A DNA stretch of 49,840 nucleotides from Bernardetia sp. (GTDB lineage Bacteria > Bacteroidota > Bacteroidia > Cytophagales > Bernardetiaceae), in NCBI RefSeq assembly GCF_020630935.1, contig NZ_JAHDIG010000006.1, positions 62,203 through 112,042 on the forward strand, in the 5' to 3' direction. Of the stretch, positions 1-49,840 are shown piece by piece; the stretch's first letter is position 1, and each line of letters starts with the position of its first letter. The position numbers were made by a program, and so were the translations under genes. The notes below the pieces were generated by a model. The model was not told the DNA's origin, ran no database searches, and worked only from the letters and a program-made list of their open reading frames with translations.

Positions 1-222
1 CCAATTATTGGAGCAAATATTGGAGGAGTGGCAGAGCTTGTGGAAGATGGTAAAACAGGTTTTTTATATCAGTTTGATGATTTATCTACCTTTGAAAATA
101 TTTTGCTAAATGTAGCTACTCATCCATCACTTACTAATATGTTGAGCAAAAATATAGTTCCTCCTCGCACTACTCAAAAAGTGGGAGAAGAAATGCTAAA
201 TATCTATGAATCTTTATTTTAA
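1..222 (+). CDS. Glycosyltransferase, C-terminal fragment (runs off left edge)
   Basis: The frame is open from base 1 to the TAA at 220-222, so this is the last 73 residues of a gene that begins outside the window. The fragment reads IGGVAELVEDGKTGFLY, the typical end of the nucleotide-sugar binding half of GT-B (GT4-type) glycosyltransferases. By family knowledge it transfers a sugar from an activated donor to a growing glycan on the cytoplasmic side. It lies 6 bp before the next glycosyltransferase and is clearly the same operon. The acceptor and donor cannot be read from the sequence. Confidence 0.8.
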   Translation, partial: PIIGANIGGVAELVEDGKTGFLYQFDDLSTFENILLNVATHPSLTNMLSKNIVPPRTTQKVGEEMLNIYESLF

Positions 223-228
223 GAAATA

Positions 229-1263
229 ATGAAAATAGCCATCACAACAGATGCAGAAATACCAGTACCTCCTCTACTATACGGAGGTATTGAACGAATA
301 ATAGATATGCTTATTACAGAGTATCTAAAAAAAGGACATGAAGTAATTTTATTTGGACATCAAGACTCAAATACGGAAGCGACTCTAGTTCCTTACCCCA
401 GCACAAGTAATAATGGAATAAAAAATATTCTCAAAAATACACTTACTATCAGCAAAATACTGACAGACAAAACACTACAAGACGTTGATATAGTGCATAG
501 TTTTGGTCGTTTGGCATATCTACTTCCAATTTTACCTACTTCTACTCCTATTTTGATGAGCTACCAGCGTGAACCTACCATTTCTCAAATCAAAAAAGCT
601 CTCAGTTTATCTAAAAAAAATACGCTTCATTTTTCAGGATGTAGTGAATATATTGCTTCGCAAATTCGTCCTTATGCACCTAGTTATGCTATCTATAATG
701 GTGTTCCGATAGAAATTTATGATTATGAAGAAATAGTAGAAGAAGATGCTCCTTTAGTGTTTTTAGGTAGGATAGAACATATTAAGGGAACACATATTGC
801 CATAGAAGTAGCTAAGAAAACAAATAGAAAACTCATCATTGCTGGGAATATCCCAAAAGACGATGCTCAAACAGGATATTTCGAAAAGGAAGTGAAACCT
901 CATTTGGACGACAATCAGATTGTTTATATAGGAGCTGTAAATGATACTCAAAAGAATGAAATTTTGGGAAAAGCAGCAGCTTTTTTGATGCCTATTCTTT
1001 GGAATGAACCTTTTGGAATTGTGATGGCAGAAGCCATGGCTTGTGGAACTCCTGTTATTGGTTTTGGGAGAGGTTCTGTGCCAGAGGTTGTCAAGCATGG
1101 AATAAATGGCTACATTTGCCAAACACTACAACAAATGATAGAAGCAGTAGAAAAAATAGATGCTATTTCTCGCCTTGATGTGCGAAAAGATGCAGAAGAA
1201 AGGTTTAGTGCTACTGTAATAGCTGAACATTATTTACAAACTTATCAGAAGATAATTCAATGA
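229..1263 (+). CDS. GT4-type glycosyltransferase
   Basis: A 344-residue GT-B glycosyltransferase with no signal peptide. The N-terminal acceptor half has the PPLLYGGIER motif near residues 14-23, common in GT4 enzymes. The C-terminal donor half carries the E-x7-E pair (E260 and E268, in NEPFGIVMAEAMACG), followed by GSVPEVVKHGINGY. The E-x7-E pair contacts the nucleotide sugar in this family. The gene starts 6 bp after the previous stop and its last four bases (ATGA) overlap the start of the FkbM gene, so translation is likely coupled. It probably acts in assembly of a capsular, O-antigen or exopolysaccharide chain; the specific sugar is unknown. Confidence 0.88.
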   Translation: MKIAITTDAEIPVPPLLYGGIERIIDMLITEYLKKGHEVILFGHQDSNTEATLVPYPSTSNNGIKNILKNTLTISKILTDKTLQDVDIVHSFGRLAYLLPILPTSTPILMSYQREPTISQIKKALSLSKKNTLHFSGCSEYIASQIRPYAPSYAIYNGVPIEIYDYEEIVEEDAPLVFLGRIEHIKGTHIAIEVAKKTNRKLIIAGNIPKDDAQTGYFEKEVKPHLDDNQIVYIGAVNDTQKNEILGKAAAFLMPILWNEPFGIVMAEAMACGTPVIGFGRGSVPEVVKHGINGYICQTLQQMIEAVEKIDAISRLDVRKDAEERFSATVIAEHYLQTYQKIIQ

Positions 1264-1985
1264 GTATATTAACACGATTATTACCTACATCTCTAAAAGA
1301 AAAATTAAGAGAAAAACTAGATGTCCCTGATATGTTTCGTTCTATTTCAAAACTTAAAAATTTAGGTTTTGACCCAAAAATGACTGTTGATATAGGTGCA
1401 TATAAAGGAGAATGGACAAAGGAGATGCAAACCATATTTCCAAATAGTAAATTTCTGATGGTAGAGCCAATGAGTGAAAAAGCTACTCTATTAGAAAAAA
1501 TGGCTAATCAGTCTAATGGAAAAATTTATTTTGAGCAGGCTCTTTTAGCTGCTGAAGCTAATAAAGAAGTTATTTTTCACCAAAGTGAAACAGCAAGTTC
1601 AGTACTTACAGAACACGAAGAAAACGATGAGTTTGAGAAAGTAAGCAAATTAACTACTACTTTAGCTTTGCTTTTAGAAAAAAGAAACATAGGCAAAATA
1701 GATTTTTTAAAAATAGATACACAAGGGTATGAACTAGAAATTTTGAAAGGTGCAACAGAATACTTGAAAAACACTGATGTTGTTCTGTTAGAGGTATCCT
1801 TACTGGACATTCATCAGAATGTTCCTCTAGTACATGAAGTTTGTAATTTTATGTATCAGTATGGCTTTGTAACCTATGATATTTGTTCATTTACTCGTCG
1901 TCCATTAGACAAAGCATTGTGGCAAAGTGATTTTATTTTTGTAAAAGAAAACTCTTCTTTTAGAGCAAATAAAAATTGGATATAG
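1260..1985 (+). CDS. FkbM family SAM-dependent methyltransferase
   Basis: A 241-residue protein whose VDIGAYKGEW (about residues 42-51) is the SAM-binding motif I, and whose FLKIDTQGYELEILKGA is the signature of FkbM-type methyltransferases. Family members O-methylate sugars or polyketides. Sitting inside a glycosyltransferase block, it most likely methylates a sugar of the glycan made by its neighbours (inference). The start overlaps the upstream stop by ATGA; the next gene begins 9 bp downstream. There are no membrane segments. Confidence 0.85.
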   Translation: MSILTRLLPTSLKEKLREKLDVPDMFRSISKLKNLGFDPKMTVDIGAYKGEWTKEMQTIFPNSKFLMVEPMSEKATLLEKMANQSNGKIYFEQALLAAEANKEVIFHQSETASSVLTEHEENDEFEKVSKLTTTLALLLEKRNIGKIDFLKIDTQGYELEILKGATEYLKNTDVVLLEVSLLDIHQNVPLVHEVCNFMYQYGFVTYDICSFTRRPLDKALWQSDFIFVKENSSFRANKNWI

Positions 1986-1994
1986 TCAAACATT

Positions 1995-3254
1995 ATGAAA
2001 GTGCTACATGCCCATCCAGGTACAGGGATTTTTGTTCGTCAGACAGCCTTTGCATATTATGAACATAATATGTTAGAGAAGTTCTGTACAACTTTTATTG
2101 CTCATAAAGAGTACTTTTTATCTAATTTTCTTAAAAAAATAGCTCCAAGTTTAGAAAAAGATATAGAGAAAAAAGCTATCTCTGAAATACCTTTTGAAAA
2201 AATAAAAACTTATCCTTATAGGGAACTCATACGTCTTTTTGCTAGTCGTTATGCTTCAACAGAAACTACTGACAAAGTATGGGAGTGGGCAGAGAATTCT
2301 TACGATAGATGGGTAGCAGGTCAAATAAAAAAATCAAATATTGAGATATTTCATGGGTACGAACACTGTTCGCTTGCAGCTTTGAAGGCTGCTAATAGTA
2401 AGCAAATAATGTGTGTTTACGAACAGCCAAGTGTATATTATAAATCATTTGATAAAATAATAGACAAATTATTTAAAGAAGAAAATGAGTTTAAAAAGCA
2501 GTATAACAATTTATTTTCTTCAGATTTGAGTAAGGAAAGGAATCAAAGGCGAGAAGAAGAGCTGCATTTGGCTAGTACAATCATTTGTAATTCTACTTTT
2601 ACAAAAAATTCGTTTCCAGCAATTTATCAACAAAAAGCCCAAGTGATTCCTTTGGCATTTCCCAAACCAAAACAGCAAAGTGATAGTAGAGAAAATATAG
2701 ATAAAGTTATCTTTGCAATTTCTGGAAACATAAGTTATTTGAAAGGTGCACATCACGTATTGAGAGTTTGGAAAAAACTAGATAAAATTTTCTCAAATGT
2801 TGAATTGAGAATTATAGGAACATATCTATTAGATGATAAAGAAAAACAAGAATTACCACCTTCTGTTAAATTTTATGATAGACTTGCACATCAAGAATAT
2901 ATGAACTTTATAAAAGAAGTAAGCATTTTTGTGTCATTTACCTATTCAGATGGATTCGGAATGGTTATTTCAGAAGCAATGGCAAATGGTATTCCTGTTA
3001 TTGCTACTCCTAATTGTATGGCACTAGATTTTATAGAACATAACGAAAATGGATGGATTGTTCCTGTAGGAGATCAAGAAGCTCTTTTACAGCAAATGAA
3101 ATGGTGTGTAGAGAACAAACATCTTATAGAAAACACAAGCCGAAAAGCATTAGAAACGGCTGAAAAATGGCAATGGGAAGATTATAGAAACAAAGTAGCT
3201 GAGACTATAAAACATCAATATTTACTTTATGAGGAAACAAAAAATAGAAAATAA
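1995..3254 (+). CDS. GT4-like glycosyltransferase
   Basis: A 419-residue cytosolic GT-B glycosyltransferase. The N-terminal half (KVLHAHPGTGIFVRQTAF) is unlike its neighbours. The C-terminal half is a recognisable GT4 donor domain with ISGNISYLKGAHHVLRVW and DGFGMVISEAMANGIPVIAT. In the usual E-x7-E position the first acid is Asp (D-x7-E), a tolerated variant. The 3' end overlaps the next glycosyltransferase by 26 bp, which fits co-translation in one operon. Donor and acceptor are not identifiable. Confidence 0.82.
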   Translation: MKVLHAHPGTGIFVRQTAFAYYEHNMLEKFCTTFIAHKEYFLSNFLKKIAPSLEKDIEKKAISEIPFEKIKTYPYRELIRLFASRYASTETTDKVWEWAENSYDRWVAGQIKKSNIEIFHGYEHCSLAALKAANSKQIMCVYEQPSVYYKSFDKIIDKLFKEENEFKKQYNNLFSSDLSKERNQRREEELHLASTIICNSTFTKNSFPAIYQQKAQVIPLAFPKPKQQSDSRENIDKVIFAISGNISYLKGAHHVLRVWKKLDKIFSNVELRIIGTYLLDDKEKQELPPSVKFYDRLAHQEYMNFIKEVSIFVSFTYSDGFGMVISEAMANGIPVIATPNCMALDFIEHNENGWIVPVGDQEALLQQMKWCVENKHLIENTSRKALETAEKWQWEDYRNKVAETIKHQYLLYEETKNRK

Positions 3255-4497
3255 ATCAAATAATAAAAAACATATTTGCTTTGTTTCAGTAGGGCATATT
3301 TCCTCAAATCCTCGTCTGATAAAAGAAGCAACCACAGCCTCTCAAAATGGATATCAAGTCTCTGTTGTAGGGCTTCAAACTCTAAAAAAACTTGTTCCTT
3401 TTGACAAAGAGTTGGTACATCAAAATCCTAGTTGGGAAGTGTTTGTATATCCATTTTATAAAAAAAAAATGGGGTACTTGTTGGGAACAGGCTTTCATCA
3501 CATAGCTAAAAAAATTCCACATCTTGCAAATAGGAGTGTAGTGGGTAAACTAAGTCTTTCTACTCCTCTTTGGCTTCCTTTATATTATTTTTTAAGGTCT
3601 ATAAAGGCAGACTTATATATTGTTCATAATATAAATATGTTGCCAGTAGTTGCTCATATAGCTAAAAAAAATAAGGCAAAACTAGGCTTTGATATTGAAG
3701 ATGCGTATAGTGTAACTTCTAAAAATAAAGATGAAAATATCGTAGAGTTGGAGAAAAAATATCTTCCTAAAGCTGATTATATCACTTGTGCTAGTCCTTT
3801 GTATATAGATTTTTATAATCAGCTTTATCCCAATCTTCCTACCATAGTTCCTATCTTAAATGTATTTGAAGATATGGAAGAAGTAGATAAAGTGTACAAA
3901 GACAGAACTAATTCGAATAATTTATCTTTGTATTGGTTTTCTCAAACAACGGGAAAAGGAAGGGGGATTGAGCAAATTATAGAAGCCTTAAACAGACTAG
4001 ATAGAGATGATATAGAATTGCATTTGAGAGGAGAAGCCAGTGAAGAAGTAAAAAACCATGTGCTAAGTTTAGCAACTAGCAAAAAAGTAAGAGAAAATAT
4101 CTACTTTCATAGTTTGGTTTCAAATCAAGAACTGGTATTTAGAACAGCAGAACACGATGTAGGGCTTGCACTAGAAACAGGTTTTAGTATCAACAACGAA
4201 TTAGCTATTTCTAATAAAATCTTTCAGTATTTGAATACTGGACTGGCTATTTTGTCTTCTTCTACAAAAGGTCAAGCTTGGTTACTAAAACAGAATGAAA
4301 ATATAGGCTTTTTAGTAAATATTCAAAGTATAGAAGAAGTGGTACAAAAAATTGAAATTTTAGCTGACAGTAAGAAAAACAAGACTGAAATGCTAGAAAA
4401 CATGAAAAAAGCCTCTAAAAATGCTTCAAAAACAAAATATAACTGGAATATAGAAGGACAAAAGTTTCTTGACATCTTAGAAAAAACATTGAGCTAA
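3229..4497 (+). CDS. Glycosyltransferase (GT-B fold)
   Basis: A 422-residue protein beginning after a lysine/asparagine-rich tail with HICFVSVGHISSNPRLIKEA, the NPRLIKEA opening typical of Bacteroidota GT4-like enzymes. The centre has VHNINMLPVVAHIAKKNKAK, and the donor half ends with NNELAISNKIFQYLNTGLAI. The ATG at 3229 lies inside the previous gene (26-bp overlap); no other in-frame ATG precedes the conserved N-terminus, so this start is the only reasonable one. It belongs to the same polysaccharide operon. The classical E-x7-E is not obvious, so the exact GT family is uncertain. Confidence 0.78.
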   Translation: MRKQKIENKSNNKKHICFVSVGHISSNPRLIKEATTASQNGYQVSVVGLQTLKKLVPFDKELVHQNPSWEVFVYPFYKKKMGYLLGTGFHHIAKKIPHLANRSVVGKLSLSTPLWLPLYYFLRSIKADLYIVHNINMLPVVAHIAKKNKAKLGFDIEDAYSVTSKNKDENIVELEKKYLPKADYITCASPLYIDFYNQLYPNLPTIVPILNVFEDMEEVDKVYKDRTNSNNLSLYWFSQTTGKGRGIEQIIEALNRLDRDDIELHLRGEASEEVKNHVLSLATSKKVRENIYFHSLVSNQELVFRTAEHDVGLALETGFSINNELAISNKIFQYLNTGLAILSSSTKGQAWLLKQNENIGFLVNIQSIEEVVQKIEILADSKKNKTEMLENMKKASKNASKTKYNWNIEGQKFLDILEKTLS

Positions 4498-4506
4498 TTA
4501 TTCAAA

Positions 4507-5817
4507 ATGAAAAATTTACTTATTATTTCTCCTACATTTCCTCCTAATAATGCAGCCGATATGCACCGTGTTCGACAAGGAGTAAACTATTGGAAAGAGT
4601 TTGGATGGAATCCGATTGTTGTTGGAGTTGCGCCTCACCTAACAGAGTTTCCTAAAGAAGAAATATTATTACAAACTGTTCCAGAAGATTTAGAAATTCA
4701 TCATGTTAAGGCATTTTCTGCAAAATATACACGAAAAGTTGGACTAGGTGAGCTAGGGCTTCGTTCTATGTATTTTTATAGAAAAAAAGTCAATCAAATC
4801 ATAAGGCAAAAACAAAAAGAAGGTAATCCAATAGAACTTATTTATTTTTCTACAACGGTCTTTCCTATTTGTGTTTTGGGTGCATACTGGAAAAGAAAAT
4901 TCAAGATTCCATACATAATAGATATGCAAGACCCTTGGCATTCAGACTACTACCTCACTCGTCCAAAGGCTGAACGTCCACCTAAATTTTGGTTTTCATA
5001 TAATTTGCATAAGTTTTTAGAGCCTATTGCGATGAAAAAGGTAGATGGTATTGTGTCAGTTTCAGAGGGATACTGTCAAACCTTACAAAAACGCTATCAG
5101 AATATCACACCTCAAACTTGTATTACGCTTCCATTTGGAGCTTTTGATAAAGATTTTGAGGTGGCTAACAAAATGGATTTTCACAACAAGTTTTTTAATC
5201 CAAAAGATGATTTTGTACATCTTGTTTATATAGGCAGAGGAGGACACGACCTAAAAACAGCAGCTCAGATACTCTTTAAAGCTATTAGCAAAGGACTGAA
5301 AGAAAACCCTACACTTTTCAAAAAACTAAAACTTTTTTTTATTGGAACAGATTATTCTTCTCAGAATCCTAAACCTACTATTTTTCCAGTAGCTCAACAA
5401 ATAGGTGTTCAAACTTTAGTAGAAGAGTTTCCTGCACGAATTCCTTATTTTGATACGTTGCGTTTGCTTTCAGAGGCTAACGGATTGCTTATTTTTGGTT
5501 CAATAGATAAAAATTATACAGCCTCAAAACTTTATCCTTATATTTTGTCTGAAAAACCTATCTGTGCAGTATTTTATGAAGGAAGCAGTGCCGTTTCTAT
5601 TCTTAGGAAGACGAATGCAGGTACAGTAATTCCTTTTTTAGAGGAGAAGTTTGATGAAGACAAAATTGAGGAAGCCTACATTACATTCAAGAAGTTTTTA
5701 GAAAATATTGAACAAAAACCACAAACGGATTGGCAAGCTTTTGAGCCTTATACAGCTAGAGAAATGACACGCAAGCAAGCTGAATTTTTTGACAAAATCA
5801 TTGAAATAAATGAATAA
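4507..5817 (+). CDS. Glycosyltransferase (GT4-like)
   Basis: A 436-residue protein that opens with NLLIISPTFPPNNAADMHRV, the FPP...R pattern of the acceptor half of GT-B enzymes, and contains IPYIIDMQDPWHSDYY and KKVDGIVSVSEGY, also typical of this class. The end has ASKLYPYILSEKPICAVF, a donor-site equivalent without a clear E-x7-E. It starts 9 bp after the preceding gene and its end overlaps the next gene by 8 bp. Its role in glycan assembly follows from context; specificity is unknown. Confidence 0.78.
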   Translation: MKNLLIISPTFPPNNAADMHRVRQGVNYWKEFGWNPIVVGVAPHLTEFPKEEILLQTVPEDLEIHHVKAFSAKYTRKVGLGELGLRSMYFYRKKVNQIIRQKQKEGNPIELIYFSTTVFPICVLGAYWKRKFKIPYIIDMQDPWHSDYYLTRPKAERPPKFWFSYNLHKFLEPIAMKKVDGIVSVSEGYCQTLQKRYQNITPQTCITLPFGAFDKDFEVANKMDFHNKFFNPKDDFVHLVYIGRGGHDLKTAAQILFKAISKGLKENPTLFKKLKLFFIGTDYSSQNPKPTIFPVAQQIGVQTLVEEFPARIPYFDTLRLLSEANGLLIFGSIDKNYTASKLYPYILSEKPICAVFYEGSSAVSILRKTNAGTVIPFLEEKFDEDKIEEAYITFKKFLENIEQKPQTDWQAFEPYTAREMTRKQAEFFDKIIEINE

Positions 5818-6958
5818 ATTAGCCATTATTACCACTCATCCCATCCAATATTATGCTCCCATTTTTAAATTGCTTTCAGAGCGACAAAAAATAGATATTT
5901 GTGTTTTCTATACATGGGGAGAAGATGTACTTAAAGATAAGTTTGATGAAGGGTTTGGAAAAAAAATAGAATGGGATATTCCTTTATTAGAGGGATACAA
6001 TTACAAGTTTTTAGAGAATATAGCAACTGATAAAGGTTCACATCATTTCAAAGGAATTGATAATCCAACAATTATTGAAGACATAAAAAGCTATGAACCT
6101 AATGCCATTTTAGTCTTCGGTTGGAGCTACAAAAGTCATTTGAAAGTTATCCGTTACTTTTCAAATAAAATTTCAGTATGGTTTCGTGGAGATTCACATC
6201 TCCTAACAACAATTTCTCCTGTGAAAAAAGTAGCTCGCAAACTGTTTCTTACTTGGCTCTACTCACATATAGATAAAGCGTTTTTTGTCGGAACAAATAA
6301 TAAAAGCTATTACAAACATGCAGGAGTAAGCGATACAAAACTCACTTTTGCTCCTCATGCCATTGACAATTCTCGTTTTACACCAACAGATGAAAATGTA
6401 GCAGTAGCCAACAAGTGGAGAGAAGAATTAGGAATTCAAGAAAATGAATTAGTATGGCTTTTTGCAGGTAAATTTGAAGCTGTTAAGCAGCCCCAACTGC
6501 TAATTCAAGCATTTATAGAAAGAGGAAAGAATAAAGAACATTTGATTTTGGTGGGAAACGGTCATTTGGAAGAAGAACTTAAAGAGCAAACCAAAAACAG
6601 AGCTAACATACACTTTTTACCTTTTCAAAATCAGTCTAAGATGCCCATTATCTATTTATTGGCAGATGTATTTCTACTCACATCTGTTTCTGAAACGTGG
6701 GGATTGGCTATCAATGAGGCTATGGCAGCAGAAAAAGCCATCATTGCCAGTACAAAAGTAGGTTGTGCAATAGATTTGATACAAGATAATGAAAATGGAT
6801 TTGTTTTTCAAAGTGAAAATGTACAGTCTTTAAAAGAGGCAATGAATAAAATTACATCCCAAAGACAAGCAAAAGATATGGGGCGATTATCTTCTCAAAT
6901 TATACAAAACTGGTCATTTGAAAAGATAGCACAAACAATAGAGAATAGTTTTGAATAG
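5810..6958 (+). CDS. GT4-type glycosyltransferase, last gene of the sugar operon
   Basis: A 382-residue GT-B enzyme. The N-terminus (MNKLAIITTHPIQYYAPIF) is the common HPIQYYAP opening of a GT4 subgroup. The donor half has FAGKFEAVKQPQLLIQAF and SETWGLAINEAMAAEKAII with an intact E-x7-E. It overlaps the upstream gene by 8 bp and is followed by 297 bp without a gene, so it is the likely 3' end of the operon. A weak palindrome with a T-run (6976-6991) may end transcription, but no strong terminator is visible. Confidence 0.85.
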   Translation: MNKLAIITTHPIQYYAPIFKLLSERQKIDICVFYTWGEDVLKDKFDEGFGKKIEWDIPLLEGYNYKFLENIATDKGSHHFKGIDNPTIIEDIKSYEPNAILVFGWSYKSHLKVIRYFSNKISVWFRGDSHLLTTISPVKKVARKLFLTWLYSHIDKAFFVGTNNKSYYKHAGVSDTKLTFAPHAIDNSRFTPTDENVAVANKWREELGIQENELVWLFAGKFEAVKQPQLLIQAFIERGKNKEHLILVGNGHLEEELKEQTKNRANIHFLPFQNQSKMPIIYLLADVFLLTSVSETWGLAINEAMAAEKAIIASTKVGCAIDLIQDNENGFVFQSENVQSLKEAMNKITSQRQAKDMGRLSSQIIQNWSFEKIAQTIENSFE

Positions 6959-7255
6959 AAAATGATACTACTCTACAAATTTGTTTTTTGTCTAAAACTG
7001 AATATTGCTAGTAATGTTCCTATGATGAATAACTTCTTCATACAAAAAAATGGGTTAAAACATTAAAAATCAGTGTCTCTGATTACAGAAACTAAATATA
7101 ATTCTACTTTTTGATACAAAATTTTTAACAATTCGCCTACAAAATGCGTCTTATAGGTAGATTTCTCGTAGCTCTATAAAAAAAGTTGTTAAGAAGTCTA
7201 TTTTTTTGCTTTTTTAACCTCCTTATTATTCATAGAAGTTACGATTTGCCATACA

Positions 7256-8455
7256 ATGAAAATTTATACCTATAAGATATTCTATTCCTTTCTATTTGTT
7301 CTATCTCTTTATTTTGTTCAACATACGACAGTAAAGGCACAAGACCAAGATTCTACCAATACTCAGCAGGAAGAAAAAAAAGAAACTTTTTTTGATAAAA
7401 TAATAGATTATGTGGAATTTAGAAACAAAGCTGATGTTTTGGAAGACTCTACTCGCTTCCGTAGTAAATTTGTTATCTCTCCTATCGTTTCCTACAAACC
7501 CGAAACCAGTTGGGGATTTGGGATAGGAGCAAAATGGCTGTTTAAGTTTAAGAATGCCAGTAGAGAAACACGCACATCAAATATGCCGATTTCTGCACTT
7601 TATACCCTTCGAAAACAAGTAGTAGTTAATTCTGGCTATGTTGTTTTTTTCAATGATGAAAAATGGATGCTTAGAGGAAATTTAGGTTATTCTAAGTTTC
7701 CCCAACAATATTTCGGTCTTGGAAACACGACTTCTATCAAAAATGAAGAGCTTTTTGAATATCAGAATATTTTAATCAGTCCTTTACTCTTAAAGAGAGT
7801 AGTAGGTAAATTTTTTGTTGGTGGGGGAATACGTTACAATAATGTTTGGGATATGGAGCTTGAAAAAGATGGAATACTTAATAGAAATCAGCCTTTAGGG
7901 TATGATGGCTCTATCTCTGCTGGACTGGATTTAGCTGCTCTTTACGATTCTAGGGACAATGTTTTGAATGCTCAGAAGGGTTCGCTCTACGAGTTTAGAC
8001 ACGCCTTTAATGGAAAATCTTTGGGAGGTACGCCTTTTGAAGTAACTAGAGTAGATTTGCGTCAGTATTTCAAACTTTCTCATCGAAACGATGTCTTAGC
8101 TTTTCAAGGATATGGATATTTTACAGATGGAGATGCGCCTTTGGTTGAACTAGCTGCCCTTGGAGGAAGCGAACTGATGCGTGGATATTACAAAGGAAGA
8201 TTTATAGATAACAATATGATAGCACTACAAACTGAATATCGTTTTACAATCTATGAACCTGTTGGAATGGTGGTCTTTGTGGGGGCTGGAGATGTTTATC
8301 ATACAAAAGAAGATTTGAGCTTCAAAAATCTTAAGGTAGGATATGGGGCTGGCTTACGTCTCAAAATTGTAAAATCTGAAAATCTCAACATTCGTTTTGA
8401 TGTTGCAAAAGGCGAAAAATTGAATTTTTACTTCGGAATTGCAGAAGCATTTTAA
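7256..8455 (+). CDS. BamA/TamA-like outer-membrane beta-barrel protein
   Basis: A 399-residue protein with a signal peptide (residues 1 to about 28, ending VKAQ), an acidic/lysine-rich linker, then alternating amphipathic strands rich in aromatic and glycine residues (SWGFGIGAKWLF, LRGNLGYSKFPQQYFGLGN, LMRGYYKGRF). It ends in Phe, as barrels recognised by the BAM machinery do. LGGSELMRGYYKGRF resembles the RGY region of Omp85 proteins. It is too short to hold POTRA domains, so it is a barrel-only member (surface antigen D15-like) and probably not BamA itself. It is located in the outer membrane; the substrate is unknown. It stands alone, downstream of a 297-bp gap. Confidence 0.72.
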   Translation: MKIYTYKIFYSFLFVLSLYFVQHTTVKAQDQDSTNTQQEEKKETFFDKIIDYVEFRNKADVLEDSTRFRSKFVISPIVSYKPETSWGFGIGAKWLFKFKNASRETRTSNMPISALYTLRKQVVVNSGYVVFFNDEKWMLRGNLGYSKFPQQYFGLGNTTSIKNEELFEYQNILISPLLLKRVVGKFFVGGGIRYNNVWDMELEKDGILNRNQPLGYDGSISAGLDLAALYDSRDNVLNAQKGSLYEFRHAFNGKSLGGTPFEVTRVDLRQYFKLSHRNDVLAFQGYGYFTDGDAPLVELAALGGSELMRGYYKGRFIDNNMIALQTEYRFTIYEPVGMVVFVGAGDVYHTKEDLSFKNLKVGYGAGLRLKIVKSENLNIRFDVAKGEKLNFYFGIAEAF

Positions 8456-8597
8456 ATTTTTTAAATAAAAATTTATTCTTATTAACTTTTGGTAAGGTTT
8501 TAGTTAAAGAGATTTGTGAAAACAAAGTACATACGTGTTTATAATTTCGTGTTTTGTTTGTCTATTTCACACTTCAACTACTAACTATCTTACTTCA

Positions 8598-9320
8598 ATG
8601 AAAAATACTTCATTTTTTTCTCTTTTGCTTTTAGTATTTGTTTTTTCTTCTGCAACTACATTCGGACAGCGCAATGTAAATCCTTACAAAAACAAACAGC
8701 GTATTCTTATCATAGACGAATCTAATGTTTATGATGCAAGTAAAGACACCAAACGAAAAGAATTGGTACGAAAAGAAACTACGACTTCAAACAATTTTTC
8801 CAATTTTATAGAAAATATAGAAACAATAAATAGCTATCTTCTCCTAGATGAAGTTGTCAATACAGATTTGTATTCCCCTGTTTCTTTAGATACTTACAAC
8901 GAGCATTTCAATCTTACCAATGGCATACAAGAAACAATCGTATTAGCTCCACAAGATGAAAACAGACTTTATCTAGTAGGGAAATTAGACAATATGCCAA
9001 CTGGCATAGAAGCATTATTATTTTATGCCTTTGAAGGAAATAGCATTCAGTTTTCAAAACTCGTTACTTTTGATAAAAACGGAAACCCGATTGCATCACA
9101 AGAAATACAATATTATATTAAAGGTTCAGAAGAAGGAATGGAAGGAAAAATGACTTGTCATATCAATGAAGACCAAACACTAGGTTGTGTAAATTATGAG
9201 GAAGTTGGCAAAACTATGATTCCTGTTTATGAACAAATTTATCAAGTACAAGAAGATGGAAGCATCAAAGAAATTGGACTTATAGATTTAGAAACCTCAT
9301 TGGCAAGAAATGGAGAGTAG
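8598..9320 (+). CDS. Secreted protein of unknown function, paralogue A
   Basis: The ATG at 8598 is chosen because it gives a clean signal peptide (MKNTSFFSLLLLVFVFSSA ... TFGQ); in-frame codons further upstream would add an unlikely 21-residue tail. The 240-residue product starts after cleavage with RNVNPYK and has conserved blocks NVYDASKD, NRLYLVGKLDNMP and QFSKLVTFDKNGNPIA. I do not recognise the family. The protein at 10208-10960 is a clear paralogue over its full length, with a YafK-like gene between the two. The single Cys pair region (MTCHINEDQTLGCVNY) is also kept in the paralogue and could form a disulfide. It is expected in the periplasm or outside. Confidence 0.75.
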   Translation: MKNTSFFSLLLLVFVFSSATTFGQRNVNPYKNKQRILIIDESNVYDASKDTKRKELVRKETTTSNNFSNFIENIETINSYLLLDEVVNTDLYSPVSLDTYNEHFNLTNGIQETIVLAPQDENRLYLVGKLDNMPTGIEALLFYAFEGNSIQFSKLVTFDKNGNPIASQEIQYYIKGSEEGMEGKMTCHINEDQTLGCVNYEEVGKTMIPVYEQIYQVQEDGSIKEIGLIDLETSLARNGE

Positions 9321-9347
9321 GCATTTCATTTTAAAAAGTATGCACTT

Positions 9348-10109
9348 ATGAAAATTCAAAAAAAACATCTCTTAGGACTTTTTTCACTGGTTGTTTGTTG
9401 TATTGGTTTTTTTGCTTATCAAGATTTTGTTACAGAACAAAAACGCTATAAAAAAGTACGGACAGCCTATACAGAAAAGGAAAACTACCTTAGTAAAAAG
9501 CTAAAAGAAAAAAAACTATCGCTCCAAAACTTAAATATTTTGATAGTAGCTTACAAAGATGAACAAGAGCTAGAAGTTTATGTTAAGTCTAAAACAGCAA
9601 AGCAATATCAAAAATTTCTGACCTATGATATTTGCCAAAACTCAGGCGATTTGGGGCATAAAAATAAGGAAGGCGATTATCAAGTTCCAGAAGGCTTTTA
9701 CTACATCAATCATTTCAACCCTATGAGTAGCTATTTTTTGTCTCTAGGAATTAGCTACCCTAATTTAGCAGATAAGCGTAGAAATCCTAAAACGGCAACT
9801 AAAGATTTGGGAGGAGCAATCTATCTTCATGGAGCTTGTGTTACGATTGGCTGTATTCCCATTACAGATGAGTACATCAAAGAAGTCTATGTTTTGGCAG
9901 TACAGGCAAGAACGAATGGACAAACGAAGATTCCGATTTATGTTTTGCCCTTTCGCATGAATAAAGAGAATCAGCAAGAATTTTATCCAAAATATAAAAA
10001 TTTGGTAGGATTTTGGGACAACATAAAGATAGGATATGAAAAATTTGAGAAAAACAAAGAAGAATTGTCTTTTAGCATAGATGCAAAAGGTAATTATGTT
10101 TTCAAATAA
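9348..10109 (+). CDS. YafK-like L,D-transpeptidase-fold protein (murein)
   Basis: A 253-residue protein with an N-terminal membrane anchor or signal (about residues 8-25) and a YkuD/L,D-transpeptidase catalytic motif: H161-G-A-C-V-T-I-G-C169-I-P-I. His161 and Cys169 are the expected catalytic pair. The block NPMSSYFLSLGISYPN and the motif spacing place it in the YafK branch rather than the Ldt branch. In E. coli, YafK (DpaA) detaches Braun lipoprotein from peptidoglycan, so hydrolysis of a protein-peptidoglycan bond is as likely as cross-linking. It acts in the periplasm. It lies 27 bp after paralogue A and 98 bp before paralogue B, suggesting a functional unit. Confidence 0.82.
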   Translation: MKIQKKHLLGLFSLVVCCIGFFAYQDFVTEQKRYKKVRTAYTEKENYLSKKLKEKKLSLQNLNILIVAYKDEQELEVYVKSKTAKQYQKFLTYDICQNSGDLGHKNKEGDYQVPEGFYYINHFNPMSSYFLSLGISYPNLADKRRNPKTATKDLGGAIYLHGACVTIGCIPITDEYIKEVYVLAVQARTNGQTKIPIYVLPFRMNKENQQEFYPKYKNLVGFWDNIKIGYEKFEKNKEELSFSIDAKGNYVFK

Positions 10110-10207
10110 TTTTATCTGTATCTTATCAAAACAAGAATGGTTGGTATGTAGTTTTACTACTTATTATAAAACCATTTTTATCCCATTACCTTAATTTTTT
10201 TTATACA

Positions 10208-10960
10208 ATGAAACAGCCTACTATTTATTCCCTTTTACTATTTGTGTTTGCTTTTAGTTTTCTTTCTAGTAGTTCTTTTGCACAGCGAAATGTAAATCCT
10301 TACAAAAAAGATAAATCAAGAGCCGTTGTAGTAGATGATGCAAACGTTTATGATGCTAATAAAGATAAAAATAGAAAAGCTCTACACCTAAAAGATACTG
10401 TTCCAGCAGAAGATTTTTCAGAGTTTGTTGGAAAAATAAAAGAGGTCAAAACGCCTTACGATGTTAGTGAAAAAACAAATAAAAAAGTCTTTTCTCCAAT
10501 TTCTATGACGACTTATGAAAAATATTTCAATATCATCAACGGATTAGGAGAAAAAGTAATGGTCGAACCTAAAGGGGGAAATCGTTTATACCTTATCGGA
10601 AAGCTAGATGAAATGCCAGAAGGTATTAATGCGCTTTTATTCTATGGCTATGATGGTTCTATTTTCCAGTTTACCAAGCTAGTAACATTTGATGCAGAGG
10701 GCAAACCGATTGCTGAGAAAAATGTACAATACTACATCAGAGGCTCACAAGATGGGTTCACACAAGAAGAAAAAGTAACCTGTACGCTTAATGAAGACAA
10801 AACCATGAGTTGTATGGTCTATGCAGCAGACGGAGAAGACAAAGAAATGACAGTACAATCAGGTACAATCCACGAAGTACAGCCAGATGGAACAATTGAA
10901 GAGGTTGGAATCGTAGATTTGGAAGCACTGGAAGAAGAAGAAAATGAAGACGATAAATAG
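10208..10960 (+). CDS. Secreted protein of unknown function, paralogue B
   Basis: A 250-residue secreted protein with signal peptide (about residues 1-25, ending SSFAQ) and the same mature start, RNVNPYK, as paralogue A at 8598-9320. Shared blocks: VYDANKD, NRLYLIGKLDEMPEG, LLFYGYDG and FTKLVTFDAEGKPIAE. The C-terminus is strongly acidic (EALEEEENEDDK). A strong hairpin terminator begins 49 bp after the stop, which closes the 8598-10960 group. Function unknown. Confidence 0.75.
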   Translation: MKQPTIYSLLLFVFAFSFLSSSSFAQRNVNPYKKDKSRAVVVDDANVYDANKDKNRKALHLKDTVPAEDFSEFVGKIKEVKTPYDVSEKTNKKVFSPISMTTYEKYFNIINGLGEKVMVEPKGGNRLYLIGKLDEMPEGINALLFYGYDGSIFQFTKLVTFDAEGKPIAEKNVQYYIRGSQDGFTQEEKVTCTLNEDKTMSCMVYAADGEDKEMTVQSGTIHEVQPDGTIEEVGIVDLEALEEEENEDDK

Positions 10961-11009
10961 AGAATTACATTCTAAAATGAAATAAAGCTCAGAAAATTAT
11001 AGTATCTTA

Positions 11010-11048
11010 AATCTCTATCAAGAAAATATGCTTGATAGAGATTTTTTG
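11010..11048 (+). terminator. Rho-independent terminator after 10960
   Basis: A perfect 13-bp inverted repeat, AATCTCTATCAAG (11010-11022) and CTTGATAGAGATT (11031-11043), with an 8-nt loop, followed by a T-run. It ends the paralogue A / YafK-like / paralogue B group. It also argues that the next gene starts at 11070, because an in-frame upstream start at 11028 would sit inside the hairpin. Confidence 0.85.
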
Positions 11049-11069
11049 TTTCATACAAAATCTCAAATT

Positions 11070-11846
11070 ATGAAAAGAAAGCTAGGTCTAATTATTCTAC
11101 CCATTCTTGTTGTCTTGACAAGTTTCATCGTTTATCAAAATATCGGAAGTAAGCAAGAAAAAGTTACTCAAAACGACCCAAATTACAAGATAGATGAGAG
11201 TAGAATATTGAGTTATGCAATTAATCCTAAAAAACAAAAACTAGATTTTTACTGGAAAGATAAGGCAGGAAAACATTACGAAAATTTTGAAGTATTGAAA
11301 AAAGCATTGCAAAAAGAAGGAAAAGAGCTTGTTTTTGCAATGAATGGAGGGATGTTTAGAAGAGATTTGTCTCCACAAGGTTTGTTCATTCAAAATGGAA
11401 AAATAAAGGCTAAAATAGATACAGTAGAAAAAGGCTATGGCAATTTTTATATGCAGCCGAATGGTATTTTTTATCTGACAAATAATGATAGTTCTGTTGT
11501 CTGTACGACAAAGGAATTTTTGAAAGCCAATAATTACGAAAATATAAAGTATGCCACACAATCAGGACCTATGTTACTGATTGATGGGAAAATGCATTCA
11601 AAATTTATGAAAGGCTCTTCCAACCTTAATATTAGAAATGGGGTTGGAGTTTTGCCCAATGGAAATCTCTTATTTGCGATGTCTAAAAAGGAAATTAATT
11701 TTTATGATTTTGCTACGTTTTTCAAACAAAATGACTGCAAAAATGCTCTTTATTTAGATGGTTTTGTTTCCAAAACTTATCTTCCTTCAAAAAACTGGCA
11801 ACAAACTGATGGCATATTTGGAGTTATCATAGCTGAAACAAAATAA
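11070..11846 (+). CDS. Phosphodiester glycosidase family protein (NAGPA-like)
   Basis: A 258-residue protein with an N-terminal signal/anchor (MKRKLGLIILPILVVLTSF) and the NAGPA domain hallmarks: FAMNGGMF, SPQGLFIQNGK, ATQSGPMLLIDGK, RNGVGVLPNGNLLFAMS and NALYLDGFVS. The family is named after the human uncovering enzyme that removes GlcNAc from a phosphodiester; bacterial members are exported and act on envelope glycans, with unknown natural substrates. The start at 11070 is preferred over 11028, which lies in a terminator hairpin. Two small membrane-protein genes follow at 18 bp and at 3 bp, so the three may be co-transcribed. Confidence 0.82.
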   Translation: MKRKLGLIILPILVVLTSFIVYQNIGSKQEKVTQNDPNYKIDESRILSYAINPKKQKLDFYWKDKAGKHYENFEVLKKALQKEGKELVFAMNGGMFRRDLSPQGLFIQNGKIKAKIDTVEKGYGNFYMQPNGIFYLTNNDSSVVCTTKEFLKANNYENIKYATQSGPMLLIDGKMHSKFMKGSSNLNIRNGVGVLPNGNLLFAMSKKEINFYDFATFFKQNDCKNALYLDGFVSKTYLPSKNWQQTDGIFGVIIAETK

Positions 11847-11864
11847 CCTTTAAAAATTATTATT

Positions 11865-12029
11865 ATGTCACACAATCAAAAAATTAACCTTGTCAGTATT
11901 CTGCTCGTTCTTATTGCTATTGCAATGATTGTAATTGGCATTATCTCAAAAATTCTTCCTCCTCCACTTACTGGAATTGGATTTTTACTTATTGCTTGGG
12001 GCTTCCAACTTTTTAAAGAAAAAGAATAA
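11865..12029 (+). CDS. Small two-helix membrane protein (54 aa)
   Basis: ATG at 11865 to TAA at 12027-12029 encodes 54 residues: a short polar start (MSHNQKINL), a hydrophobic helix (about residues 9-28), a PPPLTGIG turn and a second hydrophobic stretch, ending in charged FKEKE. The pattern is that of a small inner-membrane hairpin protein. It is flanked on the same strand at 18 bp and 3 bp by NAGPA-like and membrane-protein genes, which supports real expression. No family is recognised. Confidence 0.6.
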   Translation: MSHNQKINLVSILLVLIAIAMIVIGIISKILPPPLTGIGFLLIAWGFQLFKEKE

Positions 12030-12032
12030 ATT

Positions 12033-12422
12033 ATGCTTATCATTCTTTCTAAATATATTGTAGTTCTGTTTGGGTTGTTTTTGATTTCAGTAGGTTTTCT
12101 GATGCTTTTTGCTCCCACAAAAGCAAGAGAAACCATAGCTAAGGCTGGGAGTACTAATTTTATAAATTATGCTGAAATCACAATTCGGTTAATTCCTGCT
12201 GCTGCAATGGTTTTTTATGCTGACTTTTGTCGTTACCCTATGTTTTTTAAAGTTTTGGGTGGATTTATGATTGCTACTTCTTTGCTTCTTTATCTTGTTC
12301 CAAGAAAATATCATCATGCTTATTCTCTCAAATCAGCTGAAATATTAAAACCTCTTTACATTCGCTTGTTGTTTCCTTTTTCTATGGCTTTTGGTGGGTT
12401 TGTATTGTATTGCATTTTTTAA
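12033..12422 (+). CDS. Four-helix integral membrane protein, unknown function
   Basis: A 129-residue protein with about four hydrophobic segments (residues about 3-25, 49-64, 72-88, 108-128), a central KARETIAKAGSTN loop and a conserved-looking YLVPRKYHHAYS loop. It starts 3 bp after the 54-residue membrane protein, so the two are probably translated together. I cannot assign a family. It sits in the inner membrane by prediction. Confidence 0.7.
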   Translation: MLIILSKYIVVLFGLFLISVGFLMLFAPTKARETIAKAGSTNFINYAEITIRLIPAAAMVFYADFCRYPMFFKVLGGFMIATSLLLYLVPRKYHHAYSLKSAEILKPLYIRLLFPFSMAFGGFVLYCIF

Positions 12423-12477
12423 AAGCTAAAAACAACCGATTAAAAATTCGTTTTCGTCGAAAGCCAACCTATTTTAG

Positions 12478-12491
12478 TCCTTTTCGAAGGA
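12478..12491 (+). other. Small UUCG-loop hairpin between 12422 and the kinase
   Basis: TCCTT-TTCG-AAGGA forms a 5-bp stem with a stable TTCG tetraloop. It lies about 55 bp after the membrane-protein stop and just upstream of the candidate kinase promoter. It could be a weak terminator or mRNA end structure; there is no T-run. Confidence 0.35.
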
Positions 12492-12501
12492 TAAAAGGCG
12501 T

Positions 12502-12509
12502 TATGTTTG
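12502..12509 (+). promoter_or_regulatory. Candidate -7 box for the hybrid kinase gene
   Basis: TATGTTTG matches the Bacteroidota -7 consensus TAnnTTTG, 84 bp upstream of the kinase ATG. No good -33 TTTG is seen at the usual spacing, so this is a weak call. Confidence 0.35.
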
Positions 12510-12592
12510 CTATTTTAGTTAAATTAGTAGTAAATTATAGTTAGAAAAAATTAAGAAATAGATAGCCTTTCTCATAAAAAATAGTAATACGA

Positions 12593-15500
12593 ATGTTTGA
12601 GCGATTATCCACAAAACTTATTGCAGGTTTTTCCTTTATCCTAACTCTGTCTATCATAGTTAATTTCTTTGCCATCTATAAGCTCTCTCAAGTACAAGAA
12701 GTTGCCGTAGAAATTAGTGAAAACTGGATGCCAAGTATCTATGAAATTTCAAGTATCAATACAAATACATCTGACCACATGATACGTCAGCAGCAGCATA
12801 TCTTTGCGCTTTCAGAAACTGAAATGGCAGGGTATGAGGCAGAAATGAGAGAACTTGAAATGCAAATAGCAGAAAGCGAGCAAAAATACAGAGCCTTCTT
12901 AGATGAAAGACAGGAAAAATTAAGAGAAATGGGAGATATTTATGAGGAAGATGACTCAAAGGAATCGAAGGCGATGCGCCAAATCATAAAAAATAGAAGC
13001 GATTTCGAACTCTATGAAGAATCGTATAATAAGTATTTAGAACTAAGTAAGAAAGTACAGAGAGATTCTAGATACAACAATAAAGAACAAGCAAAACAGA
13101 CATTAATGCTTACAGCAGCTTTGTCTTTTGAGGAAAGTAATCAGAATTTGGATTTTATAATTGCTCAAGATTTACAAAACGCTAGAGAAGCAGCCGAACG
13201 AAGCGAAGAGATTTATACAGACTCTAGTCGTCTGATTATTGGTGGTACTATCTTTTCTATTTTGGTAAGTTTTGCAGTAGCTCTTTTTATTGTTCGCAAC
13301 ACAAGCAAAAAAATTGGTGGCGACCCTTCCGAAATTGCAGATATAGCTCGCAGAGTTTCGGCTGGCGACTTAAATATGAAATTCAATAACAACAAATCAG
13401 AAGAAAGTATTTATTCTTCGGTTAGGAAAGTAGTTGAAAATTTGAAAGAAATCTCAAATATCACAAACAGCATTGCAAAAGGCGACCTCTCTAGGCGAGT
13501 AGAAGTAAAAAGTCCGAACGATTTATTAGCCATTTCTATCAACCAGATGATTGAGAATTTTAAAAATATCATCAATCAAGCACAAGTTATTGCAAAAGGA
13601 GATTATACAGTTGAAGTAAAAGAAAGAGGAGAAGAAGACGAACTAAGTACTGCTCTACAACGAATGACAGAAAGTCTTAGAGCCAATAAGAAAGAAACTT
13701 TCGAACAAAACTGGATTAAAGATGGTATCAATCAGCTTGCACAACAGCTTTCTGGAAATCTTCTTTCACTAGAACTAAGTAGAAAAGCTATCAATTTTAT
13801 TTCTCGTTATACCGATTCTGCACAAGGTGTGATGTATTTGGTAGATAATTTCTCATCAAAACTGAAACTCAATGCTTCGTATGCCTTTACAGAGCGTTCT
13901 GGACTTTCAAACGAATACAAAATTGGCGAAGGCTTGGTAGGACAAGTAGCTTTAGAGCGTAGTCCAATTCTCTTGAAAAATATTAGAAGGCAAGATATGG
14001 CACTGACTACGGGTACAGTCGAAGAACCACCAACTCATGTGTACGCTTTTCCTTTAGTTTTTGAATATGAATTGTATGGAGTTATCGAACTTGCTTCTTT
14101 TGAGCCTTTCACACAGCTCAAACAAGAGTTCTTGCAACAAGCTGCCAACACCATCGTAACTTACATTTATTCTGTTTCTCAAACAGATAGAATCAAAGGA
14201 CTTTTGGCTACTTCGGAAGAAGCCACACGTAGCGCACAAGCGAGAGCAAAAGAGATTGAGCAAGCCAATGAAAGATTGGAAATTCAGCAGGGAGAATTGC
14301 AAGAAAAATCAGAAGAATTGCGTCGTAGAAATGAAAGCCTAATTTTAGCTAAGGAAGAACTAGATAGGAGAGCCGAAGAGCTAGAACTTTCCAACAAATA
14401 CAAGTCAGAGTTTTTGGCAAATATGTCGCACGAGCTTCGAACGCCTCTCAACTCAATTATTATGCTTTCCAAAATGCTTTCTAAGAATGAGAAAAGGTCA
14501 TTACCAGAGAAAGATGTGAAAAAAGCTAAAATTATTTATAAATCGGGGGGAGAACTTTTACGTCTTATCAATGATATTCTTGACCTTTCTAAGATTGAAG
14601 CTGGAAAAATGGTTATCAATCCAGTAGAATTTACCAACAAGGAAATCGTTACCGATATGAGCGATTTGTTCCAAGGCATAGCTCAAGAAAAAGGAATTGA
14701 TTTTATTACAGAAGACAAAACAAAATCATTCATATATAGTGATAAGGAAAGATTAGCTCAAATTTTACGCAATTTCTTATCTAACTCATTTAAGTTTACT
14801 AAAAAAGGACAAGTAAAGCTCACTATCACTGAACACGACGAAAATCATTATAAATACAGTATCAGCGATACAGGTATTGGCATACCAAAAGATAAACAGC
14901 AAGTCATTTTTGAAGCCTTCAAACAAGCTGATGGTACAACTTCAAGAGAATATGGAGGTACAGGATTAGGACTTTCTATTGCTCGTGAACTTACCAAACT
15001 CTTACAAGGACAGATTGAACTAGATTCAGAAGCAGGAAAGGGAAGTACATTTTCTATTATCTTACCAAAAAGATTGGATGAAGAATTAGCAGAAAAAGAA
15101 GACAGAGTAACCGTAGTGGTAAAAAACTTGGATGCAAAAAGAGGAACAGCATCTCAGAAACGTTTGCCTAGAAAACTTATCAGAGAAGATATTGACGACG
15201 ATAGAGACAATATTAACAAAAATGATAATGTCATTTTGATTATTGAAGATGAGGTACAATTTGCTGAAAGTATGGCAGAAGTCTTGAGCGCACAGAGTAT
15301 CAAAACGCTTATTGCACAGAGTGGAGAAGAAGGCATCGATTTGGCAATTCAGTATAAGCCTAACGGAATTATTTTGGATTTAGGTTTGCCAGATATTGAT
15401 GGAGTAGATGTTTTGAAAAAACTCAAATCGTATAAAGAATTGCGTCATATTCCTATCGAAATTATTTCAGCAAGAGACAAAGACCACAATCTTCTTTCCA

Positions 15501-16654
15501 CAGGAGCATTTGGTTTCTTACAAAAACCAATAGATGAAAATGTTTTGAAGAGTGCAATGTCGGATATGCTTCGTCTTTCGAAAAAGAAAGTCAAAGAGCT
15601 TTTGATAGTAGAAGATGACGAGTCGCAAATGGAAGCCATCAAAGAGCTTATTATTGGTGATGATGTAAAAGTTTTGGGTGTAAAGAGCCAAGATGAAGCG
15701 ATTCAAGCTATTGAAAACGGAACATTTGATGGTGCTATTGTAGATTTAGGATTGAAAGATGGTAGTGGGCAGGCAGTTTGCAAATACATCAATGAAAATC
15801 ATTCTAATATTCCTGTCATTATCTATACTGGAAAATCTCTTTCACATGAAGAGGAAACCAACCTTCGCCAAGCAGCGCAAAGCATCATCTTAAAAACAAG
15901 AGATACCGATGAAAAATTGCGTGAAGAGGTCGCTATATTTTTGCATAGAATGGAAGAAGAAGTGGAGAAGGAAACTCCAAAGCAAGATGAATTTTCAAGT
16001 TCGAACGGACAGAAATCACGTACGGCTCAACTTGCCGAATCTTTATTAGACGAACTCAAGGTAGATAAAGAGTTAGAGGAAATGATTTCTAAAAAATCAT
16101 CTTCTAAGACAGGCAGAAAGAAACCTACAGAAAAACTAGAAGGCGATGTTCCTCCTCGTTCGCTAACACGTAATTCTATCAATGAGGAAATTAGTGAAGA
16201 TGAAGACGATATCGAAGAGCAAAAAGCTGCTGATGAAGCTGGAGGCGAAATAAGTAAGGAAGAAGCCATCAAAATTATTAAGAATAAAACTATTTTAGTT
16301 GTAGATGATGATATTCGTAATATTTTCGTGATTGCCTCTGCTTTAGAAACCTATGAAGCTCAAATTTTAGAAGCTATGAATGGGCAGCAAGCCATTGATA
16401 TGTTGCGTGAAGAAGATGTAGATTTGGTGCTAATGGACTCAGTAATGCCAGAAATGAATGGTTTGGACGCTATGAGAAAGATTCGTCAAGATGAAGAACT
16501 CAAGCATTATCCAATCGTTGCTATTACAGGGAAGGCACAAGAAGAAGACAAACAAGAATGCTTTGATGCAGGTGCAAATGGTTATATTGTTAAGCCAGTA
16601 GATTACGACCAGCTTGTTTATACGGTTTGTAAATGGATTGGAAAACGAGTGTGA
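12593..16654 (+). CDS. Hybrid sensor histidine kinase with three receiver domains
   Basis: A 1353-residue membrane kinase. Order: TM1 (about 10-29), helical periplasmic sensor with a long coiled coil resembling 4HB-MCP (30-212), TM2 (213-235), HAMP plus two further HAMP-like repeats (236-355; AGDL and AKGDL marks), GAF (about 385-520), coiled coil (525-605), HisKA with His613 in SHELRTPLN, HATPase with D759-T-G-I-G and GTGLGLS (790-796), then REC1 (Asp929), REC2 (Asp1051), an acidic linker, and REC3 (Asp1282 in LMDSVMPEMNG). REC2 reads DLGLKDGSG, lacking the usual Pro after the phospho-Asp loop. It should autophosphorylate and relay within itself; no separate output regulator or HPt is adjacent. 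Ligand unknown. Confidence 0.93.
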   Translation: MFERLSTKLIAGFSFILTLSIIVNFFAIYKLSQVQEVAVEISENWMPSIYEISSINTNTSDHMIRQQQHIFALSETEMAGYEAEMRELEMQIAESEQKYRAFLDERQEKLREMGDIYEEDDSKESKAMRQIIKNRSDFELYEESYNKYLELSKKVQRDSRYNNKEQAKQTLMLTAALSFEESNQNLDFIIAQDLQNAREAAERSEEIYTDSSRLIIGGTIFSILVSFAVALFIVRNTSKKIGGDPSEIADIARRVSAGDLNMKFNNNKSEESIYSSVRKVVENLKEISNITNSIAKGDLSRRVEVKSPNDLLAISINQMIENFKNIINQAQVIAKGDYTVEVKERGEEDELSTALQRMTESLRANKKETFEQNWIKDGINQLAQQLSGNLLSLELSRKAINFISRYTDSAQGVMYLVDNFSSKLKLNASYAFTERSGLSNEYKIGEGLVGQVALERSPILLKNIRRQDMALTTGTVEEPPTHVYAFPLVFEYELYGVIELASFEPFTQLKQEFLQQAANTIVTYIYSVSQTDRIKGLLATSEEATRSAQARAKEIEQANERLEIQQGELQEKSEELRRRNESLILAKEELDRRAEELELSNKYKSEFLANMSHELRTPLNSIIMLSKMLSKNEKRSLPEKDVKKAKIIYKSGGELLRLINDILDLSKIEAGKMVINPVEFTNKEIVTDMSDLFQGIAQEKGIDFITEDKTKSFIYSDKERLAQILRNFLSNSFKFTKKGQVKLTITEHDENHYKYSISDTGIGIPKDKQQVIFEAFKQADGTTSREYGGTGLGLSIARELTKLLQGQIELDSEAGKGSTFSIILPKRLDEELAEKEDRVTVVVKNLDAKRGTASQKRLPRKLIREDIDDDRDNINKNDNVILIIEDEVQFAESMAEVLSAQSIKTLIAQSGEEGIDLAIQYKPNGIILDLGLPDIDGVDVLKKLKSYKELRHIPIEIISARDKDHNLLSTGAFGFLQKPIDENVLKSAMSDMLRLSKKKVKELLIVEDDESQMEAIKELIIGDDVKVLGVKSQDEAIQAIENGTFDGAIVDLGLKDGSGQAVCKYINENHSNIPVIIYTGKSLSHEEETNLRQAAQSIILKTRDTDEKLREEVAIFLHRMEEEVEKETPKQDEFSSSNGQKSRTAQLAESLLDELKVDKELEEMISKKSSSKTGRKKPTEKLEGDVPPRSLTRNSINEEISEDEDDIEEQKAADEAGGEISKEEAIKIIKNKTILVVDDDIRNIFVIASALETYEAQILEAMNGQQAIDMLREEDVDLVLMDSVMPEMNGLDAMRKIRQDEELKHYPIVAITGKAQEEDKQECFDAGANGYIVKPVDYDQLVYTVCKWIGKRV

Positions 16655-16880
16655 TAAAAGCCTACTTCAAGTGCTATTTCCGAAACTGTCTGACACTATC
16701 CTATAAAGTGTGTAAGTTGTACAAAGTTTGGGGTTTGACTTAGTCGTTTAACTATTTAACTCATAGTTCTTTGATAGCTGTTGTTGAGTTCAGCCTTTTT
16801 TATCTTAAATCACGTGTTTCATATTGAAATACGTTTCGTTTCCTTTAAAGAAATCTATTCATGAGACAAATAGCAATGAA

Positions 16881-17795
16881 TTAGAATATGGATAGCTCAG
16901 ATTTTGTAGTAAATTCTTCTAAAAATCTCATTCCTTTATAGGAGTTTCCTCTCTTATTTAATTTTGGACTCCAAACGGCTATTGTATATTGATTTGGATG
17001 AACAGCTATAATTCCTCCTCCAACACCACTTTTTCCAGGTAGTCCTACTTTGAAGGCAAATTCTCCAGATTCGTCATAAAAACCACAGGTTTGCATGAGT
17101 GCATTTATTCTCTTTGCTTCACTTTTGGTAAGTATTGTAAGGTTATCTACTGTTCTACGTCCATTATTTGCCAAAAATAAAAATGCTTCTGAGAGTTCTT
17201 TACAAGTCATTTCTAACGAGCAGAGGTCAAAGTAAAAATCAAGGACTTTGTTTGGGTCATTTTCAATATTACCGAAAGATTTAATAAAATTACACAACGC
17301 TACATTTCTAAATCCTATTGCTTTCTCTGATGCAGCTACTTCACTTGAATAATCTAAGTTTGGGTTATTGGAGAGGCTTCTTACAAAAGCCAAAAAATCT
17401 TCTCTTGGATTTTCCAAATTACTAATCAAAATATCAGAAATTACGATTGCACCAGCATTAATAAACGGATTTCTAGGTATGCCATTATCTACTTCAAGTT
17501 GTGTAAGGGAGTTGAACGGATTTCCAGAAGGTTCAACTCCCAATCTTTTCCAAATACTTTCCCCAACCATTCTGTAAGCGAGTGCTAAGGAAAGAACTTT
17601 AGCAATACTTTGAATGGAAAATTTATCAGTATAATTTCCAATACCAAAATCATTTTTATCAAGTGTAGAAATATGTACGCCAAAACTTTCTGGATTAATG
17701 TAGGCTAGTTCTGGGATATAAGATGCTAGTTCTCCACTATCTTCTAAAAGTTTGATATTTTGATATATCTCTTTAATGATTGTTTCGAAATTCAC
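16881..17795 (-). CDS. glsA: Glutaminase
   Basis: A 304-residue glutaminase of the serine-dependent, beta-lactamase-like fold: L-glutamine + H2O to L-glutamate + NH3. The S63-I-A-K66 in FSIQSIAKV is the catalytic Ser-x-x-Lys, and NPFINAGAIV, NGRRT and GLPGKSGVGGGI are family motifs. The length matches the family (about 300). The start is a GTG at 17795: an in-frame stop lies two codons upstream and no ATG precedes the conserved region. It is cytosolic. It is convergent with the kinase gene and 62 bp downstream of a frameshifted small gene. Confidence 0.93.
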   Translation of the reverse strand: MNFETIIKEIYQNIKLLEDSGELASYIPELAYINPESFGVHISTLDKNDFGIGNYTDKFSIQSIAKVLSLALAYRMVGESIWKRLGVEPSGNPFNSLTQLEVDNGIPRNPFINAGAIVISDILISNLENPREDFLAFVRSLSNNPNLDYSSEVAASEKAIGFRNVALCNFIKSFGNIENDPNKVLDFYFDLCSLEMTCKELSEAFLFLANNGRRTVDNLTILTKSEAKRINALMQTCGFYDESGEFAFKVGLPGKSGVGGGIIAVHPNQYTIAVWSPKLNKRGNSYKGMRFLEEFTTKSELSIF

Positions 17796-17857
17796 TTTTT
17801 ATTGTGTTTATGAGGTTTGTCTAATACTGTTTTCAATCATAAGGATACCATTTATTT

Positions 17858-18160
17858 TCAAAATTGCCACCATTTTTTCTGACTAATTTTTATATTTTCT
17901 AAATCAAGTGATACTGATATGGGCATTTCAGATTCTGCAAGTTGTATTTTAGCTGTTTCTAAATCAATATTGTTGTTTTCTATAAATTCCAATAATTCTA
18001 TTTCCAAAATTTCTTCATCTGTGATTCCTCGTTGGGGAATACAAATAAGAGAGGAATCGTTTTTCTCTATTCTTTTTATCCAGTTTACTATTTCCTTTTG
18101 AGCTTCCCTAGACATAGAACTGGTTACAGAATCATCTATTTCTAAATCTTCATTGAGCAT
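17858..18160 (-). CDS. Small acidic protein, probably the 3' part of a frameshifted gene
   Basis: Opens at an ATG at 18160 and encodes 100 residues, acidic, with an ILEIELLEFIENN helix and a KKWWQF end. No family is recognised. The same frame remains open upstream to about 18235 and reads like protein (FYYDTKRKTFFV, then IHIADYF) directly into the Met. The ATG-started 5' segment at 18181-18300 is in another frame. The two together look like one gene of about 146 residues with a 1-nt loss in the AAAA run near 18219-18222. The annotated start may thus be internal. Confidence 0.5.
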   Translation of the reverse strand: MLNEDLEIDDSVTSSMSREAQKEIVNWIKRIEKNDSSLICIPQRGITDEEILEIELLEFIENNNIDLETAKIQLAESEMPISVSLDLENIKISQKKWWQF

Positions 18161-18180
18161 AAAGTAGTCAGCGATATGGA

Positions 18181-18300
18181 TTACAAAAAAAGTCTTTCGT
18201 TTTGTATCGTAATAAAATAAAACGAACGAGTAAATTCATTAGGAGCAGTGGAAATTCCTGCTTGGATTAGATTGATGATTTTATTCTTAGCTTTTGTCAT
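18181..18300 (-). pseudogene. 5' fragment of the frameshifted small gene
   Basis: ATG at 18300 gives MTKAKNKIINLIQAGISTAP and then EFTRSF before leaving the productive frame and stopping at 18181. Restoring one base in the homopolymer (plus-strand AAAA at 18219-18222) would join it to FYYDTKRKTFFV and the 100-residue frame ending at 17858. Either a sequencing or assembly indel or a genuine inactivating mutation would explain it; the sequence alone cannot decide. Confidence 0.45.
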
Positions 18301-18321
18301 ATTAATCCTATATAATCATAT

Positions 18322-19251
18322 TTATTTTTTCATATCATCGAAATACACTGTCTTTTTTTCTTTACCTTTCTTATAAATGACCTTCTTTATAAGGTTTTTG
18401 TATTCATCGTAATACTCCCAGATGCCTATTTTCTTATTATAATTTTTCTTAGTTGCTAGAAAATAATTGATTGCTTTTATATTTCCACTCTCGTAATAAT
18501 GTGTAATCTGTCTAGTATTTTTACCCAATACACCACAAATAGTATTGATTTGTATATTTCCATTTTCATAAAAATAAGTATAGTTTTTCTTTGAACCTTT
18601 ATGAATCGCAATATACTTTAATTGACCACTTTCAAACCATTCATACGCTGTATCAATTTCATACACTTTTAAAGGCAAATAATACTTACTCTCACCATTA
18701 AGTTTACATTTGTATTGTTCTTTAGGTTTTCCGTTTTCATACCATCTTTTTATAGACTGAATATAATACGAATCTGCTCTTTCCCAAGTAACATAGGATT
18801 TCTGTAAATGATTTGGGTAGAATATTTTAGACCAAGTCATCACATTGTCTTTGAATAACTTTATTTCATAATAATCTTCTGCATTTTTTTTATCTATAGT
18901 TTTCCAAATGCCTTCTTTTTTACCTTCAATATATTTGCCTTTCCATATTCTTCCTATCACTTCTTCAATCCAAACTCCTTGTTTTTTACAATTTGCATCA
19001 TAATAATTGAAAATCTTGTTTTCAAAACGGTAAAATGAAGGACAGGGAAGAGAATCAAAAGAGTAAACCATAGTATCTATCTGCAACTTAGTATAAACCA
19101 GTCGTTCTACTTTGGACATAACAAACGGAAGGGTATCATTTTCTACAATCATATAGTGGTTGGTAGAGTCCAATGTTATTTCTTCTATTGTTTGGGGGAA
19201 AGAAACTTGATAAATAAAAATAAAACAAATTAGGAATACAATGAATCTCAT
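18322..19251 (-). CDS. Secreted YwqK-like (MORN_2-type) repeat protein
   Basis: A 309-residue protein with signal peptide (about residues 1-19, ending SFPQ) followed by repeated short aromatic motifs of the form W/FYENGxxK: WYENGKPKEQYKC, WFESGQLKYIA, FYENGNIQIN and YYESGNIKAINYF. These are typical of toxin-antitoxin YwqK-family / MORN_2 repeat proteins, which in Bacteroidota are often exported and of unknown role. The signal peptide argues against a cytosolic antitoxin. No toxin gene is adjacent. It lies 102 bp after ileS on the same strand, separated by a terminator. Confidence 0.7.
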   Translation of the reverse strand: MRFIVFLICFIFIYQVSFPQTIEEITLDSTNHYMIVENDTLPFVMSKVERLVYTKLQIDTMVYSFDSLPCPSFYRFENKIFNYYDANCKKQGVWIEEVIGRIWKGKYIEGKKEGIWKTIDKKNAEDYYEIKLFKDNVMTWSKIFYPNHLQKSYVTWERADSYYIQSIKRWYENGKPKEQYKCKLNGESKYYLPLKVYEIDTAYEWFESGQLKYIAIHKGSKKNYTYFYENGNIQINTICGVLGKNTRQITHYYESGNIKAINYFLATKKNYNKKIGIWEYYDEYKNLIKKVIYKKGKEKKTVYFDDMKK

Positions 19252-19274
19252 AGTCTTTTTTTTCTATAAAACTA

Positions 19275-19309
19275 CAAAAGTTCCACCTCTCAAGGAAATG
19301 GAACTTTTG
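19275..19309 (-). terminator. Terminator downstream of ileS
   Basis: An 11-bp inverted repeat CAAAAGTTCCA / TGGAACTTTTG with a 13-nt loop lies 45 bp after the ileS stop, followed on the minus strand by TAGTTTTATAG. A second small perfect hairpin, ACACACT-AA-AGTGTGT (19332-19347), sits between it and the stop codon. Confidence 0.7.
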
Positions 19310-19353
19310 ATTTTATTCATAACATCTGCTCACACACTAAAGTGTGTACTACA

Positions 19354-22300
19354 TTAGTTTAACTGATGCACTTTCATTGCCAAATGAACTTTTGTTTCTT
19401 CGGTTTCTAGCTCAACGCTATCATTTACTGATTCCAACACTTCCATTTCTAAGGCTTGTGTTTCATCACAGATATATTTTTTGAAGTTGGACAAAGCATC
19501 GTTTAGAAGTTCGTTACCTTTTTGGATTTGTAACATAATCTTATCCTGTACTTCCAAACCTTCGTCTTTTCTAAGGTTTTGAATACGATTTACCAAATCT
19601 CTAGCAATTCCTTCTTGGCGTAACTCATCGGTAAGGTTTACATCTAAAGCTACTGTAATTCCGTTTTCGCTCATCACTACCCAGCCTTCAATATCTTCTG
19701 TTCCGATTTCTACATCGTCTGGTGTGAGTGGAATTACCTCTCCATCAAGATTGAATGTAAATACGCCTGTTTGCTCCAACGTTGCAATATCAGATTGTGA
19801 CATGGCTTTTACTTGTGCAGCAATTTTTGGCATTGCTTTTCCGTACTGGCTACCTAGCTTTTTAAAGTTTGGTTTTATTGTTTTGGTAAGTTTGTCAGAA
19901 TCTGGAGCTAAAAACTCTAGTTCTTTTACATTTACTTCTGATAAAATTAATTCTTGTACAGCTTTGATATGATTTTGAGTAGTTTCATCTACCACAGCTA
20001 CCATAATTTTCTGCAATGGCTGGCGAACTCTCATCTGATTTTTCTTACGCAAAGCGTGTGTCATCGAAGAAATCTGTTGAGCAAGTTCCATTTGTGTTTC
20101 CAAATCTTTGTTTATCAAGCTCTCATCAGAAACAGGAAAATCTGCCAAGTGAACAGAAACCTTGCTGTCTTTGTCTGCTTTTTTCAAGTTACGATATACA
20201 AAATCAGAATAGAATGGTGCAATCGGAGAAGCCAACAAAACAACCGTTTCCAAACACGTATGAAGTGTCTGGTAGGCTGCAATCTTGTCATCTACAAGTT
20301 CGGCTTTCCAAAAACGTTTTCTATTCAAACGAACGTACCAATTTGAAAGGTCGTCTGTTACAAATTTAGACATCGCACGAGCTGCTTTAGTAGGCTCATA
20401 TTCTGCAAAAGCTGCATCTACTTCGGCTATCAAAGAGTGAAGTTTTGAGATAATCCAACGGTCGCTTTCAGGTCGTTTCTCAACAGGAATTACATTATTT
20501 TTATCAAAATCAAAATCATCTAAATTTGCATATAGAGCAAAGAAAGAATAGGTGTTTTGAAGCGTATTGAAAAACTTACGCTGCACTTCCGTAACGCCAT
20601 CTTTACTAAAACGCAAACTGTCCCAAGGATTTGAGTTTTCAATCAAGTACCAACGAGTTGGGTCTGCTCCAAAGTTTTCTAAGGTTTCAAATGGGTCGAC
20701 TACATTTCCTTTAGACTTCGACATCTTATTGCCTTTATCGTCTAATACAAGTCCATTCGAAATTACATTTTTATAGGCTACAGAGTCGAAGAGCATTGTT
20801 CCGATAGCGTGAAGCGTAAAGAACCAACCACGAGTTTGGTCAACACCTTCTGCAATAAAATCAGCAGGGAAAGATTTTTCAAAAACTTCATTTTGCTCAA
20901 ATGGATAATGCCACTGTGCATACGGCATTGCCCCCGAATCAAACCAAACATCGATAAGGTCTGTTTCTCTAGTAAGTTTTGTTTTGCCTTTTACAAGCGT
21001 AATATCATCTACATACGGACGGTGCAAATCAGCTTGATTTGCCATAAATTTCTCTAAGAAACCACGATTTTTCTTGATTTCTTCTGTTGTCAAGACTTTT
21101 GAGTCGTTGGCTTCTTGTATTCCTGCTAAAAGGTCTTTTATAGAACCAATACAAACGTCCTCTGTTCCGTCTTCACTTCTCCAAATCGGAAGAGGAGTTC
21201 CCCAATAACGAGAACGAGATAAGTTCCAATCTACAAGGTTTTCAAGCCAGTTTCCAAAACGCCCTTCACCTGTACTGGCAGGTTTCCAGTTGATGGTTTT
21301 GTTTAGCTCTACCATTCTTTCTTTGTGTTCTGTCGTTTTGATAAACCAAGAATCTAATGGATAGTACAAAACAGGCTTGTCAGTACGCCAACAATGAGGG
21401 TAGTTGTGTTCGTATTTTTCTACTTTGAAAGCACGATTCGATTTTTTGAGCTTTACAGCAATACGCAAATCTACATTTTCGTAGCCTTCTTTGCTTGTAA
21501 CTTCGTTTGGTTCATATTCTTCTTTTACAGCCTCACCTGCAAAATCAGTAACTTCTTTTACAAAACGTCCTCTTTTGTCCACAAGTGGCATTGGGTTTCC
21601 GTTTTCATCATTTACCAAAATAGCAGGAACGTTTGCAAGTTTAGCTACACGAGCATCGTCTGCACCAAAAGTAGGCGCAATATGAACGATACCTGTACCA
21701 TCTTCTGTACTTACAAAATCTCCTAAGATTACTCTAAAAGCAGTTCCATTTGCTTCGTCTGGCTGGACATAAGGTAAAAGTTGCTCATACTCCAAGCCTT
21801 CCAAACGCTCTCCTTTACATTGTTCTAAAATTGTGTAAGGATGCTGATTTGGGTGTTTTTCTTCGTCATACACACCGTGGTCGACATATTTTTTAGGGTC
21901 AAGAACTTTATTTAAAAGTGCTTTTGCTACATATACATTTATTGGCTGCTTCGTGTACTGGTTGTGTGTTTCTACTTTTACGTAGTCTATATTTTTTCCA
22001 ACAGCTAAAGCTGCGTTTGATGGAAGCGTCCAAGGCGTTGTTGTCCAAGCCAAAAGGAAATCATTTGCTGTTCCTTTTACCTTAAACTGTGCAATAACAG
22101 ATAAGTCTTTTACTTCACGATAACACCCTGGTTGATTGAGTTCGTGTGAAGAAAGACCAGTACCAGCAGCAGGAGAATACGGCTGAATGCTATATCCTTT
22201 GTATAAAAGTCCTTTATCATAGAATTGCTTTAGTAGATACCAAAGCGTTTCCATATAATTTTTATCAAAAGTGATGTATGGGTTTCCTAAATCTACCCAA

Positions 22301-22719
22301 TAGCCCATTTTTGTTGTGATGTCGTCCCAAAGTTCTTTGTAACGCATTACAGCTTCTCTACACTTCTGATTATAGTCTTCGATAGAAATCGTTTTGCCAA
22401 TGTCTTCTTTTGTAATGCCTAATTCTTTTTCTACCTGTAATTCAATAGGCAAACCGTGCGTATCCCAACCTCCTTTACGCTTTACTTGAAAGCCTTTCAA
22501 AGTTTGGTAACGACAAAAAATATCCTTAATCGTACGAGCCATAACGTGGTGAATACCCGGTTTTCCGTTGGCAGAAGGAGGTCCTTCGAAGAACGTAAAA
22601 GTAGGTTTGCCTTCTCTGTTTTGGACAGAAGCCTCAAAAATCTTGTTCTCGTTCCAAAAATGGAGAACATCTTTCGCTACGCCTGCGTAACTGATATTTT
22701 TTGGTTCGGTATATTTCAT
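19354..22719 (-). CDS. ileS: Isoleucyl-tRNA synthetase
   Basis: A 1121-residue class I aminoacyl-tRNA synthetase charging tRNA-Ile. The HIGH signature is GIHHVM (residues 55-60, within PPSANGKPGIHHVMARTIKD) and the KMSKS loop is K665-M-S-K-S669. The WDTHGLPIE block, the CP1 editing region (SVIAQFKVKG to about 400, including LAWTTTPWTLPSNAALAVG) and the anticodon-binding C-terminal part (SDRWIISKLH onward) are all intact. The length and long C-terminal extension match the type found in Bacteroidota and eukaryotic cytosol, not the 940-residue E. coli type. A candidate -7 box lies 62 bp upstream. Confidence 0.98.
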   Translation of the reverse strand: MKYTEPKNISYAGVAKDVLHFWNENKIFEASVQNREGKPTFTFFEGPPSANGKPGIHHVMARTIKDIFCRYQTLKGFQVKRKGGWDTHGLPIELQVEKELGITKEDIGKTISIEDYNQKCREAVMRYKELWDDITTKMGYWVDLGNPYITFDKNYMETLWYLLKQFYDKGLLYKGYSIQPYSPAAGTGLSSHELNQPGCYREVKDLSVIAQFKVKGTANDFLLAWTTTPWTLPSNAALAVGKNIDYVKVETHNQYTKQPINVYVAKALLNKVLDPKKYVDHGVYDEEKHPNQHPYTILEQCKGERLEGLEYEQLLPYVQPDEANGTAFRVILGDFVSTEDGTGIVHIAPTFGADDARVAKLANVPAILVNDENGNPMPLVDKRGRFVKEVTDFAGEAVKEEYEPNEVTSKEGYENVDLRIAVKLKKSNRAFKVEKYEHNYPHCWRTDKPVLYYPLDSWFIKTTEHKERMVELNKTINWKPASTGEGRFGNWLENLVDWNLSRSRYWGTPLPIWRSEDGTEDVCIGSIKDLLAGIQEANDSKVLTTEEIKKNRGFLEKFMANQADLHRPYVDDITLVKGKTKLTRETDLIDVWFDSGAMPYAQWHYPFEQNEVFEKSFPADFIAEGVDQTRGWFFTLHAIGTMLFDSVAYKNVISNGLVLDDKGNKMSKSKGNVVDPFETLENFGADPTRWYLIENSNPWDSLRFSKDGVTEVQRKFFNTLQNTYSFFALYANLDDFDFDKNNVIPVEKRPESDRWIISKLHSLIAEVDAAFAEYEPTKAARAMSKFVTDDLSNWYVRLNRKRFWKAELVDDKIAAYQTLHTCLETVVLLASPIAPFYSDFVYRNLKKADKDSKVSVHLADFPVSDESLINKDLETQMELAQQISSMTHALRKKNQMRVRQPLQKIMVAVVDETTQNHIKAVQELILSEVNVKELEFLAPDSDKLTKTIKPNFKKLGSQYGKAMPKIAAQVKAMSQSDIATLEQTGVFTFNLDGEVIPLTPDDVEIGTEDIEGWVVMSENGITVALDVNLTDELRQEGIARDLVNRIQNLRKDEGLEVQDKIMLQIQKGNELLNDALSNFKKYICDETQALEMEVLESVNDSVELETEETKVHLAMKVHQLN

Positions 22720-22780
22720 TTTTATATATATTCTGGACTTTAAAAAGTCTTTTAATGGCTATTCAAAATTAATCAATCCA

Positions 22781-22788
22781 CAAAGGTA
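22781..22788 (-). promoter_or_regulatory. Candidate -7 box of ileS
   Basis: On the minus strand this reads TACCTTTG, a perfect match to the Bacteroidota -7 consensus TAnnTTTG, 62 bp before the ileS ATG. The -33 region is AT-rich without a clear TTTG. Confidence 0.42.
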
Positions 22789-22864
22789 AGAAATTGTAAA
22801 TTAAAAAGATAGTGTGGAAAAGCTAGGGTGTGCGACAAATTTCCCTTTTTACAAAACATTTAAT

Positions 22865-23012
22865 ATTTCGTTGCTCTGCAACTTGTGTTTTACATAAAAG
22901 CTAATAAAGATGTATTTTCTATAAGATAAAATATAGTAGAAAGTTGCAGCGCAACATCATATTTGTAGAATTGATTGCCCTAGTCTATTTAATAGTTGCC
23001 GCACAACGAAAT
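22865..23012. repeat. Fold-back intergenic repeat, copy 1 (148 bp, uninterrupted)
   Basis: Bounded by ATTTCGTTGCTCTGCAAC (22865-22882) and its imperfect inverted mate GTTGCCGCACAACGAAAT (22995-23012; 15 of 18 positions pair). It contains a further 13-mer palindrome GTTGCAGCGCAAC (22943-22955). The same boundaries and internal TTTGTAGAA motif recur at 39975-40311. It fills most of the 444-bp gap between ileS and the P-loop gene; the remaining bases (22720-22864, 23013-23163) show no gene, only the ileS promoter candidate. Confidence 0.75.
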
Positions 23013-23163
23013 GTATAAGCTATCTTTTTGATATACAACCCAAAAGGAGATTTTTGTCGTACACTTTAAAAACTGCTTTATATTATTTCTATGAGAATGG
23101 TATATCTGGTTTTTCTAATCCTATCAATCCTAAAAATCCTTTACTAATCAAATCCAAATAGCA

Positions 23164-23715
23164 ATGAAAATACTCATCTTCGGCGCATCAGGCTCTGGAA
23201 CAACTACACTAGGCAGAGAACTAGAAAAACAAATCAATTTCAAGCATTTGGATGCTGATGATTATTACTGGGAGAAAACCAATCCACCATTTCAAGAAAA
23301 AATACCACTCATAGAAAGAAATAAAGCCCTCAAAACGGATATTGAGAAGTATGAAAATGTTGTAGTTAGTGGTTCGCTTGTGAGTTGGGGAAAGGAATGG
23401 ACAATAGCTTTTGATTTAGCCGTTTTTATTTATTTGAAAAATGAGGTAAGAATGGAGCGTTTGAAGGTAAGAGAGTTAGAAAGATATGGCAATGAACTTC
23501 TTACAGACAAGAAACTACAAGAAAAATCAAAGGCTTTCATAGAATGGGCAAGCAAATACGACGACCCTAATTTTAATGGACGTTCACTCAAAATACATAA
23601 TGAGTGGATAATGAAGTTGAATTGTCCTGTTTTAAAACTTGATGGAGAGGAGGAGCTAGAGGTAAAAGTAAAACAGGTTATCTCACAGATTGAAGTGCTA
23701 AAGAGGCAGCCCTAA
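23164..23715 (+). CDS. P-loop nucleoside kinase-like protein with altered Walker A
   Basis: A 183-residue cytosolic protein of the adenylate-kinase/AAA_18-like P-loop superfamily. The phosphate loop is G7-A-S-G-S-G-T13-T-T-L, where the canonical Walker A Lys is replaced by Thr13. The rest is typical: LDADDYYWEKTNPPF as an acceptor/lid-type segment, NVVVSGSL as the Walker B-like strand, and RMERLKVRELERYGN as the lid arginines. Small uncharacterised P-loop proteins with GSGTTT are known in bacteria, so the substitution is not necessarily inactivating. Substrate unknown. The upstream gap contains fold-back repeat copy 1. Confidence 0.75.
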   Translation: MKILIFGASGSGTTTLGRELEKQINFKHLDADDYYWEKTNPPFQEKIPLIERNKALKTDIEKYENVVVSGSLVSWGKEWTIAFDLAVFIYLKNEVRMERLKVRELERYGNELLTDKKLQEKSKAFIEWASKYDDPNFNGRSLKIHNEWIMKLNCPVLKLDGEEELEVKVKQVISQIEVLKRQP

Positions 23716-23758
23716 GGCATTACAAAAGTTTGCAGAACTACCCCTAAAAAAGGACAAC

Positions 23759-24184
23759 TTATTTTATTGCCTTATATTTTATATATACAGGACCATGTAT
23801 TCCACCCTGTACTGTAATCAAAGTTGTTGGTGTGAGTTCATCAATAGCTTGCTTATAACCACTTGTGTAACAACTAGAATTTATCCATACAGAATCTATA
23901 TCTGTTACCTCATACTCTCCTTCACAATAAATCATATTGTCTTGAAATCCTTTTTCTAAATATTCTCCATTTTTAGAAAACTCTAATTGTGTAGTATATT
24001 TTAAATTAGCTTCTTGCCAATATCTGTCGTAAGTATCGAAAGATTCTGTACATAACCACTTACCTACTATTCCATTGTTTTCTGTTAAAGTGTAAGGTAG
24101 TACCTCACCTTGCATTTCTTTTTTACATGAAGACAAGGCTATAAATAGTAAAAAAGACGATAATAGAAATAAGTAGATTTTCAT
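23759..24184 (-). CDS. Lipoprotein, lipocalin-like size, unknown function
   Basis: The ATG at 24184 gives a good lipoprotein signal (MKIYLFLLSSFLLFIALSSC, lipidated Cys20) and a 141-residue product; a longer in-frame reading from 24301 lacks a plausible start context. The mature part begins after KKEM and has VGKWLCTESFD (Trp in the first strand), LEFSKNGEYLEKG and a EGEYEVTDID strand. This resembles the small lipocalin-like lipoproteins of Bacteroidota, but I cannot confirm the family. It is expected at a membrane facing the periplasm. It is divergent from the doxX operon. Confidence 0.7.
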   Translation of the reverse strand: MKIYLFLLSSFLLFIALSSCKKEMQGEVLPYTLTENNGIVGKWLCTESFDTYDRYWQEANLKYTTQLEFSKNGEYLEKGFQDNMIYCEGEYEVTDIDSVWINSSCYTSGYKQAIDELTPTTLITVQGGIHGPVYIKYKAIK

Positions 24185-24296
24185 GTTTTTTGTTGTTTTA
24201 GTTTGAATAATGATTGCATTTCTACTGTAAGAGCCTATAAATAGTAGAAAAGGTTGCATTCTCAGAAAAAATAATGAGAATCTAAATAAAAATTCA

Positions 24297-24304
24297 TACA
24301 TTTG
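24297..24304 (+). promoter_or_regulatory. -7 box of the doxX-ohrR-nitroreductase operon
   Basis: TACATTTG fits TAnnTTTG and lies directly before a set of palindromic ATCGC/GCGAT sites (24306-24327), so a bound regulator would cover the start of transcription. No obvious -33 TTTG is seen. Confidence 0.5.
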
Positions 24305-24305
24305 T

Positions 24306-24327
24306 ATCGCAAGCGATTTAATCGCTT
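24306..24327. promoter_or_regulatory. Palindromic operator, likely for the OhrR-like regulator
   Basis: A perfect 17-bp palindrome AAGCGATT-T-AATCGCTT (24311-24327), overlapped at its left by a second dyad ATCGC-AA-GCGAT (24306-24317). It starts 2 bp after the -7 box and ends 35 bp before the doxX ATG. MarR/OhrR proteins commonly repress by binding such dyads over their own promoters. Assignment to the regulator at 24799 is inferred from position. Confidence 0.6.
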
Positions 24328-24362
24328 TAAATAAAATCGTGTTTGATTTAAAAAATCATAAA

Positions 24363-24794
24363 ATGAAAACATCAACATTACAAAACGTATTTAGAATCTT
24401 GTTAGCTTTATTTATGTTCTATGCAGGTTTTAGCCATTTGACTTTTAATAGAATAGATTTTCAAGCACAAGTTCCTGACTGGATTCCATTTTTTAGTAAA
24501 GATATGGTCGTTATTCTATCTGGAATTGTAGAAATGACATTAGCTCTTGGACTGGCTTTTTGGAAATCTAAACGAACAGAGTTTGGTTGGGCGTTAGCTA
24601 TATTTTTTATTCTGATTTTCCCTGGGAATGTTTCGCAGTATTTGGAAGGTAGAGATGCATTTGGAGCATTAAACTCTGATAGAGCTAGGCTCATTCGTCT
24701 TTTCTTTCAACCTGTCTTGATAGCTTGGGCGTTGTGGTCTAGTGGAGCATGGCAAAGCTGGAGGGCAGGAAAGAAAACAGAAAAAAACAACTAA
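24363..24794 (+). CDS. DoxX-like membrane protein
   Basis: A 143-residue inner-membrane protein with four hydrophobic segments and the DoxX family features FMFYAGFSHL near the N-terminus, IVEMTLALGLAFW, PGNVSQYLEGRDAFG and a C-terminal LIRLFFQPVLIAWALW. The ATG at 24363 is preferred to an upstream GTG at 24339. DoxX-like proteins are often co-regulated with redox or quinone detoxification genes (for example CatD and MhqP in Bacillus subtilis). Here it heads an operon with an OhrR-like regulator (4 bp downstream) and a nitroreductase, which fits that theme. Confidence 0.82.
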   Translation: MKTSTLQNVFRILLALFMFYAGFSHLTFNRIDFQAQVPDWIPFFSKDMVVILSGIVEMTLALGLAFWKSKRTEFGWALAIFFILIFPGNVSQYLEGRDAFGALNSDRARLIRLFFQPVLIAWALWSSGAWQSWRAGKKTEKNN

Positions 24795-24798
24795 ATCT

Positions 24799-25248
24799 AT
24801 GGAAGATTCTCAATTAAAACTTAGTAATCAGATTTGTTTTCCTTTGTATTCGGTTTCTCGTCTTATCACGAAAGCCTACAAGCCTTTTTTAGACAAGATG
24901 GAAATTACCTATCCTCAATATTTAGTCTTGCTAGTGCTTTGGGAAAATGATAATCTTACTGTCAATCAGATTACAGAAAAACTATTGCTTAATACCAATA
25001 CACTCTCTCCAATGCTCAAGCGAATGGAAAAATTAGAACTCATTGAGCGCAATCGTTCTAAAGAAGATGAGCGTAGTGTCATTATAAAGCTAACACAAAG
25101 AGGAAAAGACCTCAAAACTAAAGCTGCTTGTATTCCTAATGAACTAGCAAGCGTTTTGGTAACACAAAATATTCAAGTAGAAGATGTTATGAATTTGAAA
25201 AATATCTTGAATGAGTGGATTGATGTCTTATCAAAAGAAGAAAAATAA
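24799..25248 (+). CDS. OhrR-like MarR family redox regulator
   Basis: A 149-residue MarR-type winged-helix repressor. The N-terminus, KLSNQICFPLYSVSRLITKA, carries Cys13 at the position of the peroxide-sensing cysteine of OhrR, followed by DKMEITYPQYLVLLVLWEND and the DNA-binding LLLNTNTLSPMLKRMEKL, then the wing DERSVIIKLTQ. By family knowledge, oxidation of this Cys by organic hydroperoxides or quinones releases the operator. The dyad at 24306-24327 is the obvious site. No ohr gene is adjacent; the regulated genes appear to be doxX and the nitroreductase. The start at ATG 24799, 4 bp after doxX, is preferred over an upstream GTG inside doxX. Confidence 0.85.
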   Translation: MEDSQLKLSNQICFPLYSVSRLITKAYKPFLDKMEITYPQYLVLLVLWENDNLTVNQITEKLLLNTNTLSPMLKRMEKLELIERNRSKEDERSVIIKLTQRGKDLKTKAACIPNELASVLVTQNIQVEDVMNLKNILNEWIDVLSKEEK

Positions 25249-25278
25249 ACTATTGTCCAATATTTTTAAATATCAAAA

Positions 25279-25911
25279 ATGGAATTATTAGAAAAACTCA
25301 AGTGGCGATACGCTACAAAAGCAATGAATGGTAAAAAAGTACCACAAGAAAAAATCGATAATATTATTGAAGCCATTTCTCTTGCGCCTACATCAAGTGG
25401 CTTACAGCCTTTCGAAGTAATTGTAGTTACTAATCAAGAAGTCAAAGAAAAAATTAAGGCTGTGGCTTGGAATCAATCTGTTGTGGCAGACTGCTCTCAT
25501 TTATTTGTTTTTGCAGCGTGGGACACTTACACAGAAGACAGAATCAATAAAATGTTTGATTTGGTCAATGAAGTGCGTGGTTTTAAAAATGAAGGTTGGG
25601 AAAATTATCGTCAGATGCTTTTAGGTTCTTATCCTAAAAGAGATGCAGAAGAAAACTTCCAACACGCAGCACGTCAAGCATACATCGCCTTTACAGAAGC
25701 CTTAACAGCTTGTGCTTTTGAAGGAGTAGATTGTACACCAATGGAAGGCTTTGACCCAAATAAAGTAGATGAAATCTTAGGACTTAGAGACAAAGGACTT
25801 AGAAGTTGTGTACTTCTTCCAGTAGGTTATAGAAAAGCAGAAGAAGATTGGCTTGTAAATCTGAAAAAAGTAAGAAAATCTAAAGAAGACTTAGTTACAG
25901 TCATTGATTAA
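25279..25911 (+). CDS. NfsB-like nitroreductase (NAD(P)H, FMN)
   Basis: A 210-residue FMN-dependent nitroreductase-family enzyme. KWRYATKAMNGKKV near the N-terminus binds FMN phosphate, APTSSGLQPFEVIVVT is the FMN-contact block, and GLRDKGLRSCVLLPVGYR is the C-terminal signature. These enzymes reduce quinones, nitro compounds or flavins using NAD(P)H. Here it follows the OhrR-like regulator by 30 bp, so it is probably induced by oxidant or electrophile stress. It is cytosolic. A strong terminator follows. Confidence 0.88.
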   Translation: MELLEKLKWRYATKAMNGKKVPQEKIDNIIEAISLAPTSSGLQPFEVIVVTNQEVKEKIKAVAWNQSVVADCSHLFVFAAWDTYTEDRINKMFDLVNEVRGFKNEGWENYRQMLLGSYPKRDAEENFQHAARQAYIAFTEALTACAFEGVDCTPMEGFDPNKVDEILGLRDKGLRSCVLLPVGYRKAEEDWLVNLKKVRKSKEDLVTVID

Positions 25912-25938
25912 TGCTTTTTGTCTTTATTAGAGAAAATT

Positions 25939-25975
25939 AAAAGGTCATGAATGTTTAATTTATGACCTTTTTCGT
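25939..25975 (+). terminator. Terminator of the doxX-nitroreductase operon
   Basis: Inverted repeat AAAAGGTCAT (25939-25948) / ATGACCTTTT (25962-25971) with a 13-nt loop and continuing T-rich sequence, 27 bp after the nitroreductase stop. Confidence 0.82.
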
Positions 25976-25980
25976 TTTTA

Positions 25981-25988
25981 TACCTTTG
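25981..25988 (+). promoter_or_regulatory. Candidate -7 box of the GNAT gene
   Basis: TACCTTTG, a perfect TAnnTTTG, lies just after the terminator and 60 bp before the GNAT ATG at 26049. The -33 box is not clear. Confidence 0.42.
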
Positions 25989-26048
25989 ATAGAAAGAATT
26001 TTAGCTTAAATTAGCGATGTTTTTAAAAAAAATTGTTTTAAACCTTGT

Positions 26049-26495
26049 ATGAAAGCAATACGAACGAATTCTGAACATCAAGATTTTATTAATTTGGTTA
26101 AACTTCTTGATGCTGATTTGGCAAAAAGAGATGGCGCAGAACATTCTTTTTATGCACAGTTTAATAAAATTGATTCAATAAAACACGTCGTTGTACTATA
26201 CGAAAATGATATTCCATTAGGCTGTGGAGCAATCAAACCATTCGATAGTGATACTATGGAAGTCAAAAGAATGTACACGTTGCCTAAAAGTCGTGGAAAA
26301 GGTATTGCTTCAAAAGTTCTTTTAGAGCTAGAAAAATGGGCAAAAGAACTATCTTATAAAAAATGTGTCTTAGAAACAGGCACAAAACAACCCGAAGCAA
26401 TAGCACTCTATAAAAAAAATGGATATGACATAATTCCAAATTATGGACAGTACATTGGAGTGGAAAATAGCAGATGTTTTGAAAAAAAACTGTGA
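26049..26495 (+). CDS. GNAT family N-acetyltransferase
   Basis: A 148-residue acetyltransferase of the GNAT fold. The acetyl-CoA motif A is VKRMYTLPKSRGKGIASKVL, with the R-G-K-G-I-A pyrophosphate loop, and motif B is ALYKKNGYDIIPNYGQY. Family members move an acetyl group from acetyl-CoA to amines of small molecules or proteins; the substrate is not apparent. It is monocistronic: a terminator lies before it and 93 bp separate it from the next gene. Confidence 0.88.
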   Translation: MKAIRTNSEHQDFINLVKLLDADLAKRDGAEHSFYAQFNKIDSIKHVVVLYENDIPLGCGAIKPFDSDTMEVKRMYTLPKSRGKGIASKVLLELEKWAKELSYKKCVLETGTKQPEAIALYKKNGYDIIPNYGQYIGVENSRCFEKKL

Positions 26496-26588
26496 AATTA
26501 AATGTGGTTCAAATAATCACACATAAAAAAAATAATATTATATTTATTCTAATCATTACAAAAACTCAATACAACTAACTTCTGAATT

Positions 26589-27275
26589 ATGAAACAGCTA
26601 TCTTATTTGTTGCTTATCTTTTTGTTCATTTCTTGCAATCAAACTTCAGAAACTAATACCTCTCAATCTTCTGAAGGCGAACAAATCTCTACCTCATCTG
26701 AAGATGAAAAAAATACAGAAATATCCTCTGAAAGTACCAATAAAGTACAAGAAACAAAAGAACTGAAAACTATAGAAGACATCAGAGAGGAATACAAAAG
26801 TATTGTGTCAAAAATAGCTAATAAAAAACTAGATTCTATTTCCTTCCAATATGAATGTTATGAGGAGGGAGGAGTAGGTGGAGAGGTTTCTTATTTTTCT
26901 GAAAATGGAAGCCTTCGTGTTATCAAATATTTTAGTGGTTACGACCACGGAGGCATAAGCAAAGAATATTTTTTGAAAGATGCAAAGCCATTTTTTATCT
27001 ATAAAGAGACAAGCAGTTGGAACTTTGATGTTGATGCTAAAGTCGAAAATGCGACACGAGATGACATTACAGAAAATCGCTTTTATATCATTGATGGAAA
27101 ACTCATACAATGCTTAGAGAAAAAATTTACGATTCGTTCCTCTATGAAAAATAATCCAACCTCTGCTACCGTAGCAAATAAAGAAGTTGAATGTTCAGAT
27201 CTTTCAGAGTTATTACAGGATTTTGAATTGGTTTTGAAATATCGAAATCAAACAGAAAAAATGGAGTGCTTATAG
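26589..27275 (+). CDS. Lipoprotein of unknown function
   Basis: A 228-residue protein with a lipoprotein signal (MKQLSYLLLIFLFISC; Cys16), then a Ser/Thr/Glu-rich linker to about residue 60, and a compact C-terminal domain with FQYECYEEGGVGGEVSYFSE and FSGYDHGGISKEYFL. The latter looks like a beta-rich domain related to small lipoproteins of Bacteroidota, but the family is not recognised. The protein at 31640-32323 has a similar lipoprotein layout, but I see no clear sequence match. Confidence 0.7.
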   Translation: MKQLSYLLLIFLFISCNQTSETNTSQSSEGEQISTSSEDEKNTEISSESTNKVQETKELKTIEDIREEYKSIVSKIANKKLDSISFQYECYEEGGVGGEVSYFSENGSLRVIKYFSGYDHGGISKEYFLKDAKPFFIYKETSSWNFDVDAKVENATRDDITENRFYIIDGKLIQCLEKKFTIRSSMKNNPTSATVANKEVECSDLSELLQDFELVLKYRNQTEKMECL

Positions 27276-27486
27276 ATGATTAATGTGTAAAATAACCATG
27301 TAATAAAATTATATTTTATTAAGTTGTTTTTTTTAGATATAATTGTTGTGAAATGAATGGATAAGTTACAACTGTTAGATGAAGGGCGTTTTTTATTAGC
27401 TAAAAAAGACTAAATAGGCAGTAAAATTGTTGTATATATAAGTTAATTCCCTTTGTTCTTTATAGCTTATAAAATATAACAATACC

Positions 27487-30400
27487 ATGAAACAAATTTT
27501 TCAAAATCACAAATTGGGTAGGCTATTTTTTTTACTTTTACTATGCCTATCTATAAAAAATTTACAAGCACAATCTGATACACAATTTTGGTTTGCTGCG
27601 CCTGATGTTACCTCTTCTCATAGTGATGGTCCGATTCGTATTGTAGTCTCAGCATTTGATGACCCTGCTACGGTTACTGTTACACAGCCATCTAATCTAG
27701 CATTTCCAACTTATATTGTAAATGTAGCTGCAAATACATCTCAATTCATTGATATAGAACCTAGCAAAGCATTAATAGAAACCCCTTATGATACACCTAC
27801 TCCAGCTACTCCTCAAGTAAGTACTACAGGGTTGTTGGTAGAATCAACTGCAAAGATTACGGCTTACTACGAAGTTAATTCTGGAATCAATCCTGATATT
27901 TTTGCTTTAAAAGGAGCTAATGGGTTAGGACTAGATTTTTATGTTCCATTTCAAAATACTTGGAGTCATGCAAACAGAAATCCCATTGATGGGAGAAGTG
28001 GCTTTGTAATAGTCGCAACAGAAGATAATACTTTAGTTACAGTTACTCCAACAAGAGCTTTGGAGGGAGGGCAGGCTGCAAATGTACCTTTTTCTTTTAC
28101 CCTTAATAGAGGAGAAACTTATGTGGGCTCGGTAGTAGAACCAGCAGCAGGAGGTTTGCCTTCTGGCTCTCGTATTCAAGCTAATAGACCAGTTGCTGTT
28201 ACTAAGTTTAGTGACTCTATCTTTTCTGGACAGGGAGGGTGTAACGATTTGGCAGGCGATCAACTCGTTCCTGTAGATGTTATAGGAACAGAATATGTGG
28301 TGTTGAGAGGACGGTTGGGTGTAGGTTCAGGAACTCCTGCAGGAAATCCAGAACTTGCTGTTGTTACAGCTACTCAAAATGGCACACAAGTTCGTGTAAA
28401 TGGAACATTAGTAACTACTATTAATGCAGGACAAACTTATACGCATACACTTTCCACAGCTGGTCAGAGGATTTTTATAGAAACTACACTGCCTGCTTAT
28501 GTAGGTCATTATGCTGGCTATGGTTGTGAGACTGGTTTTGCTATTCTTCCACCTGTAGAATGTACAGGCTCTCTAACAACACGTATTACACGCTCTACAA
28601 CTGAAAACTTCACTATAAATTTAATGACAAGAGGAAGACCAGTAGGAGGTAATTTTGATTTTACAAATAATTTCACAGTAAGAGTAAATGGTACTATATT
28701 ATTTCAACCTGCAGCATTAGGAGGACCTGCTTTTCCAGCTACTTTTACACAGATAGGAGCAAGTGACTATTACGGAACACAGTACACCTTTAATACAACT
28801 CAAGTACCAGCAGGAGCAGTAGTAACTGTAGAGAGTAACACTATAACAGCTGGAACAGATGAAGCAGGGTTATTTCACCTAGGTTTTGTAAATGGTGGAG
28901 CATCAACTGGAACTCGTTATGGGTATTTTTCCGATTTTCGAACCTTAGATTTGGGTAGTGATGTAAATATAAACTATGGTACGAATACGACAGTTACAGC
29001 AGATATACAAGCAACCAATTTTAGATGGCTCAGTGATGGAGTTGAAGTACAAAACGGAACTAGTAATAGTTATACAGTTACTAATATTCAGCGCAGACAA
29101 ACGATAAGAGTAGAAGCCACTGTAGGTGATTGTGTTCTTAGTGATGAAATATGTGTAGGTACAAATGAATATGTATGGGATGGAAGTTTTCCTGGAGGAG
29201 TAAATAATGATCTAAATTGGAGTAAGCCGTGTGGAGCAGCAGGTGTTCCAGATTGTAGTGTAGATATAATTATTCCTCCCACACCTATTGCAAGTTCTGC
29301 TTTGAACGTAACAGGAACAGATGTTTTGAATGTCCGTAATCTGACGCTTTTAGATGGAGGTAATCTGAATGTGGCTACAGGAGGACAAGTTAATGTTTGT
29401 GGAAATATGATTCATGATGGCAGTTTAAATATGCAAACAGGCTCTACATTTAGTTTTGTTGGAACAGGAAGACAGAATTATTCAAAGGCAAGTACAGGAA
29501 CTGGTGAATTCGAAGATTTAGTAATTGCAAATACTATTGGAACTTCAACATTCAATAATGTAGCTGGAGTTACAATACTTTCTTCTAGTGACCAAGACTT
29601 GGAAGTAAGTAGTACAGGCTCTCTTAGCTTTGTCCAAGGCTATATCGTACCAGAAGATTATCCGACTATGGCAGGAGTAGATAATTCTCGTTCTGTTGTG
29701 ATTAACAACCCTGATCCAAATGCTATTACAGGATTTAATACTACTTCATCAGCTACGACAGCTGCAACTGATTATTTCGTAGCAGGAAAACTCAACCGAG
29801 CAAAAAATGCTACTGGATATTACTCTTTTCCTGTTGGGTTAGTTTTACAAAACCCTTCTACCATTTTACCAGAGTCTAATAAAGATGGAGCTATGCCAGG
29901 GTTTGAAAATGGAGATTGGCAAACAGCAACGTATGGTAGTTTGACTTGTGATCCAAACCCCAATGGTGTTTTGGCTATTACAGGTGATGATGAATATGTA
30001 GATTTTGGCACAAATACAGGTAATGTTGGCATTTCAGGAAACAACTCTCGTACAGTAGAAATATGGGCAAGAGTAACTAATTTTAATGGTGCAGGGTTGT
30101 TTCAGTTTGGAAATAGCACAGGAACTGGGAACTCACAAGATTTTGCCTTAGTAACAGGTACAACTAATAATTCTTGGTTTATTCGTCTAAATAATGGATT
30201 TGATTTGCAACTCATCAACCTTCCTAATAGTCTGAATAACTGGCATCACTATGCCCTAACTTATAACGATATTGCTCAGCAGGTAACATTCTATTATGAT
30301 GGGATTCGGATTCGTACTTATGACTTACCTGCTCCTCTAAATACTGTCTTATCAAACGGATATGTAGGGCGTTGGAGTGGTAACAGTACTATTTCTATGA

Positions 30401-31587
30401 GAGGTGAAGTAGATGAGCTAAAAGTATGGTCTGAAACTCGTACAGAGGCACAAATACAAGCGTCTTTTAATCAAGGTTGTGCTGCCAATGCATTACAGTG
30501 TCCACAAGCGACTAATCTTAGAGCCTATTATAATTTTGAAGATGGAAACCTCAATGGCAGTACTACTCGCACTCTTCAATCACGTACTATTCAATGTCCA
30601 GATCCTACTTTTACTTATCAAAGAGCAGATGCGAATTTTAATCAGCCGAGTTCAGCAAACAACGTAACAGCAGGTTTTCAACAATATACAACTGTTCCTA
30701 GTCCTGTTACTGGACAAACAAATATTTGTGGAGCAGACTTTGATACAGATGCTGCTTTGGATAATGGTTTTTGGAATTTCGACTCATTTGATGCAACCAA
30801 TAATCCTATTCCTGTAAATGCAGAATATCAAATGTATTTGTATAACCGAGATTATGGCAATTATACAGGAGCATCTACTACTGTTATGCAACAAGTTACA
30901 CCTCCTTGGACAATTCCTACAGGGTTTTGTATAGCAAATAACCCACAACTTACTGCAAGATCTGGTTTTACAGGAAATATGGGTTCATTTGCCACGGCAC
31001 AATCGCAGGACATTACTATACTTCCTATTGAACTATTATTTATAGATGCTCAGCCAGATGAAAACGCTATTTTAGTAAAGTGGGCAACTCTTCAAGAAAG
31101 AGATAATTATGGTTTTGAAGTGTATAGAGCAGCCGAAGATGAAGAGTTTACCAAGATTGGCTTCGTAGAAGGAAAAGGAACTTCTCAAATAAGACAAGAT
31201 TATAATTTCTTGGATATAGAAGTCCAACCCAATATTACATATTACTACAAGCTCAAACAAATTGATTTGAATGGAAACTTTAATTTTACTAAAGTGGTTT
31301 CTGCCAAACTCTCTGATAGTGATTTTAGTGAGCAAGTCAATACTATCTATCCAAATCCGACGAGTAATGAGTTTACTCTTTACTTAGGAAGTAAAGAGTT
31401 TGTTAGAGATACAAAAGTAGAAATTACATTGGTAAATACGATTGGTGAAGTATTAGAACACAAAACCATAACTACTACTGATGAAAAAAGTATTCCATTT
31501 AGTATGATAAAGTACCCTAATGGAATGTACTTACTACGTATTGTAGGAGAAAGGTCTTCTTCTGTTATGAAAGTTATTAAAGAATAA
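27487..31587 (+). CDS. Large T9SS-secreted protein with IgGFc-binding-like and LamG-like domains
   Basis: A 1366-residue exported protein. Order: signal peptide (1-29, ending NLQA), an IgGFc-binding-type N-terminal domain (about 30-360; FWFAAPDVTSSHSDGPIRIV, TGLLVESTAKITAYYEVNS, SRIQANRPVAVTKFSDS, GDQLVPVDVIGTEYVVLRG), an Ig-like/SPRY-free spacer with TVTADIQATNFRWLSDG, a repeat-rich region, a LamG/concanavalin-like fold (about 828-1025; TVEIWARV, NNWHHYALTY, YVGRWSG, GEVDELKVWSETRTEAQI), and a C-terminal type A T9SS sorting domain (about 1285-1366; YPNPTSNEF ... YLLRIVGERSSSVMKVIKE). The sorting domain directs secretion and surface attachment through T9SS. Adhesion or glycan binding is inferred. 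Confidence 0.88.
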   Translation: MKQIFQNHKLGRLFFLLLLCLSIKNLQAQSDTQFWFAAPDVTSSHSDGPIRIVVSAFDDPATVTVTQPSNLAFPTYIVNVAANTSQFIDIEPSKALIETPYDTPTPATPQVSTTGLLVESTAKITAYYEVNSGINPDIFALKGANGLGLDFYVPFQNTWSHANRNPIDGRSGFVIVATEDNTLVTVTPTRALEGGQAANVPFSFTLNRGETYVGSVVEPAAGGLPSGSRIQANRPVAVTKFSDSIFSGQGGCNDLAGDQLVPVDVIGTEYVVLRGRLGVGSGTPAGNPELAVVTATQNGTQVRVNGTLVTTINAGQTYTHTLSTAGQRIFIETTLPAYVGHYAGYGCETGFAILPPVECTGSLTTRITRSTTENFTINLMTRGRPVGGNFDFTNNFTVRVNGTILFQPAALGGPAFPATFTQIGASDYYGTQYTFNTTQVPAGAVVTVESNTITAGTDEAGLFHLGFVNGGASTGTRYGYFSDFRTLDLGSDVNINYGTNTTVTADIQATNFRWLSDGVEVQNGTSNSYTVTNIQRRQTIRVEATVGDCVLSDEICVGTNEYVWDGSFPGGVNNDLNWSKPCGAAGVPDCSVDIIIPPTPIASSALNVTGTDVLNVRNLTLLDGGNLNVATGGQVNVCGNMIHDGSLNMQTGSTFSFVGTGRQNYSKASTGTGEFEDLVIANTIGTSTFNNVAGVTILSSSDQDLEVSSTGSLSFVQGYIVPEDYPTMAGVDNSRSVVINNPDPNAITGFNTTSSATTAATDYFVAGKLNRAKNATGYYSFPVGLVLQNPSTILPESNKDGAMPGFENGDWQTATYGSLTCDPNPNGVLAITGDDEYVDFGTNTGNVGISGNNSRTVEIWARVTNFNGAGLFQFGNSTGTGNSQDFALVTGTTNNSWFIRLNNGFDLQLINLPNSLNNWHHYALTYNDIAQQVTFYYDGIRIRTYDLPAPLNTVLSNGYVGRWSGNSTISMRGEVDELKVWSETRTEAQIQASFNQGCAANALQCPQATNLRAYYNFEDGNLNGSTTRTLQSRTIQCPDPTFTYQRADANFNQPSSANNVTAGFQQYTTVPSPVTGQTNICGADFDTDAALDNGFWNFDSFDATNNPIPVNAEYQMYLYNRDYGNYTGASTTVMQQVTPPWTIPTGFCIANNPQLTARSGFTGNMGSFATAQSQDITILPIELLFIDAQPDENAILVKWATLQERDNYGFEVYRAAEDEEFTKIGFVEGKGTSQIRQDYNFLDIEVQPNITYYYKLKQIDLNGNFNFTKVVSAKLSDSDFSEQVNTIYPNPTSNEFTLYLGSKEFVRDTKVEITLVNTIGEVLEHKTITTTDEKSIPFSMIKYPNGMYLLRIVGERSSSVMKVIKE

Positions 31588-31599
31588 TAATTGCTTATT

Positions 31600-31643
31600 C
31601 TCACTCATTGAAACATTTAGCATTCAATGAGTGAGCTTTTTAT
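31600..31643 (+). terminator. Terminator of the T9SS cargo gene
   Basis: A perfect 12-bp inverted repeat CTCACTCATTGA (31600-31611) / TCAATGAGTGAG (31624-31635) followed by CTTTTTAT, 13 bp after the stop. It also abuts the stop of the convergent lipoprotein gene. Confidence 0.85.
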
Positions 31644-32323
31644 AAAAAGTTTTCATACTCATTTGTTTCCATTCTCCAAATTCTATAAGGAATAATAGCA
31701 TTTGGGTTTTCTTCATCGTATTCTTCCAAAATTTTATCTATTAGATTTACTTTTATGGTATTCGCTTTTACGTCTGTGAAATAGTAGATAGCTGAGTTCT
31801 GTTTGTCTCCTATCAAAACTAAATTTGAGTTTTCTTTATCTGAATAGTAATTTATATATGTTTTGGAGTTTTCTATAAGCACAAATTCAATGTTTTTGCT
31901 TGTTGGCTTTTCGGTAATACATCCTTCTTCATAAAACTGACAAGTAATTGTCTTAGGAAAATCAGATACTTTTTCAATTGGAATAGCAAAACTTAAAGTT
32001 GTAGTATAACAGTCTGGCGCACCACAATCAAAAGCATGTAGGTTAAAAGGTAAATTAAATGTGATAGAATTTCCTTCTTGTTCTACAATATCTCTGATAT
32101 AAAACTCTTGAAAAAAATCTGACTTCAATATCTCATTTGGTTTTGCTTTAAGGATAGAGTCTCTTAAAAAAAACTGTTTTTCTTCCCAAGTAACTAATTC
32201 TGTTACACTACTTGTTTGCTCTGTATTGTTAGTTGTGTCAGTAGCAAAGGACTCATTTTTTTGAGGAGAAGCAGTACAAGAAAACAGTAAAAACACAGAT
32301 AAAAGTAGATAATGTTTTATCAT
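31640..32323 (-). CDS. Lipoprotein of unknown function
   Basis: A 227-residue protein with lipoprotein signal MIKHYLLLSVFLLFSC (Cys16), a Ser/Thr/Asn-rich linker and a C-terminal domain with FNLPFNLHAFDCGAPDCYTT and ITCQFYEEGCITE; the four cysteines could form disulfides. No family is recognised. It is convergent with the T9SS gene (shared terminator) and divergent from lpxK. Confidence 0.7.
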   Translation of the reverse strand: MIKHYLLLSVFLLFSCTASPQKNESFATDTTNNTEQTSSVTELVTWEEKQFFLRDSILKAKPNEILKSDFFQEFYIRDIVEQEGNSITFNLPFNLHAFDCGAPDCYTTTLSFAIPIEKVSDFPKTITCQFYEEGCITEKPTSKNIEFVLIENSKTYINYYSDKENSNLVLIGDKQNSAIYYFTDVKANTIKVNLIDKILEEYDEENPNAIIPYRIWRMETNEYENFL

Positions 32324-32364
32324 AATGAGATAATATTTAATTTTCTTTTTTTATTGCTCACAGG

Positions 32365-32393
32365 TTTGTATCTGCCTGTTTTGTTTAATTTTG
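32365..32393 (+). promoter_or_regulatory. Promoter of lpxK (TTTG-N17-TAATTTTG)
   Basis: TTTG at 32365-32368 and TAATTTTG at 32386-32393, spaced by 17 bp, match both boxes of the Bacteroidota housekeeping promoter. Transcription would begin near 32400, about 18 bp before a 7-codon ATG frame and 38 bp before the lpxK TTG start. Confidence 0.6.
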
Positions 32394-32417
32394 TCTTTTC
32401 TAAAAGTACAATAACCA

Positions 32418-32441
32418 ATGCGTAAAACAAAGCAACTTTGA
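32418..32441 (+). other. Seven-codon leader frame overlapping the lpxK start
   Basis: ATG at 32418 encodes MRKTKQL and stops with TGA at 32439-32441, overlapping the TTG start of lpxK (32438-32440) as TTGA. The arrangement would allow translational coupling by re-initiation. It is short enough to be chance. Confidence 0.3.
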
Positions 32442-33529
32442 AATACCTTCTTTTTCCTTTCGCTATTCTATATGATGCCATAACTCGCCTAAGAAACTAT
32501 TTTTATGATAAAGAATGGTTCAAAGTTTTTCACTCGTCTGTTATGGTAGTTTCAGTGGGTAATATTACTGTAGGAGGAACAGGAAAAACACCACATACAG
32601 AGTATTTGATTCGATATTTTCTACAGAAATACAAAGATGAAAAAGACTACCAACTAGCAACTCTCTCAAGAGGCTATGGACGAAAAACAAAAGGTTTTGT
32701 ATTGGCAAATGAAACCACAACAGCTTCTGAAATAGGAGACGAACCAATGCAGTTTTATCAAAAATTTGCAAAAGACAATAGTAAAGTAAATGTTGTAGTG
32801 TGTGAAAAACGTGCTTTGGGAGTACAAAAAATTCTTGAGTTATTTCCAAATACAAAGACTATTTTGCTAGATGATGCCTTTCAGCACCGAGCTATACGAC
32901 CTTATTTTTCTATTCTACTTTCAGACTATAATCGTCCATTTTATGAAGATTTTTTGTTGCCGATGGGTAGAATTAGAGAAAGCCGAAGAGGTGCAAAACG
33001 TGCACATGCTGTTTTTATAAGTAAGTCGCCATTGAATTTAGCAGAAGGAGAAAAGAGGATAATTCGAAAAAAAATTAGAAAATACACAAAAGCTCCTATT
33101 TTTTTTACTGGCTTTGAGTATGATACTCCTGTTTCTGTTTTAAATGAAAATGAACTGTTGGACTTAGAAGATGATACAACTTACTCTTATGGAATTTTGA
33201 CAGGAATAGCTAACTACAAACCTTTCCAAGAATATGTAGAGCAGAAATTTGGTCAATTGGAATCTGAAAAAAACTTTCCAGACCATCACGATTATTCTGC
33301 AAAGGATATAGGCTTTTTAAAAAACTCAAAGACAGTTTGGCTAACCACAGAAAAAGATGCTGTTAAGTTACGTCCTTTATTAGAAAAGTTTACAGAATCA
33401 GAAAAGTCTAAACTCTCTATTTTTTATATTCCTATCAAAGTCGTTTTTTTAGATAAAAATGAAGAAAAAGAGTTTGGAATGTTTTTTCCAGATGGTTTTG
33501 GTGGAGTATTGCATTCTCTGTGGGGATAG
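32438..33529 (+). CDS. lpxK: Tetraacyldisaccharide 4'-kinase (lipid A biosynthesis)
   Basis: A 363-residue kinase that phosphorylates the 4' position of tetraacyldisaccharide 1-phosphate to lipid IVA on the inner face of the inner membrane. The Walker A loop is GNITVGGTGKTPHTEYL with K50-T51, preceded by a hydrophobic N-terminal segment that docks to the membrane. DDAFQHRAI and NFPDHHDYS are LpxK family motifs (DDGFQH-type and the FPDHH-type loop). The start is a TTG: the frame has a stop (TAA at 32423) four codons upstream and no ATG before residue 36, after which conserved sequence would be lost. It is almost end-to-end (4 bp) with a convergent gene. Confidence 0.94.
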   Translation: MKYLLFPFAILYDAITRLRNYFYDKEWFKVFHSSVMVVSVGNITVGGTGKTPHTEYLIRYFLQKYKDEKDYQLATLSRGYGRKTKGFVLANETTTASEIGDEPMQFYQKFAKDNSKVNVVVCEKRALGVQKILELFPNTKTILLDDAFQHRAIRPYFSILLSDYNRPFYEDFLLPMGRIRESRRGAKRAHAVFISKSPLNLAEGEKRIIRKKIRKYTKAPIFFTGFEYDTPVSVLNENELLDLEDDTTYSYGILTGIANYKPFQEYVEQKFGQLESEKNFPDHHDYSAKDIGFLKNSKTVWLTTEKDAVKLRPLLEKFTESEKSKLSIFYIPIKVVFLDKNEEKEFGMFFPDGFGGVLHSLWG

Positions 33530-33533
33530 TTCC

Positions 33534-34910
33534 TTATTCAATAATCTTCATTTCTACTCTTCTATTTTTTTGCCTTGAAGCCTCACTATTATTATTCGAA
33601 ATAGGACGTGTTCCTCCGTATGCTTTAGTTTCTATTCGGCTGGCTTCTATGTTGTTTCTCATCAAATAGAGTTTTACGGCATCAGCTCTTTCTTGTGAGA
33701 GTTTGTAGTTTAGGGAGGCATCTCCTGCTGTGTCGGTGTGTCCTGCTAGTTCGATTCTTATATTTTGATTTTCTTGCATAAATTCTACCAGTTCAGAAAT
33801 TCCTGTAGTGTCGCTAAAAATAGCTGTGGCTCTTTCAAAACCAATATGCAAACGCACTATTTCTCCCTTTTTGATAGAGGTTGTTCCTAGTCTAAATTCT
33901 CCTTCGGGTAGGTTTTTGAGTTGAGAGATTTTAACTAATCCTTGTCCAAAAGTTCCAGCCCATATTGTTTTGTCTTTTGGGTCTTGTGCTAGTGTACTTA
34001 CCATACTAGAGGGAAAAGCAGAGTTTTGAGGACTAAAAACAGTCCACTCGCTCTCATTGTCTAATAGTGACAAACCACTTAGTGAAGCAGCCCAAAGCGT
34101 TTGATTTTTTTCTGCGACTGGTAGCATTGTTCGGAACTGATAATGCACATTTTTTGAGGATTTTTGTTTTTTACCATCTATGAAAAACTGTGCAGTGCTT
34201 TCTAATGTTGAACTGATAAGGAGTTCATTTTTTGGCGAGAAGACAATAGAATTGATAGGTTGATTTCTTAAAGAAGGATATATTTTAAGACGACTCTCGT
34301 TATCTAGTGTATAAAGTCCACGTTCTGTGGCTATCCATTTCGTATTATCTTTATCTACAAGAATATTAAAAACACGTGTAAAAGCTATTCTTTCTACACT
34401 GATAAGTAACTTGAATTTAGAATCGATGCGAAAAAGTCCTTCTTCTTCTGTGCCTACCCAAATAGTTTTGTTTTGGTCTTCTGTAATACAAAGAACAGCA
34501 TTTTTATTTGACTGTGAAGGAACTTTCAAATGAGAAAAATTACCCTCTGTATCTATTTTATACACTCCTGCTCCATATGTTCCAATATATTTATCACCAT
34601 CTTGCCCAATTGTAATACATTTTATACCATAATCTTGAAGTTCTGAATTTTTTGGTGTGTAGAGGGTAGAATCTTTTTTAGACCAATGTACCAACCCTCC
34701 TCCAGTAGCTATCCAAAGCGAACCATCTGTTGCATCAAAAGCTAAATCATTGATAAAGTTGTGTGGAATAGTAGAGTTTTTAGTATTGTAGGTGTCAAAA
34801 TGCCAAGCAGGAGTTGTTTGAGCAACACTAGCATATACAAAAACAAAACATAAAACAAATAGTAAAACAGCCTTAAAAAAGGTATGTGAAGAGAAAATTT
34901 GGATATTCAT
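33534..34910 (-). CDS. Beta-propeller (Reg_prop) protein with C-terminal OmpA domain
   Basis: A 458-residue exported protein; ATG 34910 is used, as the codon before it is GTG. Signal peptide about 1-30 (ending SVAQ). A seven-blade-like propeller follows, with two-component-regulator-propeller (Reg_prop) repeats: FINDLAFDATDGSLWIATGG, GIKCITIGQDGDKYIGTYG, VLCITEDQNKTIWVGTEEEG, RVFNILVDKDNTKWIATERG and STLAQDPKDKTIWAGTFGQG. From about residue 345 an OmpA peptidoglycan-binding domain with AGHTDTAGDASLNYKLSQER and KNRRVEMKI. Reg_prop blades usually sit in hybrid two-component sensors. Here the OmpA part should tether it to peptidoglycan in the periplasm. Ligand unknown. Confidence 0.85.
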   Translation of the reverse strand: MNIQIFSSHTFFKAVLLFVLCFVFVYASVAQTTPAWHFDTYNTKNSTIPHNFINDLAFDATDGSLWIATGGGLVHWSKKDSTLYTPKNSELQDYGIKCITIGQDGDKYIGTYGAGVYKIDTEGNFSHLKVPSQSNKNAVLCITEDQNKTIWVGTEEEGLFRIDSKFKLLISVERIAFTRVFNILVDKDNTKWIATERGLYTLDNESRLKIYPSLRNQPINSIVFSPKNELLISSTLESTAQFFIDGKKQKSSKNVHYQFRTMLPVAEKNQTLWAASLSGLSLLDNESEWTVFSPQNSAFPSSMVSTLAQDPKDKTIWAGTFGQGLVKISQLKNLPEGEFRLGTTSIKKGEIVRLHIGFERATAIFSDTTGISELVEFMQENQNIRIELAGHTDTAGDASLNYKLSQERADAVKLYLMRNNIEASRIETKAYGGTRPISNNNSEASRQKNRRVEMKIIE

Positions 34911-35036
34911 CACAAAGAGGAAAATTAGTTATTCAGAATAGGTATATTTTGTACTAGAATAACGTATTTTAGTTATTAATCTGTATTTTAGACAGTGTTT
35001 TTATTATGTCTTAGAGCAATAGAAAGTATAGAAATA

Positions 35037-35900
35037 TCAATTCTTTATAGAAAAATTGTATTTATTACTCAAAATTCTGTCTCCATGACGCACTTGGAAA
35101 TAGTATTTTTTTGCTCCAAAGGTAGAAGCTGCTTGTTTCCATTCTACACGTTTATACTCTGTGTCGAATACTTCATCTTGACAAAAAACAGGAGCTTGAC
35201 TTCCTTCTTCAAACAAACAGAGTGTTAGGGTAGCTTGGTTAGGGTTGCCGTCTAGCTTAAAGAAGTTTAAATCCAAATCGATGATAACTTGCCCAATATC
35301 TGCCTGTGGATATGTTCCATCTTCTTCTACTAAAAGCAGTTTAGGGCTATAACCGTTGTCTTTTTTACGACTAGCTTCTAAGTCTTTTTTATCTCTATAA
35401 TAACAATCAAATTTATTGAAAGGAGGGATTTTATCAATAATGTCAGTTAGTCCGTCCATAACATCATTGACTTCTTGCATCTGCTTGAGTTGTTTGATTT
35501 TATTGACAATAAACTCATTGTCTTCACGAAGTTTGCGCTTTTCTTCTCTGATTTCAGCAACACGTTTATCTTCCAATGCTAGATAACGATATTCTTTAAA
35601 TTCTTTTTCTTTTTTTGATAATGCTCCTTGGTAGCTTTTGATAGCTTTTTGGAGTTCTTGTGCTTTTAGTTTCAACTCATTTGCCTCTTGGTCAGAAGAT
35701 TCTCTGTTTTTTGCCAATGCACGGATGGTTTGTTCTAGCGTATCGATACGGCGCTTCATCGTTTCGATTTCGTAATCTTGTTCTTTTATGATTTCCCTAG
35801 ATTCATTGAGAGCTTCTTCTTTTGTGTTATTACAAGAAGAAAAGAATATTCCAGCAAATAAAAAAACAGATACTAAAAGAGGGTAAATATATTTTTGCAT
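35037..35900 (-). CDS. Coiled-coil lipoprotein of unknown function
   Basis: The ATG at 35900 gives a lipoprotein signal (MQKYIYPLLVSVFLFAGIFF then SSC; Cys23) and a 287-residue product. Residues about 28-140 form a long charged coiled coil (RIDTLEQTIRALAKNRE, KAQELQKAIKSYQGALSKKE, EIREEKRKLREDNEFI). The C-terminal 130 residues form a beta-rich domain (DIGQVIIDLDLNFFKLDG, YYFQVRHGDRIL). A TAACTTTG -7 box 46 bp upstream supports this start. No family is recognised; its layout suggests a periplasm-spanning structural protein. Confidence 0.72.
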   Translation of the reverse strand: MQKYIYPLLVSVFLFAGIFFSSCNNTKEEALNESREIIKEQDYEIETMKRRIDTLEQTIRALAKNRESSDQEANELKLKAQELQKAIKSYQGALSKKEKEFKEYRYLALEDKRVAEIREEKRKLREDNEFIVNKIKQLKQMQEVNDVMDGLTDIIDKIPPFNKFDCYYRDKKDLEASRKKDNGYSPKLLLVEEDGTYPQADIGQVIIDLDLNFFKLDGNPNQATLTLCLFEEGSQAPVFCQDEVFDTEYKRVEWKQAASTFGAKKYYFQVRHGDRILSNKYNFSIKN

Positions 35901-35945
35901 AGATTCAGAGATGTAGAAAGGAGTTTTAGATAGTACACTACAACA

Positions 35946-35953
35946 CAAAGTTA
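35946..35953 (-). promoter_or_regulatory. Candidate -7 box of the coiled-coil lipoprotein gene
   Basis: Minus-strand TAACTTTG fits TAnnTTTG, 46 bp before the ATG at 35900. A T-rich tract, not a clean TTTG, lies at the -33 position. Confidence 0.42.
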
Positions 35954-36060
35954 CTATTCATTGTGCGTTAAAAAAAATATAGAAAAAATGATATTTTCCT
36001 ATATTCTTCTTATTTCCACTCCAAAATACATAAAATCTATCAGTTTGAAAATAAACTTTT

Positions 36061-36080
36061 GTCAAAAGCTCGCTTTTGAC
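36061..36080 (-). terminator. Hairpin downstream of the GH108-like gene
   Basis: A perfect 9-bp inverted repeat GTCAAAAGC-TC-GCTTTTGAC begins 12 bp after the stop at 36093. The minus-strand sequence after it is A/T-rich but has no pure T-run, so the terminator role is probable rather than sure. Confidence 0.5.
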
Positions 36081-36092
36081 CTACAATAATTG

Positions 36093-37034
36093 CTACTGTT
36101 CGTTTTCAGATTTGACAACGATACGAACGCCATTTTCTTTTGTGTCGCTTATTGTTTTTATTGTATCACCCTTTATTACAGATGCAACGTTTTCTTTCCG
36201 TCTAGTAGTGTCCCCAGTTCTTGGACTTTGTAGAGGGACAGAGCTCACAATAATTTTTACATCAGCTTCTGAATTATCTGTATTTTGAGAAGTACTTTGG
36301 GTTTCTGATGTACTATTTTGGGTAGAATCTTTTTCTAAGTTTTCAATAGGAACTTTTGTATCTTCATAACTATCCATTTCCTTAGTTGTGCTGTCTTCTC
36401 CTAAAAAAGATTCAAATTTTTTATGGAAATCATTGGCTCTTTTCAATAATCCTTTTCTGTATTTCTGCATCTGTGGAGAGGCTGTTTTATTATAAATATA
36501 GTTTTTACGCTGTTTTAAAAGCCAATCCCACATTTGTTTTTTAGGCTGCGATTCAATAGCATTAATAGTCTGCTGATTGAGTTTTCCTGTAACATTCAAT
36601 CCTCTAAATCCATCTGCTTTCAACCTTTGCTGGATGTATTTTATAGATGCTGGGGCAGCATAATACATTTCTGCAAAAAAAGCTGCGATAGCCAAATCTT
36701 CTATATTGTTTGCTCCAGACATGTACCAAAACTGCTCACGAATTTTGAAAACGTCATCGTCTGTCAAATACCTAAAACGCTGTGTAGTTTTGGGTAAATT
36801 AAATGTATCTGCCATGGCTAAAAACGTTTTCCATTCTATACTTCTGCTCACATAACGATAGCTATCTATATCGTCTGGATTGGGACGAATCGTGTCAATC
36901 TTATTTCCTGCATATTCTTCTACATGAGTAATCCAAGCATTATAAGTTTGCTTATGAGATTGACTGACTTTTATAATTCCGTAGGCTGCAATGGAAGAAA
37001 TCGAAGCAATAAAAAGAACAAGAAGCGTTTTCAT
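36093..37034 (-). CDS. GH108-like muramidase with peptidoglycan-binding domain
   Basis: A 313-residue protein with an N-terminal signal or anchor (about 1-20), then a domain similar to GH108/TtsA-type N-acetylmuramidases: HVEEYAGNK aligns with the HEGGYVND active-site segment and keeps a Glu (E39/E40) while losing the GG. LTDDDVFKIREQFWY matches the motif before the substrate groove. RLKADGFRGLNVTGKLNQQT is a PG_binding_3-like repeat, and YRKGLLKRANDFHK matches the family end. The last 90 residues are Ser/Thr/Asp-rich and probably disordered. It should act on peptidoglycan in the periplasm, but the changed catalytic motif leaves activity in doubt. It is not part of a phage. Confidence 0.65.
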   Translation of the reverse strand: MKTLLVLFIASISSIAAYGIIKVSQSHKQTYNAWITHVEEYAGNKIDTIRPNPDDIDSYRYVSRSIEWKTFLAMADTFNLPKTTQRFRYLTDDDVFKIREQFWYMSGANNIEDLAIAAFFAEMYYAAPASIKYIQQRLKADGFRGLNVTGKLNQQTINAIESQPKKQMWDWLLKQRKNYIYNKTASPQMQKYRKGLLKRANDFHKKFESFLGEDSTTKEMDSYEDTKVPIENLEKDSTQNSTSETQSTSQNTDNSEADVKIIVSSVPLQSPRTGDTTRRKENVASVIKGDTIKTISDTKENGVRIVVKSENEQ

Positions 37035-37221
37035 GGAGAACTGTTTTAGTTGAAAAAATGGAAATTCGTTTTACTTTTTTAACAAAACGGTATTTTATAG
37101 AGAAAAGTTTTTAAATACTGTATGGTTTGATTGGTAAATGATTGATAGGATTTTTAAGCTGAAAGCCAAGATAATAAATACATTATAATTTATTTTTTGC
37201 TAATTCTATTAAAATAAAATA

Positions 37222-37241
37222 GGTTGAGGTGTACCTCAACC
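37222..37241 (-). terminator. Palindromic terminator of rimK
   Basis: A perfect 20-bp palindrome (GGTTGAGGTG / TACCTCAACC) followed on the minus strand by TATTTTATTTT, 76 bp after the rimK stop. A second hairpin, AGCTAATT-TTT-AATTAGCT (37258-37276), lies between it and the gene. Confidence 0.65.
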
Positions 37242-37316
37242 CGACCAAAAATTGATAAGCTAATTTTTAATTAGCTGCACTGACTTTCAGGTGTTCATTG
37301 TAAACTTTTCATTCAA

Positions 37317-38192
37317 TTAGTCTACATTTCTTTCCATATATTTTATAATATCGTTGGCAATATCTCTGCCTGTGGCTTTTTCTATGCCTTCCAACCCTGG
37401 GGAAGAATTGACTTCCAAAATCAAAGGTCCTCTAGCCGATTGCAACATATCCACACCAGCAATTCCTAAGCCCAAAACTCTAGCTGCTTTCAAGGCTGCA
37501 TTTTCTTCTTGGTCTGTCAGTTCTATGATATTTGCGCTTCCTCCTCTGTGAAGGTTAGAACGAAACTCACCTTCTTTTCCTTGTCTTTTCATTGCTCCTA
37601 CTACCATTCCTCCTACTACAAACACACGAATATCTGCACCTCCTGCCTCTTTGATAAATTCTTGTGCAATTACACGAGCTTTAAGTCCGTTGAAGGCTTC
37701 AAGCATAGATTCGGCTGTGTTTCGATTATCTGCCAAAACTACGCCTAGTCCTTGTGTTCCTTCCAAAAGTTTGATAACCAGTGGCGCACCTCCAGCTTTA
37801 TCTACCACACTGCTTACGTCTTTTGAATAATTACTAAAAACTGTTTTAGGCAAATCCAGACCTGCACGAGCCAAAATCTGCAAACTTCTTAGCTTGTCTC
37901 TTGAGCGAACTAAAGCCTGCGATTCGATGGCTGTAAAAACTTTCATCATCTCAAACTGACGCACTACTGCTGTTCCAAAGAAAGTTACAGAAGCTCCAAT
38001 TCTTGGAATAACTCCATCTACGCCTGTTATTTCTTCTCCTTTATAAATTATGCTAGGCTTCTTTTTTTGAATGACCAAATCACATTTTGTATGGTCTATA
38101 ATAACCATTTCGTGTCCTTTTTTTTCTCCTGCTTCAACAAGTCTTTGTGTAGAATAAAGGTGTTTGTTTGCCGATAAGATGGCTAATTTCAT
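37317..38192 (-). CDS. rimK: RimK-type ATP-grasp ligase (ribosomal S6 / alpha-glutamate ligase)
   Basis: A 291-residue ATP-grasp enzyme. Shown by [20 protein letters not shown], the glycine-rich [12 protein letters not shown] loop, [16 protein letters not shown] and the metal/ATP site E260-V-N262 in [21 protein letters not shown] is also RimK-like. E. coli RimK adds glutamate residues to the C-terminus of ribosomal protein S6 and makes poly-alpha-glutamate. The length and motif set agree with true RimK. It is a single gene; no RimK-associated protease or S6 gene is near. It acts in the cytosol. Confidence 0.92.
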
Positions 38193-38264
38193 GATTTTTG
38201 TTTTAATAAGATTTTGTTGTGAATTAATACTTGAAAAGATAGGAATTAATATTTCAAATACAAA

Positions 38265-38300
38265 AAAAGCGACTTTCTTCGTAATAAAGAAGTCGCTTTT
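38265..38300 (-). terminator. Terminator after the 38331 gene
   Basis: Inverted repeat AAAAGCGACTT (38265-38275) / AAGTCGCTTTT (38290-38300); on the minus strand the stem is followed by a run of seven Ts. It lies 31 bp after the stop at 38331 and upstream of rimK, so rimK must use its own promoter. Confidence 0.85.
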
Positions 38301-38330
38301 GAGTAAATAAGTAAGTCAGACGTGTTTTTC

Positions 38331-38945
38331 TTATAACCTCATCATTTTTGGATACTTATATATAGCATACGCAATAGAAGCTGCTGCATGGCGTACAAAT
38401 GTATCTGAAAAATTAGGATTCAGAGCTGTTTTTTCTTTGAACTGTGCTGCTGATAGTCCGTGATTGTTGTCTTCAAATTTAGCCATTTGTCCTGTTGCTT
38501 GATAATCTACTGAACCATCTTTTTTATAGGTAATTCTTAACATCGTTTTTCTATCCAAATCCCACTTATAGCCTTTGTTTACAGAATAAAATATCTTGAT
38601 AACATAATCTCCAGTAGTGCTTCTATTATCTATAGCTACCATTGTCGTATTATAGACAAGATTAGATTTTCCTCCTTTTTCTCTGTGTACAAAATAGGTA
38701 TATTGTCCTGGACGTGCCGAGCGTTCTAGTTCCCACTTATACTTTACGCCTTTTCTTGTCAGATAACCACGAGGGTTTTTTGTGTTTATATCGTTTAGGT
38801 CACTGTTTAGGTTAGTGAAAATATCGTTGTAATACTGATGAAAAGAAGTTGTTGCATAGCTGTTTCCAATAAAAAATACAAAAGCAAAAGCTAATACCAT
38901 TTTTTGAGCTAATCTTATTGTAGAATTTGTTACTAAATTTTTCAT
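38331..38945 (-). CDS. Secreted protein of unknown function
   Basis: A 204-residue protein with a signal peptide (about 1-31, ending NSYA) and a mature part with LTRKGVKYKWELERSARPG, TYFVHREKGGKSNLVYNTTM and KMLRITYKKDGSVDYQATGQ. It looks like a small beta-rich exported domain; no family is recognised. It is flanked by its own strong terminator and a 161-bp empty 5' region. Confidence 0.7.
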   Translation of the reverse strand: MKNLVTNSTIRLAQKMVLAFAFVFFIGNSYATTSFHQYYNDIFTNLNSDLNDINTKNPRGYLTRKGVKYKWELERSARPGQYTYFVHREKGGKSNLVYNTTMVAIDNRSTTGDYVIKIFYSVNKGYKWDLDRKTMLRITYKKDGSVDYQATGQMAKFEDNNHGLSAAQFKEKTALNPNFSDTFVRHAAASIAYAIYKYPKMMRL

Positions 38946-39106
38946 AGAGTGAAGGAAGGTTTTAGGGTAAGAATAGTAAAATTTCTAAAATCTGAAAATA
39001 TAAAGTAAGTAAGTAGAATCAAATTTCTTAATTGTTATATCTCAATAAAAACACAAACCACGCCAACAATCCGATTTTAGAGAAAAAATGTAATAAATGT
39101 ATCTTT

Positions 39107-39919
39107 TTAATTTAATTTTAACTTGTTAAAGTGCAATTTTATGTCTTTTTGAAGCTCTTTAAGATAAGAAACTGTATGCTTTAGTCTGCTTCCGTACCAC
39201 GAAAAAAGCTCTCCATCGACTACTCTAATATAAGCATTCGGTAAAACTTGAGCAAACTCTTTTATATCTTTCTCCTTGAAAGGATAAGGTTCGGAAGAAA
39301 GCAATACAATTTGAGGGTTGAGATTTTTAATCTCATCAAGAGTAAGAGTTGGATAGCGATTTTCTGTAATTACATTTTCTAAATTTGTACGCTTCAAAAT
39401 ATCATTGATAAAAGTATCTTGTCCTATGCTCATATAAGGTTCTTTCCAAATAAAATACAGAGTTGTGTAGCTATTTTTAGTTGAATTTTCTAAGGCGTTA
39501 AAATTTAAAATTAGTTTGTCTGTCAGTTCTTTGCCTTCTTCTTGTTTGCCTACTATTTCTGAAACATCTGAAATCATTTCAAGAGTAGAATTCAAATCAT
39601 CTACATCACTTATCCAAACAGGAAACTGTTTTTCCAATGCTTCAATGCCTTCCTTGTAGTTTTCTTCTTTGTTGGCAATAATCAAATCTGGCTTTAGATT
39701 AGCTATTTTCTCAACATCAAAATCTTTTGTTCCTCCTATCTTGGTTACTTTTTTTACTTTTTCTCTTGGGTGAATACAGTATTTCGTAATTCCTACAATG
39801 TTTTCTTCTACTCCTAAATCAAAAAGAAGCTCTGTCTGTGAAGGAACGAGCGAAACAATGCGTTTTGGTATTTCTTTAATTTCTATTTTTCTGTCTAACT
39901 GGTCTGTGTAAATGGGCAT
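39107..39919 (-). CDS. BtuF/helical-backbone metal-receptor family protein lacking a signal peptide
   Basis: A 270-residue protein of the helical-backbone (BtuF/FhuD-like) binding-protein family: RIVSLVPSQTELLFDLG opens the first lobe, KYCIHPREKVKKVTKIGGTKDF and LKPDLIIANKEENY follow, and the second lobe has YMSIGQDTFINDIL and LNPQIVLLSSEPYPFKEKD. Normally these proteins are periplasmic and feed cobalamin, haem or siderophore to an ABC importer. Here neither a signal peptide nor a lipobox exists (ATG at 39919; the only alternative is a TTG three codons earlier), and no permease or ATPase is adjacent. Such signal-less versions occur in Bacteroidota; the ligand is unknown. Confidence 0.8.
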   Translation of the reverse strand: MPIYTDQLDRKIEIKEIPKRIVSLVPSQTELLFDLGVEENIVGITKYCIHPREKVKKVTKIGGTKDFDVEKIANLKPDLIIANKEENYKEGIEALEKQFPVWISDVDDLNSTLEMISDVSEIVGKQEEGKELTDKLILNFNALENSTKNSYTTLYFIWKEPYMSIGQDTFINDILKRTNLENVITENRYPTLTLDEIKNLNPQIVLLSSEPYPFKEKDIKEFAQVLPNAYIRVVDGELFSWYGSRLKHTVSYLKELQKDIKLHFNKLKLN

Positions 39920-39974
39920 TTTTGACAAATTGGTAAATGGTTTTTATAAAAAAGATAACTACCTGCTTTTTTAT

Positions 39975-40311
39975 ATTTCGTTGCGCTGCAACTTTCAAAA
40001 TACTTGTAATGACTCATTTCTACAAATATTGTGTTGCGCTGCAACATTTTTAGACTACTTATTTGATGAAAGTATTTTTTCAAGATACCAGTTGCAGAGC
40101 AACCTGATGTTTGTAGAAGAGCATAGATAAATTGGAATAGAGTTGTAGCACTAGGGTAAACGCACGAAAAAAAAGTATAGCCATTTAAATCAAATAGAAG
40201 GTCTTTTTTACTTTGATTATTTAGATTACTCTGACAAGTAAAGTTTATTTAAAGCTAAGTGAGCTAGTATAAAAAGTTTCGTGCGTTTACCCTATTGTAG
40301 CACAACGAAAT
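39975..40311. repeat. Fold-back intergenic repeat, copy 2 (interrupted)
   Basis: Outer arms are ATTTCGTTGCGCTGCAAC (39975-39992) and GTTGTAGCACAACGAAAT. The latter is split by a 143-bp insert (40152-40294) plus its 9-bp target duplication, so the pieces are 40142-40151 and 40304-40311; 16 of 18 bases pair. Inner arms of 31 bp (40015-40045 and 40091-40121) pair at about 24 positions. It contains three 13-mers of type GTTGC-NNN-GCAAC (39979, 40033, 40091). Together with the insert it explains most of the 531-bp gap between 39919 and 40460; no gene is seen there. Confidence 0.75.
40143..40303. mobile_element. 143-bp MITE-like element with 18-bp TIRs and 9-bp target duplication
   Basis: The insert 40152-40294 has perfect 18-bp terminal inverted repeats (TAGGGTAAACGCACGAAA at the left, its exact reverse complement at the right), flanked by exact 9-bp direct repeats TTGTAGCAC at 40143-40151 and 40295-40303. 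It encodes nothing; the interior is AT-rich. Removing the insert and one duplication rebuilds GTTGTAGCACAACGAAAT, the terminal arm of the surrounding repeat, which is seen uninterrupted in copy 1. It is therefore a non-autonomous element presumably moved by a transposase elsewhere; the IS family is not identified (IS1, IS4 and IS256 families make duplications of about this size). Confidence 0.85.
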
Positions 40312-40459
40312 GTCATAAATTCAAAATTTTATTATCATATTACAAGAGAGTTTTATCATATTCTTGCCACCGACAATAATCTCATTAAAACTACAAAATA
40401 TTCCTACCTTGTTTCCGTTCTCTTATCGACTATTTGATTTGTTCCTATCTTCTCCTCAG

Positions 40460-42100
40460 ATGAAAATTATAAAAAATTCACAACCAGTTGTTTATTCTGT
40501 ATTATTAATAATTTTGATATTCAAAGTTAGTGCTATTTCTGCTCAAGATGCTAATTTGCTTCCACGTATTTTGCAACATCCAGATTCTGCACAAATTGAA
40601 GCGATAAATGTCTTGAACTCAAAAGGCAGAGAAACGAATCTTTCTGTTACACCAGATGGAAAATATTTATTTTTTATGAGTAGCCGAGGAGGGGAAGCGT
40701 GGTCGGTGCGTTCTGGAATGTATAAAAATCAAGTGCGCTACGATGGAGATATTTATTTTTCAAAAAAAGACCACAACGGCAACTGGACGGAAGCTAAAAA
40801 TTTAAAAGGCATCAATAGTTCTTCGGGGGAAGATGAGCCTTTTGTAACCCAAGACGGACAGCAAGTAGTTTTTCAGTCGTGGAGACGAAACTGGGTAGCC
40901 GAAGGAGGTCCTTATTATCAAGCTAAAGCAAAGGGCAATACGTGGACAGGAATGAGAGGATTGGGAGAAGGAATAAACCAATTTTTTAGAAGAGAATTTT
41001 CAAAATATGGAGGATATGCAACTGATGGAATGAGCGTTTCTTCGGATATGAACTGTTTTATTGTGGCTGCTGGAGCAAATTATAATGGTGATATGGATTT
41101 GTATTGGAGCAAAAAAGACTCTACTGGAAAATGGTCTTTGTGTGAGCAAATGCCAATTTCTACGCCAAAAGATGAGCGTTCGGTGTTTTTAGCTGCTGAT
41201 AACAAAACGATTTACTTTGCTTCTAATGGCTATGGTGGTTTTGGTGGGCTAGATATTTTCAAGGCTGTTTTAGATGAAAATGGCAATGCTTTAGAGATTT
41301 ATAATATTGGTGCGCCCTTCAACACAGAAAAAGACGATTATGGTTTTGTCTTGACGGCTTCTGGAGAGGCTGCTTATTTTGTGAGGGAAGGCGATATTTT
41401 TTATGCAGATTTAATCAATGCCTCGCCAGAGATAAAGCCTTCGCCTGTTTTGCTTTTAGAGGGAAATATAATAGGTTGTGATGGCGAACCCATAGATGCA
41501 AAAGTGAGTTTGTATGATGAAAATGACAGAGAAATTAGTGTTAGCTTTACCAATGCACGCAACAAAGGAGAGTATGTTCTTCTTATTCCGAATCCTCCAA
41601 AAACTAAAAAATCATACAAGCAAATCATAGAAACTACAAAAGGCTTTGATGAAGAACCATCTTTTGAGACGAAAAATGTAGAAATTCCAATTATAAAAAA
41701 ATATACTAAGCTAGAACTAGGAAACACAGCCATAACCGACTGCAAGGAAAATATAATCGAACTAGAAAACGTCTATTTTGCTTTTGATTCGGATAAGTTA
41801 GATGAGAAAGCGATTCAAGTTTTGAAAAAGCTCATAAAAACCTTTGAAAGAAATAGCTCTAAGAATCCCACACAAAAAATTATCTTGACAGGACACACCG
41901 ATTCGAAAGGTAGCAATAACTACAATCAAATTCTGTCTCAAAAAAGACTAGCATCTGTTCAAAATTTCTTAGAAAAGAATGGTATTTCAAGCGCAAAAAT
42001 CAGCATCACACCACAAGGCGAGCAAAGTCCAGCCCAAACCAACACCACCGAAAACGGACGCAGCAAAAACAGACGTGTGGAGATTGTGATACGTAAGTGA
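40460..42100 (+). CDS. PD40 beta-propeller-OmpA family protein
   Basis: A 546-residue exported protein from the ATG at 40460 (signal peptide ending AISA; the frame extends upstream only to a TTG with unlikely sequence). PD40/WD40-like blades: NLSVTPDGKYLFFMSSRGG, EDEPFVTQDGQQVVFQSWRR, DERSVFLAADNKTIYFASNG and YGGFGGLDIFKAV. A carboxypeptidase-regulatory-like segment about residues 340-400 (LEGNIIGCDGEPIDAKVSL) and a C-terminal OmpA domain (VYFAFDSDKLDEKA, GHTDSKGSNNYNQILSQKR). This is the common Bacteroidota envelope architecture, related to T9SS PorE, and should bind peptidoglycan. A hairpin at 42114-42131 follows. Confidence 0.85.
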   Translation: MKIIKNSQPVVYSVLLIILIFKVSAISAQDANLLPRILQHPDSAQIEAINVLNSKGRETNLSVTPDGKYLFFMSSRGGEAWSVRSGMYKNQVRYDGDIYFSKKDHNGNWTEAKNLKGINSSSGEDEPFVTQDGQQVVFQSWRRNWVAEGGPYYQAKAKGNTWTGMRGLGEGINQFFRREFSKYGGYATDGMSVSSDMNCFIVAAGANYNGDMDLYWSKKDSTGKWSLCEQMPISTPKDERSVFLAADNKTIYFASNGYGGFGGLDIFKAVLDENGNALEIYNIGAPFNTEKDDYGFVLTASGEAAYFVREGDIFYADLINASPEIKPSPVLLLEGNIIGCDGEPIDAKVSLYDENDREISVSFTNARNKGEYVLLIPNPPKTKKSYKQIIETTKGFDEEPSFETKNVEIPIIKKYTKLELGNTAITDCKENIIELENVYFAFDSDKLDEKAIQVLKKLIKTFERNSSKNPTQKIILTGHTDSKGSNNYNQILSQKRLASVQNFLEKNGISSAKISITPQGEQSPAQTNTTENGRSKNRRVEIVIRK

Positions 42101-42113
42101 ACGAAAAATGTAG

Positions 42114-42131
42114 CTCACTCTTTAGAGTGAG
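42114..42131 (+). terminator. Hairpin after the PD40-OmpA gene
   Basis: CTCACTC-TTTA-GAGTGAG, a perfect 7-bp stem beginning 13 bp after the stop; no T-run follows, so it may be a weak terminator or mRNA stabiliser. Confidence 0.4.
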
Positions 42132-42155
42132 GAAATAAATGTTTATAAATTAAAA

Positions 42156-43091
42156 ATGGCTATGAAAATCAAAGTTTTGATATTTTTTTCTCTCCTTTTT
42201 TTAGGAATTGGATTTGAGAGTTTTGGGCAAAATTTGGTAAGGGAATATCCTGCTTTTAGAGAGCCTATCATTACTGTTGATACAGTAGAGCTTTCTGTCA
42301 AGGAAAGGGAGAGTCTTCTTAGAAATTGCGAAAAGGTAGGAGTAATAGCAGATAATGATTACAGAGGTTTTGCTAATTATTTATATAGAATAGACAAGAA
42401 AGATTATGATAATTATCATGTCGTAAATGGCTTATTTCAAGACTGGAAATTTGTAGATTCAGATAATAATAAAGATACAGATCTTATATTTTTGTTGAAA
42501 GGACATAACATGCCAGGTGAGGGATATATGTGTGCTATTTGGAAAATCAATAGTGAGGGAACGTTTGATTTACTGAAGTCTTGGGATGGGACAGTCGTGG
42601 AAATTAACAAAAAAAGTGATAACTGCGTTCTAATAAAGGTAATTGAACATGGATGTTGTGCAGACTTTCTTCGCTGTGAAAATGTTTATGAGTATGAAAA
42701 CCAAACACTTAGAAGAAAATACCAACTATGTTATACATATAGGTTTGATTTGGTTGAAGAAAGAATTCCTATAGGTAACATTACAACAACAGATAGTACA
42801 GAACTTTATATAGCTAGTGATAGTATTTTGGTTAAAAGTCGTGCAAAGTTTCCAGGAATTGAAGAACATTATAATTATGAAAATGAATATAAAATAGGAA
42901 GTTATGCTACAATAAAAGCTGATCAAAAAGGAGAATTACTTTTTTATAAGAAGGAAGAAGATATGTATTGGTACTTTGTGGTTTTTTCAAAAGAATCCAT
43001 AAAAAGAATAGTAAGGGGTTGGTGGAGAGGGAATCGAAATGTATCAGGCTGGATAAAATCAGAAAAACCTCTAAAAATTGAATTCAAATAA
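42156..43091 (+). CDS. Secreted protein of unknown function, possible SH3-like end
   Basis: A 311-residue protein with signal peptide (about 1-25, ending ESFGQ); a second Met at residue 3 is an equally good start. The middle has FVDSDNNKDTDLIFLLKG, an Asp-rich turn that could bind Ca2+, and a Cys cluster EHGCCADFLRCENVYEY. The final 70 residues (GSYATIKADQKGELLFYKK, RNVSGWIKSEKPL) resemble a bacterial SH3-type barrel. No family is recognised with confidence. It begins 55 bp after the PD40-OmpA gene. Confidence 0.68.
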   Translation: MAMKIKVLIFFSLLFLGIGFESFGQNLVREYPAFREPIITVDTVELSVKERESLLRNCEKVGVIADNDYRGFANYLYRIDKKDYDNYHVVNGLFQDWKFVDSDNNKDTDLIFLLKGHNMPGEGYMCAIWKINSEGTFDLLKSWDGTVVEINKKSDNCVLIKVIEHGCCADFLRCENVYEYENQTLRRKYQLCYTYRFDLVEERIPIGNITTTDSTELYIASDSILVKSRAKFPGIEEHYNYENEYKIGSYATIKADQKGELLFYKKEEDMYWYFVVFSKESIKRIVRGWWRGNRNVSGWIKSEKPLKIEFK

Positions 43092-43141
43092 AACAGACAA
43101 AAACTAGCCAAGTTTAGCGAATGAGAAGTATGGATTTTTTG

Positions 43142-43167
43142 TAGGGACAATGCACGCATTGTCCCTA
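43142..43167. terminator. Perfect 12-bp stem between convergent genes (REP-like)
   Basis: TAGGGACAATGC-AC-GCATTGTCCCTA, followed by AAGCTTTTT on the plus strand, sits between the convergent stops at 43091 and 43175. It can end transcription both ways. Its length and symmetry are also typical of dispersed REP-like palindromes. Confidence 0.65.
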
Positions 43168-43174
43168 AAGCTTT

Positions 43175-43714
43175 TTATTCCTGCTTGCCAAGCTGTAATT
43201 CTGCAACGAGTTTGATGTCATCAGAAACTACAACTGCACCTTCTTCTGTTTTTACATCCCAAACTAGCCCAAAATCTTGACGTTTTACTTCACCTCTAAG
43301 CTCAAAACCTGCTTTAGTTTGTCCGTATAAGTCTTTTCCCGTTCCCCCATACTCTACTTTGAGTTGGATAGGTTTTGTAATACCTTTAATAGTCATATCA
43401 CCTTCTAAATTATAGGAAGAATCAGAACCATTTTTCTTGAAGGTTGTAGATTTGAATTTAATGGTAGGGTACTTTTCTGCTTCAAAAAAATCTTTGGAGC
43501 GCAAATGTTCATCACGCTGTTCTACACCTGTATCAATGCTATCTACTTTTGCTTCAAACGAAATAGTAGCATCTTCAAAATTGTCTTTCTCATCATTTTC
43601 TTTTTCTAGTTTGCCAGAAAACTCTAAAAAAGAGCCTGTAACAGTTGTAATTACCATGTGTTTGGCTTTAAACTGAATTTCAGAGTGCATTGGGTCTATT
43701 GTCCAAGTTGACAT
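43175..43714 (-). CDS. YceI family lipid-binding protein
   Basis: A 179-residue protein of the YceI lipocalin-like fold that binds long isoprenoid chains. It begins WTIDPMHSEIQFKAKHMVIT and has GSFLEFSGKLE, HLRSKDFFEAEKYPTIKFKS, GDMTIKGITKPIQLKVEYGG and KRQDFGLVWD, all family motifs. No signal peptide is present, so this copy is predicted cytosolic, unlike E. coli YceI. It is convergent with the secreted-protein gene and divergent from tspO. Confidence 0.9.
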   Translation of the reverse strand: MSTWTIDPMHSEIQFKAKHMVITTVTGSFLEFSGKLEKENDEKDNFEDATISFEAKVDSIDTGVEQRDEHLRSKDFFEAEKYPTIKFKSTTFKKNGSDSSYNLEGDMTIKGITKPIQLKVEYGGTGKDLYGQTKAGFELRGEVKRQDFGLVWDVKTEEGAVVVSDDIKLVAELQLGKQE

Positions 43715-43837
43715 AAAAATAGGGGGTTAGTTTAAAAAATAGTTGTTTATATGGACAGAACAAATGAAGGTTCAAAATGTTATTAATTTGTTAAAAAGAG
43801 ACAAAAATTATTTTTTCACCTTTATTTTTTTAAGTAC

Positions 43838-44353
43838 ATGCAAAATAAGAACTCGTTTATTATCAAAGCTGTTGTTCTGATTGTTATTTGTGAAATTGTT
43901 GGAGTTATTGCTGGTGTAGCAACTTCTGACGGAGTTACGGATTGGTTCAGAACTATCGAAAAGCCCTTTTTCAATCCTCCTAGTTGGCTTTTTGCACCTG
44001 TTTGGACGGTATTATATTTTTTGATGGGACTTGCTGCTGCACTCGTTTGGCACAAGGGAACATCAGATGGAAAATATTCGCTTTCTGACATGAAAAAAAA
44101 TAATGTTCAGATTGCACTAGGTCTGTTTGCTATACAATTGATACTAAATTTCTTTTGGTCATTTATTTTCTTTAAACATCAAATGCTTTTCTTAGCTTTT
44201 ATAGAGATTATTACGCTTCTTGGCTTTGTGGTTTTGACAACAATTCATTTTTACAGAATTTATAAGCCTGCTAGTTTTTTGCTGTTCCCATATATTTTGT
44301 GGGTTAGTTTTGCTAGTGTACTTAATTTCTCTATTTGGTGGCTGAATAAATGA
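43838..44353 (+). CDS. tspO: TspO/MBR family tryptophan-rich membrane protein
   Basis: A 171-residue inner-membrane protein with five hydrophobic helices and TspO motifs: FFNPPSWLFAPVWTVLYFLMG, AALVWHKG, LNFFWSFIFF and the final VSFASVLNFSIWWLN. TspO proteins bind porphyrins and cholesterol-like ligands and are linked to stress and photo-oxidation responses. An insertion of about 20 residues after the first pair of helices (KGTSDGKYSLSDMKKN) makes it slightly longer than the usual 150-160. Start at ATG 43838; it is divergent from the YceI gene. Confidence 0.9.
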   Translation: MQNKNSFIIKAVVLIVICEIVGVIAGVATSDGVTDWFRTIEKPFFNPPSWLFAPVWTVLYFLMGLAAALVWHKGTSDGKYSLSDMKKNNVQIALGLFAIQLILNFFWSFIFFKHQMLFLAFIEIITLLGFVVLTTIHFYRIYKPASFLLFPYILWVSFASVLNFSIWWLNK

Positions 44354-44476
44354 ATGGTTAATTATGAAGGACTTAGGTTAGCTTTTTTGGAAATGAATGC
44401 AAATAAAAATAATGTAGCATATACTTTAGTGTGCAAAATCTTAATCTAGTTCAAGATTTTTGATTTATCTAGTTCA

Positions 44477-44507
44477 TTTTTAAACACTTTCTTTTGAAGT
44501 AGTTTTG
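44477..44507 (+). promoter_or_regulatory. Candidate promoter of the dehydrogenase gene
   Basis: TAGTTTTG (44500-44507) fits TAnnTTTG, with TTTT 19 bp upstream (44477-44480) near the TTTG -33 box. Transcription would start about 44514 and give a leader of about 115 nt containing the inverted repeats at 44544-44594. Confidence 0.45.
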
Positions 44508-44543
44508 TAGAAAATGAAACATAAACGTACTTGGCTTCTTGAA

Positions 44544-44594
44544 GGTGTCAGACGATACCCTTATTGGTATTTTAGTGATAGCGACACCAATAAG
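44544..44594 (+). repeat. Overlapping inverted repeats in the dehydrogenase leader
   Basis: CTTATTGGT (44560-44568) pairs with ACCAATAAG (44586-44594), while GGTGTC (44544-44549) pairs with GACACC (44583-44588). The two right arms overlap, so the stems are mutually exclusive. It could be a dispersed palindromic repeat or a leader switch. A 27-codon frame (ATG 44514 to TAA 44597) runs across it and is probably incidental. Confidence 0.5.
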
Positions 44595-44628
44595 TAAAGA
44601 ACATTTTACCTCAAAAAACTAAACCACA

Positions 44629-45507
44629 ATGAAAATCACATTTATAGGACTGGGAATAATGGGAACAGAAATGGCAACCCATTTAGCTAACAACCAAAAA
44701 GAGCATGATTTCGAACTTACCGTCTATAACCGAAGCAAAGAAGCTACAGAAAAACTAGCTAAACAAGGTACAAAAGTAGCAGATTCTGTAAATGAGGCTG
44801 TATCAGAAGCTGATATTGTCTTTAGTATGCTTGCCAATCCAGAAGCTGTTGAGAATGTGTTTTTTGGAGAAAATGGTGGACTTTCGGCTATGAAAAAAGA
44901 TACAATTTGGTTAGACTGCTCTACTGTAAATCCATCATTTAGCAAGAGAGCTTTTGAGGAGGCAAAAAAGCAAGGTGTAAAGTTTATTGATGCACCCGTA
45001 GCAGGCTCAAAACCACAAGCTCAAAACAAAGAATTGGTCTTCTTCATAGGAGCTGAAAAGGGAAGTATTAAAGATATAGAGCCTTATCTTTTGATGATGG
45101 GACAGAAAATACTTTCTTTAGGAGACGTCGGAAAAGGCTCTTCCTTCAAAATGATTGTCAATATTATGTTGGCGCAATCGATGCTGATGTTCTCTGAAAG
45201 TATTTTGCTAGGCGAATCTATGGGATTGGATAGGGATTTTTTATTAAATACATTGCCCAACCTTGCCGTAACTGCTCCTTTTACAAAGTTTAAAGCTCCA
45301 AAAATCAAAGAAAACGATTATGAAGTTCAGTTTCCGTTAGAGCTAATGCACAAAGATTTACACTTAGCTACGCTTACAGCCTACGAGCAAAATCAGCCTT
45401 TATTTTTAGCTAACCTCACAAAAGAACTCTTCGCTAGTGCAAAAAAAGAAGGATTGGGCAGACTTGATTTTTCGGCTATTCATCAATTTTTAGAAAAGTC
45501 TAAATAG
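44629..45507 (+). CDS. NAD(P)-dependent beta-hydroxyacid dehydrogenase
   Basis: A 292-residue enzyme of the 3-hydroxyisobutyrate dehydrogenase / GLYR family. The Rossmann loop is G7-L-G-I-M-G12, DAPVAGSKPQAQNKELVF is the substrate-binding block, and K174 in GSSFKMIVNIMLAQ is the catalytic lysine. FAKxHLxKD-type NPQFPLELMHKDLHLA is present as VQFPLELMHKDLHLA. Family substrates include 3-hydroxyisobutyrate, glyoxylate and succinic semialdehyde; the sequence does not choose. It is cytosolic. It is preceded by a structured leader and followed by a bidirectional terminator. Confidence 0.88.
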   Translation: MKITFIGLGIMGTEMATHLANNQKEHDFELTVYNRSKEATEKLAKQGTKVADSVNEAVSEADIVFSMLANPEAVENVFFGENGGLSAMKKDTIWLDCSTVNPSFSKRAFEEAKKQGVKFIDAPVAGSKPQAQNKELVFFIGAEKGSIKDIEPYLLMMGQKILSLGDVGKGSSFKMIVNIMLAQSMLMFSESILLGESMGLDRDFLLNTLPNLAVTAPFTKFKAPKIKENDYEVQFPLELMHKDLHLATLTAYEQNQPLFLANLTKELFASAKKEGLGRLDFSAIHQFLEKSK

Positions 45508-45513
45508 TCAAAA

Positions 45514-45541
45514 ATAGGACAGATTTAAACCTCTGTCCTAT
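45514..45541. terminator. Bidirectional terminator between convergent genes
   Basis: ATAGGACAGA (45514-45523) / TCTGTCCTAT (45532-45541), a perfect 10-bp stem with A-run before and T-rich sequence after, so it works on both strands. Its right arm lies inside the last codons of the DUF4291 gene. Confidence 0.8.
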
Positions 45542-46073
45542 ATTCTTTTACTTTAGGAAGCAGTTTGTTTGATTTATCAAACTTGCCTTGGCTATTGAGG
45601 TTATACATCTTCTTTACCTTTTCTGTAATATCCACAATTTTAGTGATATTTTCATTGTATTCTTCTATCATTTTTCTGCTTATCCCAATCTGAATACTAC
45701 GAATACCTAGTTTTGCTCCTCTAAGAGTGCGTTCTGGATCCCATTGCACTAAAATATCAGCATTTTTTACACTTCCCTCAGACTTGCTAATGTCTGTATC
45801 TACTGCCAACTCTAAGCATTTATCCCAAAATATTCTTTTTATATGAATTTCTAATATTCTATTTTGATTGGGTTTGTTTGCCCAGTTGCTGCGTTCCATT
45901 AGCCAAAGAAATGAAGGCTTTATCCACGTCATTCGTTTGAATGAAAATTGTTGTCCAAATTTTTGTAACTCTACTGCCTCATCAGCAATTTTATCGTTAT
46001 AGGCTTGATAAACAACGATTGTATCTTTGTTGAAGGTAGCACGAATGGTTTGGTAGTTTTTGATGGTACTCAT
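45525..46073 (-). CDS. DUF4291 family protein
   Basis: A 182-residue protein matching DUF4291: VVYQAYNDKIADEAVELQKF, FKRMTWIKPSFLWLMERSNW, QNRILEIHIKR, QWDPERTLRGAKLGIRSIQI. The family is widespread in bacteria and fungi, with no known biochemical function. No signal peptide or membrane segments. The C-terminus is basic (KVKEYRTEV). It is divergent from the lipoprotein gene at 46249. Confidence 0.85.
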   Translation of the reverse strand: MSTIKNYQTIRATFNKDTIVVYQAYNDKIADEAVELQKFGQQFSFKRMTWIKPSFLWLMERSNWANKPNQNRILEIHIKRIFWDKCLELAVDTDISKSEGSVKNADILVQWDPERTLRGAKLGIRSIQIGISRKMIEEYNENITKIVDITEKVKKMYNLNSQGKFDKSNKLLPKVKEYRTEV

Positions 46074-46248
46074 ATTTTATCATCTTGATTGTTATAAATT
46101 TATTCTTACCAAAACCACATTTTTACCTATAAAATTCCGATCTGATTTAGTTTTTTTAATAAAAATACTTCAAAAATCTTTTATTTACTTTATTTTTCGT
46201 TCTTTTGACAAGACAGTAATTTTATTTTTCAAGAAAAAAAATATCATA

Positions 46249-46800
46249 ATGAAAAAAATACCTTTGTTTTATATAGTCGCTCTCTTTCTTTTTTCTACTC
46301 TTTTTAGTGGCTGTGATTTCAAAACCACTTACGAAACTGTTGTAACAGGTCAGAAATACTCATTAGATTTACCTTCTTATTTGAGAGAAAGCAAGGAACT
46401 ACATGAAGAGGCAACACTGCAATATCAGAACCCATTAAAAGAATTTTATGTTGTTGTGATTGAAGATAACAAAACAGAATTCAATAAAATTATTGAAGAA
46501 AATGGTTTGCAAGAAATGTTTTCAAATGATTTGAAAAGCTATTCTGACTTGATTGTGGCTGGGCTTAAAGAAAATCCAGAGTTTGGAGAGGCAAATCTTG
46601 TAGATAAAAAAATTGGAACTTTAGATGCAAAATACTTTGAATTTTCTTTGAAACTAGAAGAGTTGGATGTCTTTTATCACTATACTTTAGTAGAAGGAAA
46701 AGACACCTATTACCAAATATTGCAATGGACTCTTTTAGACAGAAAAGAACTACATAAAGCAGAAATGGATAAAATTGCAGCTTCATTCAAAGAATTATAA
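46249..46800 (+). CDS. Lipoprotein, paralogue of the next gene
   Basis: The ATG at 46249 gives a lipoprotein signal (MKKIPLFYIVALFLFSTLFS followed by GC; Cys22) and a 183-residue product; an open frame upstream to 46060 lacks support. The mature domain has YSLDLPSYLRESKELHEEA, LQYQNPLKEFYVVVIED, YHYTLVEGKDTYYQILQWTL and KIAASFKEL. The next gene (46846-47325) has the same domain without a signal peptide. Function unknown. Confidence 0.78.
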   Translation: MKKIPLFYIVALFLFSTLFSGCDFKTTYETVVTGQKYSLDLPSYLRESKELHEEATLQYQNPLKEFYVVVIEDNKTEFNKIIEENGLQEMFSNDLKSYSDLIVAGLKENPEFGEANLVDKKIGTLDAKYFEFSLKLEELDVFYHYTLVEGKDTYYQILQWTLLDRKELHKAEMDKIAASFKEL

Positions 46801-46806
46801 AATCGC

Positions 46807-46814
46807 TAATTTTG
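46807..46814 (+). promoter_or_regulatory. Candidate internal -7 box before the cytosolic paralogue
   Basis: TAATTTTG fits TAnnTTTG, 7 bp after the lipoprotein stop and 32 bp before the next ATG, so the second paralogue may also be transcribed on its own. No clear -33 box. Confidence 0.38.
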
Positions 46815-46845
46815 TACTCATAAAACTTACAATAAAAATAAATTT

Positions 46846-47325
46846 ATGAACAAAATTGTAGAAATCAACAACGATTATTCTTTAGCTCTTCCCGATTTTT
46901 TGAGTGAAACGGACTCTCTAAATCCGAATGCTTCTTTGCAATATCAAAATTTGAATAAAGAACTTTTTGTTATTGTGATAGAAGAAGACAGACAAGACTT
47001 TACCAGAAAAATTATAGAAAATAAGGCAGAAGAAGTTTATCCTCCTAATCTGAAAGGTTATACAGATATTGTCTATCATTCTATTGGAGAAACGATAAAA
47101 ATTAGTGCAAAAACTGATATTATAGATTTGGAAATCAATGGTTTGGCTGCCAAAAACTTTACCATTCAAGGGCAAACCCAAGACAGAATTTCTGTATATT
47201 ATAGTTTTACGCTAGTGAAAGGCAAAGAGAAATATTATCAGATTGCTCAATGGACAGCCAAAAATCAAAAATCTCTTTTTGAGAAACAAATGACAGAAAT
47301 TGCAGCCTCTTTCAAACAGTTGTAG
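46846..47325 (+). CDS. Signal-less paralogue of the preceding lipoprotein
   Basis: A 159-residue protein aligning over its whole length with the mature part of the lipoprotein at 46249: YSLALPDFLSETDSLNPNAS, LQYQNLNKELFVIVIEEDRQ, YYSFTLVKGKEKYYQIAQWT and EIAASFKQL. It starts at residue 1 of the shared domain without any signal or lipobox, so the same fold is expected in two compartments. Function unknown. A terminator follows. Confidence 0.78.
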   Translation: MNKIVEINNDYSLALPDFLSETDSLNPNASLQYQNLNKELFVIVIEEDRQDFTRKIIENKAEEVYPPNLKGYTDIVYHSIGETIKISAKTDIIDLEINGLAAKNFTIQGQTQDRISVYYSFTLVKGKEKYYQIAQWTAKNQKSLFEKQMTEIAASFKQL

Positions 47326-47332
47326 AAATTAA

Positions 47333-47371
47333 TAGGTCAAAGGTAAGCCATTTGACCTACATTTTTTTATT
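47333..47371 (+). terminator. Terminator after the paralogue pair
   Basis: TAGGTCAAA (47333-47341) / TTTGACCTA (47351-47359), a 9-bp stem, then CATTTTTTTAT. It lies 8 bp after the stop at 47325 and before the convergent stop at 47367. Confidence 0.82.
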
Positions 47372-49840
47372 CGGATAGCCTAAACTCTACCCTACGATTT
47401 TTGGCTCTTCCTTCTTCGTTAAAATTATCTGCGATGGGTTTTTCTGAACCAAAACCTTCATAGCTTACTCTAGCTTTATCAACTCCTAAAGAAATAAGCT
47501 GTTCGGCAACCGATTTTGCACGGTTTTCAGAAAGTTGTTTGTTATAGTCTGCTTTTCCAGTATTGTCGGTGTGTCCTTCAATACTGACTTTTAAAGATGT
47601 ATTTTCTTTCAAAATTTCAAATAAACGCTTTATTTCTGGAAGCGAAGTTTCTTGTAGTGCATAACTATCAAAGTCAAAAAATAGATTATTCAGCCTTACT
47701 GTTTTCTGATTGCTTATAAGTTCAGAGATTTTATAGATTTCTAAATTTTGATTCGTTTGGATAAAATTTGCTTTCCCTACAACTCCTGTTTTGGAGTTTG
47801 TATTATTACTATTGTGTTGTTGATTAGATTTGGTAGAAATATTTTGAGAGGTAGAAAAATAGCCTTTTTCTTTAGCATACATTCCTATTTTTGAAGAAGC
47901 ATTGGCAGACGAATTATTTGAAAGGAAATTGCCAGCTATCTGAACGCTAAACGAACCGTCTTTTTTGCTTTGTGTCTTTCCAATTGTTTTTCCTGTTGAT
48001 AAGTCTTCAATAAAAACGTGTGTTTGGATTCCTTTTCCATTTATATCTACCAATTTTCCTGTAATAATGCTTGGAGGCAAAACAGGCTCTGGACGAAAAC
48101 GCTCTGGCACTTCAAAACGATAAATGTCATAATTAGTCTTGTAAGAATTATTCTGATTCTCATTGGGCGTATCTGTATTTTTTAAGACAATGAAAGCAAA
48201 CTTTCCATCTGTTCCCATATAAAAACCATCTAAAAAAGGCGTATTGATAGATTTTCCTAAGTTTACAGGCTCACTCCATTCTGTCCAAGACGTTGGATTT
48301 AGGCGTTTAGACATAAAAATATCTCCACTTCCCAAACCATAATGTCCGTCAGAAACAAAATAAAGTGTTTTCATATCTGGATGAAGAAAAGGCTGTGTTT
48401 CGGCAAAAGGTGTATTGATGATTTCTCCCAAATTTATGGGTTCTTGCCATTCTCCTGTTTCTGGATTTTTCTCACTTACAAAAATATCGATATTAAACTC
48501 TTCTCTGCCATGAAAATACAAACGGTCTTTTGGAGCTTTGGGTAAATAATTTCCCACTACACCTTCTCTATCTGATGAAAAAACAACTGCATTTCCATCT
48601 GCTGAAAAACTCAATCCTGCTTCATAGTTTGGTGTATTGACTGGAAAAGGAAAGGCTTTTATTCTTCCCCAAGTGGTATTGCTAGTTGAGTTTCCTTGTT
48701 TGAGATTTCTTTCTGCATAAAATAAATCTCCATTTCCAAGCTGACTGTTTTGCTGGCGAAGTTCAATTTTGTAAGCATCTAAGCTGCCATAATTTCCAAA
48801 CAAAACAAGTGTATTTCCATCAAAACTAACACTTTGAGGAACTTCGTGTGTGTTGGTGTTTACTCCGTCGGGCAAACGAACAGCTTTTGTGTACTTTCCA
48901 TTTTGAAACATTGAGTAATACACATCTTGTCCTGTTCCTAAATCCATTCGACAAAAATAAAGTCCTTCATTGCCATACGCATCCAAAAACGGTACAGGCG
49001 CAGTTTCATAACCTTCTGAATTTACATTCTGTCCTAAATTTTCTAAGTTGAGATTATCTTCTTTTGCATTTAAAAGTGCAATGAGTTTGTCAAAATCATC
49101 TTTTTTGTCTGTAAATAAAGGTTGAAATTTCTGATAAACAGCACTTGCCTCACTCCATTTTTTTTCCACAATCAGAGGACTAGCGAGCTTCTGAACTGCT
49201 ACAAAAGCAAGCTGATGAGGTGCAAATTCTTTTATAAAATCTTCGTACAAATTACAGTTCAGACATTTATTGTTTTCATAGACAACTCCTTTGTAATGAA
49301 GGTTTAGCTCACAAAAAAGCTCCAAAACACTCATGTTTTTGGTCTTGGCAAAGGCTTCTAGTTTTTTATATTCTTCTTTATTCTTGTAGCCATATTTAGG
49401 AAAATCCCAGTCTGCTCCATAAAATTCTGGAATAATGTGGCGCAGTTCCTCTTCTGTGTAATCTTCCAAAATATATTTACAATATTTTTCGTAGAGATAA
49501 CCGTTTCCAGTTCCTCTAGCACGTAAATCTTGAATAGAAATAAATTCTTTCAAAAGACTTCTACGAGCGTTTTTGATGGTTTGATAAGGACGTGTTTTCT
49601 GATAGGTTTCTAAAAAATCTGTGGCTTGTAGTACCAAAATGTGGCGCAAAGCCTGTGTAGTATCTGCATTTTCTGGGCGATTGTATGGAGGCGTAAGTGG
49701 TAATCGCTCAAAAGGAACATAATAAAACGCATCAATAATAAGATTTGATGCTGCCGTTGCGATGCCTTCTTTTACATTAAAAACATCTTTAAAATTACTG
49801 ATTCCTTCCGATGTGAGTTTGTTTTTTTCTACTGTGGACA
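47367..49840 (-). CDS. PorE-like PD40-carboxypeptidase-regulatory-OmpA protein (5' end outside window)
   Basis: The frame stays open from the stop at 47367 to the right edge (at least 824 residues), so a start at an internal TTG (49649) would be false. N-terminal helical repeat region (EKKWSEASAVYQKFQPLF is TPR-like), five or more PD40 blades (AGLSFSADGNAVVFSSDREG, ETQPFLHPDMKTLYFVSDGH, YGLGSGDIFMSKRL), a carboxypeptidase-regulatory-like domain (ITGKLVDINGKGIQTHVFI), and a C-terminal OmpA domain (NLFFDFDSYALQETSLPE, GHTDNTGKADYNKQLSENRA). This order (TPR, propeller, CRD, OmpA_C) is that of PorE, which anchors T9SS to peptidoglycan; many paralogues share it, so orthology is open. Confidence 0.85.
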   Translation of the reverse strand, partial: STVEKNKLTSEGISNFKDVFNVKEGIATAASNLIIDAFYYVPFERLPLTPPYNRPENADTTQALRHILVLQATDFLETYQKTRPYQTIKNARRSLLKEFISIQDLRARGTGNGYLYEKYCKYILEDYTEEELRHIIPEFYGADWDFPKYGYKNKEEYKKLEAFAKTKNMSVLELFCELNLHYKGVVYENNKCLNCNLYEDFIKEFAPHQLAFVAVQKLASPLIVEKKWSEASAVYQKFQPLFTDKKDDFDKLIALLNAKEDNLNLENLGQNVNSEGYETAPVPFLDAYGNEGLYFCRMDLGTGQDVYYSMFQNGKYTKAVRLPDGVNTNTHEVPQSVSFDGNTLVLFGNYGSLDAYKIELRQQNSQLGNGDLFYAERNLKQGNSTSNTTWGRIKAFPFPVNTPNYEAGLSFSADGNAVVFSSDREGVVGNYLPKAPKDRLYFHGREEFNIDIFVSEKNPETGEWQEPINLGEIINTPFAETQPFLHPDMKTLYFVSDGHYGLGSGDIFMSKRLNPTSWTEWSEPVNLGKSINTPFLDGFYMGTDGKFAFIVLKNTDTPNENQNNSYKTNYDIYRFEVPERFRPEPVLPPSIITGKLVDINGKGIQTHVFIEDLSTGKTIGKTQSKKDGSFSVQIAGNFLSNNSSANASSKIGMYAKEKGYFSTSQNISTKSNQQHNSNNTNSKTGVVGKANFIQTNQNLEIYKISELISNQKTVRLNNLFFDFDSYALQETSLPEIKRLFEILKENTSLKVSIEGHTDNTGKADYNKQLSENRAKSVAEQLISLGVDKARVSYEGFGSEKPIADNFNEEGRAKNRRVEFRLSE

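Follow-up and report, generated by a model that had tools for sequence, protein, structure and literature searches.

The insert at positions 40152–40294 (plus strand) of the window, meaning the whole stretch of 49,840 nucleotides from Bernardetia sp. that was analysed, is a real MITE and represents an ordinary kind of transposition. We consider it highly probable that it is a non-autonomous MITE moved by the ISAs1-family DDE transposase of a full-length insertion sequence (IS) elsewhere in the cell. The original prediction, a 143-bp non-coding element transposed into a pre-existing repeat, is in agreement with the copies, the duplications and the IS-shared ends described below. The perfect inverted ends claimed for the insert were read directly (18/18 bp). 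They consist of TAGGGTAAACGCACGAAA and its exact reverse complement, with the left terminal inverted repeat of 18 bp at 40152–40169 (plus strand), identical to the ends of a 1174-bp IS of the congener G002, and the right one at 40277–40294 (minus strand). The direct repeats of 9 bp proved exact as well, with TTGTAGCAC at 40143–40151 and again at 40295–40303 as the two copies of the target-site duplication. No other exact 18-bp inverted repeat within 400 bp was present in the whole window, and none of such kind was obtained in 100 first-order Markov simulations of it. None of the listed ORFs of at least 100 aa overlapped the 143 bp.

The MITE sits, together with the repeat that received it, between two divergently transcribed genes. 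It is located 5' of a gene with a periplasmic-binding-protein domain (PF01497; 39107–39928, minus strand) and 165 bp 5' of the ATG of a gene with OmpA (PF00691) and PD40 domains (40460–42100, plus strand), whose start at 40460 is our choice, the ORF as listed starting at 40364. The host repeat (39975–40311, no strand assigned) is REP-like and palindromic, with the arms ATTTCGTTGCGCTGCAAC ... GTTGTAGCACAACGAAAT and the MITE inserted in the right arm. Excision of the insert and one 9-mer yielded GTTGTAGCACAACGAAAT, two mismatches from the host arm GTTGCAGCGCAACGAAAT. By sequence comparison the arm of the second copy (22865–23012, no strand assigned) was indeed found uninterrupted, which makes it a paralogous empty site.

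The host repeat itself is a dispersed REP-like/MITE-like family. Its arm pattern ATTTCGTTGNNCTGCAAC had 40 matches in the own genome at up to 2 mismatches versus 0 for the control. Paired outer inverted ends like GGTGTACGACAAA were present at 7 of the 16 host-repeat loci scanned (among loci L185–L214 and the window), and a permissive search detected an exact 8-bp duplication at 3 of these 7. One cluster is adjoined by a Y1_Tnp gene (L214, 1003–1470). We take the family to be comparable to REP elements with Y1 (RAYT-type) transposases; short GTTGC hairpins, intergenic clusters and the Y1_Tnp gene beside one cluster are common to both. The outer inverted ends and the 8-bp duplications, in contrast, set the host repeat apart, and to our knowledge REPs do not carry such outer inverted ends or duplications.

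The search of the genome and its relatives that had been proposed for the insert showed that the element recurs: in addition to one degenerate copy, the own genome (4.75 Mb, 153 contigs) contains six that are complete, and congeners contain further ones. The six full copies were 98.6–100% identical and belonged to two sequence types that are distinguished by 2 of the 143 positions; each of them (6/6) was flanked by its own exact 9-bp duplication. The 18-bp termini are not confined to the insert, since they were found at 26 places in the own genome at up to 3 mismatches, versus 3 for a reversed control pattern. Of 38 other genomes searched, five gave MITE matches, all of them in the genus, and the MITE was absent from G003, as the sole one of six congeners, and from all 32 genomes searched outside the genus. 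For comparison, 28 distinct short elements of the genus were defined (80–200 bp, both ends within 3 mismatches), a count that omits one-ended copies such as L007, L158, L166 and L167 and includes two elements with runs of N (L018, L096) and two of deviating length (88 and 160 bp). Among the matches listed, 27 of the 28 carried an exact 9-bp duplication, the one without being L161 of G002. Flank similarity was limited to two pairs (59 bp at 81% and 167 bp at 76%); the same insert with the same flanks in distant relatives was not encountered, the flanks not being common to the copies. The 160-bp element of G001 (L173, 1405–1564) has similar ends, another interior and a 9-bp duplication and is perhaps a second MITE subfamily. 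An exact 18-mer in a Prevotellaceae MAG (L127) was rejected as an element and taken as chance, with a few chance matches expected in 257 Gb by our estimate; a second end was not found in that stretch at up to 3 mismatches.

A full-length IS with these termini was also searched for, as had been suggested, and the 1174-bp element of G002 was recovered with both 18-bp ends matching the MITE ends exactly. Its transposase scored 325.6 bits against NF033564 (ISAs1; cut-off 70) with two stops inside; taken separately, one of the three stop-free pieces lay above the cut-off (1.3e-50) and two below (7e-15 and 1.6e-17). A target duplication was absent at this IS and also at an 808-bp element of G002 with near-identical ends (L181). 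In G006 an ISAs1 element of 1162 bp with an open 372-aa frame, the end TAGGGCAACCGTACCAAA and a 9-bp duplication was identified. Duplications in the ISAs1 family range from 8 to 10 bp. The 18-bp ends begin with TAGGG, a start shared by the G006 element. G002 additionally holds CAGGG-type ISAs1 elements alongside its TAGGG-type IS, namely three of 1255 bp with exact 10-bp duplications (L253, L255, L257).

Thirteen contig ends of the own genome carry the 18-bp end at a distance of no more than 55 bp, either exactly (18/18; 7 contig ends, with one adjoining sequence) or with one mismatch (17/18; 6 contig ends, with a second adjoining sequence). Judged by eye, the two adjoining sequences look like the beginning of an IS resembling that of G002 and its end coding for the C-terminus. 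Of the 42 possible pairings of left and right contig ends, 2 were identical over the 9-mer, and another agreed at 8 of 9 positions. Because two end pairs match by a 9-mer, we infer two or more full-length copies of the IS in this genome, which presumably collapsed out of the assembly. The G002 transposase piece gave 0 matches in this assembly. An intact ISAs1 transposase was not found there, and the family model returned a sub-threshold fragment with two stops. Compared with six IS, the interior of the MITE had its best match with 14 bp of the G002 IS (E 0.002), which was taken as chance in AT-rich DNA. With no interior match longer than 14 bp, an origin of the MITE as a deletion product of one of these IS was rejected; the MITE therefore shares only its ends with them, i.e., the 18 bp and a few adjacent A-rich bases.

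Since the MITE ends bound an ISAs1 IS and the own IS-end pairs, an ISAs1-type transposase is the likely mover, and we infer from these sequences that the cell contains such an enzyme and that it mobilises the MITE in trans. The source of this ISAs1-family DDE transposase would be a full-length IS at another site in the cell, and the enzyme would bind the 18-bp ends and move the 143-bp DNA. Insertion would occur at cuts staggered by 9 bp, their repair giving the 9-bp duplication, and would in this case have hit one arm of the palindromic host repeat, already present in the spacer of the two divergent genes. Against this mechanism count the missing intact transposase in the own assembly, the two in-frame stops and the absent duplication of the G002 IS, the absent duplication of L181, the unmatched MITE interior and a start that deviates from the CAGGG stated for ISAs1 in PMC11946415. 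A transposase of another family recognising the same ends would be compatible with the limited sharing between MITE and IS and with the lack of an intact ISAs1 transposase in the own assembly. However, the transposase encoded between these exact ends in the G002 IS is of the ISAs1 family, the open ISAs1 element of G006 with similar ends also generates a 9-bp duplication, and the own IS ends pair by 9 bp, which renders another family improbable. The idea that the insert is not an insertion at all, but part of the arm structure of the host repeat, draws on its position within an inverted-repeat family. This was refuted by the sister arm at 22865–23012, which is without the insert, and by the sequence printed around the other five copies of this genome, in which no host-repeat arm is seen; its probability is practically nil.

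Finally, the insert might serve a function between the genes, as an RNA hairpin, terminator or promoter cassette, and be under selection for it, with mobility being secondary. In favour of this, most copies in the own genome and in four congeners keep a length of 142–144 bp despite the change in sequence, and the whole MITE folds with a z of -7.16. We attribute this strong fold to the pairing of the ends. The 107-bp interior, in contrast, folded no better than shuffled sequences (z of -0.05 and 0.45 for the two strands), and two-sided changes were seen in 2 of 43 predicted pairs with a covariation term of -0.16. The promoter motif TTTG-N17-23-TAnnTTTG was not found in the MITE and no Rfam match in the window. 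With interior folding, covariation, Rfam and promoter motif all unsupportive, an RNA or promoter role was rejected. Insertion sites moreover vary between genomes, so that a primarily functional element appears very improbable, even more so than a transposase of another family.

Copy numbers differ widely within the genus. MITE right ends (up to 3 mismatches) numbered 89 in G005, the MAG PFKD01 (Flexibacter sp. CG_4_10_14_3_um_filter_32_15; a 4.3-Mb draft genome), versus 0–6 in each of the six other genomes of the genus. This corresponds to about 88 elements, many at contig ends, since a palindromic derivative of 88 bp contributes two right ends. With up to 2 mismatches allowed, 219 end matches were counted in G005. 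An 88-bp near-perfect palindrome made from two MITE right ends (L068, 600–687) was observed with a 9-bp duplication of its own. Exact end matches amounted to at least 136, at least 107 of them within 130 bp of a contig end, as a lower bound from 120 stretches that include those of G006 and one Prevotellaceae record. Among the matches listed, L008–L126 (mainly G005) comprised 47 left and 54 right contig ends, with 5 others set aside. These ends formed at least 22 exact 9-mer pairings at no more than 20 sites, one 9-mer pairing four ways; among the same listed matches, none of the 11 shifted controls gave a pairing, lengths of 8, 10 and 11 bp gave none either, and a length of 7 bp gave 4. Contig ends of G005 in L047 and L110 showed a third kind of sequence, AATATTTATATTTA, after the same 18-bp end, which probably belongs to another element.

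MITE identities were calculated from 16 of the 28 elements (2 own, 2 of G001, 2 of G002, 4 of G005 and 6 of G006) and set against two genes. Mean MITE identity was 94.8% for G005–G006 versus 86.9 and 84.9% for the genes, and 94.1% for G005–G002 versus 85.2 and 85.7%. The MITEs of G002 and G006 were 94.0% identical and thus no closer than the genes (94.8 and 91.7%). G005 is not alone, as MITE pairs with G001 exceeded gene identity by 1.4–6.2 points. The comparison, for which two genes are a thin yardstick, hints at a horizontal arrival of the MITE in the G005 lineage; selection on the MITE is an alternative explanation of its high identity in G005. The MITEs of the own genome were 72.5–76.9% identical to those of four congeners, and the two genes 79.9–84.1% and 74.1–76.7% identical to those of all six.

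A further copy of 144 bp with the 9-bp duplication TCTAAATCT was detected in an IMG/VR contig (L279, 6088–6231) and differs little from a G005 copy (99.3% identity). On its two sides are matches to positions 3–169 and 363–750 of phrog_15220, a virion-protein family of 759 positions; the first ORF piece runs into the MITE, and a tape-measure-like gene adjoins. A contig of the G005 bin (L280, 1075–1214) contains this stretch as well, the MITE being at an identical position. L279 was consequently rejected as an independent capture, the alignment with the G005-bin contig extending over 4.9 kb at 99.4%; the number of mismatches, 25, is also the length of a run of N. Because the copy splits a virion-protein gene in IMG/VR and in the G005 bin, phage-like DNA is a MITE target and a possible vehicle. 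Higher identity of the G005 MITEs than of the genes and the phage-like copy both fit a scenario in which an ISAs1-type MITE lineage reached the G005 lineage by horizontal transfer, with phage DNA as a conceivable carrier, and then expanded in a burst to about 88 copies, with selection for transposition rather than host use holding length and interior. We put this scenario forward tentatively and regard it as rather doubtful.

For the comparison of the orthologous locus that had been recommended, G001 was used, where both flanking genes are adjacent. There, about 120 bp separate the start codons versus about 540 bp in the own genome, both values depending on our placement of the starts. The G001 spacer is without the MITE and without the host repeat and is not a base-exact empty site. 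With regard to landing sites, a frame of at least 150 aa was open at the MITE in 6 of 27 copies versus 66% of 934 random positions at the same loci; the 27 copies include the phage-like one, and 2 of 29 were omitted for short flanks. One own copy apparently splits a GDSL-lipase-like gene, of which the downstream piece alone matches the family, and at another the TAG of the element end creates an in-frame stop.

Porphyromonas gingivalis already provides examples of MITEs whose ends match an IS and of one MITE nested in another. According to the available text of PMC4596501, MITE239, MITE464/PgRS and BrickBuilt correspond to full-length IS of that genome at the ends but not in the interior, and MITE239_11 lies in BrickBuilt_18. 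The Bernardetia sp. MITE likewise combines IS-matching ends, an unmatched interior and nesting in a repeat. It differs in its ISAs1-type ends and 9-bp duplication, as the P. gingivalis ends match the IS5 family and BrickBuilt duplications vary in length (PMC4596501, available text). MITEPye1 of Paracoccus yeei is described in the accessible part of PMC11578231 as having inverted ends and direct repeats and being preferentially intergenic, and an IS of similar termini was deduced there to mobilise it in trans. The small intergenic design is similar, the partner differs, being of the IS1182 family (1–3 copies) in P. yeei and presumably ISAs1-type here. For the ISAs1 family, the available portion of PMC11946415 gives ends of 14–22 bp starting with CAGGG and a 10-bp duplication. 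Compared with ISAs1 (NF033564), the MITE is alike in its 18-bp ends, whose length falls within this range, the AGGG after the first base and a short duplication, and deviates in the missing transposase, the first base T instead of C and a duplication of 9 instead of 10 bp. An ISAs1-linked MITE was not described in the available text of PMC4596501, PMC5771137, PMC3281130, PMC3606827, PMC11946415, PMC4853749, PMC11578231, PMC3542288, PMC5756416, PMC9208149 and PMC4133298, of which PMC5756416 mentions three MITEs.

The nested insertion gives a time order of two repeat families, with the host repeat as the older one. With 0–6 right ends in six genomes and about 88 elements in a seventh, the genus provides a graded series for bacterial MITE dynamics, and the related full-length IS and the exact 9-bp duplications make the burst, its source and the route between species testable.
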